From NCBI GenBank assembly GCA_015065965.1, contig SVPH01000027.1:1-34620 (forward strand): a DNA stretch of 34,620 bases, read 5' to 3'. The position numbers were made by a program, and so were the translations under genes. Below are positions 1-34,620 of this stretch, piece by piece. Numbering within the stretch: the stretch's first letter is position 1; every line of letters starts with the position of its first letter. The notes beneath the pieces were generated by a model. That model did not search any database. It was given only the letters and a program-made list of their open reading frames with translations, and was not told the DNA's origin. The DNA is from Oscillospiraceae bacterium. GTDB lineage: Bacteria; Bacillota; Clostridia; Oscillospirales; Acutalibacteraceae.

Positions 1-274
1 GACATGCCGTACCCTGACAAGCCATGATAAGATACTTGCCGATGGGTGTAAGTCTGAACTGAGAATAAAAGGTTGCAACACCCATAACATCTGCAGGAGT
101 TACGCCTACTTTTTCTGCTATACAGTACATAACATCCTTTGGCAGATATCCATAGATATTCTGCGCTTTCTGAAGAATCGTGATAAGATTGCTCGGTGAG
201 CCGCCGTATTCGCTGAGCACATCATTGAGCAGCGAAAGGTCGCTTTTGAGACCGTTGCAATTACAATTGCACAT
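1..274 (-). CDS. nuoE: NuoE/HndA-family [2Fe-2S] subunit, 3' part cut off
   Basis: The visible 91 codons match the N-terminal half of the thioredoxin-like 24 kDa subunit family (NuoE of complex I, HndA/HydC of NAD(P)-linked [FeFe] hydrogenases). These subunits carry a [2Fe-2S] cluster and pass electrons to the NuoF-type flavoprotein. The protein begins MCNCNG, has the helical stretch LQKAQNIYGYLPKDV typical of the family, then GVTPADVMGVATFYSQF, and reaches the first cluster motif CQGTAC (C-x4-C) at the window edge. The frame opens at the ATG at 274, with AGGAGG 9 nt upstream; an ATG 5 nt earlier is in another frame and is not used. In Clostridia this family usually belongs to an electron-bifurcating hydrogenase or formate dehydrogenase operon, but the partner genes lie outside the window, so the complex cannot be named. 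Confidence 0.88.
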   Translation of the reverse strand, partial: MCNCNCNGLKSDLSLLNDVLSEYGGSPSNLITILQKAQNIYGYLPKDVMYCIAEKVGVTPADVMGVATFYSQFRLTPIGKYLIMACQGTAC

Positions 275-322
275 AACATTTCTCCTCCTGCGTTCATTTT
301 ATAAAATAAACAAACCATATGT

Positions 323-351
323 AATATAACATAAAAAAAGATATGATGCAA
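323..351 (-). promoter_or_regulatory. Promoter of the NuoE/HndA gene
   Basis: On the minus strand TTGCAT, 17 nt, then TATATT with an upstream TG (extended -10, TGnTATATT). It lies about 50 nt before the start codon at 274 and fits sigma-A spacing. The -35 is weak, the -10 good. Confidence 0.55.
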
Positions 352-390
352 TATAATTTATAAGGTAAAATTATCAAAATATAACATAAA

Positions 391-413
391 AGCCTCGGCA
401 TAACACCGAGGCT
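391..413 (-). terminator. Rho-independent terminator after the DUF4474-like gene
   Basis: Perfect 8-bp stem AGCCTCGG / CCGAGGCT with a 7-nt loop, immediately downstream of the stop codon at 421. The minus-strand tail is TTTTATGTTATATTTTG. It closes the two-gene GH5 operon and insulates the NuoE/HndA promoter that follows. Confidence 0.75.
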
Positions 414-420
414 CTGTTTT

Positions 421-1608
421 TTACCATATTACATTTACTGTCAAACCGTCAACAGTATAAGACATATCATTTCTGTAGTGATTTTCAACCGCTTCGCAGA
501 ATGCGCTGAGCATTTCTTCGTCTTTCATCTCAATTGTAAAATCAAGAGTAAGATTTTTGGCAGGGTAAAGCCTGTCACTGATTTGGAAGCCCGTAATCCA
601 CCAATGCTCATGTTCAGGGCGTTCAAAAAGCAAGTCGTCGCCGTGATAAAGTTTCATCGACATATCTGCCATCTGCTCATCATTGGCGCAGTTGTAATAA
701 GTGCCGATTGAACCGGGTTCACGGGTATAAATACCTACCTCTGCACCGTTGCTGACAAGGTAGTTACCCTTCCATATCTGCACCATCCACTCCAGACCGT
801 CATAATCAAACTTGATTCTTCTTGTGTTATAGAAGAAAAACGGGGTTGTATAGCAAAACAGGTCATATAAAAACGTAAAGCCGAAATTTCTCATCCATAC
901 ATTGACCTGAGCGTAAAGAAGCAACTCTTCATAATTGAAATTATATCCGGTTGCAACAATTCCGCCGCCGTCTTTGCCGTAAACTTCATTTGTTTCGGTA
1001 TTCACGGCAACACCTGTAGCAATTTTTTCTTCCGTGCCGTCCTGAAGAATGATTTTAAGATATATTTCATAGCAATTTTCTTCTTCAAGAGGCTCGCAAT
1101 ATGCCTGACATTCTTCAATTACGCTGAAATACATGCCAAGGAAATAATAAATGCATGCCACAACCCAGTTTCCCTGAGCATCCTGCTCATATCTGAGTTC
1201 ATAGAATTTGTTTCTCAGTTCGGTTGTGTCAATGCGGAATGTTTCCGTTACGAATTCAGCATACTGCTTTGTTTCCGGAAACCTGCTGACCAGCATAAGG
1301 ATATCAAAACCGCTCTCGTTTGCAACATCAGTGCATATTTCGGTAAGAAGAGCATCCGCAGTAAAATTGAAATGCTCCTGTTCAATAAAACCTCTGCCTG
1401 TTATGAAACGGAACACAGTGTTAATCGCTTTAACAATTCCAAGGAACTGCTTTGTGGTCATTGCAGGGAAACCTTCATCGTCAAGAATTTCACGGTATTC
1501 GTCAAAATTCTGCGGTGCAGATGTTTCAGCCTTTGCCGAAGGCATACAGATTGAAAATCCGATTGCAAAGGCAAGCACCAACGCTGTAATTTTTTTGATT
1601 GCTTTCAT
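421..1608 (-). CDS. Secreted DUF4474-like protein of unknown function
   Basis: 395 aa with a clear Sec signal peptide (KK followed by ALVLAFAIGFSICM, cleavage near AKA at about residue 27). The mature protein is rich in aromatic and acidic residues. Its C-terminal half contains RRIKFDYDGLEWMVQIWKGN and GAEVGIYTREPG, which I recall as typical of the DUF4474 family; this match is from memory, and no enzymatic motif is visible. The start is ATG at 1608 with GGGAGG close upstream. It follows the GH5 gene by 11 nt and ends at a terminator, so the two are almost certainly co-transcribed and both exported. A role on the same polysaccharide or at the cell surface is inferred from this context only. 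Confidence 0.7.
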   Translation of the reverse strand: MKAIKKITALVLAFAIGFSICMPSAKAETSAPQNFDEYREILDDEGFPAMTTKQFLGIVKAINTVFRFITGRGFIEQEHFNFTADALLTEICTDVANESGFDILMLVSRFPETKQYAEFVTETFRIDTTELRNKFYELRYEQDAQGNWVVACIYYFLGMYFSVIEECQAYCEPLEEENCYEIYLKIILQDGTEEKIATGVAVNTETNEVYGKDGGGIVATGYNFNYEELLLYAQVNVWMRNFGFTFLYDLFCYTTPFFFYNTRRIKFDYDGLEWMVQIWKGNYLVSNGAEVGIYTREPGSIGTYYNCANDEQMADMSMKLYHGDDLLFERPEHEHWWITGFQISDRLYPAKNLTLDFTIEMKDEEMLSAFCEAVENHYRNDMSYTVDGLTVNVIW

Positions 1609-1619
1609 TTGTCCTCCCG

Positions 1620-2882
1620 TTAAATATGTTCTCTGACATTTTTATCATAATGTCCGGTATCCTGAAAACCGTTTTCCGTGCGTAGGCATTCGCCCCACTT
1701 GCGTGCGATTTCCTCATAGGAATCATTATAAATATCAACTCTTTGGAAACCGTCCTTGCTTCCTCTCAGACACCAGTCGGAACTCCACATTCCGTGACCT
1801 GTTGCTTTGTAGGTCCAGAGGAACCAACTGTAGTTTGCCTTGTCAAGAGTATTGAAGCAGTTCTCCCATGTTGTTTTCTGATGAGGATAAAACTCGCCCA
1901 TCATCATGGGAACATCGGCATAAATAAACTTTGTAAACCATGCAAAAAGGTTAAAAACAAAGTTTGAATTATTATAAAAATGAACCTGATAAACAACGTT
2001 GTCCCAGCCCTTTGTCCATGCCATGGGCAGAGCAATCGCTGTCCATATAGCCTCCATCGTGAGGATTCTGTCTTCATCAACGGCACGGACAGTATCATAA
2101 AGACGGGTATATATCATCTCGTTGTTTTTTCTTCTTTCAATTTCGTCCGCATCAACATCGCACATCGGCTCATTGAGAAGATCAAACATAGCAACAGCAG
2201 GATTGCCCTTAAAGCGCATCGCAATCTCTGCCCAGAGTTCATCGGTGAGTTCACGGTATCTTTCACCCTGCTCGGTATCGGCATAAAGACCGCATGAACC
2301 TTTCTTGCCGTTATGGGGAGCATCGCTCTGATATCCAACCGCTCCGTGCATATCAAGCACAACATAAATTTCTCTTTCAGAGCATTCTTCAACAACCCAT
2401 TCAAGGCGTGAAAAATCCCAATTGCCGTTTTCGTCAAGAATTTTTCTGCCTTTGTCATCATAATAGAAGTTTCTGAACCAGAACGGAACACGCACGCAGT
2501 TAAAACCCATTGACTTAATTTCATCAAGGTCATACTCCGTAATCCAGTTGTCCATATAGATATCCATGAGTTCGTATGCCGTTTTTTCGTCAAAACGGTC
2601 AGTAAGCACTTCAAGTATGGTGTAATGGTCAAGGTCATCCTCATAAGGACAAAGCCAACCTTCCCATATCATCCACGCACCCAAATTCACACCTTTAAGT
2701 TGGATTCTTTCGCCGTTCTGATTAACAATATTCCGACCGTCTGTTGTAAGATAATCCTCTGCGGTAAAACCCGTTACGGAATTGTCTTTGGTTTCGTTTG
2801 CTGCGAAAGCAACAGATGCAAATGAAAACACTGTTGCAAATATAAGAATGACCGAAACCGCTTTCATGAGTACCGATTTCAT
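1620..2882 (-). CDS. Secreted glycoside hydrolase family 5 (cellulase-type)
   Basis: 420 aa. A Sec signal peptide covers about residues 1-27 (VILIFATVFSFASVAFA). The rest is a single (beta/alpha)8 GH5 domain: KGVNLGAWMIWEGWL near 63-77, GFNCVRVPFW near 126-135, VVLDMHG near 174-180, the acid/base LLNEP with E238, the VHFY histidine H301, and the nucleophile in MGEF, E330. GH5 enzymes retain configuration and cut beta-linked glucans or mannans; the exact substrate cannot be read from the sequence. There is no visible carbohydrate-binding module, dockerin or LPXTG anchor, so it is probably released or loosely surface-held. It is the first gene of a two-gene unit with the DUF4474-like protein and has its own promoter at 2919-2947. 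Start: ATG 2882 with AAGGAG 8 nt upstream. Confidence 0.93.
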   Translation of the reverse strand: MKSVLMKAVSVILIFATVFSFASVAFAANETKDNSVTGFTAEDYLTTDGRNIVNQNGERIQLKGVNLGAWMIWEGWLCPYEDDLDHYTILEVLTDRFDEKTAYELMDIYMDNWITEYDLDEIKSMGFNCVRVPFWFRNFYYDDKGRKILDENGNWDFSRLEWVVEECSEREIYVVLDMHGAVGYQSDAPHNGKKGSCGLYADTEQGERYRELTDELWAEIAMRFKGNPAVAMFDLLNEPMCDVDADEIERRKNNEMIYTRLYDTVRAVDEDRILTMEAIWTAIALPMAWTKGWDNVVYQVHFYNNSNFVFNLFAWFTKFIYADVPMMMGEFYPHQKTTWENCFNTLDKANYSWFLWTYKATGHGMWSSDWCLRGSKDGFQRVDIYNDSYEEIARKWGECLRTENGFQDTGHYDKNVREHI

Positions 2883-2918
2883 TGCGATTCTCCTTTTTAT
2901 GCGTTTTGAACCACAATA

Positions 2919-2947
2919 AGTTTAATGGAATTTTATGTTTTTGTCAA
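2919..2947 (-). promoter_or_regulatory. Promoter of the GH5 / DUF4474 operon
   Basis: Minus-strand TTGACA, exactly 17 nt, TAAACT, about 37 nt before the GH5 start codon. Perfect -35, fair -10. No obvious operator or cre-like palindrome was seen around it. Confidence 0.65.
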
Positions 2948-2991
2948 CACAATTATACATTTCATTAACATTCCTTTAACATACTTTCGCA

Positions 2992-3020
2992 TTGACTCTG
3001 CCTTATAATTACTGTATAAT
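2992..3020 (+). promoter_or_regulatory. Promoter of the GH51 gene
   Basis: TTGACT, 17 nt, TATAAT, ending 49 nt before the GH51 ATG. A second TATAAT at 3004-3009 is too close to the -35 to be used with it. It is divergent from the GH5 promoter, and the two -35 boxes are about 45 nt apart. Confidence 0.75.
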
Positions 3021-3063
3021 AACGGTAAAGACCGACAAAATCATAAAATTGACTGACAGGTGA

Positions 3064-4560
<1,497 letters not shown>

Positions 4561-4567
4561 TTAAAAT

Positions 4568-4620
4568 AAAAATCACCGCAGCCTATGGATTATATAATCC
4601 ATGGTTACGGTGATTTTTTT
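4568..4620. terminator. Bidirectional terminator between GH51 and the ABC operon
   Basis: Long hairpin: AAATCACCG pairs with CGGTGATTT, with further pairing inside (ATGGATTATATAATCCAT is nearly palindromic). It is flanked by an A-run on the left and seven Ts on the right, so it works for both convergent genes. Confidence 0.85.
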
Positions 4621-6778
4621 ATATCTGTTTGTTTGTCAGTTTTGCCGTCTGGCGCTGAGCCATGACAAGTTTTGCATAAATGCCGTCCTGCATAAGCAGT
4701 TCTCTGTGAGTGCCGCTCTCTGCTATCCTGCCTTTTTCAATAACAATAAGTCTGTTCGCATTGCGTAAAGTTGCAAGCCTGTGGGCAATGGCAAATGTTG
4801 TTCTGCCCTTAACCAGCCTTGCAAGTGCCTCCTGAATGGCACTTTCCGTTTCAGGGTCAAGCGCACTTGTAGCCTCATCAAGAATAAGGATTTCAGGGTT
4901 ACGCAAAACCGCTCTGGCAATTGAAATTCTCTGCCGTTCACCGCCCGAAAGATTGTGGCCGTCCTCGCCGACAACCGTGTTGTAACCGTCAGGCAACTTC
5001 ATAATAAATTCGTGAGCGTTTGCGGCTTTTGCGGCGGCAATAACCTCGCCTGCCTCAGCATTGGAACGTGCGTAAGCGATATTATCGTAAACAGTACCGG
5101 CAAAAAGGAATGTTTCCTGAAATACAACGCCGATTTTCTCACGGTATTCACTCTGACTCATGTTTTTTATATTCTCTCCGCCGATGGTTATGCTGCCCTC
5201 ATCAACATCATAAAGGCGCATTATGAGGTTTATCAGCGTTGATTTGCCTGCGCCCGAGTGACCGACAAGACCTATCATTTCACCTTGTTTAACGGTAAAA
5301 CTTACATCTTTGAGCACTGGTTCATATGCTTTGTAACCGAAGCGGACATTATCAAAAACGATATCGCCGTTAAGTTTTGCAGGGACAGAATTTTCAGCAT
5401 CCTCACTGATTTGTTTCTCATCAAGAATTTCATAAATCTTGATAAGGCTTGTTGCAACCTCTCCCAACCTTCTCGGCAAAGTTGAAACCCAGCGCAGCGG
5501 TTGATAAATATAAGCAAGGAACAGCGTGAATTCAAGCAGTTCACCAAGGGATATTGTTCCCTCAAGCACCATTCTTCCGCCAAAATAGAGAACAAAGAAT
5601 TCGCCTATTCCCATAAAAAACGAAAGGAACGGGAATACCCTTGCCCAGAGTTGCTCGTTACTTTTGGATATTTCTGCAAGTCTGCGGCAAAGTGCATCAA
5701 ACTTTTTGATTTCCCTCTCTTCGCTGCCGAAAGTTTTAACAACCCTGATTCCCCTTACTATATCATGGAGAACGGAGTTTGAGCGTGAATCGCATCTCCA
5801 CTGCTTTTCATAACGCAGATGAATGAATTTCCAGAATCCGCGGATTGCAAGTATTACTGCAGGCACGGGAACAAACACAAGGAATGTGAGCAGCGGACTG
5901 ATGCTGATAAGAATTATCAGGATTGCCGTAAACATTATAAGTTGCTCAACTGCATACATACCTTGTTCGGTAACAAAACGTTTAACTACCTCGGTATCTC
6001 TTGTAACACGCTTCATAAGGTCGCCCGCCGTCTTTTTGGACATTGACGAAAGAGAAAGGCGCTGCACCTTATCATACATCATTATGCGCAGTTCGTTTGA
6101 CATTGCGGAACTGACTTTGTTTGTTCTGCGCTGACTGAAAATTTTAAGCACCTGACCCAGAACCTGCGTTAAACCGATAAGCACAACAATTGTCAGAACA
6201 CCTTTAACCGCCGCATCGCCCGTTACAGCAGGGTTATTGAAATAATCATCAACAAGTTTCGCATTGAGAACCGGCAAAAGCGCTGTTGATGCCGTTGCAA
6301 GAGTAAGCAGAATACCTGCCAGAGCAAGCGACGGCATATAACTTTTAAGCATGCCGACGGTGCGCCTGAAAAGATAACTTTTTTCAACGCAGAAAAGGCA
6401 CACATCCATACCTTTAATAAAATGTCTGCCGCACTTCTGGCAAACCCTGAAATCCTCACGGGAAATTTCAGTTTCTTCTCCGGTTTTTATATAATGGTTT
6501 ACAACCTTACAGAATTCGCCGATTTCGTTGACGCATGACATTGAGAATCTGCAAACGGGAATACTGCCTGCCATTTGGGAGTTTTCTTTTTCCGTAACAA
6601 GTTCAAGCATACCGCAGCCTACATATGTACGCTGCACGAGTTCTTCAACACCGTCAAGATTGCGGCAGAAAACGGTTTCTCCGTCAATAACGGCTCTTAT
6701 TTCGCCGCCTTCAAATATCAGTTCTCCCCTGCACAGTTCGCTTTTCTGCGTCAGGTCGAAAACCGCTTTTGTTTGCAT
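4619..6778 (-). CDS. ABC exporter (TMD-NBD fusion) with N-terminal zinc ribbon
   Basis: 719 aa. Residues 1-105 are a small unrecognised domain. Residues about 113-130 hold a zinc ribbon (CQKCG ... CLFC), followed by a six-helix type-I exporter domain (about 140-440) and a complete nucleotide-binding domain: Walker A GHSGAGKST near 506-514, Q-loop Q554, signature LSGGE near 610-614, Walker B ILILDE with E635, H-loop H666. It probably works as a heterodimer with the ABC protein at 7320-9692. The longest frame starts at a GTG at 6787, but that GTG is inside the ribosome site AGAGGTGAT; the ATG at 6778, nine bases on, is correctly spaced. It is the last gene of the ABC-DUF1854-ABC unit. Substrate unknown; DUF1854-linked ABC pairs have been associated with cyanophycin metabolism in other bacteria, but no cyanophycin gene is seen here. 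Confidence 0.9.
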   Translation of the reverse strand: MQTKAVFDLTQKSELCRGELIFEGGEIRAVIDGETVFCRNLDGVEELVQRTYVGCGMLELVTEKENSQMAGSIPVCRFSMSCVNEIGEFCKVVNHYIKTGEETEISREDFRVCQKCGRHFIKGMDVCLFCVEKSYLFRRTVGMLKSYMPSLALAGILLTLATASTALLPVLNAKLVDDYFNNPAVTGDAAVKGVLTIVVLIGLTQVLGQVLKIFSQRRTNKVSSAMSNELRIMMYDKVQRLSLSSMSKKTAGDLMKRVTRDTEVVKRFVTEQGMYAVEQLIMFTAILIILISISPLLTFLVFVPVPAVILAIRGFWKFIHLRYEKQWRCDSRSNSVLHDIVRGIRVVKTFGSEEREIKKFDALCRRLAEISKSNEQLWARVFPFLSFFMGIGEFFVLYFGGRMVLEGTISLGELLEFTLFLAYIYQPLRWVSTLPRRLGEVATSLIKIYEILDEKQISEDAENSVPAKLNGDIVFDNVRFGYKAYEPVLKDVSFTVKQGEMIGLVGHSGAGKSTLINLIMRLYDVDEGSITIGGENIKNMSQSEYREKIGVVFQETFLFAGTVYDNIAYARSNAEAGEVIAAAKAANAHEFIMKLPDGYNTVVGEDGHNLSGGERQRISIARAVLRNPEILILDEATSALDPETESAIQEALARLVKGRTTFAIAHRLATLRNANRLIVIEKGRIAESGTHRELLMQDGIYAKLVMAQRQTAKLTNKQI

Positions 6779-6808
6779 AATTATCACCTCTTTCCAAAAA
6801 TGAAGAGA

Positions 6809-7333
6809 TTAATACAGATAAGGTTCGAGTTTACGGCGGCTCTTTGACGGAATTGCCTCAAAATCAAGTATTCTGAAGCGGTTACCGTCAATATCAATAA
6901 GGTCAATCGCTTTACCGTGCTGACGGATACTTTTTGAAATATCCCTGACCGCAAAAGACTTTTTAAAATCGCCTATCATAACATCGAAGTAAAAATGTCC
7001 CATTTTTTCTTTGATTCCTTCAATTTTGGTGATTACGGGGCAGTAGTAGCGCTGATCAAGTTCTTCATTCATCAAAGCCTGCTGCTCTGACGGGAAATCC
7101 GCCATATGCTCAACTATACCAAGTTCGTTTTTTTCTATATCCGAAATGCAGATATAATCCGACGGAAAATTTAGGGGAAGTGATCGGGTAAGTATTACCC
7201 TTTTATACTCTTTGCCTTTGATTTCTGCAGCAAGAAAACCGTTTTCGTTCTTTGAAAAAACGCAGTTCTCAGGGCTGACATATTCCGTTCTGAGCGTTTC
7301 GGGTGAAATAGTATTAGCATTATTTATGTTCAT
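6809..7333 (-). CDS. DUF1854 family protein
   Basis: 174 aa, soluble, no signal peptide or membrane helix. I recognise it as DUF1854 from the segment KRVILTRSLPLNFPSDYICI, the stretch FYFDVMIGDFKKSFAVRD, and the C-terminal IDIDGNRFRILDFEAIP. The family has no established biochemical function and typically sits beside paired ABC exporters, as here, which points to an accessory or regulatory role for the transporter. The start ATG at 7333 has GAGGAGG just upstream, and the first 14 bases overlap the end of the upstream ABC gene, so the two are translationally linked. A 30-nt gap separates its stop from the start of the second ABC gene. Confidence 0.85.
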   Translation of the reverse strand: MNINNANTISPETLRTEYVSPENCVFSKNENGFLAAEIKGKEYKRVILTRSLPLNFPSDYICISDIEKNELGIVEHMADFPSEQQALMNEELDQRYYCPVITKIEGIKEKMGHFYFDVMIGDFKKSFAVRDISKSIRQHGKAIDLIDIDGNRFRILDFEAIPSKSRRKLEPYLY

Positions 7334-9692
7334 GTTCGTCCTCCTCAGGCATTTCTCCGCCTATTCCCACGCCAATGCCGATAGTTTTAAGCGCTTCGGA
7401 CTGGATTTTATATTGCTTATAGAATTCGCCTTTCTGTTTAATAAGATCTGAAAATGTACCGTATTCAATGATTTTGCCGTCATCAATAACCGCAAGATAA
7501 TCTGCATCCCTCAAAGTGGAAAGGCGGTGGGCAATTGCAATAGTTGTTCTGCCCTCTTTAAGTTGAGTGAGCGAATACTGAATATTGCGCTCTGTTTCGG
7601 TATCCATGGCAGCAGTTGCCTCATCAAGAATAAGAATTTTAGGATTCTGAATAATCGTTCTTGCGATTGAAATACGCTGCCTTTCACCACCCGAAAGTTT
7701 TTGACCGCCTGCGCCGACCCTTGTTTCGTATGCATCAGGCAATTTCATGATAAAATCATGGGCAGATGCTGCTTTTGCCGCCGCAATAACCTCATCCATT
7801 GTTGCGTCGGGTTTTGCATAACGGATATTATCGGCAATCGAACCGATAAAGAGGTAAATATCCTGAGATACCAGACCGATATTACGGCGAAGTTCAGCAA
7901 GTTTTAAATCACGCACATCAATGCCGTCGATTTTAACGCAGCCTTCTTTTGCATCGTAAAGCCTCGCAATAAGGTTGGCAATGGTTGTTTTGCCTGCACC
8001 TGTTTTGCCGACTATGCCAAGCATATCGCCTGCTTTGACATTAAGGCTGAGTTTTTTTATAACGGGTCTTGCAGGCTCATATTCAAATTCAAGTTCGTTA
8101 ATCTCAATATCGCCCTTAAGATCATCAAAACTTACGGCATTTTCTTTCTCTGTTATATCCGGCTGTGCATCGCACACTTCAAAAACACGCTGTGCTGAAT
8201 CGGCGCACCTTGCCCACCAATTTGAAACCCATGAGAGAAAGTCAAACGGGCCTCTGAGCATTTCAAGGTAAACAATGTAACTGAGAAGTGTGCCTGTTGA
8301 AAGTTCACCCTTTGCAACCATAACACCGCCTGCGCCAAGAACAACGGTTGAAAGCCCAAGAACAAAAATTTCAAGAATCGGGAAAAGAGTTGCTTCCGTA
8401 AGCGAAAGTTTGAGTTCCGCCTTCATATGCTCTCCGCTGAGTTTTTCAAAGCGGTCATATTCATCATTTTCCTTTGAGAATGCCTTGATAACACGCTGAC
8501 CGTTGATGTTGTCGCTGACCATAGCGGAAACCTTTGCGTTATAAAGCCATGCTCTGTGATGAAGAGAACGGAAAAGTTTATCGCCCAGCACAAGGAAAAC
8601 AATTAATATAGGCATTGCCGCCAATGTTATAAGCGAAAGTTTCCAACTCATCACAAACATTATAACTACTACACCGATAACGGTTGCAATATCAATAACA
8701 AGTGCAGGCAAGCCGTCAACAAAGAACCAATAAATGTTATTTGCATCGCGGATAACACGCTCCATGAGAGAACCTGTCTGCTTTGATGAATAGAAATTGA
8801 CGGAAAGTCTTTGCATAGCATTGAATATTTTAACCTTTATGTCATAGATAACATCAGGCATTATTCCGCCCGTTATATATTGCTGAGTAACGGTAAGAAT
8901 TGTGTTAAGGAATCTTATGCCGAATATTGAAAGCACAAGAACACCAAGTGCCTTGATAAGTTCGGCAACGGCAAGCCCATCGGGGTTTGCAAGCACATCG
9001 TCAAAAAGTGCGCGGGTGCTTATCTGCGGAATAAAAACCGTAACGGCTGAACCGAGAAGCATTATTGCAATAATTGCGACAATCTGCGGAATATAGCCGC
9101 CGAAAAATTTGAAAAGACGGATTGCCGTTGAAGATTTTTTGTTGCATTTAGGGCAAAAATCCTTACCCTGTGGGCACGGTTTGCCGCATTTTTTGCATTT
9201 CTTCTCTTCGGGTTCGGCTGAAGCAGGTATCTCTGCTTCGCCTGTATTCTTGTAAGAATTAAACGCTCTTATCAAATTTTCAATCTGAGCGATTTTACCT
9301 ATTGAAAAACGCACAAGGCTTATCTGCTCACCGTCTTTTTTCAATATAAGCCTGCCCGTTGAAACATATCGCTCCGCTTCAAGGGAGTCAATATCTTCCA
9401 TAGGTATGCTTTGAATCTCGCTCACCGTATATTTAGGCTCGGGTATGCGCTTTCCGCTTTTACGCTTTGTTTTTACGATTTCTTCATCGCCCAAAGCGAT
9501 GTAAAAACCTTTATCGTCAAAACTGAGCCACGCAGAGCAGTAGCATGCATCATTATCCATATCACCCGTGCAGCAGTAAATCAGATTTTCTGTTGCAAGC
9601 CCTGCTTCTTCAAGCACCCTGAGCAAAGGTTTCGGGAACTTGCCTTTTTCGGCCTTTGGGGGCTTGGAAAGTTTATCCTTTTTCTTTCCCAT
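7320..9692 (-). CDS. ABC exporter (TMD-NBD fusion) with N-terminal domain and zinc ribbon
   Basis: 790 aa, longer than the usual 580-600 aa half-transporter because of about 190 extra N-terminal residues. Residues 1-20 are Lys-rich. Residues about 35-145 form a beta-rich domain (CCTGDMDNDACYCSAWLSF ... RLILKKDGEQISLVRF) that could be PH-like. A zinc ribbon follows (C166, C169, C180, C183). Membrane helices span about 200-480. The ATPase domain is intact: Walker A GKTGAGKTT near 562-570, LSGGE 666-670, ILILDE 686-691. It is the first structural gene of the exporter operon; ATG 9692 is preceded by GAGGTG at good spacing. About 100 nt upstream is the terminator of the leader ORF, so expression probably depends on read-through or a weak local promoter. 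Partner: the ABC protein at 4619-6778. Confidence 0.9.
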   Translation of the reverse strand: MGKKKDKLSKPPKAEKGKFPKPLLRVLEEAGLATENLIYCCTGDMDNDACYCSAWLSFDDKGFYIALGDEEIVKTKRKSGKRIPEPKYTVSEIQSIPMEDIDSLEAERYVSTGRLILKKDGEQISLVRFSIGKIAQIENLIRAFNSYKNTGEAEIPASAEPEEKKCKKCGKPCPQGKDFCPKCNKKSSTAIRLFKFFGGYIPQIVAIIAIMLLGSAVTVFIPQISTRALFDDVLANPDGLAVAELIKALGVLVLSIFGIRFLNTILTVTQQYITGGIMPDVIYDIKVKIFNAMQRLSVNFYSSKQTGSLMERVIRDANNIYWFFVDGLPALVIDIATVIGVVVIMFVMSWKLSLITLAAMPILIVFLVLGDKLFRSLHHRAWLYNAKVSAMVSDNINGQRVIKAFSKENDEYDRFEKLSGEHMKAELKLSLTEATLFPILEIFVLGLSTVVLGAGGVMVAKGELSTGTLLSYIVYLEMLRGPFDFLSWVSNWWARCADSAQRVFEVCDAQPDITEKENAVSFDDLKGDIEINELEFEYEPARPVIKKLSLNVKAGDMLGIVGKTGAGKTTIANLIARLYDAKEGCVKIDGIDVRDLKLAELRRNIGLVSQDIYLFIGSIADNIRYAKPDATMDEVIAAAKAASAHDFIMKLPDAYETRVGAGGQKLSGGERQRISIARTIIQNPKILILDEATAAMDTETERNIQYSLTQLKEGRTTIAIAHRLSTLRDADYLAVIDDGKIIEYGTFSDLIKQKGEFYKQYKIQSEALKTIGIGVGIGGEMPEEDEHEHK

Positions 9693-9745
9693 AGGTTCAC
9701 CACCTCAAATGAAATTCTATACCATAAATCTGTAAATTAACAGTC

Positions 9746-9774
9746 TTGTAATACAGGAAAATTTATGCTATAAT
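9746..9774 (+). promoter_or_regulatory. Plus-strand promoter facing into the attenuator leader
   Basis: TTGTAA, 17 nt, TATAAT preceded by TGC (extended -10). The same -35, spacing and -10 occur in front of obg. No plus-strand gene follows; the transcript would start near 9781 and meet the hairpin at 9796-9828 followed by a T-run, giving an RNA of about 57 nt antisense to the leader terminator. It may be fortuitous, because its -10 is A/T-rich on both strands. Confidence 0.4.
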
Positions 9775-9791
9775 ATGTATGTAAAAAGCGC

Positions 9792-9828
9792 AAAAAAACA
9801 GCACCTTCGCCTGCCGAAAGTGCTGTTT
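9792..9828 (-). terminator. Strong terminator / attenuator hairpin before the ABC operon
   Basis: Minus-strand stem AAACAGCACTTTCG / CGAAGGTGCTGTTT (14 positions, one mismatch), 5-nt loop, then seven Ts. It lies between the 21-codon leader ORF and the ABC gene at 9692, so it would stop transcripts from the leader promoter and from the ketopantoate reductase gene unless overridden. The plus-strand tail (GTGTTTTTTATA) could also terminate in that direction. Confidence 0.85.
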
Positions 9829-9884
9829 GTGTTTTTTATACACAAAAACTCACAGAGATATGCCGAGCGGGCACAACACTTCCG
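9815..9884 (-). promoter_or_regulatory. Putative antiterminator pairing inside the leader
   Basis: Leader-ORF bases 9884 to 9873 (minus strand CGGAAGTGTTGT) can form 12 consecutive pairs, two of them G-U, with bases 9826 to 9815 (ACAGCACTTTCG), which are the 5' arm of the terminator. The two structures are mutually exclusive, the layout expected for transcription attenuation. Seen directly in sequence; the regulation itself is inference. Confidence 0.55.
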
Positions 9885-9915
9885 TTTTAAACAAACTGTT
9901 CATTCTCATTGTCAT
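9850..9915 (-). CDS. 21-aa leader peptide or microprotein
   Basis: Tiny ORF, 21 codons plus TGA, beginning MTMRMNSLFK, continuing TEVLCPLG and ending ISL. Support for translation is good: AAGGAGG lies 8 nt before the ATG at 9915, one of the best ribosome sites in the window. A near-consensus promoter ends about 29 nt upstream of that, and a strong terminator follows the stop by about 20 nt. It has one cysteine, no signal peptide, and I know no family for it. Because codons 11-15 overlap the antiterminator segment, I favour a regulatory leader peptide for the ABC/DUF1854 operon, comparable in arrangement to the BmrB leader before bmrCD in Bacillus subtilis. An independent microprotein gene is the alternative. 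ATGs at 9909 and 9903 are less well spaced. Confidence 0.6.
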   Translation of the reverse strand: MTMRMNSLFKTEVLCPLGISL

Positions 9916-9950
9916 CGTGTCCGCCTCCTTTCTGTGATATCGTTTTATTC

Positions 9951-9980
9951 AGTATAACCCTATGTTATTTTGTTTGTCAA
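9951..9980 (-). promoter_or_regulatory. Promoter of the leader transcript
   Basis: Minus-strand TTGACA, 18 nt, TATACT, starting 13 nt after the stop of the ketopantoate reductase gene. The transcript would begin near 9944 and reach the leader ORF after about 29 nt. Confidence 0.75.
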
Positions 9981-9992
9981 GAAATTTTTCCC

Positions 9993-11009
9993 TTAAAGCA
10001 AATCATCGAACAGTTTGATGTTTGACTGTTCAAGTTTAAGTTCGCCTGACTGCTCTTTTTTAATAATTTCAACAATTCTGTCATTAATCGGTGTGGGGAT
10101 TCCGCATTTTCTGCCCCATTCGCAAACAACACCGTTGATTGCATCAACCTCGCAGGGTTTGCCGTTGCGGATATCCTGAAGCATTGAAGGAATTATATCC
10201 TTATGTTTTTTCATTGCAATGGGGATAAGAAATTCGCCGAGTGCACGCTTAATCGGATTTGTATAATAGAAAAGTTTTGTTATATTTTTGCCCTGAACAG
10301 GCGCAAACTCTGCCCCTGCGGCATGGCCTACATCAATACACTCCTTCATGCAGCGGATTGCAACCTTGCGTGCATACGGGTCGCCCGTAACGGCGCCGAA
10401 AGTTCCGCCGACAACAGTTCCGAGGCCGGAGAAAGTTGCATTAATAAGAAGTTTTGACCATCTTGTGCCGATAAGATTCTCTTCAAAATGAACAGGACAC
10501 ATCTTTTCAAGAAGTTCGGTTACCGTCTTAACCTGCGCATCGGTTATGCCGTCCATTTTACCCATATGATACGAAAGACTGTCAGGCTCGCTTGTGAGAA
10601 CGCATTCACCGGGAGCAGCAAGGTTTGCACCCCATTCAACAGCGCAGCCCATAGTATGCTCTTTACCGATTATTTCGGCAATTCCCGGCTCGGGAATACC
10701 GTTCTGAAGTGTGACTATAACACCGTCATCAGTAAGAAACGGTTTTAAAAATGTTACAACTTCGGGATTATGAAGTTGCTTTGTCATAAGGAAAATAACA
10801 CTGTATTTTCCGCTCATTTCATCAGGCGTGATTGCGTTTACGGGAACTGTCATTTCAACCGTACCCGTTATTTTTGCGCCTTTTTCTCTGAGTGCGGCAA
10901 CATGAGCCTTATTACGGTTGACAAGTTCAACCTCTGCTCCGTTTTTTGTCATGTAAGCGCCGAGAACCGTTCCGAGTGAACCTGCGCCGTAAATTGCAAC
11001 TTTTTCCAT
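9993..11009 (-). CDS. panE: 2-dehydropantoate 2-reductase (ApbA/PanE family)
   Basis: 338 aa, slightly longer than the usual 290-320. It is an NADPH-dependent reductase of the ketopantoate step in pantothenate/CoA synthesis, or of a related 2-oxo acid. The N-terminal Rossmann motif GAGSLG is at 8-13. The interdomain signature WSKLLINATFSGLG carries the expected catalytic Lys (K186) and Asn (N190). No other pantothenate gene is nearby; it follows the GH43 gene by 15 nt and probably shares its promoter at 11963-11991. Because paralogues of this family are common and act on unclear substrates, the pathway assignment is less certain than the family. ATG 11009 has AAAGGAT about 8 nt upstream. Confidence 0.82.
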   Translation of the reverse strand: MEKVAIYGAGSLGTVLGAYMTKNGAEVELVNRNKAHVAALREKGAKITGTVEMTVPVNAITPDEMSGKYSVIFLMTKQLHNPEVVTFLKPFLTDDGVIVTLQNGIPEPGIAEIIGKEHTMGCAVEWGANLAAPGECVLTSEPDSLSYHMGKMDGITDAQVKTVTELLEKMCPVHFEENLIGTRWSKLLINATFSGLGTVVGGTFGAVTGDPYARKVAIRCMKECIDVGHAAGAEFAPVQGKNITKLFYYTNPIKRALGEFLIPIAMKKHKDIIPSMLQDIRNGKPCEVDAINGVVCEWGRKCGIPTPINDRIVEIIKKEQSGELKLEQSNIKLFDDLL

Positions 11010-11024
11010 AATAAACTATCCTTT

Positions 11025-11945
11025 CTATTCTGCAACCCCAAAGGCTGCAACAAGTCTTTCATATTCTTCATCTGTAATGGCAACAACCGAGCCGTGGCGC
11101 GGTCTTACACCGTCAAAACTGTAATCATCGCGGCTGACCGCTTTGAAATTCTCCATATCGGTTGTCATCTGCATAAAAAATCTGCCCGTACCGTATTCAT
11201 CCATTATCATTATCCATGAATCGGTACCCGTTACCTGATACATCGAACTGCCCTCAACACCCTCTTTTGAAAGGGAAACAACAACGGGCTTGTCCTCATA
11301 AGGACCTGTCAGCGATTTTGACTTGACATAAGCAATTGTCTGGTCTTCATCGTGTTTGAAATAGAGGTAATAATATCCGTTGTTTTTATTGAAAATTATA
11401 TCACCGTCAATTGTCTGAATTCCTTTTCTTTCATATAGAAGTTGAGGCTTTGTAATACTTTTGAAATCATCGGTATACGCATAATACATAGCCGCAACAT
11501 CGTTTTGAACGGTTGAATTAGCCCAATACACCATGTATGCGCCCTTATTTTCATCCCAAATCGCCTGAGGCGCCCAGGCACGGGTAGTATCCGCAAAATC
11601 TCCGCCAATTTCACGCATATCAATAATTGTTTCGTCAGTCCAATTCACAAGGTCGGCAGACTTCCAGGTAACAAGAGCATGGTTTGATGTCCATCCCTCT
11701 GTGCATTTCATATCCGTTCCGATTATGTAATAGCATCCGTCCTGCCCTTTGAGTATATAAGGGTCACGGACACATTTTTTGCCCTTTGTCTGAATAATAA
11801 TCGGCTCATTGTTATTAAGCGGTTTAAAGTTATAGCCGTCTTTGCTGACTGCAAAATGAATCCTCTCCTGCTCAGGTTCGTTACCTACAAACTGACAGAA
11901 AAGATATTTGCCAAAACAACTTTTAACAGGCTTTGCATAATCCAT
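11025..11945 (-). CDS. Glycoside hydrolase family 43-type, cytoplasmic
   Basis: 306 aa five-bladed beta-propeller. Family residues appear in order: VRDPYI with the likely general base D61, WAPQAIWDENKG near 124-134, TIDGDIIF with the pKa-tuning D180, and EGSSMY with the likely general acid E231. GH43 enzymes invert configuration and act as arabinosidases, arabinanases or xylosidases; this one is unusually short and has no accessory beta-sandwich. The longest frame extends to 12074, but the added N-terminus is AT-rich and its start overlaps the divergent promoter region. The ATG at 11945 has AGAGGTGA immediately upstream and lies just behind a good promoter, so the short form is preferred. No signal peptide. 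With the GH51 enzyme it suggests intracellular processing of arabinose-containing oligosaccharides. Confidence 0.85.
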   Translation of the reverse strand: MDYAKPVKSCFGKYLFCQFVGNEPEQERIHFAVSKDGYNFKPLNNNEPIIIQTKGKKCVRDPYILKGQDGCYYIIGTDMKCTEGWTSNHALVTWKSADLVNWTDETIIDMREIGGDFADTTRAWAPQAIWDENKGAYMVYWANSTVQNDVAAMYYAYTDDFKSITKPQLLYERKGIQTIDGDIIFNKNNGYYYLYFKHDEDQTIAYVKSKSLTGPYEDKPVVVSLSKEGVEGSSMYQVTGTDSWIMIMDEYGTGRFFMQMTTDMENFKAVSRDDYSFDGVRPRHGSVVAITDEEYERLVAAFGVAE

Positions 11946-11962
11946 ACACTCACCTCTGTAGT

Positions 11963-11991
11963 ATTTTAACATTTTAAAATCAGTTTGTAAA
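11963..11991 (-). promoter_or_regulatory. Promoter of the GH43-panE unit
   Basis: Minus-strand TTTACA, 17 nt, TAAAAT. The predicted start is only about 11 nt before the ATG at 11945, giving a very short leader that still contains AGAGGTGA. This supports the shortened GH43 start. Confidence 0.65.
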
Positions 11992-12076
11992 TCAAATATA
12001 CAAACTACATTAATGGTCATAATTGCCAAATTTATTTTTTGCTTTTTGTGCATAACATCAAATTTATTCTTCATCC

Positions 12077-12105
12077 TTGTTGTACAGACAAAATAGTGCT
12101 ATAAT
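12077..12105 (+). promoter_or_regulatory. Promoter of the first metallophosphoesterase gene
   Basis: TTGTTG, 17 nt, TGC-TATAAT (extended -10). The -35 is poor but the extended -10 is perfect. It overlaps the artefactual long ORF start at 12077. Confidence 0.65.
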
Positions 12106-12142
12106 GTGTGCGTTAATTTATATTATTAAAAGGAGAAAAAAC

Positions 12143-13342
12143 ATGAAAAAAGCACTTTCGATTATTCTTGCTTTTGTTCTCGCTTTCGGTATGCTTCTGC
12201 CCGCAAGCGCAGCAAACGAAGCAGAAACCAAACTTCAGTTCAATGATGACGGTAAATTCCGCATCATGCAGATTGCAGATATCCAGGACGGTCCTCTTCT
12301 CCTTGAAATCACAAGGAATTACATTGAAGAAATGGTTCGCTACGCAAACCCCGATCTCATCGTTCTTACAGGCGATAACATCTCGGCAGGTGCTTCATCA
12401 CTTGGCATTCACGCCATTGACCTTATTCTCACAGAAATTGCCATTGACAGATTTATGTCCATTTTTGAGGAATACGGTGTTCCCGTTGCAGTTGTTTTCG
12501 GCAACCACGATGCAGAGGAACTTGTAACTAAAGAAGAACAGATGGCAATGTATAATGAATACGACTGCTGCGTTGCAATTGATGACGGCAATGCTCTCTA
12601 CGGTTGCGGAACATATAACCTGCCTATTTATTCATCAACAGATGCAAACAAAATCGCATACAACCTCTGGATGATTGACTCAAACATGTATGATGAAGAA
12701 AATGACGGTTATGACCATGTTCATCAGGATCAGATTGATTGGTACATTAAGACTTCAAACGAACTCAAGGCTCAGAACGGCGGCAAAGTTGTTCCTTCAA
12801 TGATGTTCCAGCACATTATCATCAATGAAATTTACGATGTTATCACAGAAGTTCCCGCAAGCGAAAAAGATAACTACGAATATGTTGAAGAATATAATGA
12901 AGATACAGGCGTAAGCAAATACTATGCCATCATGCCCAAATATCTCAAAACAGGCGAACTCAACGAAATGCCCTGCCCCGGCACAGTTGACAGCAACCAG
13001 TTTGAAGCAGTTGTTGCTCAAGGCGATGTTGTTGCCATGTTCTTCGGTCATGACCACAAAAATACATATGAAGTTAATTATCAGGGCGTTGATATTGTCA
13101 ACACTCCCGGTGTAGGCTTTAACTCCTACGGTGACCACAACAGAGGCGTTCGCATTATTGATATCAAGGAAGGCACAACCGATTACGATACATCTGTTAT
13201 CCGATATCAGGATTACTATGCGGGCGACAAGGCTGCTGCTGAACGTTTTGTTCTTTACGGCGGTGAATTTGAAGTTGCAGACAGAATCGCTGCTTTCTTC
13301 AAATATATATGGTTCAGCGTAACAGCCATTCTTTCATTCTGA
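12143..13342 (+). CDS. Exported calcineurin-like metallophosphoesterase
   Basis: 399 aa with a Sec signal peptide (residues 1-23, LAFVLAFGMLLPASA). It is a two-metal phosphoesterase: motif II LTGDN (D78), motif III GNHD (120-123), motif IV FQHI, motif V GHDH. Motif I reads ADIQ rather than the usual D-x-H, so one metal-ligand histidine is replaced by glutamine (residue 48). The C-terminus ends in a hydrophobic stretch (FFKYIWFSVTAILSF) that could anchor it in the membrane. Start: ATG 12143 with AGGAG 8 nt upstream; the longer frame from 12077 begins inside the promoter and hides the signal peptide. Its terminator follows directly. It is a paralogue of the protein at 14236-15492; substrate unknown. 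Confidence 0.9.
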   Translation: MKKALSIILAFVLAFGMLLPASAANEAETKLQFNDDGKFRIMQIADIQDGPLLLEITRNYIEEMVRYANPDLIVLTGDNISAGASSLGIHAIDLILTEIAIDRFMSIFEEYGVPVAVVFGNHDAEELVTKEEQMAMYNEYDCCVAIDDGNALYGCGTYNLPIYSSTDANKIAYNLWMIDSNMYDEENDGYDHVHQDQIDWYIKTSNELKAQNGGKVVPSMMFQHIIINEIYDVITEVPASEKDNYEYVEEYNEDTGVSKYYAIMPKYLKTGELNEMPCPGTVDSNQFEAVVAQGDVVAMFFGHDHKNTYEVNYQGVDIVNTPGVGFNSYGDHNRGVRIIDIKEGTTDYDTSVIRYQDYYAGDKAAAERFVLYGGEFEVADRIAAFFKYIWFSVTAILSF

Positions 13343-13349
13343 TTAATAC

Positions 13350-13375
13350 GGCGCAGCCTTATGCTGCGCCATTTT
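13350..13375 (+). terminator. Terminator after the first metallophosphoesterase
   Basis: Perfect 8-bp stem GGCGCAGC / GCTGCGCC with a 5-nt loop, followed by ATTTTTAAAA. It sits only 8 nt before the next ATG. Confidence 0.85.
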
Positions 13376-13382
13376 TAAAATT

Positions 13383-14246
13383 ATGACACTTTCTTCATCA
13401 TCAAAAAACAAAATACTGGCCGCCGCAGCAGGCTTAGCAGTTAACCTTCTGCTGTTTTTTACAAAACTCTATGTAGGTCTTTCGGTTAACAGCGTTGCAA
13501 TCTATACCGATGCACTCAACAGCCTTGCGGACGGTGCAATCTGTTTTACTGCAGTAATCGGATTTTATTTTATATCATCAAAAGCAAGCGAAAGATACCC
13601 TTTCGGCACAGGCAAAGCGGAAGATTTGCTCAGCCTTGTGATATCGGCAGTTATAGTTGTCACAGGCGGTGCGTTTGCCTTTATTTCTCTTGAAAGGCTT
13701 ATGTACCCCGTTCCTGTATGGTTTTCATCCGTTTATGCGGTAATTATTGCAGTAACAGCCGTTGTTAAACTGTTTCTTGCTTTGTTTTTCGGCGCGGTTT
13801 CAAAAAAGAATAAATCTCAATCAATAAAGGGATTTGCCGCAGACAGCATTCTTGATTTCTTCATTACACTGTGCACTCTGATTTCATTTACGCTTTCAGA
13901 AAAAATCAGTTTTTCCCTTGACGGTATTGCAGGCATGGTTATCAGCATTGTACTTATTATACAAGGAATAAAAATGACGGTTAGTGCATGCAAAAAAATA
14001 TCGGGCAAACGCGATGATGCACTTTGTGAAAACGCAAAAGCACTGCTTGAAAAAAATGAAAATATTGTTGTTGCCGATATCCAGTGCCACATTTACGGCG
14101 ATGTAAAAATATTCACTGCAGATATATCAGCCAATTGTAAAACTCCAGAAGAAATCGCTGTAATTTCACAAAGACTTAACGAAAAATTAAACAGAGAGTT
14201 TTATTCAAAATTATATATTAATTGGGGAGATAAACATGAAGAATAA
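13383..14246 (+). CDS. Cation diffusion facilitator (CDF) metal exporter
   Basis: 287 aa membrane protein with about six helices, a C-terminal cytoplasmic domain (about 205-287) and the CDF landmarks YTDALNSLADG in helix 2 and FAADSILDF in helix 5. Aligned by eye to YiiP, the transport site is N46-xxx-D50 plus D154-xxx-D158, lacking the histidine typical of zinc exporters; this points to manganese or another metal, as an inference. The start ATG at 13383 has no Shine-Dalgarno sequence and lies 12 nt after the stem of a terminator, so initiation is unusual, possibly leaderless or dependent on read-through. The last 11 bases overlap the next gene, so it is co-translated with the second metallophosphoesterase and patatin genes. 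Confidence 0.88.
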   Translation: MTLSSSSKNKILAAAAGLAVNLLLFFTKLYVGLSVNSVAIYTDALNSLADGAICFTAVIGFYFISSKASERYPFGTGKAEDLLSLVISAVIVVTGGAFAFISLERLMYPVPVWFSSVYAVIIAVTAVVKLFLALFFGAVSKKNKSQSIKGFAADSILDFFITLCTLISFTLSEKISFSLDGIAGMVISIVLIIQGIKMTVSACKKISGKRDDALCENAKALLEKNENIVVADIQCHIYGDVKIFTADISANCKTPEEIAVISQRLNEKLNREFYSKLYINWGDKHEE

Positions 14247-15492
14247 AAAGGGAAAGAAAGTTTTACGCGTTCTCGCCGCTGTTCTTGCAGTTATCGTTGT
14301 TTTTTCGGCTGTAACAACTGTTGTTACGGTTATCGGACTCAACGCAAATATCAACAAAGCGCGCGGTTTTGAAACTGTAGGCAGTGATATAAGAATTGAA
14401 GAAAAGGGAAACGGAGTATGGAACATATACTCGGACAAAGAACTGAAAGTTATCCAGTTTTCCGATACTCATTTCGGCGGCGGTTGGATGTCACTCAAAA
14501 AAGACTCTATGGCAATGAACGCAGTTGCCGCTATGATAAGTGCTGAAAATCCTGATTTTGTTATTTTCACGGGCGATGTTGCATACCCCGTACCGTTTCA
14601 GTCAGGCACATTCAACAACAAATCAGGCGCAAAAATCCTTGCCGAACTCATGGAAACTCTTGGCGTTTATTGGACTGTTTCCTTTGGTAACCATGATACC
14701 GAAGCCTACAGTTATTTCAGCAGGGAAGATATAACCGAATTTTACACCCGGTATCCTCATTGCCTTTTGCGCGACGGCGCTGAAGATGTTGACGGCTACG
14801 GCAATCAGGTTTTCAATGTTATCAACTCTGACGGAATGATAACCCGTTCACTTTTCACATTGGATTCCCATTCATATATTGACGGCGATATTTTCGGCAT
14901 CATGTGGAAATACGACAATATTCACGAAAATCAGATTGAGTGGTATGCCAAAACAATCGAAGATAACAACAAGCACAACCAAATGAAGGTTTGGGCATCA
15001 AGCCACTCTGATTTTGGTCAGAAATACATACATCTTCTCAATGTTCCCTCTTCCGTTTTTCTGCATGTTCCCCTTTCGGAATATAAAGATGCATGGAATG
15101 AATATGTAAACAACGGTTATGCAGACACCGAAAATGTTAAATTCAACTACGGCGCAGCAGGTGAAAGCGGCAAAGTTATTTATCACGGACTCCATGAAGA
15201 TAACCTCTTTGAAACCATGCTTGAACTCGGCAGCACAGACAGCGTATTCTGCGGCCATGACCATCTGAACAACTTCTCCGTTAACTACAAAGGAATTGAC
15301 CTTACATACTCTTTCAGCATTGATTACCTTGCATATTCGGGCATATCAAAACTCGGCTCACAAAGAGGATGCACGGTTATCAACATTACGGAAAACGGCG
15401 ATATTGCATACACCGCAGAAAACTATTATCAGGAAAAATATACTTCTCACTTTACCAAAGAAGAGGTAACAATGCAGGTGCTTGGCGAATGA
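14236..15492 (+). CDS. Membrane-anchored metallophosphoesterase
   Basis: 418 aa with an N-terminal signal anchor (about 10-34, VLAAVLAVIVVFSAVTTVV) after a Lys-rich start, so the catalytic domain is outside the membrane. All five calcineurin-type motifs are intact: DTH (D77, H79), TGDV (D114), GNHD (151-154), LHVP (H277) and GHDH (340-343). The family cleaves phosphomono- or phosphodiesters using two metals. It shares its overall plan with the protein at 12143-13342, but that paralogue has lost the motif I histidine. GGGGAG lies 8 nt before the ATG. It overlaps the CDF gene upstream by 11 nt and the patatin gene downstream by 4 nt (ATGA). Confidence 0.92.
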   Translation: MKNKKGKKVLRVLAAVLAVIVVFSAVTTVVTVIGLNANINKARGFETVGSDIRIEEKGNGVWNIYSDKELKVIQFSDTHFGGGWMSLKKDSMAMNAVAAMISAENPDFVIFTGDVAYPVPFQSGTFNNKSGAKILAELMETLGVYWTVSFGNHDTEAYSYFSREDITEFYTRYPHCLLRDGAEDVDGYGNQVFNVINSDGMITRSLFTLDSHSYIDGDIFGIMWKYDNIHENQIEWYAKTIEDNNKHNQMKVWASSHSDFGQKYIHLLNVPSSVFLHVPLSEYKDAWNEYVNNGYADTENVKFNYGAAGESGKVIYHGLHEDNLFETMLELGSTDSVFCGHDHLNNFSVNYKGIDLTYSFSIDYLAYSGISKLGSQRGCTVINITENGDIAYTAENYYQEKYTSHFTKEEVTMQVLGE

Positions 15493-16334
15493 AAACCGGA
15501 CTTATTCTTGAAGGCGGCGCAATGAGAGGGCTATTCTCGGCAGGCGTCATAGACATTTTTATGGAAAACGGCATTGAATTTGATGCCGCAATAGGTGTTT
15601 CGGCAGGAGCGGCTTTCGGCTGCAACTATAAATCAAGGCAAATAGGCAGAGTTATCCGTTATAATAAAAGATTTGCAAAAGACTGGCGTTTTTGCAGTCT
15701 TCGCTCGCTGATAAAAACAGGCAACCTTTTCGGAGCAGAATTCTGCTATCACACCATTCCCGATGAAATAGATATATTCGACACGGAAACATATCTCGCA
15801 AACCCGATGGATTTCTATGTTGTATGCACGGATGTGGAAACCGGAAAAGCAGTATATATCAATTCCGATGAAGCGGGCGAGGATTCTCTTGAATACTTCA
15901 GGGCTTCAGCATCAATGCCGCTCGTTTCAACACCCGTTGAGATTAAAGGTAAAAAGTATCTTGACGGCGGCATTGCAGATTCTGTACCCATTCAGTATTT
16001 TGAAAGTATCGGTTATAACAAAAATGTTATAATTCTTACTCAGCCGCTTGGTTTTGTCAAAAAGCCGAGTTCTGCGGCAAAACTGATGAAATACGCTCTT
16101 AAGCAATACCCCATGATTGCAAAAACCATGGAAAACAGGCACAATGAGTACAACGAAACGCTTGCATACATAGCAGAAAAAGAAAAATCAGGCGAAGTTC
16201 TTGTTATCCGTCCTGAATCCGCTCTTGATATAGGCAGAACAGAACATGACCCCGAAAGAATGCAAAAGGTCTATGACCTCGGCAGAGCAGCCGGAGAAAA
16301 ATATCTCGATAAAGTAAAAGAATTTATAAAATAA
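15489..16334 (+). CDS. Patatin-like phospholipase
   Basis: 281 aa cytoplasmic acyl hydrolase. The oxyanion motif GGAMRG is at 9-14, the nucleophile elbow GVSAGA places the catalytic Ser at S38, and DGG places the Asp at D159, completing the Ser-Asp dyad. The family hydrolyses glycerolipid acyl esters. The start is the ATG overlapping the upstream stop codon (ATGA); the longer frame from 15369 runs inside the metallophosphoesterase gene and is rejected because MKTGLILEGG is the usual family N-terminus. Grouping with a surface phosphoesterase suggests lipid or phospholipid turnover, which is only contextual. A terminator follows. Confidence 0.93.
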   Translation: MKTGLILEGGAMRGLFSAGVIDIFMENGIEFDAAIGVSAGAAFGCNYKSRQIGRVIRYNKRFAKDWRFCSLRSLIKTGNLFGAEFCYHTIPDEIDIFDTETYLANPMDFYVVCTDVETGKAVYINSDEAGEDSLEYFRASASMPLVSTPVEIKGKKYLDGGIADSVPIQYFESIGYNKNVIILTQPLGFVKKPSSAAKLMKYALKQYPMIAKTMENRHNEYNETLAYIAEKEKSGEVLVIRPESALDIGRTEHDPERMQKVYDLGRAAGEKYLDKVKEFIK

Positions 16335-16337
16335 GAA

Positions 16338-16368
16338 ATCACCCTGCGGACAAAATCCGTAGGGTGAT
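16338..16368. terminator. Shared terminator between patatin and feo genes
   Basis: 13-bp stem ATCACCCTGCGGA / TCCGTAGGGTGAT (one G-T-type mismatch) with a 5-nt loop, between two convergent genes. The T-tracts are weak on both sides. Confidence 0.7.
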
Positions 16369-16388
16369 ATTGTTTGTATATGAAAATA

Positions 16389-16565
16389 TCATTTTTTATC
16401 AGTTTCAACTGAACATCCGCTGCAGCCGCAACCGCAATTTCCGCCGCATGTGCCGCTGTCGGGGCAGCCGATGCACTTCTTTCCGCTTTTCTTTGCTTTA
16501 TAAACATAGAGAGCGGCAACTCCGACAATTACAACAATTATTGCTATTATAATGATATTTTTCAT
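16389..16565 (-). CDS. FeoB-associated Cys-rich membrane protein
   Basis: 58 aa: one N-terminal membrane helix (IIIIAIIVVIVGVAALYVY), a Lys-rich stop-transfer (KAKKSGKK), then a cysteine- and glycine-rich tail (CIGCPDSGTCGGNCGCGCSG) with nine cysteines between residues 31 and 51. This matches the small protein family that routinely follows feoB in Firmicutes. Its role in ferrous iron uptake is unproven; metal handling at the cytoplasmic mouth of FeoB is a reasonable inference. AAGGAG lies 8 nt before ATG 16565, and the gap to the FeoB stop is 18 nt, so it is the last gene of the feo operon. Confidence 0.9.
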   Translation of the reverse strand: MKNIIIIAIIVVIVGVAALYVYKAKKSGKKCIGCPDSGTCGGNCGCGCSGCSVETDKK

Positions 16566-16583
16566 GAGGAGTTCTCCTTGATT

Positions 16584-18602
16584 TTATTTATTCACTGTTG
16601 CAGGAGCCTTTTTGCCCTTAAGTTCATATTCCTTTTTAAGTTTGTTGTCTGCTCTGATGCAAAGATAAACAATAATAGCAGCGAATGCAAGAACAGCAAT
16701 AAGACCGGGAACAAAGCCTGCGCCGAATGCACCTGTTGTAATAAGTGTACCAATCTGGTATACAAGGTAACCTACCGTAAAACCTGTGCCGAGTTGGAAT
16801 GCAATTCCGCCCCAAAGCCATTTTGCGCTCTTCATTTCGCTGTTCATTGCGCCTATGGCAGCAAAGCAAGGCGGTGTATAAAGGTTAAACATAAGATAAG
16901 CGAGAGCGGCAACTTTTGTGATTGCGAATGCACTTGCAACTTCTGCACCTGCGCCTTCTATAAGTGCGAGTTCTTCCGTGTCTATAAGATTTTCAAGACC
17001 TACAAAGCAAACAGCAAGAGTACCCACAACATTTTCTTTAGCAATGAAGCCTGTAACCGCTGCTGCTGCAAGTTGCCATGAAAGAACACCGACAACGGGA
17101 ACGAGAACATATGCAAAGGGTCCTGCGATTGAAGCGAGGATTGAGGTATCTGCAGATTCAGCAACCTTGAAATTCCAGTCAAATGTCTGCATAATCTGAA
17201 CTACTGTGTTACAGAGAAGAATAATGGTTGCTGCTTTTACTATGTAAGCCCAACCGCGGCTGCACATTGATTTAACCGCTCTCCAAAGGCTTGGAATTTT
17301 ATACTCGGGAAGTTCTATAATGAAGTATGATTTTTTAACCTTGTGACCTGTAATTTTATTTATTATAAGAGCGCCGAAAAAGATAATCAGAATGCCCGCA
17401 AAATACATAAGAGGGCCAACCCACGATGCGTCTTCAAAGAATGCGCCTGCAAAAAGGCTGATAACGGGGAGTTTGGCGCCGCAGGGCATAAAGGGAGCAA
17501 GCATTGCGGTTGCTCTGCGCTCACGTTCATTGCGGATTGTTCGGCAAGCCATAACACCGGGGATTGCGCAACCTGTGCCGATAACAAAAGGAATAATTGA
17601 TTTACCGCTCAAACCGACTTTTTTGAAGATTGGGTCAAGAACAACCGATGCGCGTGCCATGTAACCGCAGTCTTCAAGAAGAGCGATAAGGAAATACATA
17701 ACCATAACAAGAGGCAGGAAACCGATAACGGCAATCGCACCGCCGATTACACCGTCAATAAGAAGAGCATAAAGGAGCGGATTTGCACCGGCAAAAAGTT
17801 CACCCAGCGCCGCCTGACCTTGTTCAAGAAGAGCAGTAAGCCAATCGGCAATCCACACGCCGGGGCCTGCCTGAGAAATCCAGAAAACAGCAAACATAAC
17901 CACTGCAAAGATGGGAATACCGAGCCACTTATTTGTGAGAACAGCGTCGATTTTATCCTGAAAATTCTTATTCTTCGTGAAAACCTTGCGGTTTTCTACT
18001 TTCCCAACAATACCGTTAACAAACGCAAAACGCTTTCTATCCGCCTCAGTAACAGCCTTTTTATCCGTTAGGTCAACATAACCCTGATTGTATGGTGCGG
18101 ACTGAATCTTTCCCCTTACTGCCACCGCAGCCTTCACAACTTCTGCGAGGCCGTCAGCCGATGTTGAAACAGTTTCAATAACAGGGCAACCGAGTTTTGC
18201 CGAAAGAGCGGCAACATCAATCTTTGTATCTTTTTTCTTGTTGATGTCGGTCTTGTTAAGAGCAACAACAACGGGAACGCCGAGTTCAAGAAGTTGGGTT
18301 GTGAAGAAAAGGCTTCTGCTGAGGTTTGTTGCATCAACAATATTGATGATAGCGTCAAGTTTTTCGTTCTTAACATAAGAACTTGTTATGCTCTCCTCCG
18401 AGGTGAAAGGAGACATTGAATATGCACCGGGAAGGTCAACTGCAATCAGTTCTTCGCCGCTGTAATAAGTCTTTTTGATAGGATGTTCTTTCTTTTCAAC
18501 GGTAACGCCCGCCCAGTTGCCGACTTTTTCGTTTCTGCCGGTGAGAGCATTATACATTGTGGTTTTACCGCTGTTGGGATTGCCAGCCAAAGCAATTCTC
18601 AT
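16584..18602 (-). CDS. feoB: Ferrous iron transporter FeoB
   Basis: 672 aa. The N-terminal G-protein domain has G1 GNPNSGKT (7-14), G3 DLPG (56-59) and G4 NKTD (116-119), followed by the helical GDI-like spacer and a membrane domain with two gate repeats (for example GTGCAIPGVMACRTIRNERERR in the first half). It imports Fe2+ across the cytoplasmic membrane. Length is typical of the shorter Firmicutes form, with no fused FeoA. AGAGGAGG precedes ATG 18602. It lies 123 nt after feoA, and that gap holds a terminator and a palindromic operator, so feoB may be controlled separately from feoA. Confidence 0.96.
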   Translation of the reverse strand: MRIALAGNPNSGKTTMYNALTGRNEKVGNWAGVTVEKKEHPIKKTYYSGEELIAVDLPGAYSMSPFTSEESITSSYVKNEKLDAIINIVDATNLSRSLFFTTQLLELGVPVVVALNKTDINKKKDTKIDVAALSAKLGCPVIETVSTSADGLAEVVKAAVAVRGKIQSAPYNQGYVDLTDKKAVTEADRKRFAFVNGIVGKVENRKVFTKNKNFQDKIDAVLTNKWLGIPIFAVVMFAVFWISQAGPGVWIADWLTALLEQGQAALGELFAGANPLLYALLIDGVIGGAIAVIGFLPLVMVMYFLIALLEDCGYMARASVVLDPIFKKVGLSGKSIIPFVIGTGCAIPGVMACRTIRNERERRATAMLAPFMPCGAKLPVISLFAGAFFEDASWVGPLMYFAGILIIFFGALIINKITGHKVKKSYFIIELPEYKIPSLWRAVKSMCSRGWAYIVKAATIILLCNTVVQIMQTFDWNFKVAESADTSILASIAGPFAYVLVPVVGVLSWQLAAAAVTGFIAKENVVGTLAVCFVGLENLIDTEELALIEGAGAEVASAFAITKVAALAYLMFNLYTPPCFAAIGAMNSEMKSAKWLWGGIAFQLGTGFTVGYLVYQIGTLITTGAFGAGFVPGLIAVLAFAAIIVYLCIRADNKLKKEYELKGKKAPATVNK

Positions 18603-18670
18603 TTTTGTTTCCTCCTCTTAGAGTGGTTATTTGTTTTGACAGTTTCGCTGTTAAAATACAACTTTGTCGG

Positions 18671-18684
18671 TTAGCCTTTACTAA
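18671..18684. promoter_or_regulatory. Putative metal-regulator operator before feoB
   Basis: TTAG-N6-CTAA palindrome, extended as GGTTAG / CTAACC, about 70 nt before the feoB start. It is the same core as at 18974, 19312 and 19345. It recalls DtxR/IdeR-type iron boxes (GGTTAG...CTAACC halves) but with wider spacing; the regulator is not in the window. Confidence 0.55.
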
Positions 18685-18694
18685 CCACAAGGGC

Positions 18695-18724
18695 AAAAAA
18701 ATAATCTGCATTACGCGGATTATT
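18695..18724 (-). terminator. Terminator directly after feoA
   Basis: 10-bp stem AATAATCCGC / GCAGATTATT (one G-U) with a 5-nt loop, followed by at least six Ts on the minus strand, starting one base after the feoA stop codon. Confidence 0.75.
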
Positions 18725-18725
18725 T

Positions 18726-18938
18726 TCAGATAATGATGGCTTCTGCAAGTTGATAGTCTATATTATAACGTGCATCTTTAATTGAAACTACACAGCCGCC
18801 TTTATTGTGGGATATAACCGTTATAGGTTCTCCGCTGTAACAGCCGAGTGAAAACAGAAATGCATCAAGTTCTTCATCATCGGTTTCGATGTCTTTGATG
18901 ATATATTCTCTGCCTTCTTCTGCAGTAATCAAATTCAT
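18726..18938 (-). CDS. feoA: FeoA family protein
   Basis: 70 aa SH3-like small protein, about the usual length of FeoA, with the family pattern of an early beta strand (EYIIKDIETDDEELDAFLFSLG), the turn GCYSGEPITVISHNKGGCVV and the C-terminal YQLAEAI segment. It is cytoplasmic and thought to modulate FeoB GTPase activity. GAGG lies about 9 nt before ATG 18938. It has its own consensus promoter with an operator overlapping the start of transcription, and a terminator right after the stop, so part of the transcription must end before feoB. Confidence 0.9.
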   Translation of the reverse strand: MNLITAEEGREYIIKDIETDDEELDAFLFSLGCYSGEPITVISHNKGGCVVSIKDARYNIDYQLAEAIII

Positions 18939-18973
18939 ATTTATCGCCTCGATTAATACACATTGGTAATGAA

Positions 18974-18987
18974 TTAGTCTATTCTAA
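18974..18987. promoter_or_regulatory. Putative metal-regulator operator of feoA
   Basis: TTAG-TCTATT-CTAA core at about +3 to +16 of the predicted feoA transcript, just after the -10 box, a placement suited to repression. Confidence 0.6.
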
Positions 18988-18996
18988 CTATGTATT

Positions 18997-19025
18997 ATTT
19001 TAAACATTAAAAAATTGTTTGTCAA
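18997..19025 (-). promoter_or_regulatory. feoA promoter
   Basis: Minus-strand TTGACA, 17 nt, TAAAAT. Perfect -35 and near-perfect -10, followed within 10 nt by the operator at 18974-18987. Confidence 0.8.
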
Positions 19026-19122
19026 CCTTTTTTAACCAAAAAAATCCACTAGTAATATTTTTGTTAACATTACCAAAGCACGAACTGTCCTTCGATTTGT
19101 TTTTGTTCGGTTTTATTGCAGT

Positions 19123-19152
19123 AAAAAGGCCTGCGCAAATTTGCAGACCTTT
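19123..19152 (-). terminator. Terminator of the 41-aa microprotein gene
   Basis: Minus-strand stem AAAGGTCTGC / GCAGGCCTTT (one wobble pair) with an 8-nt loop and five Ts, starting 5 nt after the stop codon. Confidence 0.8.
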
Positions 19153-19157
19153 CACCG

Positions 19158-19283
19158 TTAACCAACAAGCCACGCACCAACGGATTCTGCAAGATCAATA
19201 AGGCGGATAACAATGCTTTCCATATCATCCCACTGCTCCATAATCGCCTTAACAAAATCAACAATCAATTCGATGTATTCCAT
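19158..19283 (-). CDS. 41-aa acidic amphipathic microprotein, metal-regulated
   Basis: 41 codons, not matching any family I know. The protein starts MEYIELIVDFVKAIMEQW, has the acidic centre DDMESIVIRLIDLAE and ends SVGAWLVG. It has nine Asp/Glu against two Lys/Arg, no cysteine and no signal peptide, and regularly spaced Ile/Leu/Val suggest one or two amphipathic helices. It is a convincing gene: a perfectly spaced TTGACA/TATATT promoter, AAAGGAGG 7 nt before ATG 19283, and a terminator directly after the stop. Two copies of the feo-type palindrome lie between the -10 and the ribosome site, so it should be repressed together with feoA. Small metal-repressed regulators such as MntS of E. coli (42 aa) show that such proteins exist, but there is no visible homology. 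A phenol-soluble-modulin-like surfactant peptide is another formal possibility. Confidence 0.8.
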   Translation of the reverse strand: MEYIELIVDFVKAIMEQWDDMESIVIRLIDLAESVGAWLVG

Positions 19284-19311
19284 TTTAAGTCCTCCTTTCC
19301 CTTTTGGGCAG

Positions 19312-19325
19312 TTAGTTTCGACTAA
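19312..19325. promoter_or_regulatory. Second operator in the microprotein leader
   Basis: TTAG-TTTCGA-CTAA, arms extending to GTTAGT / ACTAAC. It sits at about +35 to +48 of the predicted transcript, ahead of the ribosome site. Confidence 0.6.
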
Positions 19326-19344
19326 CCACTACTCAAAAACATAG

Positions 19345-19358
19345 TTAGTCGCAACTAA
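19345..19358. promoter_or_regulatory. First operator of the microprotein gene
   Basis: TTAG-TCGCAA-CTAA, arms GTTAGT / ACTAAC, immediately downstream of the -10 box and covering the transcription start, with a centre-to-centre distance of 33 bp from the second site (about three helical turns). Confidence 0.65.
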
Positions 19359-19366
19359 CCATAAAG

Positions 19367-19395
19367 AATATACCACCTGAGGTTAATTTTGTCAA
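19367..19395 (-). promoter_or_regulatory. Promoter of the microprotein gene
   Basis: Minus-strand TTGACA, 17 nt, TATATT: among the closest to consensus in the window, followed by two operators. Confidence 0.8.
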
Positions 19396-19467
19396 CCCCT
19401 TTTTTTCAAATTTTTTTGCCGGCGCTCAGAACAACAAAAACATTGTTTTTTTCGAGTAAAGACAAAC

Positions 19468-19536
19468 CTCTGTACCTGTCCGTGTGCTTCGCAATATTCA
19501 TGTTTAAACGGAATGGTACAGAGACCGTCCCCTGTA
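19468..19536. repeat. Degenerate REP-like inverted repeat remnant
   Basis: CTCTGTACC (19468-19476) is matched by GGTACAGAG (19515-19523), and TACAG / CTGTA (19517-19521, 19532-19536) frame AGACCGTCCC. The string GTACAGAGACCGTCCCCTGT resembles a repeat type (ACCGTCCCC cores) that I recall as widespread in Firmicutes, often with Y1/REP-associated transposases. No transposase is present. Together with the promoter and operators before it and the terminator after it, this accounts for the gene-free stretch 19284-19620; I see no gene there. Confidence 0.4.
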
Positions 19537-19582
19537 ACATCGCCATTATACTTACAAAAAATTTTCAGATTAATCGACAATC

Positions 19583-19615
19583 AAAAAACCTCAGATGCAG
19601 TTGCACCTGAGGTTT
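19583..19615 (-). terminator. Terminator of the long housekeeping cluster
   Basis: Minus-strand stem AAACCTCAGGTGCA / TGCATCTGAGGTTT (14 positions, one mismatch) with a 2-nt loop, then six Ts, 5 nt after the Clp ATPase stop codon. It is the only terminator found between here and 33825. Confidence 0.88.
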
Positions 19616-19620
19616 GAGTT

Positions 19621-21915
19621 TTATTCAAAGTTGCAGATGATTTTATCGCCTTCTGCGGTAAGTTTTACCGCTTTTACGGGATTTTCATAACTGTTAACTA
19701 TTTTCTCGGTTATGACATCCTCAACATTTCTGCGGATTGTGTTGCGCAAATCTCTTGCGCCTCTCGGTCCGTCAACCGAAAGGCGTGCAATTGTGCTGAT
19801 TGCGGCATCATCCCATGTAAATGTTATGCCCTTGTCAGCCATAGGATCAACGAGTTCTTTGAGCATAAGCACTGCGATTTCCTCGTAGTTTTCCTGAGTG
19901 AGGTCATTAAAAACAACAACCTCGTCAACTCTGCCGATGAATTCGGGTCTGAGGAATTCGTTAAGCGCTTTCATTGCCCTTTCCTTTGAAGCCTCGCTCT
20001 TTGTTTTGGCAAAGCCGAGAGCACCTGAACCTCGGTTGCTGCCTGCGTTTGAGGTCATAACGATAACCGTATTCTCAAAACTTACGTTTCTGCCCTGAGC
20101 ATCGGTTATTCTGCCTTCATCAAGAATCTGGAGCAGAATATTCATAACATCGGGGTGCGCCTTTTCAATCTCATCAAAAAGCACAACAGAATAAGGCTTG
20201 CGGCGAACCTTTTCTGTAAGTTGACCTGCTTCATCATAGCCGACATATCCGGGAGGAGAACCGATAATTCTTGAAACGGAATGTTTCTCCATAAACTCAC
20301 TCATATCAAGTCTGATAAGAGTTTCGGGTGTTTCAAAAAGTTCTTTTGCCAGCAGTTTTACAAGTTCTGTTTTACCAACGCCTGTAGGACCTACAAAAAT
20401 AAACGATGCAGGTCTTCTTCTGGGGTTAATCTGTACTCTGCCGCGTCTTACTGCTGCACTGACGAGTGAAATCGCTTCATCCTGACCGATGATACCTGCC
20501 TTGAGGTTATCTTCAAGTTTTGAAAGGCGGCGAAGGTCGCTTTCAATAACCTTGCTTGCAGGGATACCCGTCCAGAGTTGAATTACTCTTGCAAGGTCAT
20601 CCTCTGTAACATTATTATCCTGAGCAAGAACTTCAAGTTCTTTGACTTCCTCTTTTTTCTGAATAATTTCAGCCTTTACCTTTGCAATTTCTTCGTAGTC
20701 CGCTTCGGTTGCTTCCATAAGTTCCGCTTCATGAGCCTCCATATCGGCAAGTTCCGCAGAAGCGACTTCAAAATTACTTATATTCTTGTTGCGGAGATTT
20801 GCACATGTGCATGCTTCGTCAAGAAGGTCAATTGCCTTGTCAGGCAAAAATCTGTCATTAATATATCTTTCTGAGAGAGTTACCGCTTTTTCAATAAGGG
20901 TATCCGTTACCTTTACTCTGTGGAAATCTTCGTAGTAATCCTTAATGCCCTTGAGCATTTCACAAGTCTGCTCAATTGAAGGCTCTTCAACTCTGATGGG
21001 CTGAAGTCTGCGTTCAAGAGCAGCATCCTTTTCAATGTATTTTCTGTATTCGGTAAAGGTTGTTGCACCGATAATCTGAATTTCGCCTCTTGAAAGCGAA
21101 GGCTTAAGGATGTTTGCGGCGTTCATCGAGCCCTCTGCATCGCCTGTTCCGACAAGCGAATGAACTTCATCAATGAAAAGGATAATATTCCCCTCGCTGC
21201 GAACTTCTTCAACAAGACCTTTTATTCTGCTCTCAAACTGACCTCTGAACTGCGTACCTGCAACAAGAGCCGCAAGATCAAGCATATGGATTTCCTTATC
21301 CTTAAGTTTTGCAGGAACGTCGCCGTTTGATATTTTAAGGGCAAGCCCCTCTGCAATTGCAGTTTTACCTACACCGGGTTCGCCGATAAAGCAGGGATTG
21401 TTCTTCTGCCTTCTGCAAAGAATCTGAATTGCTCTGTAAATCTCATTTTCTCTGCCGATTATTCGGTCAACTTTACCTGCCTGCGCTTTGGCTGTAAGAT
21501 TTGTGCAGAACTGGCTGAGATACTTGCGTTTTTTCTCTTTTTCTTCCTTATCCTTACCTTTTCTGCCGCCCCATTTTTTCTTTTTCTCTTCTGTTCCTTC
21601 CTTGGAATCTGATGAAGTTTTATCCTCTGAACTTCCGCTCATTGCGCCGAAATTCTGGAGGAAAGGCATTGTACCTGCTCCGCCGGGTTCAAAACCGCCA
21701 TCCTCACCGAACATGGCTTCAAACTGCTCGCTTACATCTTCAAGTTCATCCTCGGAAATTCCCATACTCTGCATTATCTGCTTGACAGGGCCGATATTCA
21801 TTTCCATGGCACACTTAATGCAAAGACCCTCCTGAGTAGTCTTTTCGCCCTCAACTTTTGTAACAAAAAACATTGCGGGTCTCTTTTTGCATTTTGCACA
21901 TAAAACCTGTTTCAT
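19621..21915 (-). CDS. Clp/Hsp100 ATPase with N-terminal zinc finger (ClpE-like)
   Basis: 764 aa. Residues 1-38 hold a four-cysteine zinc finger (C6, C9, C32, C35) like ClpE, in place of the double ClpN repeats of ClpC. A low-complexity charged linker follows (about 95-133, [16 protein letters not shown]). The first AAA module has Walker A GEPGVGKT 178-185, Walker B ILFIDE 245-250 and the RR arginine pair at 302-303. A short coiled middle region covers about 385-430. The second AAA module has GPTGVGKT 509-516 and VVLFDE 577-582. A GALGF loop near 631-635 may be the ClpP-docking loop. It unfolds proteins for ClpP or acts as a disaggregase. ATG 21915 has AAGGA 11 nt upstream. It is the last gene of the cluster, 24 nt after pgsA; no ctsR, mcsA or mcsB is present. 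Confidence 0.9.
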
Positions 21916-21939
21916 TAGTTAATTTTCCTTTTTGCTGAA

Positions 21940-22563
21940 TTATTTTGCGTTTCTTTTTTCTTTAATCTGCTGAAGCACTCCGGGCACATAACTGAAGAAT
22001 GCAATCAAAGTAAGCACAACGCTGATACCTACAAGGATAAGCATAACAGTTGCCGAAAGAGTATAAACATCGCCGAGAATGCCAATATCAGGGCCAAAAG
22101 CCATAACTATGCACATAATAAAATAGAATGCAAACGTTGCAACTTTACCCGGCATTTCAGCAGCAACGGGCTTGAGACCGAACATTATCATGATTGCGCC
22201 GCCTATTACCATAACAACTTCCTTGATGATAAAAATAAGGAATATCCAACTGAATGCCTTAACGGTTTCATCACTGCTGTTGCTGAAAGTAAGGTAAAAT
22301 ACAATCGCAATTGTTATCTGCGTAAGTTTATCGGCAATTGGGTCAAGGAGTTTGCCGAGAGCGCTTATCTGATTGAACTTGCGGGCAATTTTGCCGTCAA
22401 AGAAATCTGTTGAACCCGAAATTGCAAGCACAAGCACTGCCCAGCCATATTCGCCGTCATAGAAAAGAATTGCAAAAACGGGAATAAGCGCTATTCTTAT
22501 AACCGAGAGAAGATTAGGGATCGTTAAACATCCCGTAAAATATTCTTTTAAAATTGCTTTCAT
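21940..22563 (-). CDS. pgsA: CDP-diacylglycerol-glycerol-3-phosphate 3-phosphatidyltransferase
   Basis: 207 aa integral membrane enzyme that makes phosphatidylglycerol phosphate from CDP-diacylglycerol and glycerol-3-phosphate. The complete CDP-alcohol phosphotransferase signature is present: D53-xx-D56-G57-xx-A60-R61-x8-G70-xxx-D74-xxx-D78, within STDFFDGKIARKFN and GKLLDPIADKL. Several hydrophobic helices follow. The ATG at 22563 has AGGAGG just upstream, and the gene lies 21 nt after cvpA. CDP-alcohol transferases can be confused with each other, but length and the N-terminal NLLSVIRIALIPVF favour PgsA. Confidence 0.92.
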   Translation of the reverse strand: MKAILKEYFTGCLTIPNLLSVIRIALIPVFAILFYDGEYGWAVLVLAISGSTDFFDGKIARKFNQISALGKLLDPIADKLTQITIAIVFYLTFSNSSDETVKAFSWIFLIFIIKEVVMVIGGAIMIMFGLKPVAAEMPGKVATFAFYFIMCIVMAFGPDIGILGDVYTLSATVMLILVGISVVLTLIAFFSYVPGVLQQIKEKRNAK

Positions 22564-22584
22564 GATATCCTCCTGCTTTTCACA

Positions 22585-23268
22585 TTATTTCATACTGTTT
22601 ATTATATCCGCTGCAAGTTGCGGAATGTTTGCTTCTTTAACTGCTTCTCCGAGCACATCGGGGAAGAAACCCGATACAACAACAAGCACAATGCTGAGAA
22701 GCACCGTAACGGCAACACCCTTTACCGCACCGATTGCGCCGCCGAGAAGTTTGTTGAGGCCCTTGAGGATGGGAAGTTTGAAAAATCTGTTTATTATTGA
22801 AATAACAAAAGAAAGAATAAAACTGATTATAGCATAAATAATCAAAAATGCAATAACTGTGAGTGCCGGTAAAATTATAACATTATAAATCGCACCGTAA
22901 ATCTGCTCTGCTGCCTGAGCAGCGTCAACAGATGAACCGATATCTGAAACCACCGATGAAATATTTAAACCGCCTGATTGCACGGCTTCTGATATGTAAG
23001 ACGGAATTGCATCAATAATTGCCTGTGTGCCGTTACCGATCTGCGCTGAAATTATACCGGCAATTGAACCGACTGCAGCATTTTTAACAAATGCTTCGTT
23101 TGCCCATTGAGCAACAGGGCCTGCATATTCATAAGCGATGAGCATGCCGATTACCGTTGCGGCAAGTGACAAAACAGTTTTTACAAATCCTTTTTTTCTG
23201 CCGTCAATTATACATGACACAAAAATAAGAATTAAAATCAAATCAATTATCAAGGGTAACAAATCCAT
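22585..23268 (-). CDS. CvpA family membrane protein
   Basis: 227 aa with four or so membrane helices: N-terminal LLPLIIDLILILIFVSCIIDG, then KGFVKTVLSLAATVIGMLIAYE, a central extracytoplasmic region (about 85-140), and two more helices (IILPALTVIAFLIIYAIISF and the Gly/Val-rich stretch near 190-215). The segment NRFFKLPILKGLNKLLGGAIG is the usual CvpA landmark. The family is linked to colicin V production in E. coli and to envelope homeostasis; the molecular role is unknown. The longest frame opens at a GTG at 23283, but that codon precedes the ribosome site AGAGGAGA; the ATG at 23268 is the correct start. It lies between pgsA and the DUF5711-like gene. Confidence 0.85.
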   Translation of the reverse strand: MDLLPLIIDLILILIFVSCIIDGRKKGFVKTVLSLAATVIGMLIAYEYAGPVAQWANEAFVKNAAVGSIAGIISAQIGNGTQAIIDAIPSYISEAVQSGGLNISSVVSDIGSSVDAAQAAEQIYGAIYNVIILPALTVIAFLIIYAIISFILSFVISIINRFFKLPILKGLNKLLGGAIGAVKGVAVTVLLSIVLVVVSGFFPDVLGEAVKEANIPQLAADIINSMK

Positions 23269-23283
23269 CGCATCTCCTCTCAC

Positions 23284-24450
23284 TTAATATTTATATATGT
23301 GACCGTTTTCAACGGTATAAATTGAACCCGCACACCAGAAAATATCCGTGACAAGGTGCTCGGTTTCAATTTTTTTGCTTTCTTTGCCGTTTGAGGAATA
23401 AACCGTAATCTCATTTCCGCTCGCCACCGCTGTTCTTCCGCCGCTTGCAGCAATGCATTCGGGAACACCGTCAACGGTAATGAGCGATGTTTTCTTGCCG
23501 TTTTTTGCAAATCTTACAACAGCAGTTTTGGAACCTCCAAACTCCTCATGACAAACAACAACATTTCCTGAATCATCCGTACATACGGCAATCAGACTAT
23601 CCTCGGAATAAACAAGTTCGTCAAAAGTTTCTCCGTTTTTGTCAAGCACTACCGCTCTGTTATCACCAACAGCAATAATCTTATTGGAATCTGTATAAAC
23701 CACTTTTAAAAACAGAGTACCTTTGTAGGTTATATCCGCTTCAGGTTCGGTTGAGCCTATGTTAAAAATCAACAGTCTTGTATAAATTTCAGCATTTTCT
23801 GTTCCGACAGCAGTAACCGCAAGATTCCTGCCGTTTTCGGAAAGACCGATTGAAGAAATCCTCTCCTGCGAACAGTTCCACTGAAAAACTTTTTCAAAAT
23901 ATCTGTTGTAAACACTCAGCACACTCTGATATTCGTCATATGCATAAGAAGTTGCAAAATATCCGTTCTTTGCAAGTTCTGCAGTAACTACAGAACCGTT
24001 CTCCTCAACACTGCCGAGTTTTTCCGTTCTGCTCTGAAGTATAACTTCGTTTGAAGAATTGCTGAAAATAAGTGCCCTGCCGTTTTTTGAAACCGCCTTT
24101 GAATCGCCCGAAACAAGTTGCATTGAAAACATCTCGGATGCTGATTTACTGAGCACCTGCGTTGAATCATCGCTGATTATAAAAGGCTTGCTGCCTATAG
24201 CCGTTACCTCACGGAAATTGAAAGCATCAACAGCATGCGGATAACCCTCGCCTTTAACAAACACGGTTTTAACTTCTCTGAGGGTATCGGTTATGTTTGA
24301 AACCGCAACATTACCCAGAAGCCTTGCACTCAGAAATATTGCTGAGAGAACAACAAGAATGACTATCGGAACACGAAGCATTTTCAAAATTTTCTTTGCA
24401 AGTTTTTTATTTCTTTGCTTAGAAAGATTTATGATTTTCTTGTTTGCCAT
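23284..24450 (-). CDS. DUF5711-like membrane-anchored beta-propeller protein
   Basis: 388 aa. A basic N-terminus (KKIINLSKQRNKKLAKK) is followed by one membrane helix near 26-50 (LRVPIVILVVLSAIFLSARLL), and the remaining 330 residues are outside the membrane. These show repeated short beta-strand units with Asn/Asp-Gly turns (NGRALIFSNSSNEV, NGRNLAVTAVG, NGKKTSLITV), consistent with a WD40/YVTN-like propeller. I recall such proteins as DUF5711, frequent beside cvpA in Clostridia; no function is established. ATG 24450 has AAGGAGGG about 5 nt upstream. Gaps to truA (12 nt) and cvpA (15 nt) show operon membership. Confidence 0.75.
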   Translation of the reverse strand: MANKKIINLSKQRNKKLAKKILKMLRVPIVILVVLSAIFLSARLLGNVAVSNITDTLREVKTVFVKGEGYPHAVDAFNFREVTAIGSKPFIISDDSTQVLSKSASEMFSMQLVSGDSKAVSKNGRALIFSNSSNEVILQSRTEKLGSVEENGSVVTAELAKNGYFATSYAYDEYQSVLSVYNRYFEKVFQWNCSQERISSIGLSENGRNLAVTAVGTENAEIYTRLLIFNIGSTEPEADITYKGTLFLKVVYTDSNKIIAVGDNRAVVLDKNGETFDELVYSEDSLIAVCTDDSGNVVVCHEEFGGSKTAVVRFAKNGKKTSLITVDGVPECIAASGGRTAVASGNEITVYSSNGKESKKIETEHLVTDIFWCAGSIYTVENGHIYKY

Positions 24451-24462
24451 ATACCCTCCTTA

Positions 24463-25197
24463 TTAGTAATGTATTTTATTCAAATATAACCCGTGGGCAG
24501 GTGCGGTATAACCCGCCGCCGAACGGTTTCTTGAAAGAATTATCTGTTCAATTGAGTCTGCAGGAATTTTCTTCCTTGCTATATCTATAAGAGTTCCCGT
24601 CATTATGCGCACCATATTATAAAGGAATCCGTCTGCCTCAACTTTGAATATTACCATATCTCCCTCACGCTCAACGCATGCATTCATAACCGTTCTTTGA
24701 GTATCCTCAACGCTGCTGCCTGCAGCACAGAAAGAATCAAAATAATGAGTACCTATGAATGCCCTTGCCTGCTCGGAAAGAAATTTTTCATCCAAAGGAT
24801 ATTTATAATGGAGCGAATAATTATAAAAGAACGGGTTTTTGTTTGGCGAGTTCCATATTTTATAAATATATTCTTTTGACTTACAGTCATACCTTGCATG
24901 AAAATCAAAATCAACTTCACGGCAATCAATTGCAGAAATATCACGGGGCAAAACCGCATTTAGTGCACCAACAAGTTTCCGGCAGTCTATAACGCTCTCA
25001 GTACGGACATTGCAGCAATACATATTCGCATGAACACCTGCATCTGTCCTTGAACAACCGATAATATTATCACGCTTTGAACATATATGCTCAAGCGCAT
25101 CCTGCAAGGTCTGCTGAACTGTGACTGCATTTTCCTGAACCTGCCAGCCGTGATAATCTGTACCGTCAAATGAAATAGTCAAAAGCAAATTACGCAT
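24463..25197 (-). CDS. truA: tRNA pseudouridine(38-40) synthase TruA
   Basis: 244 aa. It converts uridines 38-40 of the tRNA anticodon arm to pseudouridine. The N-terminal strand LTISFDGTDYHGWQ and the catalytic loop GCSRTDAGVHA (Asp at residue 52) identify TruA, and FLYNMVRIMTGTL is the C-terminal family motif. A TTG at 25200 would add one residue, but the ATG at 25197 shares one base with the ecfT stop (TGATG), the usual coupled arrangement, and is preferred. Placement straight after ecfT matches the conserved ecfA1-ecfA2-ecfT-truA order of many Firmicutes. Confidence 0.95.
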   Translation of the reverse strand: MRNLLLTISFDGTDYHGWQVQENAVTVQQTLQDALEHICSKRDNIIGCSRTDAGVHANMYCCNVRTESVIDCRKLVGALNAVLPRDISAIDCREVDFDFHARYDCKSKEYIYKIWNSPNKNPFFYNYSLHYKYPLDEKFLSEQARAFIGTHYFDSFCAAGSSVEDTQRTVMNACVEREGDMVIFKVEADGFLYNMVRIMTGTLIDIARKKIPADSIEQIILSRNRSAAGYTAPAHGLYLNKIHY

Positions 25198-26012
25198 CAA
25201 ATAACCGCCTCAAAGAAATGATTTAAAACTATAACGCCAACCGTAACTGCAACGCAGAATAACAGCGCTGCAAAATCCCTGAAACCGAGTTTCATCTGTT
25301 TCATTCTTGTTCTGCCTTCGCCACCCGTATAGCAACGGCAGGTCATCGCAAACGCAAGTTCATATGCACGCCTGAACGATGAAACCATAAGGGGAATAAA
25401 AATCGGCACAAGCGCCTTTGCTCTCTGAACAAGACCTCCGCTTTCAAGGTCTGCGCCTCTCGCCTTCTGTGCATTCATAATTCGCTCGATTTCCTCAATG
25501 AGTGTGGGAATGAATCTGAGCGCAAGAGTCATCATCATTGCAAGCGTATGCACCTTGATTTTAAAAATCTTAAGCGGAGAAAGTATTCTCTCAAGAGCAT
25601 CGGTAAGCATTGTCGGCGTTGTTGTGTATGTCAGAAGTGAACTGATAACAACAAGGCTTACAATTCTTATCATGGTGAAAACTGCCGTGTTAACGCCTTT
25701 TTCCGTTATCGCAATTCCCCAGCGTTCAAAATAGACATCGCCGCCTTCTGTGTAAAGAATATTAAGCACAGCCGTAAAAACAAGTATTATTACAATTGGT
25801 TTAAGACTCTTTAAAATCATCTTTGGCGGCACTGATGATATCGCCGCGGCAACAACTGCCGTAAGCGCAATCAAACCGAGTGAAAAGAAACTTTTGCAAA
25901 GGAAAATAACAACTATAAGCCAAAAAGTTATGATAAGTTTCATCCTAGGGTCAAGTCTGTGAAGAACAGATTTGCCGGGATAATACTGACCGATTGTGAT
26001 ATCTCTTATCAT
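25197..26012 (-). CDS. ecfT: ECF transporter transmembrane subunit EcfT
   Basis: 271 aa with five to six membrane helices. It forms the shared energy-coupling module with EcfA1 and EcfA2, into which vitamin- or metal-specific S components plug; no S component is encoded here. The N-terminal HRLDPRMKL and the first coupling motif ARG (184-186 in AQKARGADLE) are present. The second coupling motif reads CRCY (225-228 in MTCRCYTGGEGRTRM) rather than the textbook ARGY, with arginine retained. The start overlaps the ecfA2 stop by 4 nt (ATGA), and its stop overlaps the truA start. Confidence 0.94.
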   Translation of the reverse strand: MIRDITIGQYYPGKSVLHRLDPRMKLIITFWLIVVIFLCKSFFSLGLIALTAVVAAAISSVPPKMILKSLKPIVIILVFTAVLNILYTEGGDVYFERWGIAITEKGVNTAVFTMIRIVSLVVISSLLTYTTTPTMLTDALERILSPLKIFKIKVHTLAMMMTLALRFIPTLIEEIERIMNAQKARGADLESGGLVQRAKALVPIFIPLMVSSFRRAYELAFAMTCRCYTGGEGRTRMKQMKLGFRDFAALLFCVAVTVGVIVLNHFFEAVI

Positions 26013-26875
26013 CTTGCAGACCTCCTTTCGATGAGGCTGCGGAGAATTTTTTCGCCCTGCTCAACGGTATAAACATTTGCAGGCACATCAATTCCCTTTG
26101 CACGGAGTTTTGCAAATATCTCTGTGATTTCGGGGACATTGAGCCCCATTGAGCGGAGTTCGTTCCCTCTTGAATAAACCTCATCAACGCTTCCCTGCAT
26201 TGCAACGGAGGAATTATTCATAACAACTATTCTGTCAGCCATACCCGCAATATCTTCCATGCTGTGTGAAACGATAATCACGGTGCTGCCTGTCTGTTTT
26301 CTGTAATTCTTAATAAGTTCCACAAGATCTTTTCTGCCTTTTGGGTCAAGACCTGCGGCAGGTTCGTCAAAAATAAGAACCTGAGGCTCCATTGACATAA
26401 CGCCTGCTATGGCAACACGCCTTTTTTCACCGCCTGAAAGGTCAAACGGAGATTTGTTGAGATGTTCGGGTTTGACACCCGTAAATTCAGCCGCTCTGAG
26501 CACTCTCTCTTTGATTTCTGCCTCCGAAAGTTTCATATTCTTAGGGCCGAAAGCAATATCTCTGTAGACCGTTTCTTCAAAGAGTTGATATTCGGGATAC
26601 TGAAAACAAAGACCTACCTTAAAGCGTGACTGCCTCAATGTTTCCTTGTCTTTCCAGATATCCACGCCGTCAACAAGCACCTTGCCGCTGTCAGGCTTCA
26701 AAAGACCGTTAAAATGAGAGATAAGTGTGCTTTTGCCCGAACCCGTGTGGCCGATAATGCCCACGAGTTCACCTTTTTCTATCTGCAGATTAACATCGTT
26801 TATTGCGGCAACCTGCTGAACAGTGCCTTTTGAATAATAATGGGTAAGGTTTACCGTTTCAATTGCGTAACTCAT
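26009..26875 (-). CDS. ecfA2: ECF transporter ATPase EcfA2
   Basis: 288 aa ABC ATPase: Walker A GHTGSGKST 42-50, Q-loop CFQYPEYQLFEETVYRDIAFG starting near 90, signature LSGGE 146-150, Walker B LIFDEP 167-172. The Q-loop form FQYPEYQLFEETV is typical of the EcfA2 (CbiO2) paralogue. It couples ATP hydrolysis to vitamin or micronutrient uptake as a heterodimer with EcfA1. The start overlaps the ecfA1 stop by 4 nt. Confidence 0.94.
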   Translation of the reverse strand: MSYAIETVNLTHYYSKGTVQQVAAINDVNLQIEKGELVGIIGHTGSGKSTLISHFNGLLKPDSGKVLVDGVDIWKDKETLRQSRFKVGLCFQYPEYQLFEETVYRDIAFGPKNMKLSEAEIKERVLRAAEFTGVKPEHLNKSPFDLSGGEKRRVAIAGVMSMEPQVLIFDEPAAGLDPKGRKDLVELIKNYRKQTGSTVIIVSHSMEDIAGMADRIVVMNNSSVAMQGSVDEVYSRGNELRSMGLNVPEITEIFAKLRAKGIDVPANVYTVEQGEKILRSLIERRSAR

Positions 26876-27723
26876 ACGGCACCTCCCAGCAGACGGGCAA
26901 TTTCGTCAACGCATTCGTCAACATCAAGCACGCATTCTTTTATTCCGAGGTCATGGCAGATTTCGGTTGACTGCGGAACATCAAGACCGCAGGAACGCAG
27001 TTTTTCAACCTGAGAGAAAACTTCTTTGGGCGTTCCGTCCATAACCATTCTGCCGCTGTCAATAACAACAACTCTGTCTGCCTGCACAGCCTCATCCATA
27101 AAATGGGTAACAAGAACAACTGTTATTCCCATTTCTCTGTTAAGACGCTTTATGGTTTGCATTACTTCATCTCTGCCCATCGGGTCAAGCATAGCGGTAG
27201 GCTCGTCAAGCACAATGCACTCAGTCTGCATGGCAATAACACCTGCAATTGCAACTCTCTGCTTCTGACCGCCGGAAAGTTTATGAGGCTCTCTGTGGCG
27301 GAAATCATACATATTGACGCACTTAAGTGCATCGTCAACCCTTTTTCTGATTTCAGCAGGCTCAATTCCTAAGTTTTCAGGGCCGAAAGCAACATCATCC
27401 TCAACAATCGTTGCAACAATCTGATTATCGGGATTCTGAAAAACCATGCCGACTATGCGGCGCACCTCGTCAGCCTTTTCCTCTGTATCGGGAACAATGC
27501 CTTTAACTGAAACCTTTCCCTTTGTAGGTTCAAGGATAGCGTTGCAGAGTTTCGCAAAAGTGCTTTTGCCAGAACCGTTGTGACCGAGCACGGCAACAAA
27601 CTCGCCCTTGTTGATCGAAAGGCTCACATCAGTGAGCGCAGGATATGCCTGCACTGCCGACTCATCGTCATCCGCATCATATATAAATGTAACATTATCA
27701 AATTCAATAATTTTTTCGCTCAT
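26872..27723 (-). CDS. ecfA1: ECF transporter ATPase EcfA1
   Basis: 283 aa ABC ATPase: Walker A GHNGSGKST 47-55, Q-loop FQNPDNQIVATIVEDDVAFG starting near 95, signature LSGGQ 149-153, Walker B IVLDEP 170-175. The FQNPDNQ form marks the EcfA1 (CbiO1) paralogue. The longest frame opens at a TTG at 27738 that lies ahead of the ribosome site AAGGATG; ATG 27723 is the proper start. It lies 26 nt after the small Zn-ribbon membrane protein gene. Confidence 0.93.
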   Translation of the reverse strand: MSEKIIEFDNVTFIYDADDDESAVQAYPALTDVSLSINKGEFVAVLGHNGSGKSTFAKLCNAILEPTKGKVSVKGIVPDTEEKADEVRRIVGMVFQNPDNQIVATIVEDDVAFGPENLGIEPAEIRKRVDDALKCVNMYDFRHREPHKLSGGQKQRVAIAGVIAMQTECIVLDEPTAMLDPMGRDEVMQTIKRLNREMGITVVLVTHFMDEAVQADRVVVIDSGRMVMDGTPKEVFSQVEKLRSCGLDVPQSTEICHDLGIKECVLDVDECVDEIARLLGGAV

Positions 27724-27749
27724 CGTAACATCCTTCAACTAAGTTGAAT

Positions 27750-28133
27750 TTAAGGCAATTCCCTGCCGCATTCTGCGCAAAAACTGAAATCACTTTCTGC
27801 CTTTGCACCGCAATAGGGGCAGTATCTGCCTTTTTTATTATGCTCGGGAATCTCGGTTTTCTCATTATTGCCGAAATGTTCATCCCATGGGTCAGATTCT
27901 TCGTTTTCATCGGTTATATCATATTCTGAATAACGGTTTTTGCCTGTAGCATTTTTAAAGTTGTAAATTGCATTAAAAACCGCAATCCCTATAAATATCA
28001 ATCCGAAAAGAGCAAAAAATCCGCCGCCGCTTGAAGCAACCAAAATTGTCCACAACAAGCCGAAAAGACCCATTGCAATGCTCATTATTCCGCCCATAAA
28101 AGACGGACCTCTTCCGCGTTTTACGCTTTTCAT
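27750..28133 (-). CDS. Small membrane protein with C-terminal zinc ribbon, unknown function
   Basis: 127 aa. The basic N-terminus (MKSVKRGRGP) is followed by two adjacent membrane helices (about 13-33, GGIMSIAMGLFGLLWTILVA, and about 37-57, GGFFALFGLIFIGIAVFNAIY). An acidic linker (ITDENEESDPWDEHFG) leads to a C-terminal zinc ribbon, CPYCG ... CAECG, with cysteines 105, 108, 119 and 122. I do not recognise a named family. ATG 28133 shares one base with the stop of the methyltransferase gene and has GAAGGG upstream; the longer frame from 28157 lies inside that gene. Its position before the ECF operon may be incidental. Confidence 0.8.
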   Translation of the reverse strand: MKSVKRGRGPSFMGGIMSIAMGLFGLLWTILVASSGGGFFALFGLIFIGIAVFNAIYNFKNATGKNRYSEYDITDENEESDPWDEHFGNNEKTEIPEHNKKGRYCPYCGAKAESDFSFCAECGRELP

Positions 28134-29011
28134 TATTTTACACCCTTCCCAAGCCATATTGCGCTTGCACCGCAGGGCAAAACTCTGCCGGGCTTTGATG
28201 AAACGGGGATGCCGATTTCGTCGCTGCTTGTTGAACCGCCGAACTGCTTCTGAACGGTTTCACCGAGAATATATTCCATAACACTCGGCGAAAGACCGGT
28301 TGTATATGAATTTATCAGCACCATAAGAGAATCTTCATAAAGAAGTTGCGAGCAAAGTTCAACAAAGCCGTAAACCTCGTTTTCAAGTTTCCAAACTTCG
28401 CCGCCAGGTCCTCTGCCGTATGACGGAGGATCCATAATGATGATATCGTATTTATTGCCTCTTCTTATTTCACGCTGAACAAACTTTATACAGTCATCAA
28501 CAAGCCATCTGACGGGAGCATCGGTGAGTCTGCAAGCCGCAGCATTCTCTTTTGCCCAAAGGGTCATGCCCTTTGAAGCGTCAACATGCGTTACGCTTGC
28601 GCCTGCACTCAGCGCCGCAACGGTTGCACCGCCCGTATATGCAAAAAGATTGAGCACTTTAACGGGTCTGCCTGCGTTTTTGATTATATCGGCAGTCATC
28701 TTCCAGTTTACAGCCTGCTCAGGGAAAAGACCTGTGTGCTTAAAACCCATTGTTTTTATGTTGAACTTAAGTTCATCAAGACTTATCTGCCACACATCAG
28801 GCATTTTTTTGCATATTCGCCAACTGCCGCCGCCCGTATTTGAGCGGTTATATATTGCATGAGGATTGAACCAGAGGGGATTTTCCTTCGGCGTTTTCCA
28901 GATAACCTGAGGGTCAGGGCGCACAAGAATAATATCGCCCCATCTTTCAAGTCTTTCACCGTCAGAACAATCTATAAGTTCATAGTCAATCCAATTATCC
29001 GCTTTTCTCAT
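28133..29011 (-). CDS. Class I SAM-dependent methyltransferase, RlmI/RlmK-like
   Basis: 292 aa. The N-terminal half (about 1-110) is a substrate-binding region containing a conserved-looking ELKFNIKTMGFKHTGLFPEQ. The C-terminal half is a Rossmann methyltransferase: SAM motif I NLFAYTGGAT (121-130), acidic motif II near HVDASKG, and the catalytic-region DPPSYGRG (194-201). This combination is typical of the COG1092 family of 23S rRNA m5C/m2G methyltransferases, but the N-terminal PUA domain of RlmI is absent, so the exact target base is uncertain. It starts 3 nt before the ruvB stop region (gap of 3 nt) and is translationally linked to the next gene. Confidence 0.85.
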   Translation of the reverse strand: MRKADNWIDYELIDCSDGERLERWGDIILVRPDPQVIWKTPKENPLWFNPHAIYNRSNTGGGSWRICKKMPDVWQISLDELKFNIKTMGFKHTGLFPEQAVNWKMTADIIKNAGRPVKVLNLFAYTGGATVAALSAGASVTHVDASKGMTLWAKENAAACRLTDAPVRWLVDDCIKFVQREIRRGNKYDIIIMDPPSYGRGPGGEVWKLENEVYGFVELCSQLLYEDSLMVLINSYTTGLSPSVMEYILGETVQKQFGGSTSSDEIGIPVSSKPGRVLPCGASAIWLGKGVK

Positions 29012-29014
29012 ATA

Positions 29015-30046
29015 TTACACATCCAATCTCTGCTGGCCGGGCATCGTCATACCGAGATGCGCATAGCCTGCAGGAGTAACCATTCTGCCTCTTGGAGTAC
29101 GGCTGAGGAAACCGACCTGCATCAGATACGGTTCGTAAACATCTTCTATGGTAACGGCTTCTTCGCCAACTGCTGCCGCAATTGTTTCAAGACCGACAGG
29201 TCCGCCGTTATAGTTCTTTATCATTGTTTTGAGAATCAGTCTGTCAATGGAGTCAAGACCAAGTTCATCAATTTCCATTCTGTCAAGCGCAAGCGATGAT
29301 GCCTCTTTTGTGATTTCTCCTTCACACATAACCTGAGCAAAATCGCGTGCTCTTTTAAGCAATCTGTTTGCAATTCTGGGCGTTCCCCTTGAGCGTGATG
29401 CAATTTCAAGCGCACCGTCGGAATCAATATCTATGCCGAGAATACCTGCGCTGCGGTTTACAATACTTGAAAGTTGCTCGGGAGTATAAAGTTCAAGGCG
29501 AAGAACAACGCCGAAACGGTCACGCAAAGGTGCGCTTAACTGACCCGCTCTTGTTGTTGCGCCGACAAGGGTGAATTTGTGCAAATCCAAACGGATTGAA
29601 CGTGCAGAAGGACCTTTGCCGATGATGATATCAAGCACATTATCCTCCATTGCAGGGTAAAGCACTTCTTCAACCGCTCTTGAAAGACGGTGGATTTCAT
29701 CAATAAAAAGCACATCGCCTTCGTTAAGATTTGTGAGCAGAGCCGCCAAATCGCCCGGCTTTTCAATCGCAGGGCCGCTTGTTACCCTGAAATTAACGCC
29801 CATCTCGTTTGCAATAATGCCTGCGAGCGTTGTTTTGCCCAGACCCGGAGGTCCGTAAAGCAAAACGTGGTCAAGCGGTTCGTTTCTGCGGCGTGCCGCC
29901 TCGATATATATTGAAAGATTTTCCTTAACCTTATCCTGTCCTATATATTCACCCAGAACCTTGGGACGGAGTGAAACTTCTATATCGTTATCTTCCGAGG
30001 AGGAAAATTCGGGAGCAACAATTCTGTTTTCAAAATCAAAATCCAT
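29015..30046 (-). CDS. ruvB: Holliday junction branch migration ATPase RuvB
   Basis: 343 aa AAA+ motor. Walker A GPPGLGKT 65-72, Walker [11 protein letters not shown] near 111-120, sensor [18 protein letters not shown], and the winged-helix C-terminus ending [13 protein letters not shown]. It drives branch migration on RuvA-bound junctions. The length is standard. The gap to ruvA is 15 nt and the start at 30046 has AGGAGG upstream. The order ruvC-ruvA-ruvB is the complete resolvasome set. Confidence 0.97.
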
Positions 30047-30061
30047 GATAATCCTCCTGCT

Positions 30062-30670
30062 TTATATGTTCTTTGCAAGTTGTTTAAGTGCCTGCTTAAT
30101 CATTTCTTCTGTTGAAAGGTTGCCGTCAAGCCTGCCGACCGCTATGCTTGCCTCGGATTTGCTGTAACCGAGCATGACGAGGGCATTAACCGCATCCTCG
30201 CCTGCGTAACTGACGGTTGCTTTCTGCACCGCTGCAATGTTGCCGAGTGTTTCGGAACTTGTTGCAAAGGAATCGAGTTTACCTTTAAGTTCGAGTACCA
30301 CTCTCTGAGCAATTTTAGGGCCCACACCCTGTGCTGCCGTTATCGCCTTGACATCACCGCCTGCAACACTGACCGCAAGCATATCCGGTGTAAGTTGTGA
30401 AAGAATTGCAAGAGCGGCTTTAGGGCCAACACCGGAAACACTTGTAAGCATTTTAAAGCAATCGAGTTCGTTCTTATCGGCGAACCCAAAAAGGTCAAGT
30501 GCATCCTCACGCACATTAAGATGTGTAAAAAGAGTCTGCACCTCGCCAATCGGAGCACATTTTCTGAGTGTATTATTAGTTGTAAAAAGTCTGAACGCAA
30601 CGCCGCCGCAATCAAGCGCAACGCTGTTTTCATCAAAAAATACAACTGTACCTGTTAAACTGTAGAACAT
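30062..30670 (-). CDS. ruvA: Holliday junction DNA-binding protein RuvA
   Basis: 202 aa. N-terminal OB-fold (SLTGTVVFFDENSVALDCGGVAF), two helix-hairpin-helix motifs in the middle domain (VSGVGPKAALAIL and AQGVGPKIAQRVV), and the C-terminal RuvB-contacting domain (DAVNALVMLGYSKSEA). It forms the tetramer that holds the four-way junction. Gap of 27 nt after ruvC. Confidence 0.96.
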   Translation of the reverse strand: MFYSLTGTVVFFDENSVALDCGGVAFRLFTTNNTLRKCAPIGEVQTLFTHLNVREDALDLFGFADKNELDCFKMLTSVSGVGPKAALAILSQLTPDMLAVSVAGGDVKAITAAQGVGPKIAQRVVLELKGKLDSFATSSETLGNIAAVQKATVSYAGEDAVNALVMLGYSKSEASIAVGRLDGNLSTEEMIKQALKQLAKNI

Positions 30671-30697
30671 AGACTAACTCCTTTGCGGATGAATCCG

Positions 30698-31195
30698 TTA
30701 ATAGCGGTTCAATGAACCTATAAGCGAGCCTGCGCAGTGGCAGTGACAGATCGCCATTGCCAAGGCATCGGCAGCATCGTCGGGTCTCGGGATTTTTTCA
30801 AGATTGAGCATAATCCTTGTCATTTCCTGAACCTGTTTTTTCTCCGCTCTGCCGTAGCCGACAACGCTTTGCTTCACCTGAAGCGGTGTATATTCATAAA
30901 TCGGCATTTTTGCCTTCTGCGCCGCAAGCACAAGAGTTCCCCTTGCCTGAGCAACATCAATAGCCGTTTTCTGGTTAGTGTTAAAAAACAGTTTTTCAAT
31001 TGCCATTGCCTCGGGTTTATATTTTGAAATAAGCATGCATGCGCAGTCATAAATGCGTTCAAGTCTTTCATTGAAAGGGGTGTGTGCCTCGGTGGTTATT
31101 GCACCGTAGTCAAGCACTTTAAAATGGTTGCTCTGATATTCAATAACACCGTAACCGACTATTGCATAGCCGGGGTCAATTCCCAAAACTATCAT
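30698..31195 (-). CDS. ruvC: Crossover junction endonuclease RuvC
   Basis: 165 aa RNase H-fold resolvase. The four acidic metal ligands can be placed at D7 (GIDPGYAIVGYG), E67 (AIEKLFF), D140 and D143 (PDDAADALA). The start ATG 31195 overlaps the der stop by 4 nt (ATGA). The C-terminus has an HCHC stretch of no known meaning. Confidence 0.96.
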   Translation of the reverse strand: MIVLGIDPGYAIVGYGVIEYQSNHFKVLDYGAITTEAHTPFNERLERIYDCACMLISKYKPEAMAIEKLFFNTNQKTAIDVAQARGTLVLAAQKAKMPIYEYTPLQVKQSVVGYGRAEKKQVQEMTRIMLNLEKIPRPDDAADALAMAICHCHCAGSLIGSLNRY

Positions 31196-32517
31196 TTCTT
31201 GTTTGACTCTCTTTCACGCACTACCATTCTTGTGGGTGTGCCTTCCAAACCGAAAATTTCTCTTATCTGATTATCAAGATAGCGCTGATAACTGTAATGG
31301 AAAAGTTCTGCGTTATTGACAAAGCATACGAATGTAGGCGGTCTTGTTGATGCTTGAGTCATGTAATAAATTTTCAAACGCTTACCTTTATCCGAAGGCG
31401 GTTGAACTCTTGCCGTTGCATCCGCCAGAACATCGTTGAGTTTACCTGTTGAAATACGCATTGCATTCTGTGTATCAACAAATTTTATAAGTTCAAACAG
31501 ACGGTCAAGCCTGATTTTTTCCTTAGCGGAAATAAAGATAATGGGTGCATATGACATGAACGAGAAATCTTTCATCAGTTGCTTTCTCATACTGTCCATT
31601 GTTTTGCCGTCTTTTTCAACAGCATCCCACTTATTTACTGCTATGATGCAGCCTTTGCCCATTTCGTGAGCAATACCTGCAACCTTTGAATCCTGCTCGG
31701 TAAAGCCCTCGGTTGCGTCAATCATGATAACGCACACCTGCGCTCTTTCAACAGCCATCCTTGCTCTGATAACAGAATATTTTTCTATCTGGTCATAAAC
31801 ACGGCTCTTGCGGCGAAGACCTGCAGTATCAATAAAAACAAACTTGCCGTGTTCATTTTCGACTATCGAATCCGTAGCATCTCTTGTTGTGCCTGCGATA
31901 TCGGAAACAATCATTCTGTCCTCACCGAGAACAGCATTGACAAGCGAAGATTTGCCTGCGTTGGGTTTGCCGATAACGGCAACCTTTATTGCATCTTCCT
32001 CCTCTTCTTCATTACTTTCATCGGGAAGGTATTTAAGCACCTCGTCAAGCAAATCACCCGTACCCATACCATGAACAGATGAAACGGGAATGGGATCACC
32101 AAGACCAAGGTTATAGAATTCATAGAAATCAGGAGGAAGTTCGCCCGGAGTATCACATTTGTTAACGCAAAGAACAACAGGCTTGCCGCTCTTCTGAAGC
32201 ATTGCTGCAACTTCACTGTCAGTTGCAACAACACCTGAACGGATATCCGTAACAAGGATTATTACATTTGCGCTGTCTATGGCAAGTTGCGCCTGCCTTC
32301 TCATTTGTTTGAGAATAACATCATCCGAATAAGGCTCAATACCGCCCGTATCAATAAGCATAAAATGCCTGTTGAGCCATTCGCATTCACCGTAAATTCT
32401 GTCCCTTGTAACGCCGGGAGTATCGTCTACAATGGAAAGCCTTGCTCCTACAAGTTTGTTGAAAAGTGTTGATTTGCCGACATTCGGTCTGCCGACTATA
32501 GCCACTACACTTGACAT
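31192..32517 (-). CDS. der: Ribosome biogenesis GTPase Der (EngA)
   Basis: 441 aa with the diagnostic tandem GTPase domains: first G1 GRPNVGKS 9-16, DTGG 56-59, NKCD 119-122; second G1 GKPNAGKS 183-190 followed by DTAG and NKWD; then the C-terminal KH-like domain. An acidic linker (NEEEEEDA) joins the G domains. It acts in 50S subunit assembly. The ATG at 32517 directly abuts the stop of the DUF512 gene, with GGAGGG inside that gene's last codons. DUF512-der adjacency is common in Clostridia. Confidence 0.97.
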   Translation of the reverse strand: MSSVVAIVGRPNVGKSTLFNKLVGARLSIVDDTPGVTRDRIYGECEWLNRHFMLIDTGGIEPYSDDVILKQMRRQAQLAIDSANVIILVTDIRSGVVATDSEVAAMLQKSGKPVVLCVNKCDTPGELPPDFYEFYNLGLGDPIPVSSVHGMGTGDLLDEVLKYLPDESNEEEEEDAIKVAVIGKPNAGKSSLVNAVLGEDRMIVSDIAGTTRDATDSIVENEHGKFVFIDTAGLRRKSRVYDQIEKYSVIRARMAVERAQVCVIMIDATEGFTEQDSKVAGIAHEMGKGCIIAVNKWDAVEKDGKTMDSMRKQLMKDFSFMSYAPIIFISAKEKIRLDRLFELIKFVDTQNAMRISTGKLNDVLADATARVQPPSDKGKRLKIYYMTQASTRPPTFVCFVNNAELFHYSYQRYLDNQIREIFGLEGTPTRMVVRERESNKK

Positions 32518-33825
32518 TTATATCCCTCCTGTCAATGCGGAAAGCAAATCTGCTCCGCTGCTGCCGTTTTGTGTAATCTTTATTCCTAATTTTTCAGAAA
32601 GTCCCTCAACCGTCATATCATCAAGGAACATGTCGCCCTCGCTGCGCAGGCAGTTCGGCGGAATTATAAGTTCCTCGCCAAGGTCAAGCCCTTTAACGGC
32701 ATCCAGAATATCGGTGCCGCAAATAAGACCCGAAACGGTTATCATGCTGCCAAGCAGTCTGTTTTTAACTGCAATCACCTGCACGGAAAGCCCTTTGATT
32801 TTATTCTGAACCATATTAACAAGTTCACAAATGAGCGGATATGCCGCTTCACCTGTTACAACAGTTATTTTTCGGTTGAGTTCTGTCACTTTGATTTCTC
32901 GCAGTGCATCTTCAAATTCCGATTTAAGCAGTGCCCACATTCCTACGCCGTTTTCAAGTTGAGGAAAATCATTATAGTATTCCGCATTGGGCATCTGTCT
33001 TTTCGCTTTCAGATAAAACTCATCAGCCGCATATGCAATAACCGCACCGTTTTCTTTTTCAAAACGTTTGTTGAAATTATCAATTATATCAATAACTTCT
33101 CCTGCCGTTTTTTCACTGTACGGCTCAATCGGATAAAGACCCTCTCTGTGGTCTGAAAGCCCTACGGGAACAGCGGCAATACTCTGCGCTGCAGGATAAA
33201 GTTTTGCAAGTTCATTAAGGCTGTATTCAAGTTCCGCTCCGTCATTAATCGACGGACAAAGCACAAGTTGAGTATTAAGCGAAATGCCCGCATCCGCAAA
33301 TTTCTGCAGGTATTTAAGCGATTCTCCCGCCTTGGGATTTGCCATCATTTTAACCCTCAGTTCAGGGTTCATGGTCTGAACCGAAACATTTACAGGGCTT
33401 ATATGCATTTTTATAATTCGCTCTGCCTCAGCATCAGTAAGATTTGTAAGCGTAATATAATTGCCGAAAAGGAAAGAAAGCCTTGAATCGTCATCTTTGA
33501 AGTAAAGGCTCTTCCTCAACCCTTTGGGAAGTTGGTCAATAAAGCAAAATATGCATTTGTTTTTGCAACTTCTCTGCTTGTCCATAAGATAGGTTTCAAA
33601 CTCAAGTCCGATATCGTCAAACTCGTCCTTTTTTATCATCACGAATTTATATTTACCCTGAGAAGTTCTGAGTGCAAGCAGCAGCTTTGTTTCATTGATA
33701 TAAAAACGGTAATCTAGAACATCATTAATCTCGTTTCCGTTGATGCTTATAAGACTGTCCCCTGCGCATATTTTCTTTTTTGCGGCGATACTGCCGTTAT
33801 CAATTCCGCTGATTTTTACTGCCAT
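32518..33825 (-). CDS. DUF512 family radical SAM / PDZ protein
   Basis: 435 aa. The N-terminal PDZ-like segment (about 1-60, GSIAAKKKICAGDSLISINGNEI) is followed by a radical-SAM-type cysteine motif C87-xxx-C91-xx-C94 (CKNKCIFCFIDQLPKGLR), a TIM-barrel-like core (NVSVQTMNPELRVKMM, GISLNTQLVLCPSINDG) and the C-terminal DUF512 domain. It probably binds a [4Fe-4S] cluster; substrate and reaction are unknown for the family. The longest frame starts at a TTG at 33840, ahead of the ribosome site AGGTGA; ATG 33825 is the real start. It is the first gene of the long minus-strand cluster. Confidence 0.9.
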   Translation of the reverse strand: MAVKISGIDNGSIAAKKKICAGDSLISINGNEINDVLDYRFYINETKLLLALRTSQGKYKFVMIKKDEFDDIGLEFETYLMDKQRSCKNKCIFCFIDQLPKGLRKSLYFKDDDSRLSFLFGNYITLTNLTDAEAERIIKMHISPVNVSVQTMNPELRVKMMANPKAGESLKYLQKFADAGISLNTQLVLCPSINDGAELEYSLNELAKLYPAAQSIAAVPVGLSDHREGLYPIEPYSEKTAGEVIDIIDNFNKRFEKENGAVIAYAADEFYLKAKRQMPNAEYYNDFPQLENGVGMWALLKSEFEDALREIKVTELNRKITVVTGEAAYPLICELVNMVQNKIKGLSVQVIAVKNRLLGSMITVSGLICGTDILDAVKGLDLGEELIIPPNCLRSEGDMFLDDMTVEGLSEKLGIKITQNGSSGADLLSALTGGI

Positions 33826-33867
33826 GCTCTCACCTGCCAATACTACCCTATTTTATGATTACAGTAC

Positions 33868-33876
33868 AGTATAACA
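33868..33876 (-). promoter_or_regulatory. Extended -10 promoter of the 15-gene cluster
   Basis: Minus-strand TG-T-TATACT about 45 nt before the DUF512 start; no good -35. It is the only promoter candidate found at the head of the cluster. Confidence 0.5.
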
Positions 33877-33948
33877 TACTTTTATAAAAAATAACAGTTA
33901 AAAATTTGTAAATTATAATTTTTTTATAATTTGCTGTAAAAATATCTA

Positions 33949-33977
33949 TTGTAAAACAGAATATTATGGGGTATAAT
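33949..33977 (+). promoter_or_regulatory. obg promoter
   Basis: TTGTAA, 17 nt, TATAAT, ending 50 nt before the obg ATG. The rest of the 33826-34027 intergenic region is very AT-rich and holds nothing else I can support. Confidence 0.7.
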
Positions 33978-34027
33978 CTATACTGTAAACATATGTCTTA
34001 AATCAAACAAAAGAAAAGGAAGTTTAT

Positions 34028-34620
34028 ATGTTTGTTGATATTGCGAAAATAAAAATAAAGGCAGGCAACGGCGGTAACGGCGCGGTAAGTTTCCGCAGAG
34101 AAAAATATGTTGCGGCAGGCGGCCCTGACGGCGGTGACGGCGGAAGAGGCGGCAACATAGTTTTTCAGGTTGACGATAACCTTGCAACCCTTGCTGATTT
34201 CCGCTACAAAAGAAAATACAGCGCTCCTCACGGCGAAAACGGCTCAGGCGGACGCAAAAACGGCAAAGGCGGCGAAGACCTCATAATCAAAGTTCCTCGC
34301 GGCACAATAATAAGAGAAGTTGAAAGCGGCGCTGTTATGGCTGATATGTCGGGCAACGAGCCTTTCATCGCTGCAAAAGGCGGTAAAGGCGGATGGGGCA
34401 ATCCCCACTTTGCAACACCCACAAGGCAGGTTCCCCGTTTTGCTAAAAACGGCACTCCCGGCGAAGAATGGGAAGTCAGCCTTGAACTTAAACTCCTTGC
34501 GGACGTCGGTCTGCTCGGTTTCCCAAATGTCGGCAAGTCAACGCTTGTTTCCGTTGTCAGCCAGGCAAAACCCATCATTGCGAACTATCATTTCACAACC
34601 CTTACCCCCGTTCTCGGCGT
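34028..34620 (+). CDS. obg: Obg/CgtA GTPase, 5' part (runs off the window)
   Basis: The first 197 codons are present. The N-terminal glycine-rich Obg fold shows the expected repeats ([40 protein letters not shown]), and the G domain begins with the P-loop GFPNVGKST near 173-181 and FTTLTP as switch I. It acts in late 50S ribosome assembly and stringent-response signalling. ATG 34028 has AAGGAAG upstream, with its own promoter; it diverges from the DUF512-der cluster. The strong glycine runs are normal for this protein and not a repeat expansion. Confidence 0.96.

Follow-up and report, generated by a model that had tools for sequence, protein, structure and literature searches.

The stretch of DNA analysed here, which we call the window (34,620 nucleotides, contig SVPH01000027.1 of an Oscillospiraceae bacterium), contains on its minus strand a short leader followed by an ABC exporter operon. 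The features of this locus are the following:

9951..9980, minus strand: promoter TTGACA-N18-TATACT, matching 11/12 consensus positions
9850..9915, minus strand: leader ORF of 21 codons plus a stop, MTMRMNSLFKTEVLCPLGISL, with the SD AAGGAGG at 9924-9930
9913..9924, minus strand: segment 1, from the SD end through the start codon; its partner is segment 2 (anti-antiterminator)
9867..9878, minus strand: segment 2, the 3′ end of the ORF; its partner is the SD/start codon
9873..9884, minus strand: antiterminator segment inside the ORF; its partner is the terminator 5′ arm (9815-9826)
9796..9828, minus strand: intrinsic terminator hairpin, 5′ arm 9815-9826, -20.3 kcal/mol, T run to 9792
7320..9692, minus strand: ABC exporter half of 790 aa (ABC_membrane, ABC_tran)
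6809..7333, minus strand: DUF1854 protein of 174 aa, overlapping the preceding ORF
4619..6787, minus strand: second ABC exporter half, of 722 aa

An earlier examination of these letters, the sequence-only reading, had described a near-consensus promoter, a 21-codon ORF with its SD and a terminator stem with its T run, and all three lie where it placed them. The 12-pair match that it proposed between the ORF and the terminator arm is exact (9884-9873 with 9826-9815, 12/12), and the two exporter halves are present downstream, with the DUF1854 gene between them (ABC - DUF1854 - ABC). It had also named a separate strong promoter below the terminator as an argument against attenuation; at the level of sequence, a scan of the window for promoter-like sites on the minus strand (9/12 or more) found none between the terminator and the ABC gene. 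On the plus strand, a promoter-like TTGTAA-N17-TATAAT with a TG before the second hexamer (9746-9774, 10/12) sits in this interval and is directed into the leader; chance alone would yield 1.8 such sites in the region scanned. The promoter region of the window also matches a promoter at positions 1501-1538 of L005, upstream of a different leader that appears T-box-like by eye.

The stretch 9790-9945 folds better than 200/200 of its shuffles (z = -3.49). The duplex between the ORF and the terminator arm (9884-9873/9826-9815) has an energy of -18.0 kcal/mol that is reached by 4.5% of 200 ORF shuffles; this is modestly above chance in the window sequence alone, and the case for the antiterminator thus rests on conservation. 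In the unconstrained fold, the SD/start region (9924-9913) pairs with the ORF end (9878-9867) at 11/12 positions, with one A.C mismatch, a helix that in the window alone is not significant (shuffle p 0.18). This pairing is the part absent from the sequence-only reading, and in it the leader's SD and start codon serve as the anti-antiterminator. Three pairings compete in the leader, namely the anti-antiterminator, the antiterminator and the terminator. As segment 2 and the antiterminator segment share 6 nt, the two pairings in which they engage are mutually exclusive.

A covariance model, R1, was built from 16 leaders and run against whole genomes, largely drafts, with stricter filters that lose weak matches. 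R1 includes the SD helix, so that its matches lean towards this helix; the antiterminator pairing between the terminator arm and the ORF lies outside the model. Matches were obtained in 23/45 genomes of the genus at E<=0.01 (20 of these at E<=1.5e-5), in 49/300 genomes of the family at E<=0.001, counting 5 of the source genus, and in 19/245 genomes of the order at E<=0.001, counting the source genome and 4 of its family. At E<=1e-4, 6/291 genomes of the class, counting the source genome, and 1/299 genomes of the phylum, the source genome only, carry a match; since the 298 other genomes of the phylum sample are without one, false positives are bounded at this threshold. The leader matches concentrate in one order. 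The source genome has three leader copies, that of the window and those at L113 and L114, which precede a methyltransferase and a 603-aa ABC protein, respectively; the highest count seen in any genome is five (G244). Leader L011 found no match among 72,556 plasmid records. Among viral contigs, one exact copy of the AVLS-type SD/start motif was seen (L196, 6313-6332, minus strand).

From the leader set we set aside L138-L141 and L183 (weak or false) and L185 (identical in sequence to L124); the set also leaves out L186-L188 and the family matches without a locus, and five class matches were read but kept outside the tests. At L122 (570-705), a leader whose ORF has lost its end and is 66 codons long stands before a 735-aa protein with a start that is glycosidase-like by eye; it is perhaps a decaying copy.

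The leader is not exporter-specific and precedes unrelated genes in the genus, the family and the order. From the 58 callable first genes we selected 40, with a view to variety, and scanned their proteins with Pfam. Half of them (20/40, L176 by its GNAT_C domain only) are GNAT-type acyltransferases, a share that is no unbiased rate because of the way in which the proteins were picked. ABC transporters account for 4/40 (L114, L166, L167 and L181, with L114 and L166 recognised by the ATPase domain only); the other scanned first genes comprise 3 LytTR proteins, 2 histidine phosphatases, 7 single cases and 4 proteins without a family. NCBIfam, at E 1e-20 and for 10 downstream proteins, returned no named resistance family, and the assignment of L142 and L164 as 'DNA topology modulation protein' fell below the cut-off. 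In 51/58 related loci, the first-gene start (as called, the earliest possible) lies at most 60 nt from the terminator, with a median of 21, so that polymerase would, as a rule, have to cross the terminator in order to transcribe the gene. Upstream, a promoter-like site of at least 9/12 precedes 60/63 other leaders (95%) versus 20% of control windows.

A protein search gave 31 loci related to the exporter operon, and the start region was read in 27 of them. By reading, the leader is present ahead of orthologous exporters in 9/27 loci (L022, L024-L029, L044 and L048); these nine leaders trained the covariance model and their model scores are therefore not independent. A tenth locus, L045, has the same layout with a divergent sequence, as judged by eye and by one duplex calculation (-19.0 kcal/mol), and its leader was missed by the covariance model at E<=1. 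The remaining 17/27 loci are without the leader, among them L023, whose protein is 84% identical. The named exporter loci come from metagenome-assembled Clostridia, many from ruminant guts. The distance from the terminator T run to the ABC start is about 100 nt in the window (9692-9791) versus about 27-29 nt in L022 and L025. A second DUF1854 gene of the source genome resides on another contig (L074, G000:C56), where the model search found no leader. The cyanophycin-associated ABC/DUF1854 families (NF052233/NF052234) were rejected, with scores of 532.8 and 522 against a cut-off of 880, and of 58.4 against 150; the open-access literature searched contained no mention of DUF1854.

Under the filters set, a leader ORF with an SD and an intrinsic terminator were located in 72/76 pooled leaders, the pairing tests omitting L122, L153, L154 and L168, in which the finder called no terminator or the ORF exceeded the length allowed. 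The duplex tests were performed on 27 representatives of less than 75% identity, 8 of them in the R1 training set, by an alignment-free comparison of each leader's own duplex energy with cross-paired and shuffled duplexes. For the SD/start:ORF-end helix, the energies were -17.8 for own, -14.2 for cross-paired and -11.0 for shuffled partners, and 24/27 leaders beat their mean cross-pairing. For the terminator arm:ORF pairing, they were -15.8, -11.1 and -10.8, respectively, with 26/27 beating the mean cross-pairing; lying outside the search model, this pairing provides the cleaner test of the two. Against shuffles at 0.05, the antiterminator passes in 15/27 leaders and misses in 12, and the SD helix misses in 5/27. 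The sequence-only reading had staked its hypothesis on conservation in relatives, and indeed these preserve the ORF as well as the two alternative pairings.

Compensatory changes were counted in two alignments. In A1 (16 leaders), 92.7% of the cells are paired and 38 are double-change cells versus 14.0 in shuffles; in A4 (37 leaders, fitted to structure), 95.1% are paired, with 111 double-change cells versus 29.3. These column counts also exceed those of slid-partner controls in both alignments. The double changes fall mainly in the terminator, the SD/start helix holding 7/38 in A1 and 14/111 in A4, and the number of A4 pairs with a double change, 14, is matched by 33/500 shuffles. Being out of register across subgroups, the antiterminator was tested by own-versus-cross energies and not by column counts. 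MAFFT alignments A2 and A3, in which segments were misplaced, were unused, and L048, partly misaligned in A1, was retained. By eye, replacements can be followed in single leaders: GCGGACAAAAUG with CGUUUUGUCUGC (L143), GCAGGCAAAAU with AUUUUGCCUGC (L191) and GAGGCGAUU with AAUCGCCUC (L184) and, for the ORF against the terminator loop and arm, CUGAUAAAAUC/GGUUUUAUCAG (L160) versus UUGAUAAAAUC/GGUUUUAUCAA (L177). At least one start-codon base is paired in 65/72 leaders. According to the best duplexes, the ORF-end motif occupies three reading frames (17/8/2 of the 27 representatives), which argues that the RNA is kept and not the peptide; the latter seems to be a by-product.

We also modelled the effect of a ribosome on the leader. 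The nascent RNA was folded to the end of the terminator 5′ arm, by equilibrium and not kinetic folding, with an assumed ribosome footprint that extends 15 nt upstream and 16 nt downstream of the first P-site base. Over the 27 leaders, the mean probability of the antiterminator is 0.18 with no ribosome, 0.73 with a ribosome at codon 1 and 0.71 at codon 3; it is 0.32 at codon 5 and 0.16 at codon 8. In the window, folding with and without a footprint, as the sequence-only reading had suggested, gives 0.00 for the free RNA and 0.63, 0.80, 0.80 and 0.00 for codons 1, 3, 5 and 8. The stall range of codons 1-10 that it proposed is corrected by the model to codons 1-5. Start-codon arrest raises the probability by 0.55 versus 0.14 in shuffled leader interiors; tested against the shuffles, this rise has a p at or below 0.05 in 18/27 leaders and misses that level in 9/27, the window standing at 0.075. 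Exceptions are L166 (0.03) and L181 (0.20), which are low at codon 3, and L136 (0.72) and L184 (0.58), which are high with no ribosome. The value of zero at the stop codon follows from the imposed rule that no pair may span the ribosome and is no result; with the assumed footprint, a terminating ribosome leaves the antiterminator segment uncovered.

The computed anatomy, conservation, alternative pairings and modelled switching point to a leader that is probably a ribosome-mediated transcription attenuator and responds to the arrest of ribosomes at the start or close to it. In the mechanism that we propose, segment 1 (SD/start) would pair with segment 2 (ORF 3′ end), the antiterminator would be blocked and the terminator would end transcription. 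A freely translating ribosome would open segment 1 only briefly and, on finishing, would have segment 2 on one side and the terminator arm on the other, so that termination of transcription would presumably still win after normal translation. Arrest at the start, or before the ribosome has moved beyond the first ~5 codons, would instead keep segment 1 covered and free the ORF end, which could pair with the terminator 5′ arm and let transcription continue into the exporter operon. Translation arrest near the start codon, as caused by some ribosome inhibitors, would be the likely signal. We infer that translation of the leader and read-through take place in vivo, and that an inducer and a benefit to the cell would go with them. 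At the sequence level, the architecture first proposed withstands both arguments raised against it, loss of conservation and a separate promoter, with its stall range, its missing pairing and its exporter scope revised.

Stalling might alternatively need a specific nascent peptide, as in Erm- or Cat-type sensors, the arrest motif being the common C-terminal AVLS/VLCP. AVLS-like C-termini are common among the leaders read and codon 2 encodes Thr in 52/72 leaders. Ala/Ser/Thr contexts favour chloramphenicol/linezolid arrest. However, each of the three frames is used to read the motif, giving VLCP, VPFCL or CRFAC instead of AVLS, which does not correspond to a conserved arrest peptide, and in most modelled leaders the antiterminator segment is hidden when the ribosome stands at codon 8; we consider this explanation improbable. 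A classical amino-acid attenuator, in which scarcity of one charged tRNA would stall the ribosome early, appears more doubtful still, indeed very unlikely. Codons 2-8 are suitably placed for it, and Thr, Lys, Asn, Ile and Met are frequent there; yet every residue makes up at most 12% of codons 2-9 in the 27 representatives, no run of cognate codons is present in these positions, and the 40 scanned downstream genes are not biosynthesis genes of one amino acid.

The leader could also be constitutive, the sole role of the terminator being to set a low basal level and that of the SD:ORF-end hairpin to limit translation of the small ORF. That exporter loci dispense with the leader in 17/27 cases would agree with such a role, which nonetheless leaves unexplained both the ORF:terminator-arm pairing, beating cross-pairing in 26/27 leaders, and the switch observed in silico; we regard it as improbable to the same degree as the specific peptide.

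The opening of a leader by an arrested ribosome, as in our preferred reading, has several published precedents. For bmrCD of Bacillus subtilis, lincomycin induction requires leader translation, and translation-dependent read-through occurs with a ribosome-targeting drug (PMC4191407). As here, a leader ORF with alternative stem-loops precedes a two-gene ABC exporter; however, bmrB has 53 residues and its terminator lies within the coding region, as described there (PMC4191407), whereas the present ORF has 21 codons and its terminator (9828-9796) is past the stop at 9850, so that it is not a BmrB-type leader. For toiL, the uORF of topAI in Escherichia coli, the published study reports tetracycline arrest at the start codon by ribosome profiling, opening of a repressive hairpin by this arrest, and strong induction of a uORF-controlled reporter by retapamulin (PMC12121999). 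The likeness is the opening of a repressive structure by arrest at a uORF start codon, here modelled only; toiL differs in acting on translation and Rho-dependent termination, in contrast to the intrinsic terminator found here (PMC12121999). By analogy with the toiL and bmrCD precedents, inhibitors that arrest ribosomes at or just after the start are likely inducers; translation inhibitors would be the signal and the exporter may be the useful output.

A further related design is that of vmlR in B. subtilis, where an anti-antiterminator, an antiterminator and a terminator compete and uORF arrest frees the antiterminator (PMC9226507). The general kind, a uORF with these three elements, is thus known already. 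The vmlR uORF is the tripeptide Met-Ile-Asn with a single-stranded SD (PMC9226507), unlike the present leader, which has 21 codons and an SD/start that is predicted to be paired as the anti-antiterminator strand and, moreover, stands before many unrelated genes; a vmlR-type leader was thus rejected. A survey reports that attenuators of related sequence occur at more than one gene and that some can 'hop' from gene to gene, with ABC transporters at the top of the candidate count (PMC2965389); acetyltransferases are absent from its main text, and an SD:ORF-end pairing is absent from its passages on these attenuators. Rfam 15 contains no family for the leader element, at gathering and permissive thresholds for the window and at gathering for 7 other loci; the patAB leader scored 17.2 bits versus 92 needed. 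The main texts of the open-access literature searched held no recognisable description of the element. What sets it apart from vmlR is the use of the leader's own SD/start codon as the anti-antiterminator strand, in a design that recurs before many unrelated genes.

There is, in our estimate, an even chance that a single conserved leader design, with its own SD and start codon as the anti-antiterminator, has been reused within one Clostridia order in front of genes from roughly ten families that are unrelated to each other, among them GNAT acetyltransferases, ABC transporters, P-loop proteins and LytTR systems. With up to five copies per genome, it would form a dispersed regulon that reports arrested translation initiation directly via RNA and without a protein regulator. 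If this is true, the design would be a compact one, the start codon of the leader being the site at which arrest is sensed, and the leader would serve as a genomic marker of translation-inhibitor-induced genes, among them GNATs of uncharacterised substrate. These bacteria would then possess an alarm for blocked ribosomes that consists of RNA alone and is connected to a set of enzymes and transporters, most of them uncharacterised.
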